From contig CAIYMO010000017.1 of assembly GCA_903927345.1 (NCBI GenBank), positions 124,001 to 188,000 on the forward strand: 64,000 nucleotides of DNA. Direction: 5' to 3'. The notes below the pieces were generated by a model that had not been told where the DNA came from, did not search any database, and was given only the letters and a program-made list of their open reading frames with translations. Each line of letters opens with the position of its first letter. Positions within the stretch are counted from its first letter, which is position 1. The DNA comes from an uncultured Armatimonadota bacterium (lineage in GTDB: Bacteria; Armatimonadota; Fimbriimonadia; Fimbriimonadales; Fimbriimonadaceae). Shown one piece after another: positions 1-64,000 of the stretch. The position numbers were made by a program, and so were the translations under genes.

Positions 1-1
1 C

Positions 2-589
2 TTCTTCAAAATATCCGGCGAAAAATCCGACGTCGATTTCATGAAAACCATCCTCGACAAACTCGAAGGTGAGTTCAACATCGACAAGAAGCGCGAATAC
101 GTCTTCGGACACTCCAACGGCGCGATGATGAGTTACTACCTCGGCTCCGTGATGGGCGACCGCCTAGCCGCCGTCGCCGGAATCTCCGGCTCCGTCGGGC
201 TCCCTGCAAATGGCGGTCTCGACACCATCCCCGCCCCCAAATCCCCAGTCTCCGTCCTCCTGCTCCATGGCAAAGCCGACAACGTCGTGGTCTACAAACG
301 CGGAATGAAGGCCATGCTCCAAAGCATGGGCGCTGACGAGAGCGCCGAATGGTGGGCAAAGAACTTCGGTCTTACCGCCAAGCCCGATGCCGTCGAATAC
401 AAAAAGGACCAAGCCACCATCCGCCAATTCGGTAAATCCGAAAAAGGCGCCGAAGTCACGCTAATCACCTCAGAAAACGGAACCCACGAAATCTTCGGCG
501 GCTGGTACGGCGCAGGACGCGAGCTCAAGAGCGGAATCATCGCCTGGGACGAGATCTGGAAATTCTTCCAGGAGCACCCTAAAGCTTGA
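2..589 (+). CDS. PHB depolymerase-family alpha/beta hydrolase (5' truncated by window)
   Basis: The frame is open from base 2, so the N-terminus and any signal peptide lie outside the window. The visible 195 residues contain the nucleophile elbow GHSNGAMMSYYLG (Ser about residue 38 of the visible part). A late NGTHEIFGGW stretch probably supplies the catalytic His. This layout fits the LpqC/PHB depolymerase esterase group, which are usually exported and cleave ester bonds in polymers or feruloyl-type substrates. The substrate cannot be read from the sequence. Its TGA stop overlaps the TTG start of the next gene by four bases, which suggests co-translation. Confidence 0.75.
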   Translation, partial: FFKISGEKSDVDFMKTILDKLEGEFNIDKKREYVFGHSNGAMMSYYLGSVMGDRLAAVAGISGSVGLPANGGLDTIPAPKSPVSVLLLHGKADNVVVYKRGMKAMLQSMGADESAEWWAKNFGLTAKPDAVEYKKDQATIRQFGKSEKGAEVTLITSENGTHEIFGGWYGAGRELKSGIIAWDEIWKFFQEHPKA

Positions 590-882
590 TTCAGTTCGAA
601 TCCGAACTCTGGGTCTGGCGGTCCGATAGCGGATCCGGCTGGCACTTCATCACCCTGCCCGAAGCTGCCCGAGACGCCGTCAAATCCGAAATCGAAGGCA
701 TCCCGCGAAAAGGCTTTGGCTCCGTCAAAGTGCGCGTAACAATAGGGAAGTCAACCTTCGAGACCTCTCTCTTCCCGGCCAAGGAGTACGGGAGCTACCT
801 GCTTCCCGTCAAGGCAACCGTGAGAAAAGCGAACAGCCTATATGCTGGAGACGAAGTCAAAGTCGCGCTCGAGCCGCTCTAG
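586..882 (+). CDS. DUF1905 domain protein
   Basis: A 98-residue beta-rich protein matching the DUF1905 pattern: an FxxELWVWR-like opening, a WHFITLP core, and a GFGSVKVRVTIG...TSLFP segment. No ATG is available near the start. The TTG at 586 overlaps the preceding stop (TTGA), which supports translational coupling to the esterase gene. DUF1905 proteins are small, probably cytoplasmic, and of unknown function. The stop shares the palindrome CTAG with the stop of the convergent downstream gene. Confidence 0.75.
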   Translation: MIQFESELWVWRSDSGSGWHFITLPEAARDAVKSEIEGIPRKGFGSVKVRVTIGKSTFETSLFPAKEYGSYLLPVKATVRKANSLYAGDEVKVALEPL

Positions 883-1262
883 GCTGCCTTAGGCTTCGGC
901 TTCCAAAGCCCCAGCGCAACGCCAAGCAACCCCGCAACTCCGGCCCCAAGCCGGATTGACTCAATCCAAAACTGAACCGTCTTCAGCTGGGTCGGATAAA
1001 TCTTGTTCGCATCAAGGTAACTCTGGTCAACCTTGTAAACCCCATCAACCGGCTCACCAATAAACGCCTTCGGATCCTCGATAATCGTGAGAGTTGGCTC
1101 CCCTAAAGGCGTCCCCTCCTCGCCAAAAAGCGCATCGCTCTTGTTCTGCTGAACCCGCTGAATCATCTTCGCCTTCCCCGCAAAAGAGTTGTAAGTAGGC
1201 ACCGTCGCGATCAATACGATCGCACTCAAAACAGCAACAAGAAGGCAGAGTTTCTTAAACAT
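879..1262 (-). CDS. Hypothetical protein with two membrane segments
   Basis: 127 residues if it starts at the ATG at 1262. A longer frame to 1322 adds a charged, unlikely N-terminus, while the chosen start puts a hydrophobic segment (CLLVAVLSAIVLIATV) at once. A second membrane helix (GAGVAGLLGVALGLW) ends the protein before a KPKPKAA tail, and the roughly 80 residues between would be extracytoplasmic. I recognise no family. It lies downstream of the YceI gene on the same strand with a gap of about 66 bases, so co-transcription is possible. Confidence 0.6.
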   Translation of the reverse strand: MFKKLCLLVAVLSAIVLIATVPTYNSFAGKAKMIQRVQQNKSDALFGEEGTPLGEPTLTIIEDPKAFIGEPVDGVYKVDQSYLDANKIYPTQLKTVQFWIESIRLGAGVAGLLGVALGLWKPKPKAA

Positions 1263-1328
1263 GAGAACAGGAGGGAAAAAGAAGAGCTGTGAACGGTCCC
1301 CCGCCCACAGCTCCTCGGTCAACGAAAG

Positions 1329-1925
1329 TTACTTGGTCGTTCCGATAACGCTGATACCAATCGTCAGTGAGTTCGAAACCTTATCCGCAGCCATCGCCGG
1401 AATCTTGATTCCGTAGTCGCTAGCCTTAATCGTAAACTTGGTCTTGATCTGAAGAACGTCGCCGTTAAATCGGTTCGCCTTAGTCTTGTCGCTTTCTGCA
1501 ACGTAGTTCGCAGTCGCCTTAACGCTGAAGGTCTTGGTCACGCCGTGAAGGGTGAAGTTTCCGGTAACCAAGAAGTTCTTTCCGCCCGTGTTCTTGATCG
1601 AAGTCGCCTCAAAGACAGCAGTCGGATACTTCGCAACGTTGAGCCAGCCTTCGCTGCGCATGTGCTCATCGCGAAGGTCGAGTCCAGTGTTAAGCGACGC
1701 CAGGTCGACAATGATCTTGCCCGATCCGGTCTTCTTGGTCAGGTCAACGGTGATCGAACCGCTCACCTTGTTGGTTCGTCCCACGAAATCTTCGAAAGCG
1801 GTGTTGCTCTCAACGGTCACCACCTGCTGTGGCTGGAGTCCAGCACCAAAGGTGAAGGTCTTGGACTGCGCAAAGGCGCCAGCCGCGAGAACGGTCAAGA
1901 GAGAAACGGATACAAATGCTTTCAT
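1329..1925 (-). CDS. YceI-family exported lipid-binding protein
   Basis: 198 residues from the ATG at 1925, which places a clean signal peptide (MKAFVSVSLLTVLAAGAFAQ) at the N-terminus; the frame upstream of this ATG lacks one. The mature part follows the YceI lipocalin-like pattern: FEDFVGRTNKVSGSITVDL, then LDLRDEHMRSEGWLNVAKYP, then FEATSI...TGNFTLHGVTK. Family members bind isoprenoid or other amphiphilic molecules in the periplasm. The ligand here is unknown. It is divergent from nothing nearby, and the Crp/Fnr gene ends 63 bases upstream on the same strand. Confidence 0.88.
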   Translation of the reverse strand: MKAFVSVSLLTVLAAGAFAQSKTFTFGAGLQPQQVVTVESNTAFEDFVGRTNKVSGSITVDLTKKTGSGKIIVDLASLNTGLDLRDEHMRSEGWLNVAKYPTAVFEATSIKNTGGKNFLVTGNFTLHGVTKTFSVKATANYVAESDKTKANRFNGDVLQIKTKFTIKASDYGIKIPAMAADKVSNSLTIGISVIGTTK

Positions 1926-1988
1926 AGCTAGCGTGATATTACGCTCTTGAACGATGATGTGTTGTATTGAGGAATACAAAACGTGAGA

Positions 1989-2705
1989 TTACGCCGCGAT
2001 CTCTTCGAGCCCCGCCGAATCCCGGATCACGATGAACCCCTTCACAATATCAATCGGCCCCTCGTTCGACTTCCACTTAGCAATCGTCGCACTCACCGCC
2101 TCCCGATTCGACCCAATCAGGTCCGCAATCTCCGCGTGAGTGAGCTTGATATTCACAAACGCCCGCCCACTCTTCGTCGACCCCGGAAAATCCTTGGCAA
2201 GCCGTTGAGCTAGCTTCGCCAGCCTCTGAGGCACAGTAAGGAACAAGACATCCTGCATCTGGTTGATGATCTGGGTCTGACGCTCGCCAATCAACTTGCT
2301 CAACGCAAAAATCATCTCCGGTTTCCCCAGAACAAGCCGCTTCAGCGTGTCCAGCGGAACTGCATACAAAGTGCACTGACCAATCGCCTCCGCGCTCTGC
2401 CCAACCGGAAGCTCATGCTCAAACAGATCGATGTCGCCGATCAACTCACCCGGCTTAAGAATCCCAACCGTCAACCGCTTCCCCTGAGGGTTCGTCGAAA
2501 CAATCCGCACGTTTCCTTCTTTAATCAAATAAGCATGGGTGTGCTTGACCCCGCTCATGCAGATGTGGTGGTTGCGACCAAACTCCAGAAGCCGACTTTC
2601 GTGCGCCAGCAGGGTCAGCTCCTCCGCCGATAACGACTTAAACAGGTCGAAGTTCCGAAGAACCCACAACCGTCGATCTGGCGACAGAACCTGCGACGCA
2701 CTCAT
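1989..2705 (-). CDS. Crp/Fnr-family transcriptional regulator
   Basis: 238 residues. The N-terminal half is a cyclic-nucleotide-binding-type beta-roll (FDLFKSLSAEELTLLA opening; KPGELIGDIDLF near the phosphate-binding cassette). A long dimerisation helix follows, then a C-terminal winged helix whose recognition region LTHAEIADLIGSNREAVSATI is classic for Crp/Fnr. The cassette lacks the canonical GExxxx...RxA arrangement of cAMP-binding Crp, and there is no Fnr-type cysteine cluster, so the effector is uncertain. Targets cannot be assigned from this window. Confidence 0.88.
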   Translation of the reverse strand: MSASQVLSPDRRLWVLRNFDLFKSLSAEELTLLAHESRLLEFGRNHHICMSGVKHTHAYLIKEGNVRIVSTNPQGKRLTVGILKPGELIGDIDLFEHELPVGQSAEAIGQCTLYAVPLDTLKRLVLGKPEMIFALSKLIGERQTQIINQMQDVLFLTVPQRLAKLAQRLAKDFPGSTKSGRAFVNIKLTHAEIADLIGSNREAVSATIAKWKSNEGPIDIVKGFIVIRDSAGLEEIAA

Positions 2706-2728
2706 AGCTTTCTCTCTACGCCACAGGA

Positions 2729-4036
2729 CTATTTCTTATCCCAATACCGAGCGCAAAATTCGAAGAACGAAGGAAAGTTAGGCACATTCGTGTGTCCACC
2801 CGTATGACCGCTAAACGCCAAATCGCCAGCCATCGCTGGCGTCCCTTCCGCCGGAAGCTCGGTCACACTCAGCCCCTTTTTGCCGAGTAATTCCCAAGCC
2901 GGAGAAGCAAGCTTAGTCGCCATAAACGTGCCCATCAAATCTATCCAAATCCCTTCAACCTTAGGCGATACAATCCCTACAAACGTCGGACGCGGAGCGC
3001 ACAACGCCAACAATTGGTGACCATCCACCGGCATATCCCCAGGAGTGAGTGGCCCTGCGTACCTAACGTAATTACCCGCCATCCAGTGATACTCGCCACT
3101 ACCCGCAACGTTCTCAACCGTCTCGCCGTTGTCCCGTCGCCAAATCTTCACCCCGCCCTGACCAGACGAACCAATCAACGCCGCAGAAAATCGTTGGTCG
3201 TAAGCCATCGTCACCGCCGAAGCCTTTCCGTAGCGAGAAATGCCTTCGATCGCAACCTTCTTGGCATCGATCTTCGGGTTCTTACTAAACAGGTCAAGGC
3301 ATCGCCCAGCCCCCCAAGCCCAAGCCTTCAACGCACCCCAGTCGTCCGACTTCCGAGGCAGCCCTTTGTTGACCAAACCGATAATCCCTCGGTTCAACCC
3401 GCCGCCGTTATCCGCCTGAACCGAATTCGGGTCCAAAATAGCAAATCCCCACCCACGCTTCAGTGCGTCCACCTGCCAAACTGGCGCGGGCGGTGGCGGA
3501 GTTGCCGGAGCCCCTGGGCGCCGAGGAAACACGAATCCAAACTCCAACACAACCGGCGATTTCCGACTCACCTCAGCCGGCAAAGTCAGTGACAACTGAA
3601 TATCAACTTTAATCTCGGGACAACTTGAGTTGTCAACGTGCCCAACCAGCTTTTGGCTCACCGCCTTAACCCCGCCGATCTCCAAATTTTCCGTGGAAGC
3701 AACTTCCCACTTCACCCCAGGTGTCCGCTTCGGAGTTCGACCATAAATCTCCCGATCCAGCAGTTCCACAATCTCGGCACGTCGCTTGGGCCAATCGCGC
3801 CGAGCTGCCACCGCGCGACCATCATTTAACGTCATCAACGCCGGAATCGTGGGATATGGATTAGACTTCGCCTCATCGGTGTTGGCAAAGTTCGGGTTCT
3901 TCGGATTCATCCCATCCTTGCCCGGACGCAGTCGCTCAATGCCGAGCTCCTTCAGGAGACGCGCATGATCCTGTTGAGCCGACATCGGCGAAGGAATCTG
4001 TCCCGCGATGCCAAGGATGAGAGCCGAAACGATCAT
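2729..4036 (-). CDS. CE15-like glucuronoyl esterase / acetylxylan esterase-type hydrolase
   Basis: 435 residues with an N-terminal hydrophobic signal (MIVSALILGIAG). The nucleophile motif EGISRYGKASAV near residue 265 corresponds to the CE15 GxSRxGK motif, and a late HTGGHT segment near residue 415 offers the catalytic His. CE15 enzymes cut ester links between lignin alcohols and glucuronic acid on xylan, so a plant-polymer role is plausible. The usual Cys of GCSRxGK is Ile here, so substrate range may differ. A TATGCT hexamer lies 6 bases before the ATG and there is no Shine-Dalgarno sequence, suggesting a leaderless transcript. Confidence 0.72.
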   Translation of the reverse strand: MIVSALILGIAGQIPSPMSAQQDHARLLKELGIERLRPGKDGMNPKNPNFANTDEAKSNPYPTIPALMTLNDGRAVAARRDWPKRRAEIVELLDREIYGRTPKRTPGVKWEVASTENLEIGGVKAVSQKLVGHVDNSSCPEIKVDIQLSLTLPAEVSRKSPVVLEFGFVFPRRPGAPATPPPPAPVWQVDALKRGWGFAILDPNSVQADNGGGLNRGIIGLVNKGLPRKSDDWGALKAWAWGAGRCLDLFSKNPKIDAKKVAIEGISRYGKASAVTMAYDQRFSAALIGSSGQGGVKIWRRDNGETVENVAGSGEYHWMAGNYVRYAGPLTPGDMPVDGHQLLALCAPRPTFVGIVSPKVEGIWIDLMGTFMATKLASPAWELLGKKGLSVTELPAEGTPAMAGDLAFSGHTGGHTNVPNFPSFFEFCARYWDKK

Positions 4037-4042
4037 GCCTCA

Positions 4043-4048
4043 AGCATA
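4043..4048 (-). promoter_or_regulatory. -10-like hexamer for the CE15-like gene (leaderless)
   Basis: TATGCT on the minus strand, six bases before the ATG at 4036. With normal -10 to start-site spacing, transcription would begin at or next to the start codon. Confidence 0.4.
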
Positions 4049-4063
4049 GCCGAGATCAGCCAG

Positions 4064-4993
4064 CTACTCGGACTGCGACTGATTGGCGTGCTCTAATCGC
4101 TCAATCCGAATCTTTAGAATCCGCTTGCCATCAGTATCCGAAACCGTGAACTGATACGTACCATCATCAATCCATTCGCCTTGCTTAGGCTGACGGCCAA
4201 ACAGACCAAACACATATCCGCCAATGGTGTCAAAGTCCTCGCTCTCAAACTGCGAACCGATCTCTTCGTTTACATCGTCAACGTGAGTCTTGCCTTCAAC
4301 AATGAATCCGTTGTGAATCTCCGATACCGTCGGATCTTCATTGTCGTACTCGTCTTGAATCTCGCCGACCAGCTCTTCGATAATGTCCTCAATCGTGACA
4401 ATCCCCGATGTCCCGCCGTACTCGTCTTTCACAACTGCCAACTGCGTCCGGAAATGCCGCATATCCGCTAGCAAGTCGTGGATCGACTTGTTCTCAGTCA
4501 CATAAAGCGCCGGCCGCATCAGCGAGCGAAGGTTGACCGGCTTCCCTCGGAGCATCGTCACCAAGAGGTCCTTAGCGTGGATAATCCCAACGATCTCATC
4601 GTCGGTTCCCTCGAACATCGGAATGCGCGAGTGCCCCGAAGTCTGGATCAGCTCGACCAAGTCGTACGGGTTGATGTCGATGCTCGCGGAGTCAACATCA
4701 ATCCGAGGAGTCATAACCTCCCGAGCGATGGTCTCCTTGAATTCAAAAACGGAGTGAATCAGTTCGGTTTCTTCTTCCTCAAACTCACCCGATTCTCCGC
4801 CCGACTCAACAAGCGATCGAATCTCGTTTTCCATCGTATTCGAGCGACGAAGAGAGACTCCTCCCCCCGCAGGCTTAGCAAAGACCTGAGCGATCGAAAC
4901 GAAGACGCCGGCAATCGCGAAAAGAAACGGCCGAAAAATGCGGCGTAAACCGCTTTCAGAAGCTCTGTCGCCGTTGGATGATTGGTCAATCAT
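4064..4993 (-). CDS. CBS-pair and CorC/HlyC-domain protein (hemolysin C/CNNM-like)
   Basis: 309 residues: one N-terminal hydrophobic segment (LFAIAGVFVSIAQVFA), an acidic linker, a CBS pair (EVMTPRIDVDSASI...IPMFEGTDDEIVGIIHAKDLL, then LAVVKDEYGGTSGIVTIEDIIEELVGEI), and a C-terminal CorC/HlyC transporter-associated domain (DTIGGYVFGLFGRQPKQGE). The full DUF21 membrane domain of CNNM-type Mg/Co transporters is missing; only one helix is left. It could therefore be a regulatory form like CorC. It is the last gene of a minus-strand run with the kinase-phosphatase fusion and ybeY. Confidence 0.85.
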   Translation of the reverse strand: MIDQSSNGDRASESGLRRIFRPFLFAIAGVFVSIAQVFAKPAGGGVSLRRSNTMENEIRSLVESGGESGEFEEEETELIHSVFEFKETIAREVMTPRIDVDSASIDINPYDLVELIQTSGHSRIPMFEGTDDEIVGIIHAKDLLVTMLRGKPVNLRSLMRPALYVTENKSIHDLLADMRHFRTQLAVVKDEYGGTSGIVTIEDIIEELVGEIQDEYDNEDPTVSEIHNGFIVEGKTHVDDVNEEIGSQFESEDFDTIGGYVFGLFGRQPKQGEWIDDGTYQFTVSDTDGKRILKIRIERLEHANQSQSE

Positions 4994-5032
4994 GGATGTT
5001 GATTTCTACTTAACTGTATCACTTTGGCTGAA

Positions 5033-5746
5033 TTATTTGGGCAACGTAGCATAAAGCAAGAGGCCGATACCCACCCCAACGCCTGCACCTAAAACGAGTT
5101 CGCTGATTGTGTGGAACTTAGCCTCATAGCGACTCTGAGCAATAATCGCCGCCAAAAGCACGGCGATCGCAGCGACCACAGCATTGGTCGTCAGCAACAC
5201 TGCCCAAGTTGCGAAGAAGAACCCCAGAGCCGAGTGACCCGAAACCAAGCCTCCCTGCAGAACCTGTCCACGCTTGCCGAGTCCCTTACCGATAACAACC
5301 GCGACAATACAAAGAAAGACGCCGATGATAATCCGAGGAACAACCCCAATCTCCGGAGCTTCCGCTCCAAGAGACACCTTCAACGTTTCCCAACGGTTTT
5401 CGCCCAAAACCAGAAGTGCTCCGACCACGATCGCGATGATGGTCGTGATGAGCACCGCACCCGCCGCGATGTCCTTCGCGAACTTCGCCATCGGGTTATA
5501 GTTCGGGCTGACAAGATCAACCACCGCCTCAATCGCCGAGTTGAACATTTCCGCAACAACAACCAGCGAAATGGTGAAGAGCAGAACCAGCATCTCCCGC
5601 AAAGGGAGGTTTACAAAAATTCCAAGCAGAATAACGATGAAGACGACATAGAGGTGAAACCTCATGTGCCGCTGCGTTTTGAACGTAAAGACAATTCCGT
5701 TTATCGCCACGCGGAAGGGCTCAAAGACATTTCTTCGCTGGCTCAT
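5033..5746 (-). CDS. DgkA-type undecaprenol/diacylglycerol kinase fused to a PAP2-like phosphatase
   Basis: 237 residues from the ATG at 5746, which overlaps the ybeY stop as ATGA; a TTG further upstream is less likely. Residues 1-120 are a three-helix DgkA domain with the catalytic signature EMFNSAIEAVVDLV and the following KFAKDIAAGAVL. Residues 125-237 form a second membrane domain with PAP2-type motifs GGLVSGHSA and SRYEAKFHTISE. The first PAP2 motif (K-x6-RP) is not evident. The protein could interconvert a lipid alcohol and its phosphate, such as undecaprenol. The direction of catalysis is not readable. Confidence 0.82.
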   Translation of the reverse strand: MSQRRNVFEPFRVAINGIVFTFKTQRHMRFHLYVVFIVILLGIFVNLPLREMLVLLFTISLVVVAEMFNSAIEAVVDLVSPNYNPMAKFAKDIAAGAVLITTIIAIVVGALLVLGENRWETLKVSLGAEAPEIGVVPRIIIGVFLCIVAVVIGKGLGKRGQVLQGGLVSGHSALGFFFATWAVLLTTNAVVAAIAVLLAAIIAQSRYEAKFHTISELVLGAGVGVGIGLLLYATLPK

Positions 5747-6207
5747 TCCTCGTCCTGATGCAGTACAGACGTCCAAAAGGCATCGATCGGCGTACCGATC
5801 AGCTCGCCAATTTCATTCATGCGCTTTTGCATTGCCGTTTTATCGTCTTCCTCTTCGTCATCGTAGCCCACCAGGTGCAAAACCCCATGGACGATCAAAG
5901 CGATGAGCTCATTATGAGCGCTAACGCCCCTGGCCTGTGCTTGCCGCTCTGCGTAAGGCACCGAGATCGCGATGTCACCGAGCGGAAATGGCTCACGTTG
6001 TCCCGATGGAAATGTCAGAACGTCCGTCGTGGAATCAATGCCTCGGAACCGTTGGTTAAGTTCCTGAATCGCTTCGTCATCCGAAAGCAGAATGTGAACT
6101 GATTGGGTCACTTGGACAAGTCCACAGACCCGCACCAGAACATCTTGCAAAGACGCCAAGTCAACATGCACCGTTGTCGCGTTTTCTACGGAATGGAGCG
6201 AACTCAT
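5743..6207 (-). CDS. ybeY: YbeY endoribonuclease (16S rRNA maturation)
   Basis: 154 residues from the ATG at 6207; a GTG two codons earlier is possible. It has the YbeY features STTDVLTFP and the metal site region HGVLHLVGYDDEEED. The family motif is H-x3-H-x5-H; here the third position is Asp rather than His. YbeY processes the 16S rRNA 3' end and takes part in ribosome quality control. The start codon sits only seven bases after the U-tract of the rpsU terminator, so ybeY expression depends on read-through or on a promoter inside the terminator. It is coupled to the kinase-phosphatase gene by an ATGA overlap. Confidence 0.9.
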   Translation of the reverse strand: MSSLHSVENATTVHVDLASLQDVLVRVCGLVQVTQSVHILLSDDEAIQELNQRFRGIDSTTDVLTFPSGQREPFPLGDIAISVPYAERQAQARGVSAHNELIALIVHGVLHLVGYDDEEEDDKTAMQKRMNEIGELIGTPIDAFWTSVLHQDEE

Positions 6208-6213
6208 AGACAC

Positions 6214-6241
6214 AAAAAGGGAGCTCCGAATCGGAACTCCC
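6214..6241 (-). terminator. Rho-independent terminator after rpsU
   Basis: On the minus strand a 10-bp GC-rich stem (GGGAGTTCCG with CGGAGCTCCC, one G-T wobble) with a 3-base loop is followed directly by TTTTT. It lies 20 bases past the rpsU stop and immediately before ybeY. Confidence 0.85.
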
Positions 6242-6260
6242 TAGAAAATCTTCTTTCAGC

Positions 6261-6431
6261 TTATCGCTGGGAAACGCGTCGTCGAGCTTGCCGTCGTCGC
6301 TTTTCGCTTGGCTTCTCGTATGCGCTGTGCTCTTTAAGCTCGCGAAGAACGCCTGCTTGCTGAAGCTTCATATTGAACTTCTTAAGCGCGCTGTCGATGG
6401 ATTCGTTGGGTTGAACTGTAATGTAAACCAT
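6261..6431 (-). CDS. rpsU: 30S ribosomal protein S21
   Basis: A short 56-residue gene. The protein opens MVYITVQPNESIDSALKKF and ends in a very basic tail (EKRRRQARRRVSQR), which is the S21 pattern, including the KxxE-like LRELKEHSAYEKPSEKR middle. S21 is a small-subunit protein that helps mRNA binding and initiation. The start is the ATG at 6431, with no clear Shine-Dalgarno sequence. A strong terminator follows. It sits between the pilus operon and ybeY on the same strand. Confidence 0.93.
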   Translation of the reverse strand: MVYITVQPNESIDSALKKFNMKLQQAGVLRELKEHSAYEKPSEKRRRQARRRVSQR

Positions 6432-6460
6432 GGGTTATTAGGAGAGGATACCGCAAATGA

Positions 6461-6490
6461 AACGACCGAGTCGATATCGACTCGGTCGTT
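6461..6490 (-). terminator. Perfect 30-bp palindrome, probable terminator of the pilus operon
   Basis: Two 15-base arms (AACGACCGAGTCGAT and ATCGACTCGGTCGTT) with no separating loop lie between the GspG-like gene and rpsU. On the minus strand they are followed by TTTCATTTG, a weak U-rich tract. The most likely role is termination for the pilus operon; a binding site for a dimeric regulator upstream of rpsU is the alternative. Confidence 0.6.
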
Positions 6491-6514
6491 GCTTCGCTCA
6501 ACGTTACGAAGTGA

Positions 6515-6937
6515 TTACCAAGAAGCGTATGGGGCCGCCGCAGTGACTTTGCCCACTCCAGCCGCTACGGTCGTACCGTAGGTGAAGTCGGTGCTTCCGT
6601 TGAAGTCCTTTGGAAGAGCTTGAAGGTAAGGTCCGCGCCAATCGCTTGAGTTGATCGCAGTCGAAGTAGCCCCCGAGTCCAAACCATTTGCAGGTGCAGC
6701 TGTTGCGGCGAGGTCACCGAGAGTCGCTGGGAATACCCCTGTGTCAGCTCGGTATAACTCGATAGCATTTCGAACGAGCTTTAGGTTGCTTCGGAGTGCA
6801 GACTCCTTGCTTCGAGTCGTTGAGTTCGAAAACTTTGGAATTGCAATTGCCGCAAGAACAGCAATGATGATAATGACGATGAGTAGCTCCACAAGTGTGA
6901 AGGCGTTTCGGCGATTTCGGAGCGAAGTTGGTCGCAT
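6515..6937 (-). CDS. Major pseudopilin, GspG/type IV pilin-like
   Basis: 140 residues. A short basic leader (MRPTSLRNRRNA) precedes the class III signal FTLVELLIVIIIIAVLAAIAIP with Glu at +5. The residue before the cleavage site is Ala, not the usual Gly. The C-terminal half contains WRGPYLQALPKDF, typical of GspG-like major pseudopilins (the GPYL...P region). It would be processed by a prepilin peptidase, which is not encoded in this window, and assembled into a pilus or pseudopilus. It is the last gene of the machine locus, 61 bases after gspF, followed by a palindromic hairpin. Confidence 0.88.
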   Translation of the reverse strand: MRPTSLRNRRNAFTLVELLIVIIIIAVLAAIAIPKFSNSTTRSKESALRSNLKLVRNAIELYRADTGVFPATLGDLAATAAPANGLDSGATSTAINSSDWRGPYLQALPKDFNGSTDFTYGTTVAAGVGKVTAAAPYASW

Positions 6938-6998
6938 GTTTCCTCTCTCTGTTTTGTATTGGTTTCAGGTTTGTTGATCTTTAGCAAAAACTCTAGAT

Positions 6999-8225
6999 TT
7001 ATCGAATATTTTCGACCGCACTGTAGATCGGTCCAATGATCGACATCGTAATCGAGCCGACAATCAGGCCCATCCCGACAATCATCAGCGGTTCGATGAT
7101 GCTCACCAGTGCTTTCAAGCGCCCGTCAACTTCGACTTCCATCGAAGCGCAAACAGTGCTGAGCAACTGGGGAAGTCTGCCCGTTCGCTCACCGACTGCC
7201 ACCAGCTGAATAACTTGTTTCGGAAAGACACTGTGCTTTTCAAGGGCTTCCGACATCGAGCTACCGCGCTCAATATCGTCCCTAGCGGTCTGCAAAGCCT
7301 TCTCAAGCTGCGAATGACCCGCGACGCGAGCTCCTGCATCAATTGCAGCCAACAAAGGCACGTTCGAAGCCACGAGTGTCGAAATCGACTGGAGTGAACG
7401 AGCCAGTGCGAGCCGCTTCATCAGCTCACCCAGCAAAGGCAGCCGAGCCGCGATTGAAGAGAGCGCTCGCTGAGAAACAGGATTACGTAGCGCAGCAATT
7501 GCACCCACAATCAATCCCACCAAAATTCCCGCAGAAACAAACGGCTGACTCCGAATGAAGTCGCCCGTCTTCAGCATCACCTGCGTCGTCAAAGGGAGCT
7601 CCGCCTTCATCTGCTTAAACACAACCGCAAACCGAGGCATAACGAAGATGACCAAAACCATAATCGTCGAGCTGGAAACGCACAGCATGACCGTCGGATA
7701 CAGCATCGCATTGACAATCTTTCGCCGCAAATCTGCCGCCCGCTCCATGTACGAAGCACCGTTCGCCAGAGCCTGGTCCAGGCGTCCACCCGACTCAGCA
7801 ACCCGAATCATGTCGACAATAATCGCCGGAAACATATTAGGCGCAAGTCGAAGAGCACCAGAAATGCCCTGACCACCAACCACTCCGTCTTTAACAAGTC
7901 GCATCGTCGCCTCAATCTTCGGCGTCCGGGCACTGCCAATCACCGCATCGATGGCCTCAACAAACGGTACACCCGTCTCCGCCATAACGGCCAGGTTCCT
8001 CAAAATCCCTGCAGCATCCTGTGGCGCGATCTTAAACCGTGCAGCCTCAGGCAAAACAACCGCCTGCTCAGTGCGACTCGCCTTTGCACCCGAAGGGCGA
8101 AGCGCAATCACACTGATACTCTGCTTGGTTAGGCGATTTTCGGCATCCTCAAGTGAACTGGCTTGGATCGACCCCTCAACGCGAGTGCCTTTGTCGTCGA
8201 TTCCTTTATAGATGTAGCCAACCAT
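6999..8225 (-). CDS. Type II secretion/type IV pilus platform protein (GspF/PilC family)
   Basis: 408 residues. After an N-terminal segment (YIYKGIDDKGTRVEGSI) common to PilC/GspF there are two GspF domains, roughly residues 70-195 and 270-400. Each carries a membrane pair, e.g. VMLCVSSSTIMVLVIFVMPRF and IIEPLMIVGMGLIVGSITM. The protein sits in the inner membrane and links the assembly ATPase to the pilin-extraction complex. It overlaps gspE by one base (TGATG), so the two are translationally coupled. A paralogue is encoded at 62726. Confidence 0.92.
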   Translation of the reverse strand: MVGYIYKGIDDKGTRVEGSIQASSLEDAENRLTKQSISVIALRPSGAKASRTEQAVVLPEAARFKIAPQDAAGILRNLAVMAETGVPFVEAIDAVIGSARTPKIEATMRLVKDGVVGGQGISGALRLAPNMFPAIIVDMIRVAESGGRLDQALANGASYMERAADLRRKIVNAMLYPTVMLCVSSSTIMVLVIFVMPRFAVVFKQMKAELPLTTQVMLKTGDFIRSQPFVSAGILVGLIVGAIAALRNPVSQRALSSIAARLPLLGELMKRLALARSLQSISTLVASNVPLLAAIDAGARVAGHSQLEKALQTARDDIERGSSMSEALEKHSVFPKQVIQLVAVGERTGRLPQLLSTVCASMEVEVDGRLKALVSIIEPLMIVGMGLIVGSITMSIIGPIYSAVENIR

Positions 8226-9937
8226 CAGCCTTGCTCGGCGGTAACCCGCACGACCTCCTCAACGGTCGTCAAACCTTGAACAACCTTGTCCGAAGCATCT
8301 TGCCGAAGGGTAACCATGCCAGAGTTGATCGCCGTCTGTTGAAGCTCATTCGCATGCTTTCCAGCCAAAATCATCCGTCGTAACTCAGAGGTCATCTCAA
8401 GAACCTCATAAACACCCATTCGCCCGCGGTATCCCGTCTTCGAGCAGTTCTCGCAACCCTTTCCGCGAACATAGGTCAACGAAGGGTCAAGCCCCAATCT
8501 CCTCAAGTTCTCCGGATCAGGCGTGTACTCCTCAAGGCACTTCGGACAGTTCACACGAACAAGCCGTTGAGCAACTGAACACGACACCGACCCACCCAGC
8601 AAGAACGGCTCAATCCCCATATCCGCCAAACGAGTAATCGCCGACGAAGCGTCGTTTGCGTGCAAAGAACTCAGAACTAGGTGGCCCGTGAGCGAAGCCT
8701 CAATCGCAATTGAAGCCGTCTCCTGGTCGCGAATTTCACCAACCATGATGACGTCGGGGTCCTGTCGAAGCATGGACCGCAACCCGGTCGCAAAAGTAAT
8801 TCCCGCCCGTGGGTTCACGTTCGCCTGGGTAATCCCGTCCAACTGGTACTCGACGGGATCCTCAATCGTAATAATGTTGCGATAAATGGCGTTCAGCTGG
8901 TGTAGTCCGGCGTAAAGGGTAGTCGTCTTGCCCGATCCCGTCGGACCCGTAACCAGAATCATCCCCTGTGGTTCCTGGAGCCGGTTCGTCAAAGTGCGGA
9001 AGCCACTCTCGTGCATCCCCAGCTTGTTGATGTCGATCATCGCCGCGTTCTTGTCGAGAATACGGATAACGATCGTCTCGCCAAAAACGCTCGGATACGT
9101 CGAAACGCGGAAGTCAAACTCTCCCTGCGGTGCCACCAGCGTACAACGGCCATCCTGTGGAGCCCGTCGTTCCGCAATATCCAATCCTGCCATCAATTTG
9201 ATACGCGAAGTCAAAGGCATCTGGAGGTCCTTCGGAACTACCATAACCTCCTGCAAAAGGCCGTCAATACGAACTCGAATGCGTACCCGGCGCTGATGGG
9301 GCTCAATATGAATATCCGAAGATCGCATCGCAATCGCCCGGATCAAAACTGCATTCACCAGCTTGACAACCGGCGCGCCCTCGCCAACTTCTCGAAGCTC
9401 GACAATGTTCGTCGAACTCTGGTCGTCGTCCTCATGCGTCTGCAGAGTAAGCGAGTCAGTATCAACGCCCCGAACTGCCTCACCAACAATCTCACCGAGA
9501 TCATCGTAAGCACCAAACGTGCGGAAAATCGCATCCCGAACGTCTGTCTCCGTCGCCAACAGCGGATCAATATCCCGAGCCGTCAGATTAGAAAGCTCAT
9601 CAAGCGCGGTAAGGTCAAGCGGGTCGACCATCGCAATCGTCGCCGAAACGTCAGTGACCTCAATCGGCACCGCCAAAAGCCGAACCGCAACAGAGTGCGG
9701 AATGATCTTCGCCTGATCAAAATCCAGCTCAGTCTTGGCCAGATCAATAAACGGAACGCCCATTTGCAGACCGACCGCAGCCAGGTTCTGCTTCTCAGTG
9801 ATCTTCTTAAGGCGAACCAATAGGTCGCCCACAGACTCACGAGTATCCTCGCGCTTGGCGAGGATCTCCATAAGATCAGATCGCGATATCAGCCCTTCTT
9901 CGACGAAGATATCGCTTAGTGGACGGTCGATGTTCAT
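8225..9937 (-). CDS. GspE/PilB-family assembly ATPase with tetracysteine motif
   Basis: 570 residues. The N-terminal MshEN-type domain (about 1-150) is followed by the secretion ATPase core: Walker [13 protein letters not shown] near residue 331, Asp box, Walker B VGEIRDQETA, and His box. A zinc-binding tetracysteine pair CPKC near 463 and CENC near 494 is intact. It powers pilin insertion from the cytoplasmic face. It overlaps the secretin gene by ATGA and gspF by TGATG. The paralogue at 59594 lacks the tetracysteine element, so the two motors differ in a recognisable structural feature. Confidence 0.93.
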   Translation of the reverse strand: MNIDRPLSDIFVEEGLISRSDLMEILAKREDTRESVGDLLVRLKKITEKQNLAAVGLQMGVPFIDLAKTELDFDQAKIIPHSVAVRLLAVPIEVTDVSATIAMVDPLDLTALDELSNLTARDIDPLLATETDVRDAIFRTFGAYDDLGEIVGEAVRGVDTDSLTLQTHEDDDQSSTNIVELREVGEGAPVVKLVNAVLIRAIAMRSSDIHIEPHQRRVRIRVRIDGLLQEVMVVPKDLQMPLTSRIKLMAGLDIAERRAPQDGRCTLVAPQGEFDFRVSTYPSVFGETIVIRILDKNAAMIDINKLGMHESGFRTLTNRLQEPQGMILVTGPTGSGKTTTLYAGLHQLNAIYRNIITIEDPVEYQLDGITQANVNPRAGITFATGLRSMLRQDPDVIMVGEIRDQETASIAIEASLTGHLVLSSLHANDASSAITRLADMGIEPFLLGGSVSCSVAQRLVRVNCPKCLEEYTPDPENLRRLGLDPSLTYVRGKGCENCSKTGYRGRMGVYEVLEMTSELRRMILAGKHANELQQTAINSGMVTLRQDASDKVVQGLTTVEEVVRVTAEQG

Positions 9938-11793
9938 TGTTTGATGATGTTGGGCGTGATGCTGATGATCAGCTGGGATTTGCGCTTCTCAATGCGTCGG
10001 CTCTTGAACAGCTCACCAAAGAAGGGAATGTTGCTCAAAAGCGGCATGCGCTGATAGTTCTTAATGTCCTCTTCCTTGACCAACCCACCGATGACCATCG
10101 TGTCGCCGTCGTGCATTGTCAGCTTGTTCTCACTGCTTCGCGTTGCAATTTGAGGGTAGGTACCGCCGTTCAGGTTAAGGAACTCAATAATCGAAGACAC
10201 CTCAGGCCGAACAGCAAGGGTGATGCTTCCGTCAGCCGTGATCTGAGCACTAACATCCAGCTGGATGCCAATCTTCGACTCCTGAATCGAGAAAATCGGT
10301 TGCCCGTTCGCATTAAAGCTCGAGACAATGGGGAACTGACGCCGCTCGCCAATCAGAATCGAAGAAGCTTCACCGTCCATGACGTTGACGTTAGGGCTAG
10401 AGAGCAAACGCGCTTTGTCCGCCTGCTCAAGCGCCTTCATTGTCGCCGTGAACGAAACTCCCGAGCGCTGGAACGTTCCGCCGTTCATCGAAAGGTTGGT
10501 TGCCTCCGTCACATTGAACTGTCCAGGCACCCATTGGATCCCCTGCTCATTCAGAGCTGAGTCCGAAACGTCGTGGATCGTGACCGTAATCTGAACCTGC
10601 CGTCGCGCAATATCTGTCGAATTGATAATCGCCTCGATCTGTGCGACTGCCTTTGTTGGTCCACTAATCAAAATCGTCCGCGAGTTATCCGCATTGGGAT
10701 CAACTCCGGCTCCTTGCCCGGCGGTATTCGTCGAACCCTGACCCGAACTGGTCGTGCCAACCTGCAATCGCGGAACGAGCGAGTTAGGCATCGCCACAAT
10801 CGTGACACCCATCTTTGTGCTCAAATCCTTGAGCGCGGCCACAATCGGCGAAGCTCCAAGGTGCTTCAAAGTCACCACTTTGAACGCCTCATCGCCCTTC
10901 GATGCAGGCTCCGTCTTAGGTTCAGGCCCCGGGATCACCGTCGGCGGAATCGTCGCACCCTCAGATTCCGGCTGCTTAGTCCCCGCTTCAGCGGCGTATT
11001 CGGCCGGATAGGCAACCTTCAAAACTGCATCGTCCGCCATCACCAAGGTGTTGCGAACCTTCAGAACCCTCACGCCAGCCAGCGCTGAAAGGTGCTTCAT
11101 CGCCTCACCCAAAGGCATGTCCTTTACGTTCAACGTGACCTTCTGGTCAGCCTTCGAAATAAGAACAATATTGATCCCGGCCTGCTTGCTCAAGAGGCTA
11201 ACAACTGTTTCGAGAGGCGTCGCTGAAAGGGCAACCGAAACTCGCTTCTCCATCGCAGCAATCGCCGCCGATTCAGCAAACTTATTCGCCGCCGTAGTCG
11301 GACCGGAAGCCTGAGCCGGAACCGCTGGCTGAACGGGGCCGGTCTGCTGATCCGAAGCCTTTGCTGGCGGGAACGAGTAAGTCTTCACCGGAGCTTTTTC
11401 GGCCTTAGGCTTCGTTTCAACCGAAGCTGAAGGAACCACAGGAGTAGCCGGAGGCGCACTCGAATCCGTTAACGTTGCCGGGATCGGACGATCAAGCGTC
11501 TGAGGAAGGTATCGAGCCTCAAATGTGCCCACTTTGGCGGGCTTCGAATTGGACAACAGAATCCCAGTCGAAAGCGGAGACCGGAAACTCAGAAGTATTC
11601 GACTGCTCAATGTCGGACCGCCCAAGCCGTACGACTTCAGCGTTTCCGAAACACTGACTGACAACCGCTTAGGTCCAACTCCACGGAAGGACACAACCGA
11701 AGCCGCCTTGGCTGGTGGCAATGCAACATAGCGTTTGCAAATCCCTCCTGAATTCGAGGAAAGTACAACGGCGAGGGCTAGGGTATCAATCAT
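9934..11793 (-). CDS. Secretin (PilQ/GspD-type outer-membrane channel)
   Basis: 619 residues. Residues about 25-115 look like an AMIN-type beta domain, followed by a Pro/Ala-rich linker. An STN/N0 region (VSLLSKQAGINIVLISKADQ) lies near 210-270, then a secretin N-domain (VVTLKHLGASPIVAALKDL), then the secretin core with NVMDGEASSILIGERRQFP and the end VKEEDIKNYQRMPLLSNIPF...LFKS. This multimer forms the outer-membrane pore for the pilus. A cleavable N-terminal signal is only moderately clear (LALAVVLSSNS). The gene overlaps both neighbours by four bases. Confidence 0.92.
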   Translation of the reverse strand: MIDTLALAVVLSSNSGGICKRYVALPPAKAASVVSFRGVGPKRLSVSVSETLKSYGLGGPTLSSRILLSFRSPLSTGILLSNSKPAKVGTFEARYLPQTLDRPIPATLTDSSAPPATPVVPSASVETKPKAEKAPVKTYSFPPAKASDQQTGPVQPAVPAQASGPTTAANKFAESAAIAAMEKRVSVALSATPLETVVSLLSKQAGINIVLISKADQKVTLNVKDMPLGEAMKHLSALAGVRVLKVRNTLVMADDAVLKVAYPAEYAAEAGTKQPESEGATIPPTVIPGPEPKTEPASKGDEAFKVVTLKHLGASPIVAALKDLSTKMGVTIVAMPNSLVPRLQVGTTSSGQGSTNTAGQGAGVDPNADNSRTILISGPTKAVAQIEAIINSTDIARRQVQITVTIHDVSDSALNEQGIQWVPGQFNVTEATNLSMNGGTFQRSGVSFTATMKALEQADKARLLSSPNVNVMDGEASSILIGERRQFPIVSSFNANGQPIFSIQESKIGIQLDVSAQITADGSITLAVRPEVSSIIEFLNLNGGTYPQIATRSSENKLTMHDGDTMVIGGLVKEEDIKNYQRMPLLSNIPFFGELFKSRRIEKRKSQLIISITPNIIKQ

Positions 11794-12509
11794 AATTGGA
11801 CCTCCCGTCCAATCCAGATCGACTTCTGCCGACCCTTGATGGAGAGAGTGAGTTTTTCGGGAGTGATCGCAATAATGCGAATACCATTTGGCAATCCTTC
11901 GCCTTGGTCTGCTGTGTATTGGCTGTCGCCAATTCGGATAATCGCCACCGGATTCCCGGCATTGACATATCCTTCAAATCGAATCGAAATAGTTTTTGGT
12001 GGTTCAGCCTTCGTCTTTGGCTCAGTCGGGCCCTCGGCGGCATTGGGCAATCCTGTGCCTTGACCTGCAAATGGGTTAGTAGGTGGAACTCGTTCGTCAT
12101 CAAACGAATCATCGCCACCCGGTCCCCGATTTGGCTTCGGCTTACTCGAGGTTGTCGTCTGGCTTGGAGGCTTGACGGTCTGAACTACTTTGCCTTTGCC
12201 AAACGGCGTCTTGCTGATTCGCGGTGGAGCTTCGACCGTCTTTGTCTGCTCATCAATTACGTCTGGCTCTACTGCGGGCAACTTCTCACTAGCGGTCCCA
12301 GATTCTTCAGCAGCATCCGCATTCGCAGAAGCCTCAGGAGCTTTCACCTCGGCTGGTCGGACCGCATTGTCAATTCTTGGATTGCTCGCTACCGCATCGG
12401 GCGTCGACCCTGTCGCAAAAGTCGAGAAGATGCTCGAACCCAGGAAGCAAAGTGCACCCGCAGCCAAAACGCCAAGCAGAGCAGCTTGTTTAGGATTTCC
12501 GGTCTTCAT
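11790..12509 (-). CDS. PilP/GspC-like inner-membrane linker protein
   Basis: 239 residues. One N-terminal membrane helix (AALLGVLAAGALCFLGSSIF) is followed by about 130 residues of low-complexity Pro/Ala/Lys-rich linker, then a compact C-terminal beta domain (FEGYVNAGNPVAIIRIGDSQY...IIAITPEKLTLSIKGR). This architecture and its place between pilO and the secretin gene match PilP or GspC, which connect the inner-membrane complex to the secretin. Sequence similarity alone is weak and the identification rests largely on order. It overlaps both neighbouring genes by ATGA. Confidence 0.65.
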   Translation of the reverse strand: MKTGNPKQAALLGVLAAGALCFLGSSIFSTFATGSTPDAVASNPRIDNAVRPAEVKAPEASANADAAEESGTASEKLPAVEPDVIDEQTKTVEAPPRISKTPFGKGKVVQTVKPPSQTTTSSKPKPNRGPGGDDSFDDERVPPTNPFAGQGTGLPNAAEGPTEPKTKAEPPKTISIRFEGYVNAGNPVAIIRIGDSQYTADQGEGLPNGIRIIAITPEKLTLSIKGRQKSIWIGREVQL

Positions 12510-13066
12510 TTTCGCGCCTCCAGCGACAGAAGTCGCATGGTCACCTTTGCCGTCACTTCATTCAGCCGGGTTCTTCCTTCGGTGATTTCAATCACATCAA
12601 CCTCAACCGGTTCCGGACTCGAGCAAACAGCCCTGATCACCTCAAATACCCCAGTAAACGATCCATCCAATTGGAACTGCACCGATGCCTGAACCCAACC
12701 CTTGGTCGAAGCCTCAGGGGAGTATTTCGATGTATAAGGTTGGAGCTCCGTCGAAGTCTGGAACTCGACCAGTTCACAGTGGTTGCGTCGCGCTGCCTCG
12801 TCTGTAACGGCCTGTATTCGATCTGAACTGTGGTCCTTAGGCATCCGAACAGTCAGGTGCTTCGACCGTTCAATGGTCTCGGTCATGCGCTCAATATCCT
12901 TCTTGAATCCCACCAACTCGGTTTTCGCGTGCGATGCGTTGATCATCGAAGCCACCGCCGATCCCGAGACCAGCAAGCAAGAAACCGCAAAGAACCCGCC
13001 GATAACGAGGATCCATCGCCGAATCGTCGCGGCAAGCTTCTCGGTAGCAATCGTGCTCGGAATCAT
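12506..13066 (-). CDS. PilO-like pilus alignment protein
   Basis: 186 residues: a cytoplasmic start, one membrane helix (WILVIGGFFAVSCLLVSGSAV), a coiled coil (HAKTELVGFKKDIERMTETIER), and a ferredoxin-like periplasmic domain (VQASVQFQLDGSFTGVFEVIRAV). This is the PilO/GspM layout. With PilM, PilN and PilP it would form the inner-membrane alignment complex. Order and coupling (ATGA overlaps on both sides) support the call more than sequence similarity does. Confidence 0.72.
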   Translation of the reverse strand: MIPSTIATEKLAATIRRWILVIGGFFAVSCLLVSGSAVASMINASHAKTELVGFKKDIERMTETIERSKHLTVRMPKDHSSDRIQAVTDEAARRNHCELVEFQTSTELQPYTSKYSPEASTKGWVQASVQFQLDGSFTGVFEVIRAVCSSPEPVEVDVIEITEGRTRLNEVTAKVTMRLLSLEARK

Positions 13067-13668
13067 TTCGCCACCTTCACTTTCTTCAAATAGTCAAACA
13101 CCACGCCGTCCTGACCTAACGTCTGGCTCTGGCGAACCGCAGACTGGTTGGAGGACATCACGTTGCGACCTTTTCCAGCAGCGTCAACAAAACGGCGACC
13201 CTCCGCCGCAGACCGGGCGTTTGCGACGACCTTGAAATGTAGTTCGCCCGCAATCGTCTCCACCTTGAGAGATTCAAATCGGACTCCCGCCGGCGTCGCT
13301 TCAACAAATCGATACGCCTCCTGGAAGAGGACATTTCGATAACGGTCGCAGCTCGTCTTCATGGTCGCAAAGTCGATCGCTGGGGTGACCTGTTCAACGC
13401 GTTGCTCAAGTTTGCCAACTCGGTCTTGGACCGCTGCCCGCTCCCGGATCACAGAGCTTGTTGATGCAACTACCTTGCTCCGCCAAGAACTGAGAAGAGG
13501 AAGGGTGATGAATCCGCAAACGCAGACTCCGACTAGCACACAGAGCTGACGTTGAACCTCAACCGCCATCGCCACCCGCGATGCCGACCACTCATTGAGT
13601 AGGTTGACCTCGACGTTAATCGAACGACTCTTAGCTGACCCTAACCCAGTTGAATTCGCGTCCACCAT
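13063..13668 (-). CDS. pilN: PilN-like pilus alignment protein
   Basis: 201 residues. A short N-terminal cytoplasmic stretch includes INVEVNLLNEW, close to the conserved PilN INLLP-type motif that docks into PilM. A membrane helix (LCVLVGVCVCGFITLPLL), a coiled coil and a periplasmic domain (FESLKVETIAGELHFKVVA) follow. The ATG at 13668 lies 38 bases inside the end of pilM; a later start is possible but would cut the PilM-binding motif. Confidence 0.78.
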   Translation of the reverse strand: MVDANSTGLGSAKSRSINVEVNLLNEWSASRVAMAVEVQRQLCVLVGVCVCGFITLPLLSSWRSKVVASTSSVIRERAAVQDRVGKLEQRVEQVTPAIDFATMKTSCDRYRNVLFQEAYRFVEATPAGVRFESLKVETIAGELHFKVVANARSAAEGRRFVDAAGKGRNVMSSNQSAVRQSQTLGQDGVVFDYLKKVKVAK

Positions 13669-14806
13669 CGATTTGTTTCCTGTTGCTCGTGTTCTGGCTC
13701 AGTCCCGCGAGGGCGAGTCCCATGACGATCGTATATGCCTCTTGCCTATGTGAAACCGAAGCAAAGGTCTCTCGGTTGAATCGAGTCATCATTCCCGCGA
13801 TGGGCCGTGCAAACTCAATTCGCAATCCGAGCTCCCTCTGTAGATATTCGGCGAGACCCGGCAAACTCACTAGTCCCCCGCAAAGAATTGCCTGGTCCAA
13901 AATTCCCGCGTAACTTCGCTCTGGATGCAGCGACCGGAAGTAGCGCATCAACCGCATCACTTCTCGAGTCAGCTTCTCAAGCTGCTCCGAGATGTCGACA
14001 ATTCCGTAGTCCTCGCCAAGAGGAACGCTTAACACACCCTTCGGAGAAAGGTGGGTGCGCGGGTCATGCATCACGCTGTCGGCGATCTCGGGAGAAAGGT
14101 TCAACGCTTCCCGAACCGCGATGTGGAACATCCCCGAGCCAAACTTAACGCCCCGAATGAACTGAAGCTGTTGGTTCTGAACAACATACATGTGGGTGTT
14201 GCTCGAACCAAGATCAATAATTGTCAGCGAAGCATCTCGCCACAACGCGGATCGACGGTTAAGTCGACGCTCAACAACGCGAAGAATCGCCTGAGCCTCA
14301 AGCTCCGCTCGAATCGGTTCCAGTCCTGCAAACAGAAGTGCCTCGGAACGCGAGTCGACAATGTTTCGGGGAATCGCCACAACCAGCGTCGAAGTTTCGT
14401 CGCCCGTAACGGTGGTTGAAGCTGCCTCAACATAAGCGGATTCGAGGGGGAAGGGAAGGTGCTTGCGAACCTTGAACCGGGCCGCATCGCGAATCTCTGA
14501 CTCGTCCATCTGGGGAAGAGTCACCCAGCGCAGAACCGCCAAGTTCGATGGAATGTCGAAGACCGCCGTCGGGCAGGTAATCATGTTATCGCGCAGAAAT
14601 CGACCAAAGTTCTTGCCAAACTCTTTTGGCTCTTCGATCAGACCGTTTCGGATCGAACCGGCAGGAGGTACAAACGAGCCCGCAGCCCCAATGTCGGTTC
14701 TCGCACCGACTTGGTTGAGCATCAAGACCTTCGTCGAACGGGTGCCAAAGTCGACGCCCATAGACATGGTGAGATCTCGATGAATCTGCGAAGGCTGAAG
14801 GACCAT
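13631..14806 (-). CDS. pilM: PilM, cytoplasmic actin-like pilus assembly protein
   Basis: 391 residues with an actin/FtsA-like fold: phosphate-1 loop GVDFGTRSTKVLML, later IIDLGSSNTHMYVV, and adenosine-region AILCGGLVSLPGLAEYL. PilM binds PilN at the inner membrane and links the motor to the alignment complex. The ATG at 14806 overlaps the stop of the HD-GYP gene as TGATG, which favours it over the internal ATGs 13-15 codons later. Confidence 0.92.
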   Translation of the reverse strand: MVLQPSQIHRDLTMSMGVDFGTRSTKVLMLNQVGARTDIGAAGSFVPPAGSIRNGLIEEPKEFGKNFGRFLRDNMITCPTAVFDIPSNLAVLRWVTLPQMDESEIRDAARFKVRKHLPFPLESAYVEAASTTVTGDETSTLVVAIPRNIVDSRSEALLFAGLEPIRAELEAQAILRVVERRLNRRSALWRDASLTIIDLGSSNTHMYVVQNQQLQFIRGVKFGSGMFHIAVREALNLSPEIADSVMHDPRTHLSPKGVLSVPLGEDYGIVDISEQLEKLTREVMRLMRYFRSLHPERSYAGILDQAILCGGLVSLPGLAEYLQRELGLRIEFARPIAGMMTRFNRETFASVSHRQEAYTIVMGLALAGLSQNTSNRKQIDGGREFNWVRVS

Positions 14807-16479
14807 CAGGCGGCTCGTTCCTCCCGCTCTGCTTGCTGCGCATCAAATTTGGGACCCCAATATGCGGAGTACAGATCATCAAGCTCGCCGGCCGTAAGGA
14901 GCTCCTTGAGGGCCTCGACAACAACCGAGTCGAACTGGACACCGGCGCCCTTCGAAAGCTCGCCCATGACGTTGCTCATGTCCATGACACCTCGATAAGG
15001 TCGTCGGCTGCTCATTGCGTCAAAGGCGTCTGCCACGCAGACGATGCGAAGCGATAGCGGGAGTTCACCACCCTTCAGGCCGTCTGGGTAACCCGAACCA
15101 TCCAGCTTTTCGTGGTGGTTGCGGATGATCATCAGAACACCATCGCTCAGCATAAGCGGGCGACAGATTTCATATCCAATGACAGGGTGAGTTCGCATGA
15201 ACTCAAATTCTTCATTCGTAAGCCGACCAGGCTTGTTCAGGATCGCGTCCGGGACACCGATCTTGCCAATGTCGTGCAAAATCGTTCCGATTCGAAGCTC
15301 TTCAAGAGCATCCGAAAGCAGTCCGAGCTTAGAACCAATCATGACCGAAAGGTCACAAACACGCTGCGAGTGGCCTCGCGTATAGTCATCGCGAGCTTCA
15401 AGTGCGGTCGCGAGTGACTCAAGAGTCCGAAGGAATGTCGCGCGGTTACGCTCTTCCATTCGAGCGTTATGAATCGCGTTCGCCAGAAGCGAAGAAAGTG
15501 ACTGCAATAGGTCGAGCTCTTCTGCCTCAAGCGCGTCAGCTTCTTCGGTGTTAACGATCGTCATCGCACCGATGATCTGCTCATTGATCGCCATGCCAAC
15601 GCCGCGGAATTCACGGTTCAAAAGTGGAACAGAAACCGCACTCTTGATCGCAAGACCGATTCCGTCGCACTCGACAGTTTCTCCGTTCTTTGCGGTGAGC
15701 GTTATCGGCTGCCCTTCTTTGGCAACATATCCAGAAATACCCTCTCCCATGGCAACAACCATAGGGAAGAAGAAGTCTCCCTTCTGGGAGAACGCTGCTT
15801 CGGTAATAAGAAGGCCCTGATCGTCTTCCGAAGTCAAAACAACCATTCCCGCTGTAGCACCAACGTCTTGGATTGCCGACTTCAAAGTGCTCTGAATCAG
15901 CTGCCGAAGGTCACCCGACGCAGCGACGTTCGAAGACGTATTCATCAAGGTCGACAGTCGCCGATCTCGATCGCGGAGAACGCGGTCCTTCGCTTGGAAC
16001 CGAGCCAAAGTGATTCCACCGAATCCCGCAAAGACAATCCCAAATCCCGACGCCAATAGCGATCGCCACGTCTCGTTTAAAACCACTCCGTAGCAGGTGA
16101 ACGCAAAAGCGACCACGCAGATCAACGTGACCCTGCGGGCATTGCGCGTGCTGAGAGATTCAAAGATGATGCCCGGAATGCTGATCATCCAAACATTCGC
16201 CATGTCCCTCGGCCCGTAAATGGTGGCAACGAGAGGCAGCAGGATGTCGATAAACCGCGAGTGTGAAACGAGCTGCTTACCAAACTTGCGGTACGCATCC
16301 GGTTTGCGGACCAAGAACTGAATCACCAGTCCCGAGAGCGCACCAAACAGACTTCCACCGAAAATGAGTGATTCGTCAGTACTTCCCCAGGCCACAAGTG
16401 CCCAGATGAACATGAGGGCCCAACGAGCCTTCAGCCAAAGCCTATCCGCTGCATAAGAAATCTGCAACTCTCGCTTCAA
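14806..16479 (-). CDS. Membrane-anchored GAF and HD-GYP protein (probable c-di-GMP phosphodiesterase)
   Basis: 557 residues. About six hydrophobic segments occupy residues 15-165, then a GAF domain spans about 185-340. A C-terminal HD-GYP domain has HSQRV, HDIGKIGVPDAIL near residue 400, HPVIGYEI, and HHEKLDGSGYPDGLKG near 460. All metal-binding and GYP residues appear intact, so hydrolysis of c-di-GMP is likely. The start is a TTG preceded by a strong GAGGTGA Shine-Dalgarno sequence. One-base coupling to pilM places the enzyme directly in the pilus operon and suggests control of pilus function. Confidence 0.9.
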   Translation of the reverse strand: MKRELQISYAADRLWLKARWALMFIWALVAWGSTDESLIFGGSLFGALSGLVIQFLVRKPDAYRKFGKQLVSHSRFIDILLPLVATIYGPRDMANVWMISIPGIIFESLSTRNARRVTLICVVAFAFTCYGVVLNETWRSLLASGFGIVFAGFGGITLARFQAKDRVLRDRDRRLSTLMNTSSNVAASGDLRQLIQSTLKSAIQDVGATAGMVVLTSEDDQGLLITEAAFSQKGDFFFPMVVAMGEGISGYVAKEGQPITLTAKNGETVECDGIGLAIKSAVSVPLLNREFRGVGMAINEQIIGAMTIVNTEEADALEAEELDLLQSLSSLLANAIHNARMEERNRATFLRTLESLATALEARDDYTRGHSQRVCDLSVMIGSKLGLLSDALEELRIGTILHDIGKIGVPDAILNKPGRLTNEEFEFMRTHPVIGYEICRPLMLSDGVLMIIRNHHEKLDGSGYPDGLKGGELPLSLRIVCVADAFDAMSSRRPYRGVMDMSNVMGELSKGAGVQFDSVVVEALKELLTAGELDDLYSAYWGPKFDAQQAEREERAA

Positions 16480-16579
16480 CTATTCACCTCGTCAGAAACC
16501 CGGTTAAAATACATGGCTGTACCACATAGAGCTTCGGCGAACTTGGGAGGTTTCTTTAGGTTTGCAGACTGAAAATGGT

Positions 16580-17623
16580 CTACCACATGCCCGGAACGCG
16601 CATCCGCTTGTCCCACTGAGGATCCGTCCAGAAGAACGGGTCAAACAGGATCTTAAAGTTGACGTTCTTGTTGGACTGGACGCCTGAACAATGGACTGCG
16701 CCGCTGATCTGAACACCACCAGCTCCCGGATTATCAACGATCCCCTTGCAAAGGATAAACGCGTCGATCGTATTGGTCATCAGAATCACATTTCCAGTTG
16801 CAATCACAACCAACTTGTCCGATGGATTAACAGCGGTCAGCCCTCTGATGGTCACATTCCCGTCCACAAAGATCGTGCCCGACCCCTCGTAGGTGTTATT
16901 CAAAATGAGCGAGCCAGCTCGATACCACAACGATTGATACGTACCCAAATCCTTAAAGGATAGGGGTGCGGCCGAGGGCAGTGTCGTTCCGCTGATCGTG
17001 GTATCCGCCGCACTACTATACGACGCAGCACTAAATGGAGGCGCCGGAATCGGCTTGTTGTAAACAATCCCTTGGGCCGCCGTCGGAAGCAGAACCAAAT
17101 TCGATCCCGAGGCATAAACTCTTCCAGTTGTCGTCAGACTTCCCGCGCCAGAAAATTCGCCGTTCAAATACACATCAGCATTGCAACTCAGGTTCGAGGC
17201 GAGCGCTGAACCCGCAAACGTTCCAAACGCAAACCAAAACGGCGAAACCAGCCCGCGAGCACCAATAGTCAACTCCTCCGTACGAGTCTGCCTTCGGTCG
17301 CTGTAGGTGGTCATCAAGCTCACCATCCGGTTCCGCTCACCAGTCAAAGCCGTCGCCTCAAAACTAACCGAAGCGCCATTGATCGTCAACTTCGTAGTGC
17401 TTGGCAGAATCAGCTTCCGATCAATCATCATCTGAGTCGAAATCGCCTTCACCGAATCCGTCGTGTACTGCAGCCGAGCACTATCCTCAGCCGCCTGCTG
17501 CATCCGCACCGCCGCCATCCCAAGGTCAGCCGTGCTCAGCAAAATCGTCGCCACCGAAGCCATTAAAATCGTGCAGAGAATCAACACCGCACCCCTTCGG
17601 TTTCGATTCCGAAAACCACGCAT
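16580..17623 (-). CDS. PilX-like pilus-associated protein with extended beta domain
   Basis: 347 residues from the ATG at 17623, which overlaps the previous stop as TGATG; a GTG-type start at 17638 is less likely. A basic N-terminus (MRGFRNRNRRGAVLILC) precedes a membrane helix resembling PilX-type minor pilins, but without the Glu+5 of canonical prepilins. The rest is rich in Ser, Thr, Gly and short beta repeats (GTIFVDGNVTIRG, LVVIATGNVILMTN, VQISGAVHCSG), reminiscent of polymer-forming beta-solenoid proteins. It probably sits at the pilus tip or cell surface. It is third in a tri-gene prepilin cluster. Confidence 0.65.
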   Translation of the reverse strand: MRGFRNRNRRGAVLILCTILMASVATILLSTADLGMAAVRMQQAAEDSARLQYTTDSVKAISTQMMIDRKLILPSTTKLTINGASVSFEATALTGERNRMVSLMTTYSDRRQTRTEELTIGARGLVSPFWFAFGTFAGSALASNLSCNADVYLNGEFSGAGSLTTTGRVYASGSNLVLLPTAAQGIVYNKPIPAPPFSAASYSSAADTTISGTTLPSAAPLSFKDLGTYQSLWYRAGSLILNNTYEGSGTIFVDGNVTIRGLTAVNPSDKLVVIATGNVILMTNTIDAFILCKGIVDNPGAGGVQISGAVHCSGVQSNKNVNFKILFDPFFWTDPQWDKRMRVPGMW

Positions 17624-18285
17624 CAAAACGACCTCCAAAAGAAATGCTGGTTCAGATCCAATTCAGTTCCCCGGTTCGACCGAGTCAACCCCGCATCCGA
17701 ACCCGAAACATCCTTCGAAGTCAAAATCCGAACCCTAGCCAGCCTCAACGAAGACTCCGGAGCAAAAGTCACCGAGCCAGGGATAAACACCTTCGGGACC
17801 GTGGCGTTCCAAAACGACCATTTCGTATCAACGTCGCTGATCGTTGGAGTGGCATCGTCGCTACGAATCGCCTTGAACCAGTAAAAACCCGTCGTTCCCG
17901 GCGCGCCGGTCTGATTCGCGCTGTAAAACCAAATCCTCTTCCCAGAAGTGTAAGTCTCCCGCCCCAGCCGATCGGTCCCCGATGGATTGTAAATCTCCAT
18001 CGTCCCATCCTGATCTCGGTCCACACCATCCGCAGGAACCTCGCAGACCAAAGCCGTAACCGTCCCCAACGACTTCGTCGTCACTGAAATCGCGTTGCTC
18101 ACCGCCGACCCAATCTCCTTCGTCAAAAATGCACAAGACTGCAAAGTCGAAAACCGATTCACCGAGTCCGCCGTCCGCGACGCGATAAACGCATAAAGCG
18201 TCGTCGCAACCCCGATAATCAGCGCCGTAAGCGTCAAGGTAAGGGTCACCTCAATCAACGTCGCACCGCGAAGCCTAAAACTCAT
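17623..18285 (-). CDS. Minor prepilin-like protein (PilW-like)
   Basis: 220 residues with a type IV prepilin N-terminus: MSFRLRG then ATLIEVTLTLTLTALIIGVATTLYAF, with Gly before the cleavage site and Glu at +5. The C-terminal domain is not recognised beyond the usual minor-pilin beta-rich character. Overlaps of 11 bases upstream and one base downstream tie it to the adjacent prepilin-like genes. Likely function is priming pilus assembly with the other minor pilins. Confidence 0.8.
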   Translation of the reverse strand: MSFRLRGATLIEVTLTLTLTALIIGVATTLYAFIASRTADSVNRFSTLQSCAFLTKEIGSAVSNAISVTTKSLGTVTALVCEVPADGVDRDQDGTMEIYNPSGTDRLGRETYTSGKRIWFYSANQTGAPGTTGFYWFKAIRSDDATPTISDVDTKWSFWNATVPKVFIPGSVTFAPESSLRLARVRILTSKDVSGSDAGLTRSNRGTELDLNQHFFWRSF

Positions 18286-18679
18286 CAGGACACCTCGCGT
18301 AAACCTCCATCGTCAGCGTCTCCGAGCGAACACGACCGCCGATCCGCTCAGCCCAGCTCGCCTCACCCACAACCAGCGCAACCTTCGTATAGGCCGACAT
18401 CGAAGGAGTCGTCTTCACGCGCACCGAGCCCCCACCCGGCAGATTCGCTGCGGCAGTGAACACGCTCGGTAATGTCCCCGACCGCCGAATCTGCTGAATC
18501 GTCACTTCCATACTATCCCTAAGCGCCGACAAAGCCACCGCCCGCCGTTCCGTTCTAGCAAGGTTCGCCGCCGTCTGAGTCGTGGTATCAACAAGCGCCG
18601 CCGAGCAAATCCCCAGGAATGCCGTCGCCACAAGGACTTCGGCAAGGGTAACCCCTCTTTTGCGGTGCTGACGCTTCAC
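18275..18679 (-). CDS. Minor prepilin-like protein (PilV-like)
   Basis: 134 residues starting at GTG 18679. The prepilin signal is MKRQHRKRG followed by VTLAEVLVATAFLGICSAAL, with Gly at -1 and Glu at +5. This is the PilV/GspI pattern (TLxEVLVA). It is the first gene of the three-gene prepilin cluster. A GATAAT hexamer lies six bases before the GTG, so the mRNA is probably leaderless. Confidence 0.82.
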   Translation of the reverse strand: MKRQHRKRGVTLAEVLVATAFLGICSAALVDTTTQTAANLARTERRAVALSALRDSMEVTIQQIRRSGTLPSVFTAAANLPGGGSVRVKTTPSMSAYTKVALVVGEASWAERIGGRVRSETLTMEVYARCPDEF

Positions 18680-18685
18680 CCGGTA

Positions 18686-18691
18686 ATTATC
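18686..18691 (-). promoter_or_regulatory. -10-like hexamer for the prepilin cluster (leaderless)
   Basis: GATAAT on the minus strand with a six-base spacer to the GTG start at 18679 and no Shine-Dalgarno sequence between them. Confidence 0.5.
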
Positions 18692-18749
18692 GGGGGATAA
18701 GCGCGGTTCTTACAGGGCAGCCAAGAAGACTCAACCCAAGAAAAGAAGT

Positions 18750-18833
18750 TGGTACCGGGGATGGGACTCGAACCCACACGACTTGCATCAGCGGTGTTTG
18801 AGACCGCCGCGTCTACCATTCCGCCACCCCGGC
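18750..18833 (-). tRNA. tRNA-Leu (anticodon CAA)
   Basis: 84 bases including an encoded CCA. The acceptor stem GCCGGGG pairs with CCCCGGT, the anticodon stem GCGGT/ACCGC encloses the loop CTCAAAC (anticodon CAA, decoding UUG), and the long variable region is typical of class II tRNAs. T-stem GTGGG/CCCAT closes around TTCGAGT. Confidence 0.95.
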
Positions 18834-18866
18834 ACAATTAGGGCGCGATAAAGAATGTACCCCGTC

Positions 18867-18872
18867 CATAAT
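18867..18872 (+). promoter_or_regulatory. -10-like hexamer for ccmA (leaderless)
   Basis: CATAAT followed by six bases and then GTG at 18879. The position matches other leaderless promoters in this window and helps choose the ccmA start. Confidence 0.45.
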
Positions 18873-18878
18873 GAAAGC

Positions 18879-19460
18879 GTGATCCTTTCGGCGTGCGGAA
18901 TTGGCAAGAGGTTTGGCGCACGCTGGCTATTCGCAGGTCTCAACATTAATATCGAGCAAGGAGATTGCCTCATCGTCACCGGCCGAAACGGCTCCGGTAA
19001 GTCAACCCTCCTCAAACTTCTCGCCGGCCTCGAACGCCCCACCGAAGGCGAAATCAAAACCACTTTCCAAAGCGACCAAACCGACCGCGCCTACTGCGCC
19101 CTCGACCAAGCCGTGTTCCCCGCCCTCACCGTCCTCGAGCACCTCGAACTCGCCGCCGAAGTCCGCAACCTAACCCGACTCGACCGAAACGAGCTCATCG
19201 CCAGCGTCGGCCTCACCGAGCACAAAAGCCACCAAGCCCAACACCTCTCCAGCGGCCTCCGAAGCCGCCTCAAAATTGCCCTCGCCATCCAGTCCCAACC
19301 CAAACTCCTCATCTGGGACGAACCCGGCGTCGCCCTCGACGAAGCCGGCCGAGAGCTAGTATCCAAAGTCGTCAAAGAGCAACTCCAACGCGGAGCCCTA
19401 ATCCTCGCCACCAACGACCCCGAAGAAAGGAGGTTCGGCACCCATGCCCTCGAGCTTTAA
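18879..19460 (+). CDS. ccmA: Heme exporter ATP-binding subunit CcmA
   Basis: 193 residues from GTG 18879 (ILSACGIGKRFG opening); an in-frame ATG at 18855 adds eight residues but falls upstream of the -10-like hexamer. Walker A is GRNGSGKST, the signature is LSSGLRSRL, and Walker B is LLIWDEP. Short length, order and partners match CcmA of cytochrome c maturation system I. It works with CcmB and CcmC to present heme to CcmE in the periplasm. It overlaps ccmB by 17 bases. Confidence 0.83.
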   Translation: MILSACGIGKRFGARWLFAGLNINIEQGDCLIVTGRNGSGKSTLLKLLAGLERPTEGEIKTTFQSDQTDRAYCALDQAVFPALTVLEHLELAAEVRNLTRLDRNELIASVGLTEHKSHQAQHLSSGLRSRLKIALAIQSQPKLLIWDEPGVALDEAGRELVSKVVKEQLQRGALILATNDPEERRFGTHALEL

Positions 19461-20112
19461 ACCCATCCTCGCCGTCTTCCGAAAAGAGTGGCTCACCGAA
19501 AGCCGCACCCTCAGCGGAATCACCACCACCGGCCTCATCTGCTTCGTCAGCGTCGTCATCCTCAACGCAATCACCTTCACCACCAAGCTCAACCCCCTCG
19601 TTGCCGCGGGTATGTACTGGATGGTCCTCACCTTCAGCGCCGCCATCAGCCTCCCGCGCACCTTCCTCCAAGAAGAAGAACAAGGCACCGCCGACTTCTG
19701 GCGCCTCTTCGCCACCCCCGAAGCAGTCTTCTGGGGCAAAGCCCTCTTCAACATCACTCAGATGCTCATCGCCACCATCCTGATGAGCGTCATGTTTCTG
19801 ATCATGCTGCCCGTCAAGCTCCAAAACCCCGGAGCATTCGCCATCAACGGCCTCGCCGGAGCCGTCGCAATCGCCAGCACCTCAACCCTCGCCGGAGCAA
19901 TCTCCGCCCCCGCATCCAACCGAGCCGCCCTCAGCACCGCCATCTCCGTCCCCCTCCTCATCTTCCTCGTCAACCTCGGTATCACCGGAACCGCCACCGC
20001 CCTCGGCGAAGGCCTCAAAAATGGCGAAAATGGTGTCATCGGAATGATTGCGTATGCAATCGCCACAACCAGCCTCGGCCCTGTGGTTTACTCAAAGATA
20101 TGGAAAAGTTGA
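19444..20112 (+). CDS. ccmB: Heme exporter permease CcmB
   Basis: 222 residues with about six membrane helices and the CcmB-type pattern FRKEWLTESRTLSGI near the start and FLQEEEQGTADFWRLF in the first cytoplasmic loop. It overlaps ccmA by 17 bases and ccmC by 13. Together with CcmA it forms the ABC-type part of the heme delivery complex. The window has no ccmE, ccmF or ccmH. Confidence 0.88.
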   Translation: MPSSFKPILAVFRKEWLTESRTLSGITTTGLICFVSVVILNAITFTTKLNPLVAAGMYWMVLTFSAAISLPRTFLQEEEQGTADFWRLFATPEAVFWGKALFNITQMLIATILMSVMFLIMLPVKLQNPGAFAINGLAGAVAIASTSTLAGAISAPASNRAALSTAISVPLLIFLVNLGITGTATALGEGLKNGENGVIGMIAYAIATTSLGPVVYSKIWKS

Positions 20113-20885
20113 TCAAGCTCTACCAAGCGGTCGTAACCGTCTGGAATAAGATCAACCGGCCCCTCCTCTTCATCGGGATGCCGCTCGCCATCTGGCACAG
20201 CTACCTCGTTGGCGACGCACAGATTTTCATCCGGCCGGAATACGCACGGATATTCTTCTGGCATTTCCCCGGCACGATCATCTTAACAATCAACTTGTCC
20301 GCGGGCCTGTACTTCAGCTGGAAGTATCTGCAAACCCGCGATCAATCATGGGATATCCGCTCCCAAGCCGTCCATGAGTTCGCGATGATGTTCATCATCC
20401 TGACCATGATCTCAGGCGTATTCTTCAGCAGAGTTCAGTGGAACGCGTGGTGGCAAAACGATCCTCGCCAAGTCAGTTTCCTGTTGGTAAGCACGATTTA
20501 CATCGCGTTTTTCGTTGTCCGAAGTGCGTTCCAAGATCCGGACAAACGAGCAAAACAATCGGCTGGTTTCGCGCTCGCCGCGTTTCTACCTTTCATCTTT
20601 TTCACGTTTGTGTTTTCTCGACTTCCCCAAGTCGATTCCTTTCACCCCAAAGACACAATTCCAAAACTACAGCTTAAAGGTGATTACGGGCTAGTCACAA
20701 TCGAACTCTTAATCCTTGTAGGGATTCTCACTCACTGGGTCTATAACCTGCGCGTTCGCGCCATGCTTCTCGAACATAAATCGGAAAATCTCAATGGAAA
20801 TCTGGAAAGTCCTCGCCGCTCTGACGTCAATGCTCCTGTGGTTCGGCGTCTGTCTGATGCTCCTTCGGACGGAGAAAGCAATTAA
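20100..20885 (+). CDS. ccmC: CcmC-like heme-handling protein
   Basis: 261 residues from the ATG at 20100 inside the end of ccmB; the longer open frame upstream is ccmB read out of phase. Six membrane segments are visible. A Trp-rich periplasmic motif (QWNAWWQNDPRQ) matches the WWD-type signature of CcmC, and FFWHFPGTI offers a heme-ligand His. The last 35 residues are hydrophilic and overlap ccmD in another frame. It loads heme onto CcmE in system I. Confidence 0.85.
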   Translation: MEKLIKLYQAVVTVWNKINRPLLFIGMPLAIWHSYLVGDAQIFIRPEYARIFFWHFPGTIILTINLSAGLYFSWKYLQTRDQSWDIRSQAVHEFAMMFIILTMISGVFFSRVQWNAWWQNDPRQVSFLLVSTIYIAFFVVRSAFQDPDKRAKQSAGFALAAFLPFIFFTFVFSRLPQVDSFHPKDTIPKLQLKGDYGLVTIELLILVGILTHWVYNLRVRAMLLEHKSENLNGNLESPRRSDVNAPVVRRLSDAPSDGESN

Positions 20886-20922
20886 ACGCGCCGAAGAGAA
20901 ACTAGACGAACTCTCGAAGTAA
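20794..20922 (+). CDS. ccmD: CcmD-like small membrane protein embedded in the end of ccmC
   Basis: A 42-residue frame starting at ATG 20794, 92 bases inside ccmC in the +1-shifted frame, and ending 37 bases past it. It encodes one membrane helix (VLAALTSMLLWFGVCLMLL) followed by a charged helix (RTEKAIKRAEEKLDELSK). This is the shape of CcmD, which stabilises the CcmABC complex. The identification rests on size, topology and position after ccmC, because CcmD proteins share little sequence. Confidence 0.65.
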   Translation: MEIWKVLAALTSMLLWFGVCLMLLRTEKAIKRAEEKLDELSK

Positions 20923-20931
20923 CCCCAAAAG

Positions 20932-20993
20932 CCCCTCTCCCATCTATCTGATGGGAGAGGGGCCGGTAAGCGAAGCGAACCGGGGGTGAGGGG
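20932..20993 (+). repeat. Left inverted hairpin repeat
   Basis: CCCCTCTCCC (20932-20941) and GGGAGAGGGG (20953-20962) form a 10-bp hairpin that also contains CATC/GATG. It is followed by an imperfect CCGG...CCGG block and GGGTGAGGGG (20984-20993). The right copy at 21388-21432 is the reverse complement. Confidence 0.75.
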
Positions 20994-20998
20994 ACAAC

Positions 20999-21385
20999 CT
21001 ACCGCTCTCGCCGACGACTCTCACACAGCTTCAGTGCCGCCAGGATATGATCCTGATAAGGGGCGCTTGGATCAAGTTGGAAGAATTCGACATTAGGAAT
21101 TCGATAAGTGACGATCCCCATCCGCGCAAGGTAGATGTCCCGAATCTCGTCTCGAACGGGATCGTGTTGCTCACCATCAAGCTCAATGCAAACCTTCACT
21201 TCGGCACAGTAGAAGTCAAGTCGATAAGGTCCGATCGGATGCTCTCTCCTAAATTTGAACTCCTCTCTCCGAGCACGCAATAGTTGCCAGACAATCTCCT
21301 CCGCGACGGATGGCTCCTGACGCGCTTTCCGTGCCCGATCAATTTGCAATTTTGTTCGAAGTGGTCGCTTCCGTTGGGCTCCCAT
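20999..21385 (-). CDS. DUF559 endonuclease-like protein
   Basis: 128 residues from the ATG at 21385. The DUF559/Vsr-like nuclease fold signature is present: EFKFRREHPIGPYRLDFYC, then VKVCIELDGEQHD, then GIVTYRIPNVEF. The conserved Asp, Glu-x-Asp and Gln/His positions of the PD-(D/E)XK superfamily are visible. The biological role of DUF559 proteins is unsettled. The coding region is tightly framed by inverted repeats; the stop is six bases from the left copy, and the start is three bases from the right copy. Confidence 0.85.
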   Translation of the reverse strand: MGAQRKRPLRTKLQIDRARKARQEPSVAEEIVWQLLRARREEFKFRREHPIGPYRLDFYCAEVKVCIELDGEQHDPVRDEIRDIYLARMGIVTYRIPNVEFFQLDPSAPYQDHILAALKLCESRRRER

Positions 21386-21387
21386 TT

Positions 21388-21432
21388 CCCTCACCCCCAA
21401 CCCCCTCTCCCTTCAAACAGATGGGAGAGGGG
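21388..21432 (-). repeat. Right inverted hairpin repeat
   Basis: CCCTCACCCCC (21388-21398), then CCCCTCTCCC (21402-21411) and GGGAGAGGGG (21423-21432). Read on the minus strand it reproduces the left repeat: hairpin outside, GGTGAGGG block inside. Confidence 0.75.
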
Positions 21433-21491
21433 ACTGTCCATCTCCATCTTATCAAAACATCCAGCGTCAAATCAGCACAAGCACATTCAGA

Positions 21492-21497
21492 TAAACT
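21492..21497 (+). promoter_or_regulatory. -10-like hexamer for the methyltransferase gene
   Basis: TAAACT with an eight-base spacer to the ATG at 21506, no Shine-Dalgarno sequence. Confidence 0.35.
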
Positions 21498-21505
21498 CAT
21501 CCGAC

Positions 21506-22252
21506 ATGTCCCACCCCGAGGTCACCAGCTTCACCGAGATCGCCGAATTCTACGACGACCTCATGAAGCCCGTGCCCTACCGTATGTGGACCAGCTACTA
21601 CCTCCTCCTCCTCTCCATGCAGGGGCAAAAGCCCAAATCCGTCCTCGACGCCTGCTGCGGAACCGGAACCCTGACCCACATGCTCACCCATGAGGGCCTC
21701 GAAGTCGAAGGCTTCGATCTCAGCGAATCGATGATCCGCCAGGCCCGCCTCAAAGCCGAACGGCGAAAGCTCCCGTTAAGATTCGAAGTCGCCAACGCCT
21801 GCACCGTCGACATGGGCCGCCAGTACGATGCCGCCCTCTGCTTCTTCGATAGCTTCAACAACATCACCGACCCCCAAGACCTGCTCAAGGCGTTCAAGCG
21901 CATCGCCGCCCACCTCCCTCCCGGCGGATCGTTCATCTTCGACCTCAACCTCGCCTACGCCTTCGAGCAAAAAATGTTCAACCAGCAAGACATGAGCAAA
22001 TCCAGCAAAGTCCGCTACCGCTGGCGAGGCGACTACGACCCCCGAACCTGCATCATCCAAGTCAACATGCAATTCTGGGTTGGCGAACAACACTTCACCG
22101 AAACCCACAACCAACGCGCCTACGAAATCGAAGAAGTCGTCGACCTCCTCGACGAAGCCGGATTCCAGGACATCCGAGTCTTCGAGTCCTACACCCTCAA
22201 CCCCCCGAGAGAGAAATCAGATAGGGTGCACTTCATAAGCATTCGAGGGTGA
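21506..22252 (+). CDS. Class I SAM-dependent methyltransferase
   Basis: 248 residues from ATG 21506; the frame remains open to 21284 but the extra sequence is repeat DNA. The Rossmann motif I is VLDACCGTGTLTHML, motif II is EGFDLSESMIRQAR, and later segments are YDAALCFFDSFNNI and LPPGGSFIFDLNLAYAF. This belongs to the small-molecule methyltransferase group. The acceptor is unknown. It sits at the edge of an accessory stretch between the DUF559 unit and an AT-rich pair of genes. Confidence 0.87.
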   Translation: MSHPEVTSFTEIAEFYDDLMKPVPYRMWTSYYLLLLSMQGQKPKSVLDACCGTGTLTHMLTHEGLEVEGFDLSESMIRQARLKAERRKLPLRFEVANACTVDMGRQYDAALCFFDSFNNITDPQDLLKAFKRIAAHLPPGGSFIFDLNLAYAFEQKMFNQQDMSKSSKVRYRWRGDYDPRTCIIQVNMQFWVGEQHFTETHNQRAYEIEEVVDLLDEAGFQDIRVFESYTLNPPREKSDRVHFISIRG

Positions 22253-22376
22253 GTCTTGCAAAAGGCGTTCTGAGACTTCGATAAGCAATCATTTGTATGC
22301 CTGCTGGATTTGCAGATGAAGTGCAGACGGAGCTTGGCTAATCTGATCGATTCATTAATTAAGAGAGTTCTGTGAA

Positions 22377-22395
22377 TTAATAGATATTCTATTAA
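22377..22395. promoter_or_regulatory. AT-rich inverted repeat upstream of the Tat-protein promoter
   Basis: Arms TTAATAGA and TCTATTAA, perfect over 8 bp with a 3-base centre, end seven bases before the -35 element. It could be an operator or a weak terminator for the upstream gene. Confidence 0.4.
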
Positions 22396-22401
22396 AAAAG
22401 C

Positions 22402-22430
22402 TTGCAGCTGAATATCTTGTTTAATATAAT
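22402..22430 (+). promoter_or_regulatory. Sigma70-type promoter for the Tat-protein gene (leaderless)
   Basis: TTGCAG (22402-22407) and a perfect TATAAT (22425-22430) separated by 17 bases. The GTG start follows after five bases, so the transcript would be leaderless. Confidence 0.65.
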
Positions 22431-22435
22431 GCGCC

Positions 22436-23263
22436 GTGGAAAACAATAACTCTCGAAGAAACTTTCTTAAATCCTCTTTATTTGTTTCTGCCGGTACCCT
22501 TTTGCTGCCTGGAGCATTCGGACAGCAAGGTGGTCAGGTTCAGACTGTGGCGAAGATTGCGCAGCATAATCCAGAAGCCATAGCACTAGGAGTTATCGAC
22601 TCCATCATGGGCCTACTGCCGGATGGAGCGCTGCCAACATGGCAACAAACGAACGCAGCATTTGCAAACTTCGTCGTTGCCCAGCAGCAAGTAAAGGCAA
22701 CGATGATCGGACGAGGGTTAAACCCTGAAGCAACCATTGAACCGGTGCCAAAGTACGTGATACCTATGTATGACTTTGCGCCATTGTCCTGGAATGCCTT
22801 TATCGATCTTGAGATTGAAGCGTTGGCTTACATTGAGCCGGAGGCTGTTCCAACTGATGTAACGTCGGCACTTCTCAATGGAGGTCGGGTCTTTCTCGCT
22901 AAACTTGCGGGCGTGCTAGGAATAAACGACATCTTGCAAGCATTCTGGGCTGTTCTAGACGACCTGGCTGAGGGTCTCCTCAAAAAGATCGCGGAGGCCT
23001 TTAAGAATAAGCAATGGAAATTGCTGACGCAACTCCTAGGACAGCTGTTTGACGTGATTACTGATCCGGATTTCCTCTACTTTTTGGGGCAGAAAGTTGG
23101 AACTGAGAAAGCGAAGAAAATTATTGGAAAAATATTGTCCAAAGCATTACCAATCGTTGGTTGGGCCGTAACCATCGGACAACTCGTTTGGGCCTTTGCG
23201 GAGCAGTACCTCGATATCATGTCGCTTGAAGTGGGTGAGACTTACACCCCAGCAAGGGCGTAA
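22436..23263 (+). CDS. Tat-exported protein of unknown function
   Basis: 275 residues starting at GTG 22436. The N-terminus carries a twin-arginine signal (NNSRRNFLKSS, then a hydrophobic stretch ending PGAFGQ). No enzyme or binding motif is recognised. The middle is acidic and hydrophobic (IDLEIEALAYIEPEAVP). The C-terminal 120 residues are lysine-rich amphipathic helices ending in a hydrophobic stretch (ILSKALPIVGWAVTIGQLVWAF). Base composition and codon use (frequent AAT, TTA, TTT) are more AT-rich than neighbours, suggesting transfer. The next gene, a small membrane protein, starts 15 bases later, so the two are an operon. Confidence 0.7.
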   Translation: MENNNSRRNFLKSSLFVSAGTLLLPGAFGQQGGQVQTVAKIAQHNPEAIALGVIDSIMGLLPDGALPTWQQTNAAFANFVVAQQQVKATMIGRGLNPEATIEPVPKYVIPMYDFAPLSWNAFIDLEIEALAYIEPEAVPTDVTSALLNGGRVFLAKLAGVLGINDILQAFWAVLDDLAEGLLKKIAEAFKNKQWKLLTQLLGQLFDVITDPDFLYFLGQKVGTEKAKKIIGKILSKALPIVGWAVTIGQLVWAFAEQYLDIMSLEVGETYTPARA

Positions 23264-23278
23264 AGAAGTAGATAGAGC

Positions 23279-23671
23279 ATGAGAGTGGTCACGAGCAACT
23301 TGTTTTATCTGATAACGGTAACCCTATGGATCATGAATCTAATGGTTACTGATAACCATCTAGTGCATGTGATAACTCTCTGCTCAATTGTGCTGCTTTT
23401 CAGTGTAAATGTGTGGCTTTGCTCCACGGGCAGGAGGAACGAGGCGAATGGAGTGTATGCCTCGATCAGCTTTAGCGTGGCGTTCGTCTTGCACGTTATG
23501 TTCTTTGCCCTAATCAGCCTCGCTCGCTCGAAAGGAACTTTGTTCGATTCGACTATCCATTCGATAAATGTCTCCCTTGCTTTAGTGTCAAGTCTCTTGG
23601 CAAGAAAGATAGCCTTGGGAGAGAGTGGACACCGCGCTCCGATTCCTCGGGATCCTAGATCCCGAGGCTAA
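23279..23671 (+). CDS. Small four-helix membrane protein of unknown function
   Basis: 130 residues with four membrane segments: NLFYLITVTLWIMNLMV, HVITLCSIVLLFSVNVWLC, YASISFSVAFVLHVMFFALI, and SINVSLALVSSLLA. The C-terminus is short and basic. No family is recognised. Its 15-base spacing after the Tat-protein gene and the shared AT-rich composition suggest a functional pair, for example an exported factor with a membrane partner or a toxin with an immunity protein. The pairing is an inference from layout only. Confidence 0.65.
   Translation: MRVVTSNLFYLITVTLWIMNLMVTDNHLVHVITLCSIVLLFSVNVWLCSTGRRNEANGVYASISFSVAFVLHVMFFALISLARSKGTLFDSTIHSINVSLALVSSLLARKIALGESGHRAPIPRDPRSRG
23645..23667 (+). 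terminator. Hairpin at the end of the AT-rich pair
   Basis: Perfect 10-bp stem (CCTCGGGATC and GATCCCGAGG) with loop CTA, ending one base before the TAA stop of the four-helix gene. There is no U-tract, so the role may be RNA stability rather than termination. Confidence 0.45.
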
Positions 23672-23840
23672 GACGCAAACTCTTCTCCTGAGCCGCGAAC
23701 ACTACCTAGAGCGGAGCGAACCAAAATCCGAGGACATGCCAGTTCTCACCCCTCCAACTGCATCCAGGACTCATACCAAAAAGCTGAACTCCAGCGACGA
23801 GCCACTGCGTGGGCGGGGTAAGCAGAAGTAACCTGGGTGG

Positions 23841-23898
23841 CACGGTCAAACGGCTAATCCCGGCTACTCTCAAACCGCGGGAGCCCAGTTTGTCCGTG
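23841..23898. other. Long stem-loop, candidate structured RNA
   Basis: The 272-base gap 23672-23943 has no supported gene. Within it CACGGTCAAAC pairs with GTTTGTCCGTG (one mismatch), stacked on GGCT/AGCC and CCCG/CGGG, around a 15-base loop. It lies 45 bases before the ATG of the next gene. I see no match to a riboswitch class I know. Confidence 0.4.
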
Positions 23899-23943
23899 AA
23901 CAGCATCGTACTCCCCGAAAGCTATATGCTTTAGCAACCGAGC

Positions 23944-24543
23944 ATGTACCCGCAGTCACAAAACGTCCAAGGCAACCACGTCGCAATCAACGACTGCACC
24001 CAAGTCTTCCGCCTCCGCAAACCCCGAGGCGACCGAGCCTGCATCTGGGAAGCCGAAGACGGGACCGACCATGCCCTGGTTGGATTGGATCACGAAGACC
24101 TAGTCGTCGAAGCAAAGCACTACGAGGACGAGTCATACCGAGCAACTCTTTGTCGAGGAGAAGTCGTTATCCTGCGACCCCAGGATAGTTTCTGCTTCAG
24201 CCACTACCAGCAAGAAGTCCTAGAAACCCCGCTCGGAGTGTTCGTCTACAGTCGATACGGCAAGTTCAGCTGGGTGCTCGCAGGCAGCATTTGGGAAGAC
24301 TCGCTCAAGACGAAATCCATAGAGTGGATGCACACTCCCAACTTCGATTCAGACACTGGCGAAGTCGTCGGCGAGCTACCCCTGACCCCCTCCGGCACTC
24401 AACTCTATCGTCTCAATCCGAACCAACGCACGATCACCTACGGCCCAATCGAAGGCGTCCGTGAACCCATCAACCCAATCCACCTCCTCGGCGCTCTAGG
24501 CAAGGGCGTTTGGCGTCAAGTAATCGAACGAATCCGCAAGTAG
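23944..24543 (+). CDS. Hypothetical protein
   Basis: 199 residues, start ATG 23944. It has no signal peptide or membrane helix. The sequence looks like a globular beta-rich cytoplasmic protein (VFRLRKPRGDRACIWEAEDG; GVFVYSRYGKFSWVLAGSIW), with a C-terminal helix (GALGKGVWRQVIERIRK). No family is recognised. It stands alone between an unusual hairpin upstream and a promoter-bearing intergenic stretch downstream. Codon use returns to the window norm here, unlike the preceding pair. Confidence 0.65.
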   Translation: MYPQSQNVQGNHVAINDCTQVFRLRKPRGDRACIWEAEDGTDHALVGLDHEDLVVEAKHYEDESYRATLCRGEVVILRPQDSFCFSHYQQEVLETPLGVFVYSRYGKFSWVLAGSIWEDSLKTKSIEWMHTPNFDSDTGEVVGELPLTPSGTQLYRLNPNQRTITYGPIEGVREPINPIHLLGALGKGVWRQVIERIRK

Positions 24544-24590
24544 TCCCTGCCCCCGTTCCCTATGGCGGTTAGCAATCCTCACAGTCAAGG

Positions 24591-24643
24591 TTGACAAACA
24601 CGTCACAACTTCGCCTATAAGGTGATGATCAAATTTCGTGAGA
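24591..24643 (+). promoter_or_regulatory. Promoter-like element with conserved downstream sequence (copy A)
   Basis: TTGACA (24591-24596), 19 bases, TATAAG (24616-24621), then TGATGATCAAA and TTCGTGAGA. The same arrangement occurs at 40158-40208. The 328-base gap 24544-24871 holds no convincing gene; a 93-residue frame starting inside this element is low-complexity and judged spurious. Transcription from here would give a short RNA toward the convergent CoA-binding gene. Confidence 0.45.
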
Positions 24644-24871
24644 TCGGTCTAGCCGAGTACCCGCCCGTTGACCCACCTCTACCAAGGGGAACCCCTCAAG
24701 ATAATCTGCGCCAACAGTCGCGGACTTTGCAAAGAAAAGAACTTTCATTGAACCTATCTGCGCCCTTTGCGCGTACCCCCGCACAAACCCCGAAGATGGC
24801 GCAACAAGATCCAAACCTGTTCGCCGTGACCGCCAAAACCGCCACCTGCCCAGTTCAGCCAACGACCCAGC

Positions 24872-25396
24872 TCAACCGACAACGCGCCGCTTCGCCGAGA
24901 TGATCTCAGTGTTCATCCCCGCCCAATGCAGCATCCCGCCGTACCGACCGTGCTCCATCTTAATGCACTTATCCTGCACCGCAACCAGCCCCGCGTCAAT
25001 CGCCCGAGACCCCGCGTCAAAGTTGATAATCCGCAACTGCGACCAAACCGCCTTCGCGCCATTCGCAACCGCCTGGTCAACGATGTCCCACATCTCATGC
25101 CCCGGCCGGAAAACGTTCACCACATCGACCGCAAACGGAACCTCCGCCAGCGACCGATAAACCTTCTGTCCCAGAATGAAATCCGCCTTCGGATGAACCG
25201 GAATCACTTCAAACCCTTCATCAAGAAGATAGGAAGCAACCATATTCGAAGCCTTTGTCGACTCCGTCGAAAGCCCAATAATCGCCACCTTCCGCATCGA
25301 AGCCAACAGCTTCTGAATCTGGTCGCCATTCTGATACCGCTCCCGCTGCTCCGCAGTCAAAGTCGTGTTCAAGTTAATGCTACAAGCGATACTCAT
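24872..25396 (-). CDS. CoA-binding domain protein
   Basis: 174 residues from ATG 25396, which overlaps the metY-like stop as ATGA. The Rossmann-type CoA-binding pattern is clear: LLASMRKVAIIGLSTESTKAS, VASYLLDEGFEVIPVHPK, then LAEVPFAVDVVNVFRPG and AVWSQLRIINFDA. These stand-alone YccU-like proteins are cytoplasmic and of unclear role. Its position in an operon with O-acetylhomoserine sulfhydrylase suggests a link to sulfur amino acid metabolism, which is common for this family. Confidence 0.85.
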   Translation of the reverse strand: MSIACSINLNTTLTAEQRERYQNGDQIQKLLASMRKVAIIGLSTESTKASNMVASYLLDEGFEVIPVHPKADFILGQKVYRSLAEVPFAVDVVNVFRPGHEMWDIVDQAVANGAKAVWSQLRIINFDAGSRAIDAGLVAVQDKCIKMEHGRYGGMLHWAGMNTEIISAKRRVVG

Positions 25397-26670
25397 GCCT
25401 TCTCCAAAGCCTGCTCCAGGTCCCAAATCAAATCGTCCACCGTCTCCAGACCCACCGACAACCGAATCATTCCCGGAGTAATCCGCGCCGCTTCAAGTTC
25501 AGCGTCCGACATCTGCTGGTGCGTCGTCGAAGCCGGATGAATCACCAAGCTCTTCGCATCGCCAACGTTGGCAAGGTGCGAGAACAACTGCAACGACTCG
25601 ATAAACCGCTTGCCCGAGTTTCGAGCATCCGAACCAGAAATCTCAAAAGCAAACACCGCCCCTGCGCCCTTCGGCAGATACTTCTGAACCCGATCATGAT
25701 GCGGGTGAGAGGGAAGTCCCGCGTAATGCACCCGACCAACCTTCGGATGAGCCTCAAGGAACTTGGCAACCGCCAACGCATTGGAAACGTGCCGCTCCAT
25801 GCGAAGCGACAAAGTCTCAAGACCTTGCAACAAGTTAAAAGCGTTCGTCGGCGAGATACAAGCCCCGGTGTCCCGAATCGTCTCCGCCCGCAGCTTCATA
25901 AGGAAAGCGTAGTGACCAAACGTATCAAAGAACCGCATCCCGTGATAACTCGGCGAAGCGTCAGCGATAGTAGGGAACCCAGAGAAATCAAAGTTCCCCG
26001 AGTCGGTCACCACACCACCAATCGACGTCCCGTGACCACCGATAAACTTCGTCGCCGAGTGCAAAACAATCGTCGCACCATGCTCAATCGGCCGACAAAG
26101 ATAAGGCGTTGCAAACGTCGAGTCAACCACCAAAGGAATCCCCTTGGAATCGCCCAAAGCCGCCAGCGCCGCCAGATCAGGAACCGAGTTAATCGGATTA
26201 CCAATCGTCTCGACAAACAGCATCCGAGTCTTAGGAGTGACCGCTTCTTCCCAATCCGAAACCCGATCCGGATCAACAAACGTGACGTCGATGCACAGCT
26301 TCTTCAGCGTATGAGCAAACATCGTCATCGTCCCGCCATAAAGCTGGTTCGAAGCAACAATATGATCGCCCGGCGAGCAAAGGGTCATCACCACCCCAAA
26401 CTCCGCCGCCATCCCGCTCGCAGTGGCAACCGCGCCAGTCGCACCTTCCAGAGAAGCAACCCGCTCCTCAAAAACCGCCGTCGTCGGATTACTAATCCGC
26501 GAATAGATATTGCCGTACTGCTTCAGCTCAAACAGGTGAGCCGCTTCGTCAGCATCCTTAAAAACATAACTCGTTGTCTGATGAATCGGCACCGCCCGAG
26601 CCCCGACAAACGGATCCGGAACCTGCCCCGCATGGAGCATCTTCGTCTCAAACCCAAACTGACGACTCAT
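25393..26670 (-). CDS. O-acetylhomoserine aminocarboxypropyltransferase/sulfhydrylase (MetY-type)
   Basis: 425 residues of the Cys/Met PLP-dependent family. Key elements are FGFETKMLHAG, YSRISNPTTAVFEERVA, VFVETIGNP-type LFVETIGNP, and the PLP Schiff-base region LHSATKFIGGHGTSIGG (Lys about residue 207). The long insertion and FNLLQGLETLSLRMERH support the O-acetylhomoserine sulfhydrylase branch rather than cystathionine synthase. It makes homocysteine from O-acetylhomoserine and sulfide. ATGA overlaps join it to the cupin gene upstream and CoA-binding gene downstream. No SAM riboswitch was seen upstream. Confidence 0.9.
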   Translation of the reverse strand: MSRQFGFETKMLHAGQVPDPFVGARAVPIHQTTSYVFKDADEAAHLFELKQYGNIYSRISNPTTAVFEERVASLEGATGAVATASGMAAEFGVVMTLCSPGDHIVASNQLYGGTMTMFAHTLKKLCIDVTFVDPDRVSDWEEAVTPKTRMLFVETIGNPINSVPDLAALAALGDSKGIPLVVDSTFATPYLCRPIEHGATIVLHSATKFIGGHGTSIGGVVTDSGNFDFSGFPTIADASPSYHGMRFFDTFGHYAFLMKLRAETIRDTGACISPTNAFNLLQGLETLSLRMERHVSNALAVAKFLEAHPKVGRVHYAGLPSHPHHDRVQKYLPKGAGAVFAFEISGSDARNSGKRFIESLQLFSHLANVGDAKSLVIHPASTTHQQMSDAELEAARITPGMIRLSVGLETVDDLIWDLEQALEKA

Positions 26671-27104
26671 ATCTGAATAAACTCCCGCACCACGTCGCTC
26701 GACCGAAGATACTCGAGCTCAGCCTCACAAGGCCGCTGAGGACGATCTCGCTCGCAAGCAACAATGCAAAGGAACCCCAGCGGGGAATCCTCATCCGCCC
26801 GAAACTGGTGCCAAGTCATCGGCGGAATATGGACAATATCCTGGCAACAGATCGGAGTCACCGAATCCCGAACCAGAACCCGGCCCCGCCCGCGAATCAC
26901 CATCACCGCATGCTGGTGCTCATGTCGCTCCAACGTCGAGTGCCCACCCGGACCAACCTCGAAATAGCGGAACTCAACCGGCAAGTCACCCGTCCCCTCA
27001 AACATCACCTGTCGCGTGACATCCCGGAACATATTCCCGTCCTCTTTATAAGGAAGAACGTCAACGCCCTCCCACTTAAAATCGCCCGTCGTCTTTACGA
27101 TCAT
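26667..27104 (-). CDS. Cupin-domain protein
   Basis: 145 residues forming one small beta-barrel cupin: motif 1 GGHSTLERHEHQHAVMVIRGRGRV with three His and one Glu, and motif 2 PPMTWHQFRADEDSPLGFLCIV with a His. The metal site looks complete. The ligand is unknown. It is the first gene of the operon with MetY-type sulfhydrylase and the CoA-binding protein. A cysteine-poor body and the sulfur context could suggest a thiol dioxygenase-like or sensor role, but nothing specific can be claimed. Confidence 0.85.
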   Translation of the reverse strand: MIVKTTGDFKWEGVDVLPYKEDGNMFRDVTRQVMFEGTGDLPVEFRYFEVGPGGHSTLERHEHQHAVMVIRGRGRVLVRDSVTPICCQDIVHIPPMTWHQFRADEDSPLGFLCIVACERDRPQRPCEAELEYLRSSDVVREFIQI

Positions 27105-27212
27105 GCTCTAACTTCTACGTCAGAGTTTACTTCCGAAGCTGAACGCCCTCCCCGAACGTCTTAAGACATGCCCGATCTAACCTTAGATCATTAGCCAAAC
27201 AGGTCAATTCAA

Positions 27213-29087
27213 ATGATTCTTCCCGCACTAATCCAGCAAATCCAGCTTCCATTCATTGCCCCCTGTTTCAGCTCGCACATGGTTCTCCAACGAGACAAGC
27301 CCAACGCAATCTGGGGCTGGAGCACCCCCGGCTCCGAAGTTCGTGTCTCAATCTCCGGCAACTCCGCCACCGCCACCGCCGACGCCACCGGTAAGTGGCT
27401 TGCCAAAATCAAACCACCCAAAGCCGGCGGCCCCTACAAGCTCACCGTCGAAGGCCTCCACCGCGTCGAACTCGACGACATCCTCGTCGGAGACGTCTGG
27501 ATCTGCTCCGGCCAATCCAACATGGAAATGGGAATCGGCATGGCGAAAGACGCCCAAAAAGAGATCGCCGCCGCAACCGACAGCCAAATCCGACTCTTCA
27601 TGGGCACCAAGGTCACCGCGCTGAAACCAGCGGATATCAACCAAGGCGCCTGGGCAGTCTGTTCTCCCGAAAACGTCGCCAAAGGAGGCTGGGGTGGCTT
27701 CTCCGCAGTCGGCTACTACTTCGGTAAACACCTCCGCGCTAAAGTCGATGTCCCGATCGGCCTCATCCAAACTGCCTGGGGTGGCTCCGCCGCCGAAGCC
27801 TGGACCAGCGCCAGCGGCATTGCGTCCGTAAAAGACTTTGACAACCAAGTTGCTCAGGCGCAAAACCAGTCCAGCGGATCGGCGACCTCAACAAACGACC
27901 TGATCGAGGAATGGGTTACCAAGAACTCTCCAATGCCCGCCGGAGCTGGCAACAAGAAAGTCAAACTCCCAGGCAGCACCCGCCAAATGGGCTTCGACGG
28001 CAAGCGCCGGGTCTACTGGTTCCACCGAACTCTGAACCTTTCCAAGGAGCAAACCGGTCAACCCTGGCTCACCGTCGGCTCCATCGAAGGCGCCGATGCT
28101 CTCTACATCAATGGCAAGCGAGTGATGGCTGGTAACAGCATCCTTATCTGGCAAGCCGGCCAAATGCCCGCCGGAGTCCTCAAAGAAGGCGAAAACGATC
28201 TCTGGTTCCGACTCGTCGACCTCAACGGAAATGGAGGCGTGACGAACCCGCAGTTTAACATGGACTTTGGCAACGGAAACCGAGTCGAACTCGGCGGCGA
28301 ATGGGAGGTCTACCCTGGCACCGAGCTCGACAAGCTCCCCAAGTTTCCGCCCCTTGTCGAGGGCAATCCAAACTGGCCAACCGTCCTCCACAACGCCATG
28401 CTCAAGCCGTTCCAACCCATGGCAATCAAAGGCGCTCTCTGGTACCAAGGCGAAACCAACGTCGGTCGTGGTGAGCAATACTCGCGCCTCCTTCCAGCCC
28501 TGATCACCGACTGGCGTAAAGGCTTCGACCAAGGCGACTTCCCGTTCCTTGTCGTCCAGCTCGCCAACTACGGACGTAAGCACGCCGAACCCACCGACAA
28601 CGGCTGGGCAGAACTCCAAGAAGCCCAAGCCATCGCGGTCACCCGAGTCAAAAACGCCGCCCTCGCAACAACGCTCGACATTGGAATGGGTAACGACATC
28701 CACCCAACCAAGAAGCAAGACGTTGGCTACCGTCTCGGGCTCCAAGCCGAGCGCATCGCCTACGGTCGAAAGCTCGTCTCCAGCGGTCCAACCTACAAAG
28801 GACTCGAACTCAAAGGAGATCAGGTCATCGTCAAGTTCGACAACCTCGGCAGCGGTCTTGTCGCGAAGGGAAGTCTCGACAAAGCATTCGCTATCCTCGG
28901 CTCCACCGGAAAGTGGACCTGGGCCGATGCGAAAATCGTCGGCAACACCATCGTTCTCAGCGCCAAAGGAGTCGTAGCCCCGATGTACGTCCGCTACGCC
29001 TGGGACGAAGATCCAAACGCTCCGCTCTACAACAAAGAAGGTCTCCCCGCCGTCCCCTTCCGCGTCGAGCCTGTCAAGCAGAGGTGA
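27213..29087 (+). CDS. Sialate O-acetylesterase-like SGNH hydrolase
   Basis: 624 residues. An N-terminal Ig-like segment (FSSHMVLQRDKPNAIWGWSTPGSEV) is followed by the SGNH block I CSGQSNMEMG and an inserted jelly-roll-like region (VYWFHRTLNLSKEQTG...WLTVGSIEGADALYING). Then come ALWYQGETNVGRGEQY and the catalytic DIHP (NDIHPTKKQDVG). These match the DUF303/SIAE group, which remove O-acetyl groups from sialic acids or plant polymers. The N-terminus is a short hydrophobic stretch rather than a clear signal, so export is uncertain. Confidence 0.88.
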   Translation: MILPALIQQIQLPFIAPCFSSHMVLQRDKPNAIWGWSTPGSEVRVSISGNSATATADATGKWLAKIKPPKAGGPYKLTVEGLHRVELDDILVGDVWICSGQSNMEMGIGMAKDAQKEIAAATDSQIRLFMGTKVTALKPADINQGAWAVCSPENVAKGGWGGFSAVGYYFGKHLRAKVDVPIGLIQTAWGGSAAEAWTSASGIASVKDFDNQVAQAQNQSSGSATSTNDLIEEWVTKNSPMPAGAGNKKVKLPGSTRQMGFDGKRRVYWFHRTLNLSKEQTGQPWLTVGSIEGADALYINGKRVMAGNSILIWQAGQMPAGVLKEGENDLWFRLVDLNGNGGVTNPQFNMDFGNGNRVELGGEWEVYPGTELDKLPKFPPLVEGNPNWPTVLHNAMLKPFQPMAIKGALWYQGETNVGRGEQYSRLLPALITDWRKGFDQGDFPFLVVQLANYGRKHAEPTDNGWAELQEAQAIAVTRVKNAALATTLDIGMGNDIHPTKKQDVGYRLGLQAERIAYGRKLVSSGPTYKGLELKGDQVIVKFDNLGSGLVAKGSLDKAFAILGSTGKWTWADAKIVGNTIVLSAKGVVAPMYVRYAWDEDPNAPLYNKEGLPAVPFRVEPVKQR

Positions 29088-29100
29088 ATCCAAAGAAAAA

Positions 29101-29135
29101 TGGGAGCCAAGACCCCGGGGGTGGGGTGGCTCCCA
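29101..29135 (+). terminator. Hairpin downstream of the sialate esterase gene
   Basis: Arms TGGGAGCCA (29101-29109) and TGGCTCCCA (29127-29135) with inner CCCC/GGGG. Stem is strong but no U-tract follows, so factor-dependent termination or mRNA stabilisation is possible. Confidence 0.5.
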
Positions 29136-29380
29136 ATGGCATTGCATTAATGGATAAGGACCCCTTGCGGATGTCCACAGATTCAGACGCAACCCCCACT
29201 TGCATGTTCCGCCACGGGGACTTTAGACCCGTCCCCGAAGCGGAGAGGATCAACCTCGTAAGGTTGCCAGATGTTTAGATCTCGGGGAAAATTGTCGACG
29301 AACGCCGATCCTAAAGAAGTTTGTGAGGTTTAATATTGGAAGTCGTAGGGCAAGGTGGCTCTGCGTTTGGTTGAAATTCA
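29136..29380 (+). other. Structured intergenic leader before the PEP-CTERM gene
   Basis: No coding frame is convincing. Two hairpins are visible: one nested (TCCGC 29208-29212 with GCGGA 29240-29244, inside it CGGGGAC with GTCCCCG), and one with a CGTA tetraloop (CAACCT 29251-29256 with AGGTTG 29261-29266). This could be a long 5' leader or a small RNA. It does not match a c-di-GMP riboswitch I would recognise. Confidence 0.4.
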
Positions 29381-30454
29381 ATGAAAAAGCTTCTTTTCCT
29401 CTCTGCTTTGGCAACTGTCGCAGGTGCTTCCTACGGGCAATTCGCCCTAGACAATCTCGTCGTATTGAGAGCCGGCGATGGTGCAGCTGCTCTCACAAGC
29501 GGTTCCACTGCGGTTACCCTTGAGCAGTTCACTCAAGCTGGATCCTTCGTGAACACGACCAGCTTCACTAACCTCACTCTTTCTGGCACTGCCGCTTCCG
29601 AAGGTGCTCTTTACAACTACGGAGCAGGTATTTCCTTCGGCGCTTACGGTGTTGCACCGGGAACAGCTTCCTTGCCAGCTACGACTTCTGCGGCGGTTGT
29701 ACGAAACGCAGTTGTCGTTGACTTTGCAACGGCCAGCACTTCTTCATTCGGCCTTACCGCTGCGCCTAATCCGTTCAACAGCGGAAACATTCGAAGCGTC
29801 GCCCTCAACGGAATTCCAGGCCCATCAAACGTCCCAACGAGAGCTGTTGCAATCGGTTCAAACACCGGTGTAGTCAACTCCTCGCTTTCGGGTGTTAGCC
29901 AAGTGGCATCGACCACCACGGCAAACATTCGATCACTCCAAGTCTCGGGTGATGATGTGTTCTACTCCACGGGCTCAGGCACGCAGGGTGTTTACCGCGT
30001 TGCAGGCGGAGCGACCGGCAATGGCTTGACTGCCTCGCTTGTTTTCGCAACTGGCGGCGGATCGATCTACGATTTCCAAAAGCTTGAGAACGGTGATTAC
30101 ATCTACGCTGACGATGGATCGGGAGCAACTGGCGGTCTGCGCCGATGGAGTGCTGCTACGAACACCGTAAGCACGATTGCTGCTCCAAGCATCTTCGGTA
30201 CCTCAGTGTCGGTTCGACAGTTCGTAACTCGCGGTAATTCCGTTTTCGCTACGACTACCGAAACCAACAACAACAGAATTGTCCGAATCGACTTCAGTGG
30301 AGCAGACTTCACAGGTACAGCTTCGGTCAGCGACCTTGCCTTTGCTGGTACAAACCGTGCATTCCGCGGAATTGAAGCCGTTCCAGAGCCAGCTACGATG
30401 GCTGCTCTCGGTCTCGGAATCCTCGGCCTCGCTCGACGACGACGAAACAAGTAA
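29381..30454 (+). CDS. PEP-CTERM sorting-domain surface protein 1
   Basis: 357 residues. Signal peptide MKKLLFLSALATVAGASYGQ. The long Ser/Thr/Gly-rich body has repeated beta-strand-like segments (FDxxKLENGDYIYADDGSG-type) that may form a propeller. The C-terminus is the PEP-CTERM tripartite signal: VPEPATMAALGLGILGLA followed by RRRRNK. Such proteins are cleaved by an exosortase, which is not present here, and are often glycosylated and exported to the surface or matrix. It is a paralogue of the next gene. Confidence 0.88.
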   Translation: MKKLLFLSALATVAGASYGQFALDNLVVLRAGDGAAALTSGSTAVTLEQFTQAGSFVNTTSFTNLTLSGTAASEGALYNYGAGISFGAYGVAPGTASLPATTSAAVVRNAVVVDFATASTSSFGLTAAPNPFNSGNIRSVALNGIPGPSNVPTRAVAIGSNTGVVNSSLSGVSQVASTTTANIRSLQVSGDDVFYSTGSGTQGVYRVAGGATGNGLTASLVFATGGGSIYDFQKLENGDYIYADDGSGATGGLRRWSAATNTVSTIAAPSIFGTSVSVRQFVTRGNSVFATTTETNNNRIVRIDFSGADFTGTASVSDLAFAGTNRAFRGIEAVPEPATMAALGLGILGLARRRRNK

Positions 30455-30480
30455 GACAACAGGTAATTTCAACCCAACTA

Positions 30481-30510
30481 AATCCCCGAGCGAGTCTCGG
30501 GGATTTTTTT
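30481..30510 (+). terminator. Rho-independent terminator after PEP-CTERM gene 1
   Basis: AATCCCCGAG and CTCGGGGATT pair around CGAGT, followed by a run of T. A classical intrinsic terminator. Confidence 0.9.
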
Positions 30511-30604
30511 ATTCTTAACAATGTTGTAACCGGCACTTAACAAACCTCAAGTTAACTATCAGGGTTCGTGGAGCGTCGTTGCTTCGCGCTTGGTTAGGAA
30601 TCTT

Positions 30605-31708
30605 ATGAAAAAACTATCCTTAATGTGTTTGATGGGGCTTGCTTCAGCAGGTGCGTTTGCACAGTACTTCCCAACGGACTCACTGATCGTTGCTTCCACT
30701 GCAGTCAACGGAACCGGGACCGGACTCTTTGCCGGATCTAGCGGCGTCAGCGCAAACCTTCTTGGCTTCAACTACTCGGGTGGCATTGTCGAAACTTCAG
30801 CTGGCTCCGGCGTTCAGAAGTCGTTCTCGCTCGGTACCAACTTTGTCGTGTCCAACTCGGCAACTTCGGAAGCTGGAATCAATAGTTCGACTCGCTTCCT
30901 GAGCATTGCTGGCTATCGCGCGGCCAACGGAACGGCAAGTGTTAACTCAACGGGGACCGGTGCCACTCGCGGAGTTGCCATCTTTGACAATATGGGCAAC
31001 AGCGGTGCTGGCTCCGTATCCTATGTGGACATGCCAACGGGTAGCTACGGCGGAAACAACTTCCGCAGCGGTTTCACCGAAGATGGAACCACCGTTTACA
31101 CCGCCGGCACGGGAACAACTGCAGGTTGGCGAACATTCACTAACGGCGATGCGACATCAACTCAGTACGGGACTACAACCAACGTCCGGGTAATCCGAAC
31201 GATCAACGGAGACGTGTACGGATCAACTGGATCTGCAACTGGAAACGGCGGCACTGGCGTTTACAAGCTGACGGGAGCGGGTGCAAGCACCTCAACTGCA
31301 GTTGCACTCAGCGCAAGCCCATACGATTTCGACATCGTCTCAGACAACGGAAATACCTATGCACTCGTCGCTGACGATGCTGCAGGACTCAAGGTCTATC
31401 TCAATGGGAACCTCGCAAAGACTTACGCTGCAACCGGTCTCCGAAACTTTGCAATCCGAAAGGCTGATGCTGGTTTCGAAATCTTCGGAATCACTGGTTC
31501 ATCAACAGGCGCCATCACAAACGATCTTTCCAAACTCGTGATCAACTACGGCACCCTGGCTACTTCGACCAACACCTTCTCGGTGATCGCAACCTCGGCA
31601 ACCAACACTTGGTTCCGCGGCGTCGAAGTTGTCCCTGAGCCAGCTTCCATGGCTGTCCTTGGGATTGGTCTCGCCGGACTCGCTGCTCGACGACGACGTA
31701 ACAAGTAA
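30605..31708 (+). CDS. PEP-CTERM sorting-domain surface protein 2
   Basis: 367 residues from ATG 30605; an earlier in-frame GTG-type start at 30590 gives no better signal. Signal peptide MKKLSLMCLMGLASAGAFAQ, then a Gly/Ser/Thr-rich secreted domain. The end is VPEPASMAVLGIGLAGLA and ARRRRNK. The overall plan and C-terminus closely parallel the preceding gene, so this pair is a tandem duplication that has diverged. Separate terminators follow each gene, so they are likely expressed independently. Confidence 0.88.
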   Translation: MKKLSLMCLMGLASAGAFAQYFPTDSLIVASTAVNGTGTGLFAGSSGVSANLLGFNYSGGIVETSAGSGVQKSFSLGTNFVVSNSATSEAGINSSTRFLSIAGYRAANGTASVNSTGTGATRGVAIFDNMGNSGAGSVSYVDMPTGSYGGNNFRSGFTEDGTTVYTAGTGTTAGWRTFTNGDATSTQYGTTTNVRVIRTINGDVYGSTGSATGNGGTGVYKLTGAGASTSTAVALSASPYDFDIVSDNGNTYALVADDAAGLKVYLNGNLAKTYAATGLRNFAIRKADAGFEIFGITGSSTGAITNDLSKLVINYGTLATSTNTFSVIATSATNTWFRGVEVVPEPASMAVLGIGLAGLAARRRRNK

Positions 31709-31732
31709 GCGTCACCGCGTACGCAAACAAAT

Positions 31733-31763
31733 ACACCCCGAGCAATGCTCGGGGTGTTTTGTT
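31733..31763 (+). terminator. Rho-independent terminator after PEP-CTERM gene 2
   Basis: Perfect 11-bp stem ACACCCCGAGC/GCTCGGGGTGT with loop AAT, followed by TTTTGTTTG-like T-rich sequence. It lies between convergent genes. Confidence 0.9.
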
Positions 31764-31804
31764 TGTCTAGCGACTCGGGACTCGCGTCTCGAGCCTAACT
31801 AAGC

Positions 31805-33094
31805 TCAGCCCCAGATGAGGTCTTCACGAACGATGATCGTCTCTGCTCGGTCTGGGCCAATCGAAACGATGGCGACCGGGGTCTTGGTGTACTCGGCCAT
31901 GAAGTCCAAGTAAGCCCGAGCGTTTTCCGGAAGGTCCGACATTGATCGGCAAGGGCGAAGGTCGCCCGTCCAGCCTGGAAGCTCGTGGTAGATCGGCTTC
32001 ACGCGAGCAAGCACGTCAACGTCACCTGGCAGGTAGTCGATGCGCTCGCCGTCCAGCTCATAGCCCACTGCAACCTGGATTGTCTCAAAGTTGGAAAGGA
32101 TGTCCAACCGAGTGACAACCAGACCCGAAAGCGAATTCAAGCGGCAAGCGTGTCGAAGAGCCACCAAGTCGAGCCAGCCAATTCGGCGTCCGCGTCCCGT
32201 CGTGGTTCCAAACTCCTTTCCGATGGTGCGAATATGGTCGCCCAGCTCGTTGTCAAGCTCAGTAGGGAAGGGTCCGCTACCAACGCGGGTCGTGTACGTC
32301 TTGCAGACACCCAATACTGAGTCGATGTGCCGAGGTCCAATTCCGGTTCCCAAGCAAGCTCCGCCCGCAACTGGGTGCGAAGAGGTTACGTAAGGATAGG
32401 TGCCCGAATCAAGGTCAAGGAACGTGCCCTGAGCGCCTTCCAACAGGACCCGCTCACCGGCTTCTACCGCCTCTGCAACCATCGGTTCGATATCGCGCAC
32501 GAACGGCCGAAGGCGATCTGCATATGCCGAGTACTCCGCGTAAAGCTCATCAAACGAAAGCGCTGGCTGACCGAACCGCTGGAGCATCTCGTTCTTGGCG
32601 GTGAGAACATCTTTAAGTCGCGCCGCAAATCGGGTCGGATCGACAAACTCGCCCATTCGGATACCAATTCGAGCAACCTTGTCTTGGTAAGCCGGACCAA
32701 TGCCTCGCGAGGTCGTGCCGATTTTGTTCGATCCTCGAGCAGTCTCCTCAAGCGAGTCGAGCATTCGGTGATAAGGGAAGACAACGTGGGCGGCAGACGA
32801 GATAATCAGTTCGCCAAGGTCCTTTTTCTGAAGAATGGTTCTGTCCCACTCTTCAAGCAAACCCTTGGGACAGACCACCATGCCCGATCCAACGATCGCA
32901 CGGGTGCCCGGGTGAAGAATTCCCGCGGGAATCAGGTGGAACTTATACTCCTGTCCGTCGGCGATCACCGTGTGTCCGGCGTTGTTGCCACCGGCGTATC
33001 GAACAACGAGGGAAGCCTGGCTTCCAAGTACGTCAACGAGCTTTCCTTTAGCTTCGTCGCCCCATTGGGCACCGACAATAACAAGTGTTGGCAT
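31805..33094 (-). CDS. purA: Adenylosuccinate synthase
   Basis: 429 residues, the usual family length. Motifs: VGAQWGDEAKGKLVD with the catalytic Asp and GDEGKGK-like P-loop near 10-18, NNAGHTV with catalytic His, RGIGPAYQDK, EGAQGTFLDLDSGTYPYVTSS, and TTTGRGRRIGW. It converts IMP, aspartate and GTP to adenylosuccinate in AMP synthesis. An AAAGGAG Shine-Dalgarno sequence precedes the ATG, unlike many genes here. A hairpin-rich spacer separates it from a divergent lipoprotein gene. Confidence 0.97.
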   Translation of the reverse strand: MPTLVIVGAQWGDEAKGKLVDVLGSQASLVVRYAGGNNAGHTVIADGQEYKFHLIPAGILHPGTRAIVGSGMVVCPKGLLEEWDRTILQKKDLGELIISSAAHVVFPYHRMLDSLEETARGSNKIGTTSRGIGPAYQDKVARIGIRMGEFVDPTRFAARLKDVLTAKNEMLQRFGQPALSFDELYAEYSAYADRLRPFVRDIEPMVAEAVEAGERVLLEGAQGTFLDLDSGTYPYVTSSHPVAGGACLGTGIGPRHIDSVLGVCKTYTTRVGSGPFPTELDNELGDHIRTIGKEFGTTTGRGRRIGWLDLVALRHACRLNSLSGLVVTRLDILSNFETIQVAVGYELDGERIDYLPGDVDVLARVKPIYHELPGWTGDLRPCRSMSDLPENARAYLDFMAEYTKTPVAIVSIGPDRAETIIVREDLIWG

Positions 33095-33131
33095 GGTTCA
33101 CAAACTCCTTTGTGCGTGACCTAAACAGAAG

Positions 33132-33197
33132 AAGGCCAGCGCACCCTGCTGAGGATCCGCCGGCCTTTTTGAGAACCGTTGAGCCTTCTCCCAACGG
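33132..33197. promoter_or_regulatory. Two hairpins in the purA/lipoprotein divergent spacer
   Basis: AAGGCC (33132-33137) pairs with GGCCTT (33162-33167), extended by GCG/CGC, and is followed on the plus strand by TTT. A second stem CCGTTG/CAACGG lies at 33176-33197. On the minus strand these would be in the purA leader and could act as an attenuator or terminator. Confidence 0.4.
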
Positions 33198-33212
33198 TAT
33201 AGAAGTATAGCT

Positions 33213-33218
33213 TATACT
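33213..33218 (+). promoter_or_regulatory. -10 hexamer for the lipoprotein gene (leaderless)
   Basis: TATACT with an eight-base spacer to ATG 33227 and no Shine-Dalgarno sequence. Confidence 0.5.
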
Positions 33219-33226
33219 CCAGCAGT

Positions 33227-34162
33227 ATGCGTTTCCTTGTCGCAATTCTCGCTCTCGCCGCCCTCGTCGGGTGCGCGCGGACATCCTCCACCACGGTCGT
33301 TGAGGCCAATGGTGATTGGCACCGAACCGTCAAACTCACGATCTCCAAGGGAATGGGTCTGGGCGATCCTTCCGCCGGAGCCGAGGAGTGGCCAACCCCG
33401 TTCAAGTTCCCTGTTGGGGCAGAGTGGAAGCGCAACGAGACGATCACTACCGACGAAAAGACGATCACCCTCTCCCGAGACTGTCAAGCCGGCGAAACGC
33501 AGCTCACCGACATCATCGGGCAAGACGAGAAAACCAAGAAGACGAATCTCAAGAACTATGTCCGAGTCCGCGAGATCGAACCCGGCGTCTACGAGTACTA
33601 CGAAAAGATTGTGAATCCGAACCCCGAAGGCATGTCGGTCAAAGGCGATCTCGTCAAGTTCAAGGACAGCCTAAGAGCCGCACTTCCTGCCGGAGTCACC
33701 CTCGAGGAAGCTGAAATGGACGCAGTCTCGAAGCAGATCGTGATAGGAATCTCACGAATGATGTTTGGTCCCGACGACCACCTCTTTGGGTCGATCATGA
33801 CAAACCCCGAGGGCGCAGCTCGGCGCATGAAGGCAAAACTCGGAAAGATGCTTGACGCCTCGTTCAAAGCAAACCTCTCCGCCAAGCTCAACGACGACCA
33901 GCGCAAAACCGTCATCTCCAAGCTCATGGCGGAAGTTGACGGCGAGTCTATCAAGAGCTCCAAGAAGGCCGACGCCTCTCCAGACAAAGCTGGTCAAGGC
34001 TCATTCGTCGGAATGTCCGTCAGCGTCAAACTCCCCGGAGAGATCATTTCCACTAACGGCGAAGTCGATGTTTATACCGGCGAAGTCTTCTGGGACTTCC
34101 TCTCGGCTAGCGCCGAACTCGAGCCTCTCGAACTCCGAGCAGTGTGTCGCGTCAAGAAATAA
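33227..34162 (+). CDS. Predicted lipoprotein of unknown function
   Basis: 311 residues. The N-terminus is a lipoprotein signal with lipobox LVGC (MRFLVAILALAALVGCA), so the mature protein would be anchored through Cys16. The rest is an unrecognised globular domain (ITLSRDCQAGETQLTDIIG; MSVKGDLVKFKDSLRAALP) with a beta-rich end (FVGMSVSVKLPGEIISTNGEVDVYTGEVFWDF). That end resembles a substrate-free scaffold rather than an enzyme. The S1/P1-type nuclease gene follows after about 40 bases on the same strand, with its own -10-like element. Confidence 0.8.
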   Translation: MRFLVAILALAALVGCARTSSTTVVEANGDWHRTVKLTISKGMGLGDPSAGAEEWPTPFKFPVGAEWKRNETITTDEKTITLSRDCQAGETQLTDIIGQDEKTKKTNLKNYVRVREIEPGVYEYYEKIVNPNPEGMSVKGDLVKFKDSLRAALPAGVTLEEAEMDAVSKQIVIGISRMMFGPDDHLFGSIMTNPEGAARRMKAKLGKMLDASFKANLSAKLNDDQRKTVISKLMAEVDGESIKSSKKADASPDKAGQGSFVGMSVSVKLPGEIISTNGEVDVYTGEVFWDFLSASAELEPLELRAVCRVKK

Positions 34163-34189
34163 AGGGAACCTCACCCAGCGTGAGGCGTC

Positions 34190-34195
34190 CATAAT
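34190..34195 (+). promoter_or_regulatory. -10-like hexamer for the S1/P1 nuclease gene
   Basis: CATAAT with a seven-base spacer to ATG 34203, preceded by a small hairpin CCTCAC/GTGAGG at 34169-34185. Confidence 0.4.
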
Positions 34196-34202
34196 TACGA
34201 TT

Positions 34203-35144
34203 ATGCGTCGCCTCGCGCTTCTTTTGTGTCTTGCCCCTTCCGCCCTTTTCGCCTGGAGCGGGGACGGCCACATGCAGGTAGCAGACATCGCTTGGACCAA
34301 ACTCACTCCCGCCGTCCAGGCAAAGCTCGCGAAAATCCTCGCCGCAGGAGAGCCCACCTTCACCCCAGTCAACGGGGATGTCCGAGAAGCATTCCGCAAA
34401 TCCGCGACATGGAGCGACTTCATCAAAGGCACCAAACCAAGCGTCTACGACGAAATGATCAAGGCGAACAACCGCCGCTTTGAGCCAAATATCGAAAGCA
34501 CACCCGGTAACGAAGGTGTCAAGTGCAAAACGTGGCACTACTACGACATCCCCATCCGCTACCGAGGCGCCGAACCCCAGGTCCGCCCGAGTAACGCCCT
34601 CGTCGCACTCGGATTCTCCATCAACGAACTCGGTCGTCTCAACAAACTCCCTGATGCCGAGCCCCGCACACAAGCTTTCTGGGTGTATTGGATCAACCAC
34701 GTCGTAGGCGATCTGCACCAGCCTCTCCACTGCACCAGCAGCCACGAACACGAAGCTGAGGGAGATGACGGCGGAAACAAATTCATGATCACCGCCCCCG
34801 ACAACGACCGATCTATCCGCCTCCATGGCTTCTGGGACGGCGCAGTTGGAAAAGCAATCGCCAAAGACCGCGAAGCCGGCCTCAACGCCAACATAGAAGC
34901 CGTCACCCAACGCTGGACTTCCGATCCCACCCTCCAGCCCACCGCCGCCCAAATCAAGAACCTCGACATCATGTCCTGGCTCAAAACTGGTGCAGCACTC
35001 GCCGATAAGTTCAGCTACAATGGCTTGAAGCCCGAAGACAAGCCAAGCGCCGAGTACATGGATGCCATGATCACCCTCAGCAAAAAGCAGGTTGTCCTCT
35101 CCGGCTACCGGCTCGCCGAAATCCTCAACAAGTCTCTTGGCTAA
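34203..35144 (+). CDS. S1/P1-type zinc nuclease
   Basis: 313 residues from ATG 34203; the frame extends upstream but overlaps the lipoprotein gene. The signal peptide ends at ALFA, so mature Trp18 (WSGDGHMQVADIAW) becomes the N-terminal zinc ligand, as in S1/P1 nucleases. The zinc site HVVGDLHQPLH is near residue 176, with later HGFWDGAV. Substrates would be single-stranded DNA, RNA or 3'-nucleotides outside the cytoplasm, for phosphate or nucleoside scavenging. Confidence 0.9.
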   Translation: MRRLALLLCLAPSALFAWSGDGHMQVADIAWTKLTPAVQAKLAKILAAGEPTFTPVNGDVREAFRKSATWSDFIKGTKPSVYDEMIKANNRRFEPNIESTPGNEGVKCKTWHYYDIPIRYRGAEPQVRPSNALVALGFSINELGRLNKLPDAEPRTQAFWVYWINHVVGDLHQPLHCTSSHEHEAEGDDGGNKFMITAPDNDRSIRLHGFWDGAVGKAIAKDREAGLNANIEAVTQRWTSDPTLQPTAAQIKNLDIMSWLKTGAALADKFSYNGLKPEDKPSAEYMDAMITLSKKQVVLSGYRLAEILNKSLG

Positions 35145-35185
35145 GTAATCAATACTCACGACTTTGATCGAGGTGTCGAATAGGT

Positions 35186-35191
35186 TAAAGT
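35186..35191 (+). promoter_or_regulatory. -10-like hexamer for the hypothetical protein at 35198
   Basis: TAAAGT with a six-base spacer to ATG 35198. Confidence 0.4.
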
Positions 35192-35197
35192 GTAGGC

Positions 35198-36202
35198 ATG
35201 AGCCTCACTGCCATCGTCGCCTCGATCCTCATCTCCCAAGGCGGCCAAAAGCCGAAGACAAAGCCAACTACCAAACCCGCCCAAACCGCGCCAACGCTCG
35301 GCACGGTCCAACTACCGGGCGACAATGGCAAAGTAGGTGTGACCTACCAACTCGGCGCCAAGGGAAGAGAGCTGCACTTCACCCTAGATTCGGCGACCGT
35401 TAGAATGAACTTCTCTGCCCCCGAAGACTCCCTTGCAGCCGGAGAGAACCAACGAATTCTAATTCTCAACTTCACAGTCCAAAACCCACAGAAGGAAGAG
35501 ATGGGGCTGAGCGCAACCACCTTCGGCTTCACCGCAGTCTCCCCTGACGACGAGAACTTTAAGTTCAGTGGTTACATCCTTGGTCTGCCCAAGAAAGGCA
35601 AGATCAGCCAATCATTAAAGCCCGCCCAAAAGGTCAAATGCGTTGTCGCGTTCCCGATCTACGCGACTGGCCCCGTCACCAAAGTGATGGTCAACAAAGG
35701 CGATGCGACCCCAATCCTCCGCTACGATCTCACCGGGAAGCTCGACAAAATGGAATCCGCCTTTAGCAAAGATGGGATTGACCTCGACCAAACCACCAAG
35801 TTCCCCGCACTCGCCAAAGGCGAAACCGTCGACATCGGAGAATTTGGCGTCACCTACAACGGCTGGGAATTCACCAACGAGAAAATCAAAGGCTACGCGC
35901 CATCCAAAGGCTTCAAATACCTCGTCCTCAAAACCAGCTTCAAAAATCTAGTCGCAAAAGACGCCTTCCTCAGCTTCGCCTACTTCGACTACTCCGTCAC
36001 CGACGGCTCCGGCCAAAAGCTCCCATGGAACCGAGATATCCTCTTCGAAGGAAGCGACACCTCGATCTACCAAAAGCTCGTCTTTGGCGAAGACGACATC
36101 AAGGGTCGCGTCTATTTCCAAGTGCCCGAGACCATGACCTCCTTTTCAGCGAGCCTCACTCACGTCAGCTCAAAAAGAAAAGTGAAACTCCAAACAAACT
36201 AG
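35198..36202 (+). CDS. Exported protein with two DUF4352-like beta domains
   Basis: 334 residues. A short hydrophobic start (MSLTAIVASILISQG) is followed by a Lys/Thr/Pro linker and two similar beta-sandwich segments. The first is near 70-175 (ENQRILILNFTVQNPQKEEMGL...KCVVAFPIYA); the second is near 225-330 (GFKYLVLKTSFKNLVAKDAFLSF...GRVYFQVPETM). This resembles the telokin-like DUF4352 pattern but is divergent. No catalytic residues are evident. Function unknown. Confidence 0.65.
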   Translation: MSLTAIVASILISQGGQKPKTKPTTKPAQTAPTLGTVQLPGDNGKVGVTYQLGAKGRELHFTLDSATVRMNFSAPEDSLAAGENQRILILNFTVQNPQKEEMGLSATTFGFTAVSPDDENFKFSGYILGLPKKGKISQSLKPAQKVKCVVAFPIYATGPVTKVMVNKGDATPILRYDLTGKLDKMESAFSKDGIDLDQTTKFPALAKGETVDIGEFGVTYNGWEFTNEKIKGYAPSKGFKYLVLKTSFKNLVAKDAFLSFAYFDYSVTDGSGQKLPWNRDILFEGSDTSIYQKLVFGEDDIKGRVYFQVPETMTSFSASLTHVSSKRKVKLQTN

Positions 36203-36214
36203 CCCGTCGTCCTT

Positions 36215-36220
36215 TACAAT
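36215..36220 (+). promoter_or_regulatory. -10-like hexamer for the DUF1800 gene
   Basis: TACAAT with a six-base spacer to ATG 36227 and no Shine-Dalgarno sequence. Confidence 0.45.
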
Positions 36221-36226
36221 AACAAC

Positions 36227-37690
36227 ATGGCATTGACGGAACGCGAGAAGATCGCCCACCTCTACCGAAGGTTCTCCTTCGGTGGAACGGTGGCAGAAAT
36301 AGAGGCCGGCGTCGCCGTCGGGCTCGATGGAACGATCAAGAAGCTGATCGACTACGACACCGTCCCCCAAAACGTCACCGCCCACCCCTACGAGTTCGCG
36401 TTCAAAGAGAAAGAAGAAGCCGAATTCGGAATCTATCGCTTCCGCCTTTGGTGGGTCCTGCTCATGGCGGCAAGCAATCGCCCCGCCCAAGAGAAGCTGT
36501 CACTCTTTTGGCATAGCCACTTCGCCGTCAGCGACGCCAAAGTCGAACACGCCGGACTCACCCTCGAGTATCTCCAGACCCTCCGAAAGGGCGCGAACGG
36601 CAAGTTCGGCGAACTCCTCAAAAACGTCGCCAAGAACCCGGCGATGATGAAGTACCTCGACATGGACCGCGCCTTTAAGGGGCACCCCAATGAGAACTTC
36701 GCTCGTGAGGTCATGGAACTCTTCACCATGGGCATCGGCAACTACACCGAGAAAGATGTCCAAGAACTCTCCCGCGCCCTCACCGGCTGGGGCTATATCG
36801 ACACATTTTGGCAAGGAGGGAAGGACAACACCGAGCGCCTAATGACGATCTACCGCGACAAACGGCCCTCCGGAGCGTTTTGCTACTTCCCAACTATGCG
36901 CGATACCGAGCCCAAAACCATCCTCGGACAAACCAAGGACTTCGATGGCGACCAAGCCCTCGACATGCTCGCCGCCCGCCCCGAAACCGCGCGCTACATG
37001 ACCAAAAAGCTGTGGGAGTTCTATGCGTACAAGAACCCCGAGCCCGCGATAATTGACCGCCTCGCCGGGGTCTGGAACAAGACCGGAGGAGACATCAAAC
37101 AAATCCTCCTCTCTATTGCGCGCTCCCCAGAGTTCTACAGCGACAAGTGCTACCTAAAGCACTACAAAAGCCCGGCCGACTACGTCATGGGCACCGTCCG
37201 CCAAATGGGTCTCGGTGAGAGCATCCTCGCCCTCCGCGACAAAGGTGCAAACCCCACCACCCCGATTCCCCAAAAGGTCATCGACCATCTTGCATACATG
37301 CAGTATCTGATGTTCAAAATGGGCCTCGATCTCTGCTACCCCAACGACGTCAACGGTTGGAAATGGGGCGAAGAGTGGGTCTCGCCAAGCATGATGACCT
37401 ACCGCATGCAATACCACGGAATGATGATCTGGGACGAGAAGAGTCAGCCCTGGTACGCCGCCCGAAACACCCAATCCCAGATGCTCGCCAAGGCCCCTAC
37501 CACTGGAGCCGAAGCCAAAAAGCGGCTGTACGAGATCTTCGACCTCCACATTTCCCCCAGCGCCGACCAAGTCTTCCAGAAAGTCTTCGACTCCAACCCG
37601 ATGGCCTACAAAGACGCCCCCGCCTGGTCAGGACAGCTTTACCTCTGCCTCAAACTGCTCTCTGCCTGCCCCGATATGCACGTCTGCTGA
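36227..37690 (+). CDS. DUF1800 family protein
   Basis: 487 residues matching DUF1800: LYRRFSFGGTVAEIE near the start, LSLFWHSHFAVSD, MMKYLDMDRAFKGHPNENFAREVMELF, VQELSRALTGW, and LFDHSPATARHL-like regions later. The family often pairs with a DUF1501 protein and is common in Planctomycetes and Armatimonadota. No DUF1501 gene follows here; the only one lies 10 kb away next to a PSCyt1 gene. No signal peptide is obvious. Function is unknown. Confidence 0.85.
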   Translation: MALTEREKIAHLYRRFSFGGTVAEIEAGVAVGLDGTIKKLIDYDTVPQNVTAHPYEFAFKEKEEAEFGIYRFRLWWVLLMAASNRPAQEKLSLFWHSHFAVSDAKVEHAGLTLEYLQTLRKGANGKFGELLKNVAKNPAMMKYLDMDRAFKGHPNENFAREVMELFTMGIGNYTEKDVQELSRALTGWGYIDTFWQGGKDNTERLMTIYRDKRPSGAFCYFPTMRDTEPKTILGQTKDFDGDQALDMLAARPETARYMTKKLWEFYAYKNPEPAIIDRLAGVWNKTGGDIKQILLSIARSPEFYSDKCYLKHYKSPADYVMGTVRQMGLGESILALRDKGANPTTPIPQKVIDHLAYMQYLMFKMGLDLCYPNDVNGWKWGEEWVSPSMMTYRMQYHGMMIWDEKSQPWYAARNTQSQMLAKAPTTGAEAKKRLYEIFDLHISPSADQVFQKVFDSNPMAYKDAPAWSGQLYLCLKLLSACPDMHVC

Positions 37691-37718
37691 TCCCAATATC
37701 GGCTAACATCAGAACGCA

Positions 37719-38822
37719 ATGAGCATCCGAGCGATCCGCGCCTACCAAGTTGACCTTCCCCTTCACGAGGGTAGCTACAAATGGTCAGGAGGAAAGTCCG
37801 TCTCGGTCTTCGACAGCACCATCATCGAAGTCGAAACCACCGACGGAATCTCCGGCTGGGGCGAAGTCTGTCCGCTCGGACCGTTCTACCTTCCCGCTTA
37901 CGCGGCCGGTGTCCGCGCCGGACTCCTTGAGCTCGGACCCCACCTCATCGGCTACGACCCATGCGAACTCGGCATTCTCAATGACCGTATGGATGCCGCC
38001 CTCCAGGGCCATCCCTACGTCAAATCCGGAATCGATATGGCATGCTGGGACATTCTCGGTAAGACCGCCGGACTCCCCGTCTGCACCCTCCTCGGCGGAC
38101 GCTCCGGCGAAGACGTAACGCTCTACCGAGCAATCTCCCAAGAATCGCCCGAAGAGATGGCGGGCAAAGTCGCCGGCTACCGAGCCGAAGGCTACCGACG
38201 ATTCCAACTCAAAGTCGGCGGCGATCCCGATGTCGATATCGCCCGCATCAAAGCCGTTGCAAAAGAGCTCCAACCCGGTGACCGCCTCGTCGCAGACGCA
38301 AACACCGGCTGGACCCAGCACGAAGCCATGCGCGTCGTCCTCGCCGTCAAAGATGTCGACGTCTACATCGAACAGCCCTGTCGATCCTACGAAGAATGCC
38401 TCTCCGTAAGGCGTCACACCAACCACCCATTCATCCTCGACGAAAACATCCACTCGCTCGAAATGCTTCTTCAAGCTCAGCGCGACCTTGCAATGGATGT
38501 CGTCAACATCAAAATCAGCAAGCTCGGTGGCATCACCAAAGCGCGCCAGGTCCGCGACCTCTGCGTCACCCTCGGAATCGCCCTCACCATCGAAGATAGC
38601 TGGGGCGGAGACATCGTCACCGCTGCAATCGCTCATCTCGCCCACAGCTGCCCCGAAGCCAGCCGCTTCACCTCCACCGACTTCAACAGCTACGTCACCG
38701 TCAGCTTCGCCGACGGCGCACCCCAGCGAGACAATGGAAAGATGCGCGCATCCTTCGGCCCCGGTCTTGGCATCAAGCCCAAAATGGATGTCCTCGGCGA
38801 CCCCGTCCTGGAAATCAAATAA
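37719..38822 (+). CDS. Mandelate racemase/muconate lactonizing enzyme-family protein
   Basis: 367 residues of the enolase superfamily. Barrel catalytic elements are FQLKVGG (Lys about 164), VADANTG (metal Asp about 192), YIEQP (Glu about 218), LDENI (Asp about 241) and ISKLGG (Lys about 268). The position before the first Lys is Gln-Leu rather than K-x-K, close to 3-hydroxyproline dehydratase or hydroxyproline-betaine epimerase subgroups. The exact substrate is open. It precedes mqnE by 54 bases, with a hairpin between them. Confidence 0.85.
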
Positions 38823-38843
38823 TCAGTTTTCAAAGAAAACTGA
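38823..38843 (+). terminator. Hairpin between the enolase-superfamily gene and mqnE
   Basis: Perfect 9-bp stem TCAGTTTTC/GAAAACTGA with loop AAA, immediately after the stop codon. There is no strong U-tract after it. Confidence 0.45.
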
Positions 38844-38876
38844 AACTTTGGCGGTAAACTGTACGCAGGAACAGAT

Positions 38877-40019
38877 ATGCCAGTCGCACCAGAACGAATC
38901 GTTGGCCAAGACCTCATCGACATCTATCGAAAGGTCGATGCCGGTCAGCGCCTCAGCTTCGAAGACGGCATGCGCCTCTACCAAACGCCAAACCTAACCG
39001 GCGTCGGCTACATGGCAAACCTGGTGCGCGAACGACGGCACGGCAAGAAGACCTACTTCGTCGCCAACCAGCACATCAACTACACCAACATCTGCAACAA
39101 GTTCTGCAAGTTCTGCAGCTTCTACGCCAAGAAGGGCGGTCCCGAGCCTTACGAGATGTCCCTCGACACCGTCCGCGAGCGCCTCTCCTGGCACCGCGAC
39201 GTCGACATCACCGAGGTCCACATGGTCGGTGGAATCAACCCCCGCCTCCCCTATCAGTACTACCTTGACCTCATCAAGACGGTCAAAGAAGTCCGACCCG
39301 GTGTCCACGTCAAAGCCTTCACCGCTGTCGAAATCACCGAAATCGCTCGCCAAGGCAAGTGCACCGTCGAACAAGCTCTCGCCGACCTCATCGAAGCCGG
39401 TCTCGACTCCCTCCCCGGCGGCGGAATCGAGATCCTCTCCGACCGAGTCCACCAAGAGCTCTTCGGCAAAAAACTCAACGGCGATGAATGGAAAGAAGTC
39501 GCCCGCGCCGCCGCAAAACTCGGCCTGCGCCAGTACGCCACCATGCTCTACGGCCACATCGAAACCCTCGAAGAGCGCGTCTCGCACCTCATCCAGCTCC
39601 GCGAACTGCAAGACGAAACCCAAAACTTCCTCACCATGACCCCGCTAGCGTTCCACCCCGAGAAGACGGAACTTGAGCACATCGCCACCCCAACCGGAGA
39701 CATGGACCTTCGCGGAATCGCGGTCACCAGGCTCATGCTCGATAACTTCGAGCACGTCAAGAGCTTCTGGATCATGAACACCGCCCCCATCACCCAGCAA
39801 GCCCTCTGGTACGGTGCCGACGACGCCGATGGCTTCGTCCACGAATACGAAATCACCTACAACGAAGGCGACTTTGGCAACAAGAAGCAGGTCCTCACCC
39901 GCTCGAACATGGTCAAACTCATCGAAGAAGTAGACCGAATCCCCATCGAACGCGACTCCCTTTATGAAGAAATCAAGCGCGAACCTAAGAAGCCTCTAAT
40001 CCCATTGGCAGTTGGCTAG
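38877..40019 (+). CDS. mqnE: Aminofutalosine synthase
   Basis: 380 residues of the radical SAM family. The [4Fe-4S] motif is CNKFCKFC (Cys 72, 76, 79). Family-specific segments HMVGGINPRLPYQYYLDLI, VKAFTAVEI, LPGGGIEILSDRVH and TMLYGHIET support MqnE over MqnC. It joins SAM and 3-enolpyruvyl benzoate to give 6-amino-6-deoxyfutalosine in the alternative menaquinone pathway. An AGGAAC sequence 8 bases upstream may act as ribosome binding site. No other mqn gene lies here. Confidence 0.92.
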   Translation: MPVAPERIVGQDLIDIYRKVDAGQRLSFEDGMRLYQTPNLTGVGYMANLVRERRHGKKTYFVANQHINYTNICNKFCKFCSFYAKKGGPEPYEMSLDTVRERLSWHRDVDITEVHMVGGINPRLPYQYYLDLIKTVKEVRPGVHVKAFTAVEITEIARQGKCTVEQALADLIEAGLDSLPGGGIEILSDRVHQELFGKKLNGDEWKEVARAAAKLGLRQYATMLYGHIETLEERVSHLIQLRELQDETQNFLTMTPLAFHPEKTELEHIATPTGDMDLRGIAVTRLMLDNFEHVKSFWIMNTAPITQQALWYGADDADGFVHEYEITYNEGDFGNKKQVLTRSNMVKLIEEVDRIPIERDSLYEEIKREPKKPLIPLAVG

Positions 40020-40063
40020 CCCGCTTGGTCCTTCGCCTTCGAGACTTGAGATCTCAGTCTGTC

Positions 40064-40093
40064 CCAAAAGCCATGGGGAGTGTGGCTTTTTGG
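40064..40093 (+). terminator. Rho-independent-like terminator after mqnE
   Basis: CCAAAAGCCA and TGGCTTTTTGG pair around a 9-base loop, with Ts in the 3' arm. It lies 45 bases past the mqnE stop. Confidence 0.6.
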
Positions 40094-40143
40094 CTGGCAG
40101 GTTGACTTAAGCCCAGAGAGAAAAGCTACTCCAAATCGAAAAC

Positions 40144-40208
40144 TGATCATCAGCTGGTTGACAATCCCTCCTGTGCGCGCCTCTAAGTGATGATCAAACT
40201 TCGCGACA
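40144..40208 (+). promoter_or_regulatory. Promoter-like element with conserved downstream sequence (copy B)
   Basis: TTGACA (40158-40163), 18 bases, TCTAAG (40182-40187), then TGATGATCAAA and TTCGCGACA, as in copy A at 24591. A perfect 9-bp inverted repeat (TGATCATCA 40144-40152, TGATGATCA 40188-40196) flanks this promoter. The 343-base gap 40020-40362 otherwise has only the terminator and no convincing gene. Confidence 0.45.
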
Positions 40209-40362
40209 GTTTAGGCACATTGGGAAACTCGCTCATCCCTACTAAAACCCCACTCCTAGCGCGCCCATTCACGCCCATTTGGGAGCAGTTTTTGCAAGCC
40301 CTTGAACCTAAAGCGCCCTTAACGCCCCAACCACGCATCTGCATCCACAAGGGGCGTACCCC

Positions 40363-40866
40363 TCAAAACGAGAACGCAATCTCGTCGAGTTCGACCACTC
40401 CGTCAAGAAGAAGCATTACCATTCCGTGCACATATGCCCAAGCATTGATTGACTCCTGCAAGACGTGCCGTTCTGTGGCCTCACCTCCCGCCCGCGCCCG
40501 AACCGCTTCTTGGAGAATAACAAACGACCGATCCTCCGCCCGGGGAACAGAAGTCCGGCGACCCGAGAACATCAGTCGGTAGAGCCAAGGGTGCTGTAAA
40601 CCAAATTGAATATAGGATCGACCCAGCGAATCCATATCGCGATCCGAAGTCGCCTCAAAAGCATCCGCCAACTGAGCGAACCCAAGATCACCAACCGCCA
40701 AAAGCAAATCCTCGCGACTTGAGAAGTGCCGATAAACCGCATTCGGAGTAACGCCAACCTGCTCGGAAAGCTTCCGCAGGCTAAACGACTCCACGCCGCC
40801 TGCTTCGACCGCCGCCACCGCCGCATCAAGCAGCGCCTTCTTCAAGTCTCCGTGGTGATAGGCCAT
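40363..40866 (-). CDS. TetR-family transcriptional regulator (WHG-domain type)
   Basis: 167 residues from ATG 40866. The HTH is EAGGVESFSLRKLSEQVGVTPNAVYRHF near 25-55. The C-terminal segment FGLQHPWLYRLMFSG is typical of the WHG-type ligand domain (TetR_C_33). It is divergent from a DUF4188 gene, with 53 bases between the start codons and palindromes in the spacer, so it probably represses its neighbour and itself. The ligand is unknown. Confidence 0.88.
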   Translation of the reverse strand: MAYHHGDLKKALLDAAVAAVEAGGVESFSLRKLSEQVGVTPNAVYRHFSSREDLLLAVGDLGFAQLADAFEATSDRDMDSLGRSYIQFGLQHPWLYRLMFSGRRTSVPRAEDRSFVILQEAVRARAGGEATERHVLQESINAWAYVHGMVMLLLDGVVELDEIAFSF

Positions 40867-40877
40867 CACCAATATTA

Positions 40878-40918
40878 TGCACAAATGTAGATATCGTAAA
40901 CATTGTGTATACTGTACA
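40878..40918. promoter_or_regulatory. Divergent promoter/operator of the TetR-DUF4188 pair
   Basis: ATGCACAAATGT and ACATTGTGTAT form an imperfect inverted repeat, and GTGTA/TACAC a perfect 5-bp repeat at 40905-40918. The -10-like TATACT (40908-40913) ends six bases before ATG 40920, so the plus-strand mRNA should be leaderless and bound regulator would cover the start site. Confidence 0.55.
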
Positions 40919-40919
40919 C

Positions 40920-41396
40920 ATGAGCGTCATCAAAGATCGTGTCACCGCCCGAATCGACCAACCCCGAGTCGTTTTCCTAATTGGAATGCGCATCAACAAA
41001 CCTTGGATGCTCCATAAATGGCTCCCCGTCATGGCGGCAATGCCCAAGATGCTCATCGAGCACTCCAAAAATCCGGAACTGGGCTTGCTCTGGTACAAAA
41101 CCTGGTTCGGCCGAAACATCATCACGGTCCAATATTGGGAGTCCGCCGAAAAGCTGATCGCCTACGCCAAGTCCCGCGACGCCGCCCACCTTCCCGCCTG
41201 GAAGAAGTTCAATCAAGCCGTCGGTACCAGTGGAATTGTCGGGATTTGGCACGAGACCTACATCATCCAGGATGGCAACTACGAAAACGTCTACGCAAAC
41301 ATGCCACCCTTCGGTCTAGGCGCGACGACCAACCTCACTCCCGCGACGGGGCACATGGCAGCCGCCGCAAAGCGGCTGAATTCGTCTCAATCGTAA
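40920..41396 (+). CDS. DUF4188 protein
   Basis: 158 residues from ATG 40920. It fits DUF4188: RVTARIDQPRVVFLIGMRINKPW, WLPVMAAMPKMLIEH, TVQYWESAEKLIAYAKSRDAAHLPAWKKFN, and GIWHETYIIQDGNYENVYANMPPFGLG. These dimeric alpha/beta-barrel proteins resemble heme-degrading or monooxygenase ABM folds and are often under TetR/WHG control. Here the regulator gene is divergent and adjacent. The biochemical role is unknown. Confidence 0.87.
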   Translation: MSVIKDRVTARIDQPRVVFLIGMRINKPWMLHKWLPVMAAMPKMLIEHSKNPELGLLWYKTWFGRNIITVQYWESAEKLIAYAKSRDAAHLPAWKKFNQAVGTSGIVGIWHETYIIQDGNYENVYANMPPFGLGATTNLTPATGHMAAAAKRLNSSQS

Positions 41397-41402
41397 AGAG
41401 GC

Positions 41403-41969
41403 TTAGCGAGCGCCAAGCGCTTTCCAAACCTCTTTGAGCGACTCGCTAACTGCATTCTCCGCCGCCTGCACTTGGCGATCGCTCGGGCGAAGCGTAATCC
41501 TCATTCCGCCGGACCGACCGATAAACATCTTGCCGCTGAAAACGGCTTTCTCTTCCTTCACGTCAAGGAACCAAGCCTTGACGTCAGTCCGGCCTTCTCG
41601 ATCGGTGTAGAGATCGCGATCCTGCTGCTTCTGCTCCGAATTCATAATCACCGGAACATAGATATAGTCAGCCTTAACTGCCTTGGCAATAGCAAAGAAA
41701 TTGACCTTGCGATACTCTTCCTCATCGGTCAGGTCGATCTTAAGCGACTTAACTGCCTCGAGAACCGCCGCCTCGGGAACGATGTTGTAACCCTTCTTGG
41801 AGAACTCTCGAGAAAGGAAACCAGAAACCTTCTCGGATTGCCGCTTCACCAAGTCCTTGTTCTTCTCACCCGAAAGGTTCAAACCAGGAATGAACGCCAC
41901 AGTTGGCGCGCTCTGAACAGAGGTGTTCGCTTGAGTTAAAAGAGCGAGAGTAATCAGTGCCGTAGTCAT
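41403..41969 (-). CDS. Exported hypothetical protein, TolB-N/CsgG-like fold suspected
   Basis: 188 residues from ATG 41969; a longer frame to 42209 is not credible because it enters the secDF start region. An N-terminal secretion signal (MTTALITLALLTQANT) leads into a domain with the pattern KVSGFLSREFSKKGYNIVPEAAVLEAVKSL, a common shape in TolB-N- or CsgG-like periplasmic domains. The end is helical (VQAAENAVSESLKEVWKAL). Function unknown. It is divergent from secDF. Confidence 0.65.
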   Translation of the reverse strand: MTTALITLALLTQANTSVQSAPTVAFIPGLNLSGEKNKDLVKRQSEKVSGFLSREFSKKGYNIVPEAAVLEAVKSLKIDLTDEEEYRKVNFFAIAKAVKADYIYVPVIMNSEQKQQDRDLYTDREGRTDVKAWFLDVKEEKAVFSGKMFIGRSGGMRITLRPSDRQVQAAENAVSESLKEVWKALGAR

Positions 41970-42157
41970 TTTCACATCTATAAACGACCCAACACCGTCG
42001 TCGGTTGCGCCGCTAGGTCCTTCGTTGAGAAATATCAATGAACAGATCGAACCGCCGCGACGTATGCCAAAGTTGAGCAAGAGATAGGTACAAACCCGAC
42101 CCTTCCGTATCCGGGGTACAATGCTAAGTTCAAAACCGCCTGGAGGCGACCCTAGTT

Positions 42158-44665
42158 TTGCAGCGACGTAGCTATTATTTCCTTCTTTTCGTGATTGCCC
42201 TCGGCGCATTAGCCGCCGTTGGATTCACCAAGTTTAAGACCATCTACGGTCTCGACATCAAGGGAGGAACGCGTTTGACTTACCAAGTCAAACTGCTCGC
42301 CGACCAACAAGGCAAGATCGCCTTGCCAAAGGCACGCGCTCAAATCATTTCGGTTCTCCTTAACCGAGCCAGCGGAATGGCCGCCGAGCCTGTCGTTGCG
42401 GCTAAAGGCGACGACCAGGTCGTCGTTGAACTCCCCGGCATCAGCGACATCAATGAAGCTCGACGCGTCATCGGTTCAAGCGCTCGAATCGAGCTCTATC
42501 ACGCTCGAAACCTAAACTCGGCTCAAGATTCCAACCGGCTTTACGACGAAGTCCGATCCGAAGATCCTAACACTCCAGTTGTCAAGTTCCGAAAGCGCGG
42601 CGACGGAAAGCTCATCGAACCAGGCACCCCTGAATACAAATCCGTTATCCAAGGTTGGTATCTCATCCTCGCCGGAACCGATCTTGCTGCAGCAACCGCT
42701 CAGCCCGCCGGTCAAAACTCCTACCAACCAGCAATGGAGTTCAACAACGACGGTACGCGAAAGATGTCCCAGTGGATGGATCGCTACTACGGAAAGGAAG
42801 AGCCAATCGCCTTCGTCATGGACGGCCGAGTCCTCAGCGTCTCGCCAGTCATGAAGGACGCGCGAATCACCAACAACGCCTTCATCAGCGGTGAGTTCTC
42901 GACCAAATACGTCACCTCGCTTGTCTCCCTGCTCAACGGTGGTTCGCTTCCAGCTGAACTCGAAGAACTCAGCTCTTCGGCAGTCAGCCCCACAATCGGC
43001 GACGCTGCCTACGGCAAGATGGTAACCGCCGGTGCAATCGCCTTCGCCATCATCAGTCTTTATCTCATCGGCTACTACGCTTTCCCTGGCGTTGTCGCCC
43101 TGTGTGCACTGTGTCTCTACACCCTCTTCACGCTCACCGCACTGAAGTTCATAGGTGCGACCTTCTCCCTCGCCGCAATCGCTGGTTTCATCCTCTCGGT
43201 AGGTATGGCGGTTGACGCAAACATTCTCGTCTTCGAGCGATTCAAAGAAGAGATGCGAAACGGTCGGCCATTGATGTCGGCAATGGAGATCGGCTTCAAA
43301 CGAGCCCTCCCCGCCATCATCGACTCAAACGCTTGTACGATTCTAACCTCGCTAGTCCTGGCGAACATCGGAACCGGACCAGTCAAGGGCTTTGCTACGA
43401 CGCTGATCATCGGTGTCGCGATCTCGCTCTTCACCGCTGTCACCGTCACCCGCTCGTTGCTGATCTTCTTGGTCGGCTCGGGCATCGGTAAGGATCCAAA
43501 GTGGTACGCCGTTGACCGAGACTGGTTCAAGAAGTACACCCTTGGCCACGAGATTCTTCCCGTTCTTCAGAAGTGGAAGAAGTGGTTCGCAATTTCGGCT
43601 CTTACGGTTATTGTCGGATTGGTCTTCGTTCCGCTCGGCGGATTTAAGCTAAATGTCGAACTTCAAGGTGGAACCGAGGCTCAGTTCCTCTTCAAGGGCG
43701 ATAACACAACTGCCTCAATTGGTGAAGGTCTCGAAAAGGCTGGATTCAAAGGCTCAACGGTCAAATTTGGCGAAGGGAAGGACGGCAACAAGCTTGCCAT
43801 CATCTCCGTCCCTGAGGACGCGTTCAAGGGCGAAAAGGATCCAGGTAAACGAACTCAGGCGATCCTCGCCGCATCTGGATTGCAGAATGCCACAGACGTT
43901 GGCAGCACCACCGTTGGTCCAACCCTTCAGAAGGAAGTTCAACTTGGTGCAGCGATGGGTGTTGGAATTTCCATCCTGCTGATCATCGCGTACCTCGCAC
44001 TTCGCTTCGGTTTCTCGGTCGGTGGATTCAAAGAAGGTCTGAAATTTGGACTTTCTGCGATCGGAGCGCTCTTCCACGACATTCTGGTCGTCGTCTTCAT
44101 GGCGGCCTTATTCGGCTACTTCTTCAAGTGGGATATCTCGTCGCTCTTCCTTACGGCGATGCTGACGATCATCGGGTTCTCAGTACACGACACGATTATC
44201 GTGTTTGACCGAATCCGAGAAAACCTTCGACACCAAGAAGCAGGCGAAGATATTGCTCACCTCATGAACCGATCGATTACCCAGACGTTCTCGCGATCGA
44301 TCAACACATCCGGAACAGTTATCGTGACCCTGCTCATTCTGGTTGTCTTCGGAACCCCGACTCCTGACCTGAAGTTCTTCGTTGTAACGATGCTGATCGG
44401 TATTGTTTCAGGAACCTATTCGTCTATCTACAACGCATCGCCAATCCTCTATCTCTGGGACAAGTCGATCGTCGACAAGAAGGGTGAGAAAGCGGGTCTC
44501 GTTGGACTCGCAAAGGCCGAGATTGCTCGTTCGGCATCGTTCGGAAAAGCTCCTCAAGCTGCTCCGCGATCAGAAGCTAACGTTTCAGAATCGGGTCGAT
44601 CCTACGGCCAAGTTCGCCGCCGCGCAAAAGACACGGTTCGCGATAGCTGGACCGAGATCGACTAA
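42158..44665 (+). CDS. secDF: SecDF fusion protein translocase subunit
   Basis: 835 residues starting at TTG 42158, with GGAGGCGAC 14-22 bases upstream. SecD half: YGLDIKGGTRLTYQV, periplasmic P1 domain, TIGDAAYGKMVTAGAIA, and helix bundle with VGMAVDANILVFERFKEEM. SecF half from about residue 460: GFKLNVELQGGTEAQFLF and FSVHDTIIVFDRIRENL. The fusion has about 12 helices and uses proton flow to pull proteins across after SecA. A terminator follows and merges with the next promoter. Confidence 0.95.
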   Translation: MQRRSYYFLLFVIALGALAAVGFTKFKTIYGLDIKGGTRLTYQVKLLADQQGKIALPKARAQIISVLLNRASGMAAEPVVAAKGDDQVVVELPGISDINEARRVIGSSARIELYHARNLNSAQDSNRLYDEVRSEDPNTPVVKFRKRGDGKLIEPGTPEYKSVIQGWYLILAGTDLAAATAQPAGQNSYQPAMEFNNDGTRKMSQWMDRYYGKEEPIAFVMDGRVLSVSPVMKDARITNNAFISGEFSTKYVTSLVSLLNGGSLPAELEELSSSAVSPTIGDAAYGKMVTAGAIAFAIISLYLIGYYAFPGVVALCALCLYTLFTLTALKFIGATFSLAAIAGFILSVGMAVDANILVFERFKEEMRNGRPLMSAMEIGFKRALPAIIDSNACTILTSLVLANIGTGPVKGFATTLIIGVAISLFTAVTVTRSLLIFLVGSGIGKDPKWYAVDRDWFKKYTLGHEILPVLQKWKKWFAISALTVIVGLVFVPLGGFKLNVELQGGTEAQFLFKGDNTTASIGEGLEKAGFKGSTVKFGEGKDGNKLAIISVPEDAFKGEKDPGKRTQAILAASGLQNATDVGSTTVGPTLQKEVQLGAAMGVGISILLIIAYLALRFGFSVGGFKEGLKFGLSAIGALFHDILVVVFMAALFGYFFKWDISSLFLTAMLTIIGFSVHDTIIVFDRIRENLRHQEAGEDIAHLMNRSITQTFSRSINTSGTVIVTLLILVVFGTPTPDLKFFVVTMLIGIVSGTYSSIYNASPILYLWDKSIVDKKGEKAGLVGLAKAEIARSASFGKAPQAAPRSEANVSESGRSYGQVRRRAKDTVRDSWTEID

Positions 44666-44687
44666 GAGAGTCAGCTCATCAGGATAG

Positions 44688-44725
44688 AAAATACGTTACT
44701 GCGCCTTTGGCGGGTAACGTATTTT
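44688..44725 (+). terminator. Terminator after secDF that overlaps the cyclophilin promoter
   Basis: AAAATACGTTAC and GTAACGTATTTT pair, with inner GCGCC/GGCG around TTT. The 3' arm contains TAACGT (44715-44720), which sits eight bases before ATG 44729 and could be its -10 element. Confidence 0.8.
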
Positions 44726-44728
44726 CAT

Positions 44729-45622
44729 ATGAGCCTAGCCGTTCTTGCTTCCGCCGTCGTCCTCGCTTCCCGACCAGCGCTCAGCGCCGATTATGTATAT
44801 AACGGAGTCGACCGGCCGTTTATCGTGAACGTTGATGCACGTGGCAAATTAGCGCTGCAACTTATTGACCCAGCAGACAGCAAGGTGTTGGAAGAGGGCG
44901 CGGCTAAGCGGGGAAAGCTCGATTTGAACAAGGTCTTACCGAGCCTGTTTAAGGAGAAGCGTCGCAAAGTCCTGTTTGCTCAGCTCACCTCCGACGGAAA
45001 GCCAAAGGGTAGCCCGCTCGTGCTGCAGCCAATGACGAATCCTCCGGTCGCGACGCTTGATCCGACGACAAAGAACCCCAAATGGGATCCCGACGAGGAC
45101 GACATTTACGCTGGAGTTAGAACTTGGTCTAATCAGAACGTTGTCCTTGATACATCGGAGGGCGAAATCGAAATCAAGCTCCGACCTGATGTTGCCCCCA
45201 ACACGGTTTACAACTTTGTCCAGTTGGTCGCCGGCGGCTTCTACCGGGACGTCATCTTTCACCGCATTGTTCAGAAGGGAAGGAACGGTGGACAGTTTGT
45301 CGCCCAAGGCGGAGACCCGACTGGCACCGGAATGGGATCGCCTGGCTATAGTATCCCGCTCGAAAAGTCAGCTTTGAAACATGACTTCGGGATCGTCGGA
45401 ATGGCGCGATCCACCGATCCGAATACCGGGAGTGCTCAGTTCTATTTCGGACTCAGCCGCGAAGCTACTCAGCACCTTGATGGTCGCTATACAACCTTTG
45501 CCGAAACCGTTCGTGGTCAGGATGTCCTTAAGAAGATAGCCAATGTCCAGATCGGACCGAAGGACGACCGACCGGTTAACCCTCCGTTGATCAAACTCGC
45601 CCGATTTGTTGAGCCGAAGTAG
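44729..45622 (+). CDS. Cyclophilin-type peptidyl-prolyl cis-trans isomerase
   Basis: 297 residues. A hydrophobic signal-like start (MSLAVLASAVVLASRPALSA) suggests export. Residues 25-125 form an unassigned N-terminal domain. The cyclophilin domain spans about 135-295: NVVLDTSEGEIEIKLRPDVAPNTVYNFVQL, FYRDVIFHRIV, FVAQGGDPTGTGMGSPGYSI, GSAQFYFGL. Catalytic Arg and Phe positions (FHR, QFYF) are kept. It assists folding of exported proteins and directly follows secDF. Confidence 0.9.
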   Translation: MSLAVLASAVVLASRPALSADYVYNGVDRPFIVNVDARGKLALQLIDPADSKVLEEGAAKRGKLDLNKVLPSLFKEKRRKVLFAQLTSDGKPKGSPLVLQPMTNPPVATLDPTTKNPKWDPDEDDIYAGVRTWSNQNVVLDTSEGEIEIKLRPDVAPNTVYNFVQLVAGGFYRDVIFHRIVQKGRNGGQFVAQGGDPTGTGMGSPGYSIPLEKSALKHDFGIVGMARSTDPNTGSAQFYFGLSREATQHLDGRYTTFAETVRGQDVLKKIANVQIGPKDDRPVNPPLIKLARFVEPK

Positions 45623-45637
45623 GTAAATTATCCGCTG

Positions 45638-46507
45638 ATGCTCACGACTCGCACCGGCGGATTTTCAATAGGCTTTCGACAAGGTTGGACGGAGTGGTTC
45701 AAAGACCTTGGCGGGATGCTAACCTTTGCTAAGGGCGAGAACCTTGGTGTGGTTGACCTCGGGGGAGATGCCCGACCACACCTGTCGCAGGTAGTTGGTG
45801 AGGGCTTCCGTGTGGGCTCGGTAGATCTGCAGGCGTGGCAAGGACTGATATCTTCAGATGCAGACGAGCAGAAGAAGTGTTTGGACCTAAACTCTGAGTA
45901 CATTGCTGAGTGCTGCCGACAAGGAGCAACAAACTTCTTTGCCGTGATGTTGCCCAAGGATGCGTCGAAGCCTCGATCGGAGAATCTTGACATCCTGCTC
46001 ACCACGTTGCCGCAGCTCGCGACAATCTTGGATGAACACGGCGGCAAGCTCGTCATCGAAGGATGGCCAGGAGCGGGGGCACTTTGTTGCACACCCGAAA
46101 GTTATCGGCAGGTGCTCAGCGCGACACCGACTTGCATTGGAGTCAACTTTGATCCAAGCCATATGATTCGCATGGGGATTGATCCCCACCGATTCTTGAA
46201 CGAATTCGCCGACCGCGTTTATCATGTTCACGGCAAGGACTGCTACATTGATCGTGACGCTTTGCAAGAGTACGGTTGGGAACAGCCCACGACAAGTGCT
46301 AAGAGCCATGATTTCGGTTCAGCGGTCTGGCGGTACACAATCCCTGGCTATGGGGAATCCAATTGGCCACTCATTTTCCAGACCCTTGCAACAGCTGGAT
46401 ACTCTGGAGCTGTGAGCATCGAGCTTGAAGATGAGAACTTTAACGGGACTGAGTCGGGAGAGAAAGCAGGCATCCGCTTAGGGTCCAGCATTCTCGCCGC
46501 CAGCTAG
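45638..46507 (+). CDS. Sugar phosphate isomerase/epimerase-like TIM-barrel protein
   Basis: 289 residues of the xylose isomerase-like/AP endonuclease 2 superfamily. Landmarks include LVIEGWPGAG, IGVNFDPSHMIRMGIDPHRFL with metal-ligand Asp and His, VYHVHGKDCYID, and GAVSIELEDENF with a metal-ligand Glu. Metal-binding residues suggest an active isomerase or epimerase. Substrate unknown. A -10-like TAAATT lies 8 bases before the ATG. The last 30 bases overlap the convergent membrane-protein gene. Confidence 0.87.
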   Translation: MLTTRTGGFSIGFRQGWTEWFKDLGGMLTFAKGENLGVVDLGGDARPHLSQVVGEGFRVGSVDLQAWQGLISSDADEQKKCLDLNSEYIAECCRQGATNFFAVMLPKDASKPRSENLDILLTTLPQLATILDEHGGKLVIEGWPGAGALCCTPESYRQVLSATPTCIGVNFDPSHMIRMGIDPHRFLNEFADRVYHVHGKDCYIDRDALQEYGWEQPTTSAKSHDFGSAVWRYTIPGYGESNWPLIFQTLATAGYSGAVSIELEDENFNGTESGEKAGIRLGSSILAAS

Positions 46508-47596
46508 TACGCCGTCGCGGGCGTGTACTTTATGGTCCGGGAGGTTCATGACCTTTCGAGCCAACTTGATCAGCTTAAACTCTCGCTCGTAAGAATCCCC
46601 CAAATCCATCTGGTATCGGTAATAGCCATTTTGCATGTCTCGCAAACGGTAGTGGGCCTCGGTCCGATCTCCGCTATAGTAGGCATAGAATGCTCTATTT
46701 ATGTAGCCATAAAAGGTTGTGTCAGCATCGTAGGCTTCCGTAGCCAGAGACATCCCCAGTTCCGAGCCGCCCTGGATGAAGTCTAGAAAGGCGACCAGCT
46801 CCTTGTCAAACTGTTCTTCAGTCGGAGGGAGCAGTTTTGCCACCGCGGAGGCCTCAGAATACTTTCCTTCGTACGAAAGAATGCTTGCGTAATAGCGGGC
46901 AACCCAGCGCCGAACTTCCTCGTGGGGTTGAGGCTGGATGGCGAGTTCGTACATCCAGCTTGGGCGCTTCGAGATCGGATAACCAGAAGTATAAGCATCG
47001 ACGATTGCTTTGGCCATTAGGCTGGGTTCAGAGCCCGAACTCAGCGCAGTGTCACCACTGTAAAAGAATGAGCGAAGAAGTGGGGCGATGACGAATAGTA
47101 CGAGCCAACCCGAGGCCGTTTTGTCTTTTGCTCCGGAAGTAACCGCAAGAGCCAGGAAGAGTAACGCCAAAGTTGCAGCAACTCCCCCTAGTTCGGCGTG
47201 CATGAGCCTCCTCCGATAGTGTTCGGGACTTTTCGGGAGAAGTGAAACGTAGCCGAAATAGCCGGAGAACCCAATCGGCGGGGACTCAAGCGGAGAGCGA
47301 CAAGATCCGCCACACCAAATCTGGAGTATCTGAACTCGGACAACTTCGAAATTGCACAGCCGAGCGATAAGTGCCGTGGCTTGAAAATGCGCCCAAAGGC
47401 TTACAAAAAGCAGCCCGAAAGGGACAAACAACAACCCGACGATGAGCAGTGGCGTGATCAATGTGGCTGAGAAAAGCCAGTTTTGCTTGATCTCGGGACT
47501 CCGAAATGTCACGAAGACAGCGACCAGGTAAAACGCAATTCCAAGCCACACAACAGGTCGCTTAAGAAATTTCCACTGCCACCAACGAAAGATCAT
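46478..47596 (-). CDS. Membrane protein with C-terminal TPR-like helices, M50-like helices suspected
   Basis: 372 residues with about four to five membrane helices (WLGIAFYLVAVFVTF; FSATLITPLLIVGLLFVPFGLLFV; LGGVAATLALLFLALAV; LVLFVIAPLLRSFFY). A helical C-terminus has motifs like YYASILSYEGKYSEASAVAKLLPP and GYINRAFYAYYSGDRTEAHYRLR that look like TPR repeats. The first half has the shape of site-2 protease-like proteins but no HExxH, so a protease role is unsupported. No family assigned. It overlaps the preceding convergent gene by 30 bases. Confidence 0.6.
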   Translation of the reverse strand: MIFRWWQWKFLKRPVVWLGIAFYLVAVFVTFRSPEIKQNWLFSATLITPLLIVGLLFVPFGLLFVSLWAHFQATALIARLCNFEVVRVQILQIWCGGSCRSPLESPPIGFSGYFGYVSLLPKSPEHYRRRLMHAELGGVAATLALLFLALAVTSGAKDKTASGWLVLFVIAPLLRSFFYSGDTALSSGSEPSLMAKAIVDAYTSGYPISKRPSWMYELAIQPQPHEEVRRWVARYYASILSYEGKYSEASAVAKLLPPTEEQFDKELVAFLDFIQGGSELGMSLATEAYDADTTFYGYINRAFYAYYSGDRTEAHYRLRDMQNGYYRYQMDLGDSYEREFKLIKLARKVMNLPDHKVHARDGVLAGGENAGP

Positions 47597-47606
47597 AGCC
47601 CTAACT

Positions 47607-47625
47607 TCAATCCGTATCGGATTGA
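47607..47625 (-). terminator. Hairpin between DUF1501 gene and membrane-protein gene
   Basis: TCAATCCG and CGGATTGA pair perfectly around TAT. No clear U-tract follows on the minus strand, so termination is uncertain. Confidence 0.4.
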
Positions 47626-47651
47626 TAAGTTCAGAGGGTACCCAGGGTGAA

Positions 47652-49109
47652 CTAGGCGATCAGTTTCGTCAACACTTCGCCGCTGACATCCGTGAGCCGG
47701 AAGTTTCGTCCTTGGTACTTGTAGGTGAGCTGAGTGTGTTCAAGTCCCATCAAGTGCAGTAGCGTCGCGTTCAAGTCATGGACATGGACGGGGTCCTCAA
47801 CCGGGTTATAGCCCAGTTCATCAGTTTTTCCGTACGAGACACCTGCCTTGAATCCGCCACCAGCGACAAACATGCTGTATGCCTTGGGGTGGTGGTCACG
47901 ACCGGGGAACTTAACTCCACCCCTGGCCTCAATCATTGGAGTTCGACCAAACTCGCCGCCCCAGACGACGATGGTTTCGTCGAGGAGTCCGCGTCGCTTA
48001 AGGTCTTTGATCAAAGTCGCCGCTGCTTTATCGATTTGGCGGCACATGTCGGGCAGACCGTGTTTGAGGTCATTGCCTTCGCTGTCTCCGTGGTGATCCC
48101 AGCCTCGGTGATAAAGTTGGACGCACCGGACGCCTCGCTCCACCATTCGGCGAGCGAGCAGACAGTTATTTGCAAACGATTTCTTGCCAGGTTCTACGCC
48201 GTACTCCTCCTGAATCGACTGTGGCTCTTTGCTGATGTCCATCAGATCAGGCACGGAGGTCTGCATGCGGTAGGCAAGTTCATACTGAGCTATCCTAGTT
48301 TCGATCTCCGGGTCGAGCACTTCTTTGGACCGTAAGCCGTTAAGGTCCCGAATGGCATCAAGCGAGTCTCGGCGAATATCTGAGGAGACTCCATCAGGAT
48401 TGTCAACGAAGAGCACGGGCTCGCCTGAAGATCGGAATTCTACGCCTTGGTATACCGAGGGTAAGAATCCACTGCCGTAGCATGACTTTCCGCCGTCGGG
48501 ATTATTGATCCCGCTGAGAAGTACAACAAATCCAGGAAGGTCTGCGTTGTCGGAACCGAGACCGTACGTGAGCCATGACCCGATCGAAGGACGTCCGGGG
48601 ACTTGGAAGCCGGTGTTCATCAGCAACTGCGCTGGTGCGTGGTTAAACTGATCCGTATGCATCGTTCGGATGACGCTGATGTCGTCCGCAATTTCAGCAA
48701 GATGAGGCAACATCGTCGAGATCATCTGCCCCGAGTTTCCGTGCTGCTTGAAGGAGTGAGGAGAGCCGAGGAGCCTTGGCTTTTCACGAATGAATGGGAA
48801 TCGCTCGCCCTTGATGTATTCATCTGGACAGAAGTCGCCATCAAACTTGTTCAGGACGGGCTTGTAGTCGAACAGGTCAAGCTGAGACGGCGCACCAGCC
48901 ATGAAGAGGTAGATGATCGACTTTGCCTTGGGCTTGAAATGCGGCTTCTTAGGCGACATTGGGTCTTTTCGACCTTTCTGTTGACCCGCGATGGCGGCGA
49001 AGGCAGGGTCTGCAAGCATTGTCGCCAAAGCGACATTGCCCAGTCCATAGCCAACCTTTTTGAAGAAGGTTCGACGGGTAATGGCTTCTAGAATTTCACG
49101 TTGGTCCAT
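47652..49109 (-). CDS. DUF1501 family Tat-exported protein
   Basis: 485 residues. A twin-arginine-like signal ([24 protein letters not shown]) leads a sulfatase-like alpha/beta fold typical of DUF1501: [23 protein letters not shown], then [35 protein letters not shown], and [14 protein letters not shown]. The family is abundant in Planctomycetes, Verrucomicrobia and Armatimonadota and is usually paired with a PSCyt1/DUF1549/DUF1553 protein, as here (next gene, 2-base gap). The substrate and electron partner are unknown. Confidence 0.92.
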
Positions 49110-49111
49110 GG

Positions 49112-52027
49112 TTACTCTTTGGTGATTGTCTCGTCGAGGTTAAGGATGACGTTGCCGAGCATCGTATACGCCGCGGTATTTGGGGTTCCCCCCAGCGCTT
49201 TGGCTAGCTCTGGTCGACTGCCATATTTTGTTTTGAAGGTGCTCAGGGCCCGGTTGAGTACGTTGAGCTCCGTAGGGGAGGGCTTGCGTCCCGTTGCCGA
49301 TCGGAAGCCGTAAGCCACACCTTTTGATGCCATTCGAACACCGAGGGCGCTCGCTGGCTCGAGGTAGGCACGGTCGTTAAGAAGCGTTAGCGCCTGTAGC
49401 GGTGTGTTCGTTCGCGACCTTCGAGTCGAGCAAACTTCACGGGGGGTGGCATCAAACGCCATGAAGCTAGGATAGGGAGAGGTCCGCTTGATGAAGACGT
49501 AAAGGCCGCGTCGGTTACGGTCTTCGTTCTGCGCGACCATCCAGTTCTCGTTGGTATAAACCATTCCCCAGATCCCTTCTGGCTGGTAAGGCATGACGCT
49601 CGGTCCACCGATTTTCGCATTGAGAATGCCACTTGCAGCAAGGGCATTGTCCCGAATCATCTCGGCGTCCATTCTGACCCGAGGCCCTCGGGCAAAGAGA
49701 AGGTTTTCAGGATCCTTGTCCAGCAACAGTTTTGAAGTCGCCGAAGATTGGCGGTAGGTCGAACTTGTTACGATCAAGCGATGCATGGCCTTCAAGTCCC
49801 ACTTCTTCGCCATGAATTCAGTGGCCAGCCAGTCCAACAATCGCGGATGCGTTGGGAGTGAGCCTTGAAGTCCGAAGTCTTCGTCGGTGGCAACAATGCC
49901 CCTTCCGAAGTACTGTGCCCACATGCGATTCATTTGGACTCGAGCAGTGAGCGGATTCTTTGCCGAAACGAGCCATTTGGCGTAACTCAATCGATCCATC
50001 TTTGTGCTGGTTCCAGGTTGGGGAAGGATCGCCGGAGTGCCTGCGGTGACCATCTCGCCTGGGCTCATGAATTCACCTCGGTGGTGGATCGGAGCCTTAA
50101 GCTCCTTCACCCCTGGCTTTTCTGCAAGAACCATCGCGGAGGGAATGGAGTTTTCATAGTTCGACAGGGCCTGCTTTGCGAACTGGAGCTTCTGATACTG
50201 ATCTTGCATTTCGGCTGACCCGGCGGCGAATTCACGCAACGCGATGTCAGGCTTCGAGCGAGCTTCCTTTGCAACCAAGTCGAGGAACGGAAAATCTGAC
50301 TTGATCAAGCCCAACCGGAATGGGCCGACGTTGTGCTGATAGTATTGGCTTTCCATTTTTAGCCGGACAAGAACTTTTCCTGGAGCGAGGGGCTTTGAAA
50401 GGGTGGCAATCAAAGTGTGCGGCATCTTGCCTCGGGGATAAACCGCCCAACCCGGCTTTCCTGTCCCGTTGATGGCACTCTCAACACTGTGGCTTTCCTG
50501 AACATAATCAGCTCGAGCAAGTTTGAAACTCTGCTTGATTCCGTCCACCTCTAGCTCGACTGCCGTGAGAACAAAGTTATCGCTGGATGAACGACCACTA
50601 GCTTTTCCGTCCGTTGGAGCCACTTCAATGCGCAGTGCATTTGTTCCGCCTGGTTGATCACCCAAGTCAACGACGTAGTTGTCGGTATTCGGATTTGAAC
50701 CAGATGGTACGACGAAGCCGTCTTGTCGAATTGTCAGCGTTGCTCCTTGAGTGGATCGTGCTGACATTGGAACTGGAGTTGGTACAGATTTTGGGTTTGC
50801 CAGCTCTGTCTTCCAACGTTCAAACTCACTCTTGTTCGCCTCGATCGCAGCTTTGAGCCGAGCCTCGGCGGCTGTCAACTCAGCGTTGAGCTTTGCCTTT
50901 TGAGTTTCGACTTCCGGAGTAACAACTTTTACATTGGGCTCTCGCCATAGTTCCGAAAATGTCTTCTTGTAGTCGCCTTCAACTCTGTAGTCAGTGTTCG
51001 CAAAAACTGCGTACGACTTGAAGAAGTCCCGTTGGCTAAATGGATCGTACTTGTGGTCGTGGCAACGTGCACATCCAAGCGTCGTCCCTAGCCAAACGGT
51101 TCCGGTTGTCGAGACTCTGTCAATCACCGTGTTAAACTGGGATTCTGCAGGGTCGACGCCCCCTTCCTCATTGAACATCGAATTTCGGTGGAATCCTGTG
51201 GCGATGCGTTGCTGAATGCTCGGGTTTGGTAAGAGGTCCCCCGCCAGCTGTTCCACGGTGAACTGATCGAACGGCATGTTTTGGTTGTATGCATTGATCA
51301 CCCAGTCTCGGAATGGGAATGCCTGACGGGTTAGGTCCTTTTCGTACCCATTTGAGTCTGCGTACCGAGCATAGTCAAGCCAGAAACGGGCTTGGCGTTC
51401 GCCGTAGTGAGGGCTCTTGAGCAGTTGATCGACAACTCGCTCGTAAGCGCCAGGGCGCAGATCCTTCAGAAATGCATCAAGCTGCTCCACAGTTGGAGGA
51501 ATGCCGATCAGATCAAGATAAACGCGCCTGAGCAGTGTCTCCTTCGTTGCTGGCTTGGACGGCGTGAGTTTGGCTGAGTTGAGACGTTCGAGGACAAAGG
51601 CGTCGATTGGATTGGCGATCCACTTGGAAGTAAGTTTCGAGATGGGGCGAGAAGGCGCAATGTACGCCCAATGAAGCTTCTTCGGACCTCCAATTGGAGC
51701 TCCGTTCTTGGCCCACTCTTCTATTTTTGCGATTTGCTCTTTGGGAACGGCTTTGAATCCCAGTGGCATAACGGGCATCCCACCCTCGCCCCTCATTCGT
51801 TGGAGGATGACGTTCACCCGCTTTTTAACGATCTCTGGCTTCGTAAGATCCAGCCCAGCGCTGGATGTCTTTCCTGTGTGACAACTGAGGCAGTTTGCCT
51901 TCATGATCGGAGCAACATCTCCAGTGTAAGTGGGCAAAGCCTTCTTGTTAACGGTTTGGGCGCCTACGGGCAGGCAAAGTCCTGCGCTGAGAACAACACA
52001 ACCAATTCCCCAGACAACAACGCGCAT
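49112..52027 (-). CDS. PSCyt1-DUF1549-DUF1553 protein
   Basis: 971 residues. A signal peptide ([23 protein letters not shown]) is followed by a cytochrome c-like PSCyt1 domain with [15 protein letters not shown], whose CxxCH would bind heme. Then DUF1549 ([17 protein letters not shown]...[41 protein letters not shown]) and DUF1553 ([33 protein letters not shown]). It is co-transcribed with the DUF1501 gene. A TAAAGT hexamer lies six bases before the ATG. The role is presumed to be periplasmic degradation of a plant or algal polymer. Confidence 0.92.
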
Positions 52028-52031
52028 CCTT

Positions 52032-53546
52032 CTACTTTAGCGCGAATACTCGCCAACCGTCAGTCCGATCCCATGCACCTTTTGGTGATTTTCTATCACT
52101 TTTCGACTGGTTCGTGCTGACTGCACCCCCTGCAATGAGTGAGAGCTGGGGAGGGGCAACCGGGGCTACCCACGCAGGAAACTCTCTGGCCAAGAATCCG
52201 GTATCGATAGTTCCCGCGATAAAGCCAGGGTGATTGAGAACATCGATCAAATATCCGACGTTTGTTTTGACCCCAAGCACATGAAAGTCGAGAAGCGCGG
52301 CAACAAGTCGTCTCCTAGCCGCTTCTCGAGTTGGACCGTGCGCAATGACTTTTGCGATCATGGAGTCGTAAAATCGAGAGACCTCTCGACCGGCGGCGAA
52401 CCCGGTGTCGAACCGAATTCCCGGATGGCGAGGCTCTGCCCATCCCACAATCTTTCCGATTGAGGGAAGGAAACCAGCCGCGGGATCTTCTGCGACAATC
52501 CGCACTTCGATGGAGTGGCCGTTGATCGCGGATCTGTCTCCACCCAGTAATCGGGGATCAATATCTAGTTTTTCGCCTTCCGCGACACGAATCTGCAACT
52601 CAACGAGATCAAGGCCGGTGATCACCTCAGTAACGGGATGCTCGACTTGGAGCCGAGCATTGACTTCGAGGAAGTAAAACTCACCTGACTCTCTGTCGAC
52701 CATGAATTCGGCAGTTCCTGCTCCGACATAGCCAGCAGCTAGCGACAGACGTCGAACAGAGGCCTGCATTCCCTCCCAATCGAACCCGCTTGGCGCATCC
52801 AGCGGCAAGGCTGATGGCGCCTCTTCGATCAACTTCTGATGCCGACGTTGGATTGAACATTCACGCTCAAACAAGCACGCAACTTGACCATGAGAGTCTG
52901 CGATGAACTGGACTTCGATGTGGCGCGGGTCGACGACCAACTTCTCAACCATCATTGCGTCGTCGCCGAAGCCTTTTGCCGCCTCATCCTTTGCAAGCGC
53001 TAGTGCGTCACTGAACTCCTGCGGAGAGCGGACGATGCGCATTCCTCGGCCACCACCTCCTGCCGACGCCTTGAGCATAACGGGATAGCCAATACGCTCC
53101 GCAGCGGAGCGGAGAGCCTCATCCGTGGCACCAGGTTCAAAAAATCCTGATGTGATCGGCACTCCACTTTCAACGGCCAAGGTCTTGGCTTCGATCTTTC
53201 CTCCGAGGCGCCGCATCGCCGATGCAGGAGGACCAAGGAAGAGAATCCCAGACTTCTGGCAAGCTTCACTGAACTCGTCGCGCTCTGACAAGAATCCATA
53301 ACCAGGGTGCACCGCATTGGCACCAGACTGGGCGCAGGCCTCTAAGATTGCGTCAATCCTTAAGTAGCTCTCTGCAGGGGCAGATCCACCGATATGGATG
53401 GCTTCATCGGCCAGTCCCACATGGACGGCTTCGCGGTCTGCATCCGAGTACACGGCCACTGTAGGAATGCCGAGGGCTTTCGAGGTCCGAAAGACGCGGA
53501 CCGCAATCTCTCCACGGTTGGCTACAAGCAGCTTTGTAATCTTCAT
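52032..53546 (-). CDS. Biotin carboxylase subunit (AccC/PccA-type)
   Basis: 504 residues with the three ATP-grasp-type segments: N-terminal LLVANRGEIAVRVFRTSKALGIPTVAVYSDAD, nucleotide loop LKASAGGGGRGMR near residue 160, and active-site EVNARLQVEHPVTE near 290. No C-terminal biotinyl (AMKM) domain is present; the end is a short Lys/Arg-rich tail, so biotin carrier and carboxyltransferase must be elsewhere. Could serve acetyl-, propionyl- or methylcrotonyl-CoA carboxylase. It has an AGGAG Shine-Dalgarno sequence. A DinB-like gene is divergent. Confidence 0.9.
   Translation of the reverse strand: MKITKLLVANRGEIAVRVFRTSKALGIPTVAVYSDADREAVHVGLADEAIHIGGSAPAESYLRIDAILEACAQSGANAVHPGYGFLSERDEFSEACQKSGILFLGPPASAMRRLGGKIEAKTLAVESGVPITSGFFEPGATDEALRSAAERIGYPVMLKASAGGGGRGMRIVRSPQEFSDALALAKDEAAKGFGDDAMMVEKLVVDPRHIEVQFIADSHGQVACLFERECSIQRRHQKLIEEAPSALPLDAPSGFDWEGMQASVRRLSLAAGYVGAGTAEFMVDRESGEFYFLEVNARLQVEHPVTEVITGLDLVELQIRVAEGEKLDIDPRLLGGDRSAINGHSIEVRIVAEDPAAGFLPSIGKIVGWAEPRHPGIRFDTGFAAGREVSRFYDSMIAKVIAHGPTREAARRRLVAALLDFHVLGVKTNVGYLIDVLNHPGFIAGTIDTGFLAREFPAWVAPVAPPQLSLIAGGAVSTNQSKSDRKSPKGAWDRTDGWRVFALK
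52034..52039 (-). promoter_or_regulatory. -10-like hexamer before the PSCyt1 gene
   Basis: TAAAGT on the minus strand, six bases before ATG 52027. The bases between (AGAAGG) may also act as a Shine-Dalgarno sequence. The hexamer overlaps the end of the upstream carboxylase gene. Confidence 0.4.
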
Positions 53547-53581
53547 TGATTGACTCCTACGAATGTGATACCCTTCCGATC

Positions 53582-54076
53582 ATGTCTGCATCGATAAAAC
53601 AGTGCACTTTGGAACTTCTTGACTCGATGGGCGGCTTTTTTGCCAAAGATTTAAGCCTTTTGAGTGAAGCACAGGTCATGAACTCGCCGGGCGGTGCGGC
53701 GCGACGTCCAATCGACTATGTCCATGAGGTGACGGTCGTGAACAGAGGAATCGCCTGTCAGCTTCGGGGCGAAGATCCTTCAGCGCTCTTTGGCGAGCAG
53801 TCACACGATGAGAACAAATTCATCGTTGCCCCTTCATCGTTGACTGCCGTCGAAGCACTTGACAACTTCAAAGCCTCGGTCGCCGAAGTGCGTGGGGTGG
53901 TGGAGTCGATGTCCGAGGAAGATATGCTGTCCCTCAGAATGTCATTCTTTGGGGAGCGCCCGGCGTACTGGGTCGCTCAATTTGTGGCGATTCATACCAA
54001 CTATCACAACGGTCAGCTAAACCTCGTCCAAGGCCTTGGTGGAGATGGAAAAAACAACTGGTCTCGGTCTGAGTGA
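53582..54076 (+). CDS. DinB/DUF664-like four-helix protein
   Basis: 164 residues from ATG 53582. The four-helix DinB superfamily pattern is present: a first helix with TLELLDSMGGFFAKD, a metal-ligand His in VHEVTVVNRG, and a final AIHTNYHNGQLNLV carrying two more His. These proteins bind a divalent metal and may act as thiol S-transferases or have no known activity. It is divergent from the biotin carboxylase gene with about 35 bases between starts. Confidence 0.8.
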   Translation: MSASIKQCTLELLDSMGGFFAKDLSLLSEAQVMNSPGGAARRPIDYVHEVTVVNRGIACQLRGEDPSALFGEQSHDENKFIVAPSSLTAVEALDNFKASVAEVRGVVESMSEEDMLSLRMSFFGERPAYWVAQFVAIHTNYHNGQLNLVQGLGGDGKNNWSRSE

Positions 54077-54288
54077 GACGGGCTAGTTGGCTCCGATTGT
54101 GGGAACTGGCGCTCATCTTCTTAGCCTCAGTCGCTACTATGCGGCTAATTGAAGCTATCGTCCATACCCTTGGTGGATAGAACTGCTTGAGGAGTGCACG
54201 CCAACGATTATTGCCACGCTCAGTGCGGACATCATGCTGACCTATTTCGGATCGAAATGGACTGTTGAGCGGATCAACAGAGGGAGCT

Positions 54289-54362
54289 TGGCTGCCCATC
54301 GTGGATTCGAACCACGATTAACGGTACCAGAAACCGTCGTCCTGCCATTAGACGAATGGGCA
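54289..54362 (-). tRNA. tRNA-Gln (anticodon CTG)
   Basis: 74 bases with encoded CCA. Acceptor TGCCCAT pairs with ATGGGCA; anticodon stem ACGGT/ACCGT encloses TTCTGGT (anticodon CTG); T stem CGTGG/CCACG encloses TTCGAAT. The first base U and anticodon fit glutamine. The 212 bases between the DinB-like gene and this tRNA hold nothing I can support. Confidence 0.95.
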
Positions 54363-54409
54363 ACGCCAGACAGACATTATACCGTCATGAGATTGACTCC
54401 AAAATGAAA

Positions 54410-54440
54410 CAAGCAGGCTAGCTTCTGGCTAGCCTGCTTG
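54410..54440 (-). terminator. Rho-independent terminator after clpX
   Basis: Perfect 13-bp stem CAAGCAGGCTAGC/GCTAGCCTGCTTG with loop of five, followed on the minus strand by TTTCATTTT. Confidence 0.85.
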
Positions 54441-54460
54441 AAATCGGGTTCAGCTTTGAC

Positions 54461-55780
54461 TTAGCTCGCTTTGAGCAAATCCGCTTCGCTGAGCAGGATC
54501 GGGTGCGCCCCGTTATCGATGATCCCGGCCGGGAGGATAACTCGTTTCACATCGTCATTCGACGGAACCTCGTACATCACGTCCATCATCACACCTTCAA
54601 TGATCGCTCTCAGTGCACGAGCACCGGTCTTGCGCTTGATTGCTTCCCGAGCGACTTCACGCAGAGCGGCTGGTTCGACGACGAGATCTACACCGTCCAA
54701 CTCGAAGAAGCGTGTGTACTGCTTCAAAATCGCATTGCGTGGTTCGCTAAGAATTTTGACCAGAGCGTCTTCATCCAAGATATCCAAAGTTGCAATGACA
54801 GGAAGTCGACCAATGAATTCTGGGATCAAACCGAACTTGAGCAAGTCCTCTGGAAGCAGGCCTTGCAGAACATCCGTGACTTCTTCCTTCTTCCCAGTTG
54901 GGTTGGAACGGAAGCCCATCGTGTTTTCCTTCATCCGGCGTCGAATGAGATCCTCGATGCCTTCGAAAGCGCCCGCACAGATGAACAAGATGTTCGATGT
55001 GTCGATCTGCATGTACTCTTGCTGAGGATGCTTGCGACCTCCGCCTGGAGGAACGTTGGCGGTAGTGCCCTCCAAAATCTTGAGAAGAGCCTGTTGGACG
55101 CCTTCACCAGAAACGTCGCGAGTGATCGACGGGTTATCGCTCTTTCGACCGATCTTATCGATTTCGTCAACGTAAATGATCCCTCGCTCACAAAGCTCTT
55201 TGGCGTTGTTCGGATCCATCGCGTCGGCGGCTTGCCAAAGCTTAAGCAAAATGTTCTCGACGTCCTCACCGACGTAGCCGGCTTCGGTCAACGCGGTGGC
55301 ATCTGCGATTGCGAACGGAACATTCAGCATCTTCGCCAGAGTCTGGGCTAGAAGGGTTTTGCCCGATCCCGTTGGTCCGACCATCAGGATATTGCTCTTC
55401 TGCAGCTCGACATCATTGCTGCCCTTACCCTTTTCGTTGACTCGCTTAAAGTGGTTATAAACAGCAACGGATAGTGCTCGTTTCGCGTGGCTTTGTCCCA
55501 CAACATAAGAGTCGAGGTAGGTCACGATTTCGCGAGGCTTAGGCACGCCTGAAGTTGCCCGAACCGGTGCGAGGGGCTGTGCGACTGGCGCAACTGCCGC
55601 AGCCGCGGCTGCTTTGGCACCTGAAGTACGTGGTTCCGTATCCGTGTGAAGGATGTCATTGCACAGGTCGATACAATCGATACAGACTGCGCCATGCAGT
55701 CCGACGATCAGTTTTCTTACTTGCTCCTTCTGCTTTCCGCAGAGGCAACATTGATCTCTTCGTTCGGGGATTTTCGCCAT
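54461..55780 (-). CDS. clpX: ATP-dependent Clp protease ATP-binding subunit ClpX
   Basis: 439 residues, family length. The N-terminal zinc finger is [15 protein letters not shown]...CIDCIDLC. Walker [14 protein letters not shown] near residue 137, Walker [11 protein letters not shown], sensor and pore loops ([20 protein letters not shown]) are present. It unfolds substrates for ClpP. The gene is 26 bases downstream of clpP on the same strand, and its terminator lies 20 bases past the stop. A Pro/Ala-rich insertion near 60-75 is unusual but sits in the linker after the zinc finger. Confidence 0.97.
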
Positions 55781-55806
55781 TCAGGTGCCTACTTAACTAT
55801 ATCGGT

Positions 55807-56388
55807 TTAAGGAGCTCTTTCCAAGACCTTGTCGATCAGACCGTATTCAACGGCAGCTGGACTCGACATAAAGTAGTCTCGGTCACAATCCTTCCGCACC
55901 TCTTCGTCAGATTTACCAGTATGGTGACTAAGAATTCCCATAAGGGAGTCCATCATCCGGTTGATTTCCGCTGCTTGGACATTAATGTCTGCCGCAGTTC
56001 CTCGGAAACCAGCCGAAACCTGGTGGATCATGATGCGTGAATGCTTTAGTGCATAACGCTTGCCAGCCGCGCCACCTGCGAGCAAAACTGCGCCCATTGA
56101 AGCTGCAGAACCGACACAAATCGTTGCAACATCGCATTTGATGTGTTGCATACAGTCGTAAATCGCAAGACCTGCGGTGACGGATCCTCCTGGAGAGTTG
56201 ATGTAGAAATCAATATCCTTGTCTGGATCTTCCTTCTCAAGGAACAGTAGCTGGGCGACCAACAGATTGGCGATGTAGTCGTCAACCTCGGTTCCCAAGA
56301 AGATGATTCGGTCTTTAAGAAGCCTCGACCAGATGTCGTAGCTTCGCTCGCCGCGTGCAGTTTGTTCGATGACGTAAGGAATTCCCAT
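55807..56388 (-). CDS. clpP: ATP-dependent Clp protease proteolytic subunit ClpP
   Basis: 193 residues. The catalytic triad is in [12 protein letters not shown] (Ser about 98), [10 protein letters not shown] (His about 123) and the Asp in CDRDYFMS (about 172). The oligomer contact segments [18 protein letters not shown] are intact. The protein assembles into a 14-mer and degrades unfolded proteins fed by ClpX, which is encoded directly downstream. Divergent ychF starts 158 bases away. Confidence 0.97.
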
Positions 56389-56546
56389 CGTAATTACCTG
56401 TACTCCATTGTGGCGGGTTTCTGCTCAATGGGTAGGGTGATCATGCCGAATCTCAAGCAAAACGCAAGGTTTCCGCAATCTTTGAGTCCGAACGGTAAAC
56501 TTATGCCTTCGCTAGGCCACAGATGTGGTCTTGCCACGTGTCCAAT

Positions 56547-57638
56547 ATGCTCAGAGCCGGAAATGTAGGGTTGCCAAACGTCGGAAAATCGACGCTCTTT
56601 AACGCTGTTGTTGCAAACAGTAAGGCGCAAGCCGCGAACTTCCCGTTCTGTACAATTGAACCGAACGTCGGTTTGGTCTCGGTGCCCGATGAGCGACTCG
56701 AAGTTCTTGCCAAGATTGCAGGATCAGAAAACATTCTTCCTGCGCGGCTAGAGATCGTCGACATCGCAGGTCTCGTCAAAGGAGCCTCGCAAGGTGAGGG
56801 CCTTGGCAACCAATTCCTCGCCAACATCCGCGAAGTAGACGCAATTATTCACGTCGTTCGTTGCTTCGATAACGACGACATTATTCACGTTGCCGGCTCC
56901 ATTGACCCAGTTCGAGATATCGAGATTATCAATATGGAGCTCATCCTGGCGGATATGGCTCAAGCTGAGCGTCGTCTCGACCGTGCGCGCAAAGACGTTC
57001 GAACCAAGAAAGAAGCGCAGATTGAAGTCGATGCCCTCGAGAAGATCGTTCCTGTTCTTCAAGATGGTCAACCGGCACGAAGCGTCGCGCTTACCGAAGA
57101 TGAGGCCGCTTCAATCAAGCCTCTCGGGCTCCTCTCGCGCAAACCAATCATCTTCGCTGCAAACGTGAACGAAGATGACCTCGCCACGGGCAACTCTTAC
57201 GTTCAATCCGTGCGGGAGATTGCTAAAAAGGAAGGCGCTGAGGTCATCGTCATCTCCGCGCAAGTCGAGTCCGAGCTCATCGAACTCCCAGAAGACGATC
57301 GACAAGAATTTTTGGAAAGCCTTGGGGTCAAGGAGGGCGGTCTCCAAAGTCTGATCCGAACCACCTATGATCTTCTTGGTCTACAGACCTACTTCACTTG
57401 CGGGCCAAAGGAAACGCGAGCTTGGACGATTACCAAGGGGATGACCGCCCCTCAAGCCGCAGGGGTGATTCACTCCGATTTCGAGCGAGGATTCATTCGG
57501 GCGGAAACGATTGCGTTCAACGACATGGTTGAGTGCGGTTCAAAGTCAGCTGCTCGCGACAAAGGTGTGCTCCGAGCGGAAGGGAAGGCATATGTCGTTC
57601 AAGAAGGCGACATTATGGAATTCCTGTTTAACGTTTGA
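56547..57638 (+). CDS. ychF: Ribosome-associated ATPase YchF (Obg family)
   Basis: 363 residues from ATG 56547, the usual [21 protein letters not shown] opening; an earlier ATG at 56523 adds an atypical leader. G1 is [10 protein letters not shown]3 is [20 protein letters not shown]; the YchF-specific NVNEDD replaces NKxD, giving ATP preference. The C-terminal TGS-like domain has [21 protein letters not shown]. It binds ribosomes and affects stress responses. A bidirectional terminator follows. Confidence 0.95.
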
Positions 57639-57656
57639 CGCGTTAAAGCGAGCATG

Positions 57657-57694
57657 AAAAAGGAGCTGGAGAAGTTAATCTCCAGCTCCTTTTT
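57657..57694. terminator. Bidirectional intrinsic terminator
   Basis: Long perfect stem with five flanking A and T on each side: AAAAAGGAGCTGGAGA and TCTCCAGCTCCTTTTT around AGTTAA. It serves ychF on the plus strand and the LTxxQ-type gene on the minus strand. Confidence 0.92.
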
Positions 57695-57706
57695 GTTCGA
57701 CCTAGT

Positions 57707-58459
57707 TTAGGCTGGGTCTGCGACGAATGGCTTGGTGCCACCCATGGCTTTCAGCTTTGTAGCTTGGTCAGCCTTGAGAATCTTGCCGAGCTCGGCCTTC
57801 ATGATGTCCGTGTTCTTGGTCATCTTTTCTTGAAGCTCTTCTCGGGTCAATTCCTGGTCTCGCATCTTCTGGAAGAGAGCCTGGTTGGCTTCTTGCTGCT
57901 TCGTCTGAAGCTCCTTGATCGCAGCGATTTGCCTCTCATCAAGACCGAGTGCCTTCTGGGTATCGGCTTGCATGATCGCCATGGTGCCCTGAAGTTGGTA
58001 TCCGATCTCGGAGAGACGAGTGACCTGTGCTGGGGTCAGAATGCCTGCGATTGCAGCCTTCTGCTCGTCTGCGCGCTTCTTGGCTGCTTCTGCCATGGCT
58101 GCCCGTTGCTCTTCGGTCATCTGACCGCCGCCTTGTCCACCACCCTGACCGCGTTGTCCGCCGCCCTGGCCGCCACCTTGGCCACGTTGGCCGCCGCCTG
58201 CGCCGCCAGGACCACCCTGACCGCGCTGAGGCTGGAGGGCCTCAACCTTGGTGATCTGCTCCTCAGAGAGGTCGAGATCCTTTCGGACGTCGCCGCGCAT
58301 CAACAGGGTCATTGGGGTCATCTGTCCGCCGCGTCCTTGGCCAAAGCCACCGCGACCTTGACCACGTCCGCCGCCTTGTCCCTGGCCTCCGCCCTGAGCA
58401 AGTGCAAGCGAGGTGACCGCGAGAAGTGAAATAACGATTAGATTCCGAGCAATTTTCAT
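57707..58459 (-). CDS. Spy/CpxP-like LTxxQ periplasmic protein with Gly/Gln-rich repeats
   Basis: 250 residues from ATG 58459, preceded by a GGAG at about 10 bases. Signal peptide MKIARNLIVISLLAVTSLALAQ. Two low-complexity Gly/Gln/Arg blocks (GQGGGRGQGRGG-like, then repeats of GGQRGQGGGQ) flank helical segments. Spy/CpxP-like LTxxQ motifs appear as LDLSEEQITKVEAL and ILTPAQVTRLSEIG, and later DERQIAAIKEL. Likely a periplasmic chaperone or metal/RNA-binding-like protein; the Gly/Gln repeats are not typical of Spy. Confidence 0.75.
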   Translation of the reverse strand: MKIARNLIVISLLAVTSLALAQGGGQGQGGGRGQGRGGFGQGRGGQMTPMTLLMRGDVRKDLDLSEEQITKVEALQPQRGQGGPGGAGGGQRGQGGGQGGGQRGQGGGQGGGQMTEEQRAAMAEAAKKRADEQKAAIAGILTPAQVTRLSEIGYQLQGTMAIMQADTQKALGLDERQIAAIKELQTKQQEANQALFQKMRDQELTREELQEKMTKNTDIMKAELGKILKADQATKLKAMGGTKPFVADPA

Positions 58460-58556
58460 ATCAAAAAACTCCGCTAACCCGCCCAAACGCCGAGTTCCGA
58501 AATGTGTTCAGTTGATTTTTCAGAGGTGTTTGGAAATTGTTTGGAAGACTTACGGG

Positions 58557-59066
58557 TTACCAGCGGAAATGACCACAGAGCTTCCAAGATTTGAGGCAAT
58601 CTTCTTCTCGCGGAGTGCTGAGATTGTGGATGACCATCAGATTTCCTGAAGGTCCTCGTTTGTCGGTGACCAATCCCACATGGTTCAGTCCGCTATCAAG
58701 CTTCCACCAGACAACATCGCCAGCCTGCCAATCTTGGTCAAGCGGGCAACTCGCACCCTTGCGGCGCAGAAAGGTTGCCATGTTAGGCACTCTTCTGTGA
58801 TCGATGTTTGAATCCAACTTGCCGCTCGGATATGCCGACGGGTCCTTTCTCTTATCATCGTGAATCAGTTTTTGCAAATCGCGCCCAACCGAGCGGTAAG
58901 CGCGAATGATCACGTCCGTGCAAACCCCCCGATCCTTGGCAACATCGCCTCCTGGATACTTCAAGGTGACGTACCTAGAGTCATAGCGGGTGCCCCACGT
59001 TAGTTGATCCCTGGCGGAGGCCACCAACTTGGCAGCGTGGGATGTGAAGAGCAAAGTGGCAATCAT
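58557..59066 (-). CDS. DUF1287 domain protein (NlpC/P60-like fold)
   Basis: 169 residues from ATG 59066; the upstream extension is unlikely because it lacks hydrophobic character and crosses the crcB promoter. The DUF1287 pattern is clear: TLKYPGGDVAKDRGVCTDVIIRAYRSVG with a catalytic-type Cys, then NIDHRRVPNMATFLRRKG, then WQAGDVVWWKLDSGLNHVGLVTD with His, and VIHNL. These look like papain/NlpC-like peptidases acting on cell wall or other peptides. The N-terminus (MIATLLFTSHAAKLV) could be a weak signal. Confidence 0.82.
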   Translation of the reverse strand: MIATLLFTSHAAKLVASARDQLTWGTRYDSRYVTLKYPGGDVAKDRGVCTDVIIRAYRSVGRDLQKLIHDDKRKDPSAYPSGKLDSNIDHRRVPNMATFLRRKGASCPLDQDWQAGDVVWWKLDSGLNHVGLVTDKRGPSGNLMVIHNLSTPREEDCLKSWKLCGHFRW

Positions 59067-59103
59067 GTAGCGAGTTAACGAACATGAATCCGGCCTAGTT
59101 CCG

Positions 59104-59109
59104 TAAACT
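59104..59109 (+). promoter_or_regulatory. -10-like hexamer for crcB (leaderless)
   Basis: TAAACT with a seven-base spacer to GTG 59117 and no Shine-Dalgarno sequence. This leaves no room for a fluoride riboswitch between promoter and gene. Confidence 0.5.
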
Positions 59110-59116
59110 AGCGGTT

Positions 59117-59479
59117 GTGAATCCTGTCCTCGTTGGCATTGGAGCCTGCTTTGGCGGCGTCGCACGATATGGTGTCGCAAAGTTGCTCCCGTCGAGCTCT
59201 TTTCCATGGGCCACGATCTGTATCAACCTCTCGGGAAGCCTTTTTTTGGGCATCGTCGCGGCGGTTTGGGCAAAGGATCATCCGACCCGTTTCCTTCTAG
59301 GCGTGGGGTTCCTCGGCGGGTTCACAACGTTCTCCACATTTTCGCTGGAGGTGCTCGAACAACTGCGCTCCAATCAACCTGGAGCCGCGCTTCTCAATGT
59401 CGCAATTCAGGTCGTCGGTGGGGTTTTTGTCTGTGCTTTAGGCTTTTATCTGGGGTCGAGAATTCGAGGCGGTGGATAA
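59117..59479 (+). CDS. crcB: Fluoride ion channel CrcB/Fluc
   Basis: 120 residues with four membrane helices. The Fluc pore signature GGFTTFSTF is present, as are CFGGVARY and TICINLSGSLFLG (the Asn and Ser/Thr track residues). Dimers pass fluoride out of the cell. It starts at GTG 59117 after a -10-like element. The DUF1287 gene is divergent, 50 bases away. Confidence 0.93.
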   Translation: MNPVLVGIGACFGGVARYGVAKLLPSSSFPWATICINLSGSLFLGIVAAVWAKDHPTRFLLGVGFLGGFTTFSTFSLEVLEQLRSNQPGAALLNVAIQVVGGVFVCALGFYLGSRIRGGG

Positions 59480-59593
59480 ATTGTCATCAAAATATGCAAA
59501 CGAACGATGAAACCTCTATCCCAAAGGGGCTGATCTGGGTTACAATCCCCTGACTCACCTTGGGAGAGAGTGAGTCTGCTTGAGAGTTCAAAT

Positions 59594-61345
59594 ATGGCTG
59601 CGCAACGCGTTCCGATGTTACAGTGGTTGATTCAGAAGGGCTTTTTGTCCGCGGATCAAGCTAACGAAGCGACGAAGATGTCGCAACAAACCAACTCGCC
59701 GATTGACAAGGTCATCGTCCAGTTGGGCTTTGCCGGCGAACGAGAAGTCCTCCAGGGCAAGGCGCAGGAGCAGGGGCTCGGCTTTGCGGATTTAGATCGA
59801 ATGACCATCGATTCCAGCGCTCTCAACGTTGTGCCAGAGCGCATCGTCAAGAACCACTCAGTCATTCCTGTGCGTAAGGACGGGCAGACGCTGTACGTTG
59901 CGATGAAGAATTCAAGCAACATCGCAGCGATTGATGATCTGCGTCTCGCATCCGGATGCAGAGTTGTTCCGGTTCTTGCCGTTCCGGGAGCGATCGAAGA
60001 CGCGATCAAGAAGTATTACTCGGCATCTAACGCCGCGCCTGTAGACAACACTCCTGCGGCAGCGGCGGCTCCAACGAATACCAACTTCGCCAAGATCATG
60101 GCCGATGCTGGCGTCAAGCAGGGCTCAGACTTTGAGGAGATCGGTACTCGTGAAGACGAGGCGGCGGCAGATGCTGCTCCGATTATCAAACTCGCAAGCG
60201 CAATTATCCAGCAAGCGATCACCGACCGGGCCTCGGACATCCACGTTGAGCCAGGCGCGCGAGCCATTCGTGTCCGATACCGAATTGACGGTGTCCTTAT
60301 GGAGGCAATGACGGTTCCAAAGAACCTGATGGCTCCACTTATCAGCCGCTATAAGATCATGGCGGACATGAACATCGCAGAGCGACGAATCCCTCAGGAC
60401 GGTCGTATCGAGGTTCGCCACGGTCAGAAGGAAATTGACCTTCGTGTTAGCTCGATCCCAACGCCGTTTGGCGAGAAGATCGTTATGCGTATTCTCGATA
60501 AGTCCAGCGTTTTGCTTGGACTTGACAGTATCGGCTTTACCGAAGAGAATCAGCTCAAAATTGAAGAGTTGGTCAGCCAGCCTAACGGAATGTTCCTCTG
60601 TACCGGTCCTACTGGTTCTGGAAAGACCACGACCCAGTACTCCGTTCTCAATATTCTTAACACGATTGGCGTGAACATCATCACGGCTGAAGACCCGATT
60701 GAGTATCAGCTCAACGGTATTGCTCAGGTTCAGATGAACCGAAAGGCGGGTCTTACATTTGCTACCGCACTCCGCGCATATCTACGACAAGACCCTGACA
60801 TCATCATGGTCGGTGAAATGCGAGACCTTGAAACGGCTGAAATTGCGATTGAATCGTCGCTCACGGGTCACATGGTGCTTTCCACGCTTCACACGAACGA
60901 CGCCCCTTCGGCTACTCTTCGTATGATTGATATGGGTGTTGAGCCTTACTTGATCGCTGCGACCATCGTCGGTGTTCTTGCTCAACGACTTGGTCGTCGG
61001 ATTGATTCTGCAAACAAAGAGCCGTATGAGGTTACTCAGATGGATCTTCGACGATTTGGATTCAACGTTACTGATCCTGAAGCATTGGTTACCCTCTACC
61101 GAGGTGTTCCGGCGGAAAATAATCGTATGACAGGTTACAAAGGCCGAACCGGTTTCCACGAGCTGATGACGATGAATGCTGAGCTTGCTGAGCTCGTTGT
61201 TCGCCGTGCACCGCTCAACGATCTCAAGGAAGCCGCAAAATCCAACGGAATGAAGGAACTTCGCGAGGACGGTCTCGTCAAGGTTCTTAGCGGAATCACC
61301 ACTCCTGAAGAAGTCATGCGCGTCGTCTTCACCGCAGGCTACTAA
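59594..61345 (+). CDS. pilB: Type IV pilus assembly ATPase PilB-like, lacking tetracysteine motif
   Basis: 583 residues from ATG 59594; a TTG 24 bases earlier is possible. The MshEN N-terminal domain (LQWLIQKGFLSADQANEA...GFAGEREVLQGKAQEQGL) resembles the first motor. Walker A is [12 protein letters not shown] near residue 336; Walker B is VGEMRDLETAEIA. The region that holds two CxxC pairs in the paralogue is here a cysteine-free QRLGRRIDSANKEPYEV...GYKGRTGFHEL. It should drive pilus extension. Followed by pilT after 27 bases. Confidence 0.92.
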   Translation: MAAQRVPMLQWLIQKGFLSADQANEATKMSQQTNSPIDKVIVQLGFAGEREVLQGKAQEQGLGFADLDRMTIDSSALNVVPERIVKNHSVIPVRKDGQTLYVAMKNSSNIAAIDDLRLASGCRVVPVLAVPGAIEDAIKKYYSASNAAPVDNTPAAAAAPTNTNFAKIMADAGVKQGSDFEEIGTREDEAAADAAPIIKLASAIIQQAITDRASDIHVEPGARAIRVRYRIDGVLMEAMTVPKNLMAPLISRYKIMADMNIAERRIPQDGRIEVRHGQKEIDLRVSSIPTPFGEKIVMRILDKSSVLLGLDSIGFTEENQLKIEELVSQPNGMFLCTGPTGSGKTTTQYSVLNILNTIGVNIITAEDPIEYQLNGIAQVQMNRKAGLTFATALRAYLRQDPDIIMVGEMRDLETAEIAIESSLTGHMVLSTLHTNDAPSATLRMIDMGVEPYLIAATIVGVLAQRLGRRIDSANKEPYEVTQMDLRRFGFNVTDPEALVTLYRGVPAENNRMTGYKGRTGFHELMTMNAELAELVVRRAPLNDLKEAAKSNGMKELREDGLVKVLSGITTPEEVMRVVFTAGY

Positions 61346-61372
61346 GTCTTACTCTTACTAAAACGAACGAAT

Positions 61373-62707
61373 ATGCAGAACGATCCGACTCGACAGAATC
61401 AACCCGGTATGCCTCCCCAGGCTGGTCAACCTCCGCGCATGAATCCCATGGCGCAGGGGAACGCTAATCAGTTTGATCCTGATGCTTGGAAGGAAAGAGT
61501 CCAAGTTATCTCAGGTATTCCTGGTGATGACAAGCCACTCGGTCCTCGTCAACCAGTTGACGACTTGCACATCGATGAGCTTCTGAACATCGTTGTCGAT
61601 CTCAACTCGTCGGACCTCCATATCTGTGCAGCAAGCCCTCCTGTCGTTCGGCACGACGGTGGACTGAAGCGCCTTAACTACGATAAGTTCAGCCCTGAAA
61701 TCATTCAGCGCATGCTTTATGAAATCATCTCGGACGACAACATTCAGAAGTTCGAAACGATTCACGAGCTCGACTTCTCGTACTCGCTTCCAATTCCTTT
61801 CAGTCAGCGAGTTCCAGACGGTCCAACCGCCCGCGCTCGATTCCGCGTCAACATGTACAAGGATCGAGGTTCGGTCGCTGCCGCATTCCGATTGATCGCT
61901 TCCAAGATCCCAACGGTTGAGGAGCTTCGACTTCCGATGATTCTGAAGACGCTGGTCGAAAAGCCTCGCGGTCTCATTCTCGTCACTGGCCCTACTGGTT
62001 CTGGCAAGTCAACGTCCCTTGCGGCGATGATTAACCACATCAACATGAACCATGCTCACCACATTATTACGATCGAAGACCCGATCGAATACTTGCATGA
62101 GCACAAGCTCTGCGTTATCAACCAACGCGAGTTGGGTATGGACACCAAGAGCTTCAATAACGCTCTTCGCGCAAGCCTTCGTGAAGATCCGGACATCCTG
62201 CTCGTTGGTGAAATGCGCGACGTCGAAACGATCTCGCTCGCTGTTACCGCGGCAGAAACCGGTCACTTGGTCTTTGCTACTCTGCACACGAACTCGGCGG
62301 CTGAATCCGTTGACCGAATGGTTGACGTCTTCCCTCCAGGGCAACAAGAGCAGATTCGTGTTCAGCTTTCAAACAACTTGATCGCGATCATCTCGCAACA
62401 GTTGTTGCCACACGCAAGCGGAAAGGGACGAGTCCCAGCCAACGAAGTCATGATCGCTTCTTCGGCTATTCGAAACCTTATTCGTGAGGCAAAGTCGCAC
62501 CAGATCACTTCGATGATCCAGACCAGCGCCCAGATGGGAATGTTCACGATGGACCAGTGCCTTCGAGACCTCTACATGAAGGGATGGGTCAAGCTCGAAG
62601 ACATCATGGCCCGTTGCGGAAACGTGGAAGAGCTTAAGAAGATGCTCGCCACTGCCCAAGGTCCTGCGGCAGGAACAAATCCGACGACGCAACAAATTCG
62701 ACGATAA
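61373..62707 (+). CDS. pilT: Twitching motility retraction ATPase PilT
   Basis: 444 residues. A Pro/Gln/Asn-rich N-terminal extension of about 60 residues is longer than usual. The core begins DLHIDELLNIVVDLNSSDLHICA. Walker A is GPTGSGKSTSL near residue 205; Walker B is VGEMRDVETIS. The PilT-specific AIRNLIREAKSHQITSMIQT motif is intact, so pilus retraction is the expected role. It lies between pilB and pilC, the common order. Confidence 0.94.
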   Translation: MQNDPTRQNQPGMPPQAGQPPRMNPMAQGNANQFDPDAWKERVQVISGIPGDDKPLGPRQPVDDLHIDELLNIVVDLNSSDLHICAASPPVVRHDGGLKRLNYDKFSPEIIQRMLYEIISDDNIQKFETIHELDFSYSLPIPFSQRVPDGPTARARFRVNMYKDRGSVAAAFRLIASKIPTVEELRLPMILKTLVEKPRGLILVTGPTGSGKSTSLAAMINHINMNHAHHIITIEDPIEYLHEHKLCVINQRELGMDTKSFNNALRASLREDPDILLVGEMRDVETISLAVTAAETGHLVFATLHTNSAAESVDRMVDVFPPGQQEQIRVQLSNNLIAIISQQLLPHASGKGRVPANEVMIASSAIRNLIREAKSHQITSMIQTSAQMGMFTMDQCLRDLYMKGWVKLEDIMARCGNVEELKKMLATAQGPAAGTNPTTQQIRR

Positions 62708-62725
62708 TAGACACAAGGAGCTAAA

Positions 62726-63955
62726 ATGCCAATCTTCAGCTACACATTCAAAGACGCCATGGGCACAGTTCAGAAAGGAACTGCCGATGCGGAAAGCGAG
62801 GACCTACTAAGAGCCAGGTTTACCGAACAAGGGTTCACGATCACCGAGCTCACGATGATCAAGGCCAAAAGCCCGAAGTCAAAGTCGCCTGGTAAGGTCA
62901 AGCTAACCGACCTCTCGGTTTGGTGTCGACAGTTCTCGACGATGGTCGATGCTGGTGTCTCGCTCGTTCGATGTCTTGACGTCCTTGGGCGACAGACGCA
63001 AAACAAAAGACTCCAGAAGATCATTGCTGACCTTGGAACCCGCGTCGAAGGTGGAGAATCACTCAGCCGTGCCATGCAACGACACCCGAAAGCGTTTAGC
63101 TCGCTGTTTATCGGTCTGATCAAAGCTGGTGAAGTTGGTGGTGTCTTGGAAGAATCTCTCCAGCGACTCAGTCACTTCCTTGAAAAGGATGTTGAGCTCC
63201 GCCGAAAGGTCAAGTCAGCATTGACCTACCCGGTCCTGGTTTTGGTCATGTCCCTCGGTATCACCGGCTTCCTCGTCTACTGGTTCGTTCCCCAATGGGC
63301 TGCGATCCTCGTTGACTTGGGTCTGAAGGCCGATGACCTTCCTGCGCCGACCAAGTTCCTGATCGATATTTCAGACATCCTGGTCCACAAGGGCTGGATC
63401 GTTGCCCTGTCGATCTTCATTCTCTTCTTCGCGAACAAGTTGTTCACCAGCACTCGATTTGGTCGAAGAGTCATGGATCGCGTCAAGCTGAAGGTACCTG
63501 TCTTCGGGAAGCTTCACCACAAGATCTGCATGGCGCGATTCAGTCGCACCATGGGAACTCTGCTCACCTCAGGTGTTCCGATCCTACAGGCCATGGAAAC
63601 CGTTGCTGGAACCGTTGGAAACACGATTATGTCCGACGCGCTTCTCGAAGCCCGTGCTCGTATCCGTGAAGGAGACCGAATCGGAGATCCTCTCGAAGAG
63701 TCGAAGCTGTTCCCGCCGATGGTCGTTCACATGATCGGAATTGGTGAGGAGTCGGGATCTCTCGACTTCATGCTCCAAAAGATTGCGGACTTCTATGAAG
63801 ACGAAGTCGAAGCGGCTCTCGCTTCGCTGACGGCAGCACTTGAGCCGATCATGATCGTTGGCCTCGGCTTCATGGTTGGCTTCATCGTTATCTCGATGTT
63901 CCTCCCGCTCGTTAAAGTCATTTCCTCGCTGTCTTCGGGCGGCGGCGACGACTAG
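62726..63955 (+). CDS. pilC: Type IV pilus platform protein PilC
   Basis: 409 residues. A short N-terminal segment (FSYTFKDAMGTVQKGTADA) is followed by two GspF domains around 70-195 and 270-395. Landmarks are FSTMVDAGVSLVRCLDVLGRQ, LVLVMSLGITGFLVYWFVPQW and ARFSRTMGTLLTSGVPILQAM. It anchors PilB and PilT at the inner membrane. An AAGGAG Shine-Dalgarno sequence lies six bases before the ATG. It is a paralogue of the gspF-like gene at 6999. The last 45 bases of the window contain nothing further. Confidence 0.94.
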   Translation: MPIFSYTFKDAMGTVQKGTADAESEDLLRARFTEQGFTITELTMIKAKSPKSKSPGKVKLTDLSVWCRQFSTMVDAGVSLVRCLDVLGRQTQNKRLQKIIADLGTRVEGGESLSRAMQRHPKAFSSLFIGLIKAGEVGGVLEESLQRLSHFLEKDVELRRKVKSALTYPVLVLVMSLGITGFLVYWFVPQWAAILVDLGLKADDLPAPTKFLIDISDILVHKGWIVALSIFILFFANKLFTSTRFGRRVMDRVKLKVPVFGKLHHKICMARFSRTMGTLLTSGVPILQAMETVAGTVGNTIMSDALLEARARIREGDRIGDPLEESKLFPPMVVHMIGIGEESGSLDFMLQKIADFYEDEVEAALASLTAALEPIMIVGLGFMVGFIVISMFLPLVKVISSLSSGGGDD

Positions 63956-64000
63956 TAAGTCGACTAAACAGGTACTATCCCGGCAACTCTTATGGGTGCC

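Follow-up and report, generated by a model that had tools for sequence, protein, structure and literature searches.

What does a short nuclease gene do between two inverted hairpins, and does the arrangement behave as a mobile unit? The question arose from the 64,000-nucleotide stretch of DNA analysed here, which we refer to as the window. Direct reading of the sequence shows that a DUF559 gene in the window is bounded by two inverted copies of one compound repeat. Each copy consists of a C-rich/G-rich hairpin followed, on the gene-facing side, by a third arm, GGGGTGAGGG. The copies are mutual reverse complements in which the order of the parts is kept and the third arms point inwards. The original prediction, which placed a DUF559 gene between hairpin repeats that are reverse complements in the same order, therefore held. 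Its gaps of 6 bases on the left and 3 on the right were nearly correct; we read 5 bases at the stop-codon side and 2 at the ATG side. The features are as follows.

20923..21505, no strand: inserted segment, bounded by the stop of the ccmD-like gene (20920-20922) and the ATG of the methyltransferase gene (21506), defined by comparison with congeners
20931-20993, plus strand: whole left repeat copy (stem, loop, stem, small hairpin, third arm)
20931..20963, plus strand: left outer hairpin, a 14-bp stem GCCCCTCTCCCATC/GATGGGAGAGGGGC with loop TATCT (sequence; single-stranded DNA fold, z -5.4)
20964..20982, plus strand: small inner hairpin (CGGTAAGCGAAGCGAACCG) separating the stem from the third arm in the left copy (fold, sequence)
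20983..20993, plus strand: left third arm GGGGTGAGGGG on the inward side, nearly mirroring the purine stem arm, with A changed to T (sequence, mirror test)
20999..21385, minus strand: DUF559 nuclease gene (predicted PD-(D/E)XK, Vsr-like), 128 aa from the ATG at 21385 (Pfam PF04480 E 7e-21, invariant residues, AlphaFold model)
21388..21398, minus strand: right third arm GGGGGTGAGGG, ending 2 nt before the DUF559 ATG (sequence)
21402..21432, minus strand: right outer hairpin CCCCTCTCCC / ATCTGTTTGAA / GGGAGAGGGG (sequence, single-stranded DNA fold)
21432-21388, minus strand: whole right repeat copy, CCCCTCTCCC / 11-nt loop / GGGAGAGGGG / GGTT spacer / third arm GGGGGTGAGGG

When folded as single-stranded DNA, the window hairpins gave z values of -3.2 to -6.0. 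The DUF559 reading frame is open up to a TTG at 21400 (20999-21400), and the ATG at 21385, which yields 128 residues, is probably the true start. The right third arm (GGTGAGGG, 21385-21398) lies directly 5' of this ATG; we infer that it could conceivably double as the Shine-Dalgarno sequence, or ribosome-binding site, of the gene.

The protein scores 74.6 bits against Pfam PF04480, for which the curated cut-off is 20.6. Its invariant columns, in 133-aa numbering, are E34 W38 R52 D62 F63 E73 D75 H79 D84 R87; these take in the active-site columns D62, E73, D75 and H79, a core of conserved acidic residues and histidine. An AlphaFold model (pLDDT 85.7) matches PDB 3hrl, I-Bth0305I, PvuRts1I and Vsr and predicts a nuclease fold of the PD-(D/E)XK/Vsr-like type. 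The DUF559/YcjD/Vsr-like nucleases, among them NGO0050 (PDB 3hrl) and Caulobacter VsrA, belong to the same protein family as the window gene, and a repeat-related role is absent from the papers on them that we found. The product of a gonococcal gene flanked by such hairpins (locus L188) matches 3hrl over its entire length.

The repeat itself has a counterpart in the literature. It conforms to the intrastrand triplex motif TM/PIT, CCCTCTCCC-GGGAGAGGG-GGGTGAGGG, known as TM-ECO in E. coli (Hoyne 2000; Holder 2015, PMC4666352), with which it shares the order CCCTCTCCC-loop-GGGAGAGGG-loop-GGGTGAGGG, the inverted pairing, the intergenic position and the variability among strains. This identity is established for the pyrimidine stem arm, the purine stem arm and the mirror third arm; that the window sequence forms a triplex has not been demonstrated. 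E. coli K-12 carries 23 TM/PIT copies, with five pairs inverted; its motif forms a triplex in vitro, and the sites vary among strains (PMC4666352). The 2015 study saw no gene for mobility close to the motifs and attributed the variation to instability induced by the triplex, whereas here the motif is linked with DUF559 genes and with gene-bearing units.

Across loci the third arm repeats the purine stem arm in mirror order, mostly with one A-to-T change. Among the 156 best flank hairpins with a purine/pyrimidine stem, 128 had a third arm that agreed at least 80% with the mirrored stem arm; when arms were swapped between loci, 38% of hairpins did so. Most mismatches (91 of 114) were A/T exchanges. 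Stem and third arm also co-vary across families, GGGAGAGGG occurring with GGGTGAGGG, GGAGAAGGG with GGGATGAGG and GGAGGGG with GGGGTGG. A mirror repeat is required by a triplex and not by a plain hairpin. An Rfam search returned only sub-threshold matches, and identity of the Bosea-type repeat with the rhizobial mosaic element RIME was not confirmed.

Is the association of hairpin and gene more than fortuitous? In the 3.1-Mb source genome the perfect-hairpin pattern CCCTCTCCC-N4..34-GGGAGAGGG occurs three times, two of these at the single DUF559 gene, and a reversed control pattern does not occur at all; the presence of hairpins at DUF559 is therefore beyond chance. The same whole-genome search found no dispersed hairpin pairs, and the unit has not been amplified in its own genome.

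A scan of species genomes with a protein pattern derived from a 7-sequence alignment, made without regard to flanks, yielded 80 named DUF559 loci from Alphaproteobacteria, Cyanobacteria, Bacteroidota, Planctomycetota, Chloroflexota, Armatimonadota, enterobacteria and others. At 56 of the 72 loci with enough flank, the match between the left flank and the reverse complement of the right flank exceeded that of every window of the same spacing in the same locus. An inverted-repeat score of at least 44 was reached by 32 of 50 short DUF559 ORFs, compared with 1 of 366 controls drawn from the remaining ORFs of 100-200 aa at these loci. Further hairpin-flanked cases were seen in Sinorhizobium, Azospirillum, Deinococcus, Synechocystis and Neisseria. 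The triplex repeats of E. coli ycjD lie on its 3' side only. We did not find a paper linking DUF559 to TM/PIT repeats in the open-access literature searched.

Two of these neighbourhoods deserve comment in their own right. An unrelated, near-perfect hairpin (CACCTCATTCTGACAA/TTGTCAGAATGAGGTG) is located 5' of ycjD in E. coli K-12 (L072:7761-7802). On a plasmid of Synechocystis sp. B12 (L186, 2390-2836), a DUF559 gene accompanied by triplex-type repeats has hypothetical ORFs on one side and, on the other, a gene annotated as BREX pglX; it may have split a longer methyltransferase gene.

The sphingomonads provide a view of such units in numbers. One repeat type was counted in 14 genomes, with pair sizes taken from the listed hits. 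The inward-facing inverted pairs were bimodal in length, falling at 94-143 bp (mostly 96-105) and at 418-483 bp. All six long pairs encode DUF559 and none of the 14 short pairs inspected contains a gene. The inward-facing ends of the gene-less pairs are those of the DUF559 units. The arrangement is that of REPINs beside a RAYT unit (PMC2817692, PMC3116915).

In a tree of 16 sphingomonad DUF559 proteins, those with type i and those with type ii repeats each form one clade, across genera. Support for this split is moderate (83/89 and 93/90), and 0 and 1 of 500 shuffles gave values as low. Sphingomonas sp. PsM26 holds both types with the clade match intact. Repeat number follows the protein as well. 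In 47 genomes the type-i repeat count correlated with the best type-i DUF559 score (rho 0.70), with medians of 13 and 0.5 copies in the presence and absence of the cognate protein; in the 34 genomes not chosen through DUF559 the corresponding values were 14 and 0 (P = 8e-6). These association statistics ignore phylogeny, and the type-i query carries about seven residues read from the repeat. Two genomes have type-i repeats without a close type-i DUF559 (G089, 16 copies; G094, 11 copies). For proteins less than 50% identical, covariation of protein and repeat was not significant (Mantel test, 71 of 1000 permutations as high); it is clear only among related proteins.

If these units move, unoccupied versions of their sites should be found, and three cases were informative. 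The window unit is located at the junction of a ccmD-like gene with a methyltransferase gene, where G015 carries it too. In seven Fimbriimonas congeners (G001, G002, G003, G007, G008, G010 and G016) the spacing of the two genes is 0 to about 40 bp. The gap in G005 is longer and unrelated, and synteny is lacking in G011. The simplest history is a single insertion in the common ancestor of the window genome and G015. Second, a DUF559 unit of S. mali occupies the prfA-prmC junction, which six relatives possess without the element. Because these relatives are only 75-82% identical, the exact ends of the insertion cannot be fixed. The third case is the hrpB-mrcB gap of E. coli. MG1655 carries an 85-bp pair of inward-facing hairpins there, the occupant in F8111 is inverted, EH2252 has only one, collapsed hairpin, and four strains whose flanks are closely similar lack the repeat.

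No target-site duplication was visible at the short and long sphingomonad pairs or at the S. mali and E. coli sites, although divergence limits this conclusion for the gene-bearing units. The borders in Sphingomonas read AG|CCCC...GGGG|CT, which at most hints at a target. Gaps of roughly 400-500 bp at the S. mali site (L201) in seven other genomes (L257, L259-L264) were inspected and contained no DUF559. Azospirillum plasmids, considered as a source of empty sites, gave orthologous occupied sites and no clean empty ones. The G018 version of the window junction was likewise ruled out as a clean empty site; it is occupied by a different inverted repeat (ggagtgcggaaacttgtt...aacaagtttccgcactcc; G018:C1, L075 about 1120-1240), which has no match in the window's genome even with up to 3 mismatches allowed. 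In F8111-1SC3 (L271) the triplex pair is inverted with respect to MG1655, and its immediate flanks are apparently inverted too.

We consider it likely that the 0.5-kb segment is a mobile unit resembling REP/RAYT systems, with a Vsr-like DUF559 nuclease in the role of the transposase. The linkage, the mirror third arm, the gene-less miniature pairs, the matching of clade and number in sphingomonads and the empty sites are shown. Recognition, cutting and joining of the hairpin by DUF559 are inferred, and there are no binding or cleavage data. In the proposed mechanism, DUF559 would recognize its cognate triplex hairpin, probably in single-stranded DNA such as the lagging-strand template, and would nick or cut at the ends of its own hairpin. 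The excised or copied segment would then be joined at a new intergenic site by the nuclease together with host repair. Both the full unit, with the gene inside, and the gene-less pairs, served in trans, would spread in this manner, and the window unit would have been inserted between ccmD and the methyltransferase gene in its own lineage. Since a nuclease of this family has no known strand-joining activity, how units reach new sites is left open.

The original prediction had likened the locus to the relationship between REP elements and their transposases. This is supported, the linkage and mobility well and the action of the nuclease on the hairpin only by inference. It had further held that the linkage would be coincidental if the repeats bore no relation to DUF559 genes or if no empty site existed. 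Neither was observed, given the flanking across phyla, the clade-matched repeat type, the copy number that follows the cognate protein and the empty orthologous sites for the window unit, the Sphingomonas DUF559 unit and the E. coli gene-less pair. The target duplications that it proposed to look for at the edges were not seen.

The resemblance to REP elements, REPINs and RAYTs ("REPtrons") extends to a gene between two inverted palindromic repeats, dispersed inverted doublets of about 100 bp, repeats matched to their own protein clade, a mostly extragenic location and the lack of a long target duplication (PMC2817692, PMC3116915, PMC3733652). In sphingomonads, as in REP/RAYT systems, the repeats flanking the gene are also found as dispersed inverted doublets. 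Unlike in REP/RAYT systems, the enzyme is a PD-(D/E)XK Vsr-like nuclease rather than a Y1 HUH tyrosine transposase, and the repeat has a mirror third arm (triplex) and lacks the GTAG head; at the window, accordingly, there is no Y1 HUH tyrosine transposase gene between the repeats, and arms of the CCCCTCTCCC type have no GTAG head. The short gene-less derivatives that share the ends of a gene-bearing unit also recall MITEs and their autonomous parent transposons, from which the present units differ in having no DDE transposase and no clear target duplication.

Several genomes retain the repeats alone. In complete or near-complete genomes of another Armatimonadota family, hairpins number 35-121 and DUF559 could not be detected; the count of 121 is from G041 (one contig, 98% complete), and G047, G055 and G060 are similar. 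It follows that the repeats can persist without the gene or have another partner. G041:C1 has abundant inverted triplex pairs, and in the pair inspected (L071) the third arms point outwards.

Four other readings may be considered. The one that survives best, though we regard it as unlikely, is homing: hairpin pairs came first, DUF559 inserts between the hairpins, and gene-less pairs are the target, spread by something else. In its favor, DUF559 is like I-Bth0305I and Vsr in fold and profile, gene-less pairs share inward-facing ends with DUF559 units, and some genomes have many pairs and no DUF559. EDxHD homing endonucleases such as I-Bth0305I are selfish genes with a related nuclease fold and an E-x-D-x3-H signature; unlike them, the DUF559 units have no intron host, have short inverted hairpin ends and are accompanied by gene-less copies at many loci. 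Against homing, the type of repeat tracks the protein clade, its number goes with the presence of the cognate protein, homing alone makes no new loci, and gene-bearing units have orthologous sites without any repeat.

A second reading, to which we give very little weight, makes DUF559 a passenger, cargo or satellite, with the hairpins moved by another enzyme (a Y1 transposase/RAYT, or host recombination or repair). Fimbriimonas genomes do have Y1 transposase matches (2 in G000, 13 in G007), DUF559-free genomes retain many hairpins, and triplex repeats are unstable by themselves (PMC4666352). Against this, Y1 transposase is absent from G069, G063 and G061, the three most repeat-rich of the first 14 sphingomonad genomes, the units contain no gene other than DUF559, many phyla show the linkage and the matching is clade-specific.

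It is also very improbable that the hairpins are merely regulatory, serving an ordinary nuclease gene by ending transcription, controlling translation or setting mRNA stability. In one Enterobacter genome the same motif, present in 100 copies, was annotated as terminators, termination being the proposed function (PMC2869309), and the window third arm is directly 5' of the ATG. However, no terminator-like site (a stem plus a T tract) was called at either window repeat hairpin, RNA terminators need no third-arm mirror symmetry, gene-less pairs occur at many loci with presence/absence alleles, and earlier work cited in PMC4666352 found neither promoter nor terminator activity of the motif. The idea that DUF559 is a Vsr-like repair nuclease that protects the host by resolving triplexes and is retained beside them draws on the Vsr-like fold and on a Caulobacter DUF559 protein tied to SOS induction upon loss of DNA methylation (PMC12907096), but is all but excluded, as it leaves unexplained the gene between inverted hairpins, the two size classes and the rise of repeats with the gene.

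Returning to the mobile-unit reading, TM/PIT repeats are on record for hundreds of bacterial genomes, E. coli K-12 among them, with no agent of spread known, and the large DUF559 family, for which a structure has been solved, has no settled role. Their link gives both a testable function, points to a protein that may recognize DNA triplexes in vivo and would mean that the REP/RAYT way of life can be reached by a second route of different chemistry. A bolder version, which we are marginally more inclined to doubt than to accept, is that DUF559 nucleases mark out a class of bacterial mobile DNA in its own right, made up of sub-kilobase units in which the sole protein, a Vsr-like PD-(D/E)XK nuclease, recognizes and mobilizes a triplex hairpin, and that such units gave rise to the TM/PIT repeats found in E. 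coli, cyanobacteria, rhizobia and many other phyla.

As a minor observation, the DUF559 ORFs of four loci (L140, L150, L169 and L177) read into the right-hand repeat and acquire a spurious C-terminal peptide of the PHPNPSPEGEG type; such tails in annotated proteins could perhaps serve to flag these repeats.
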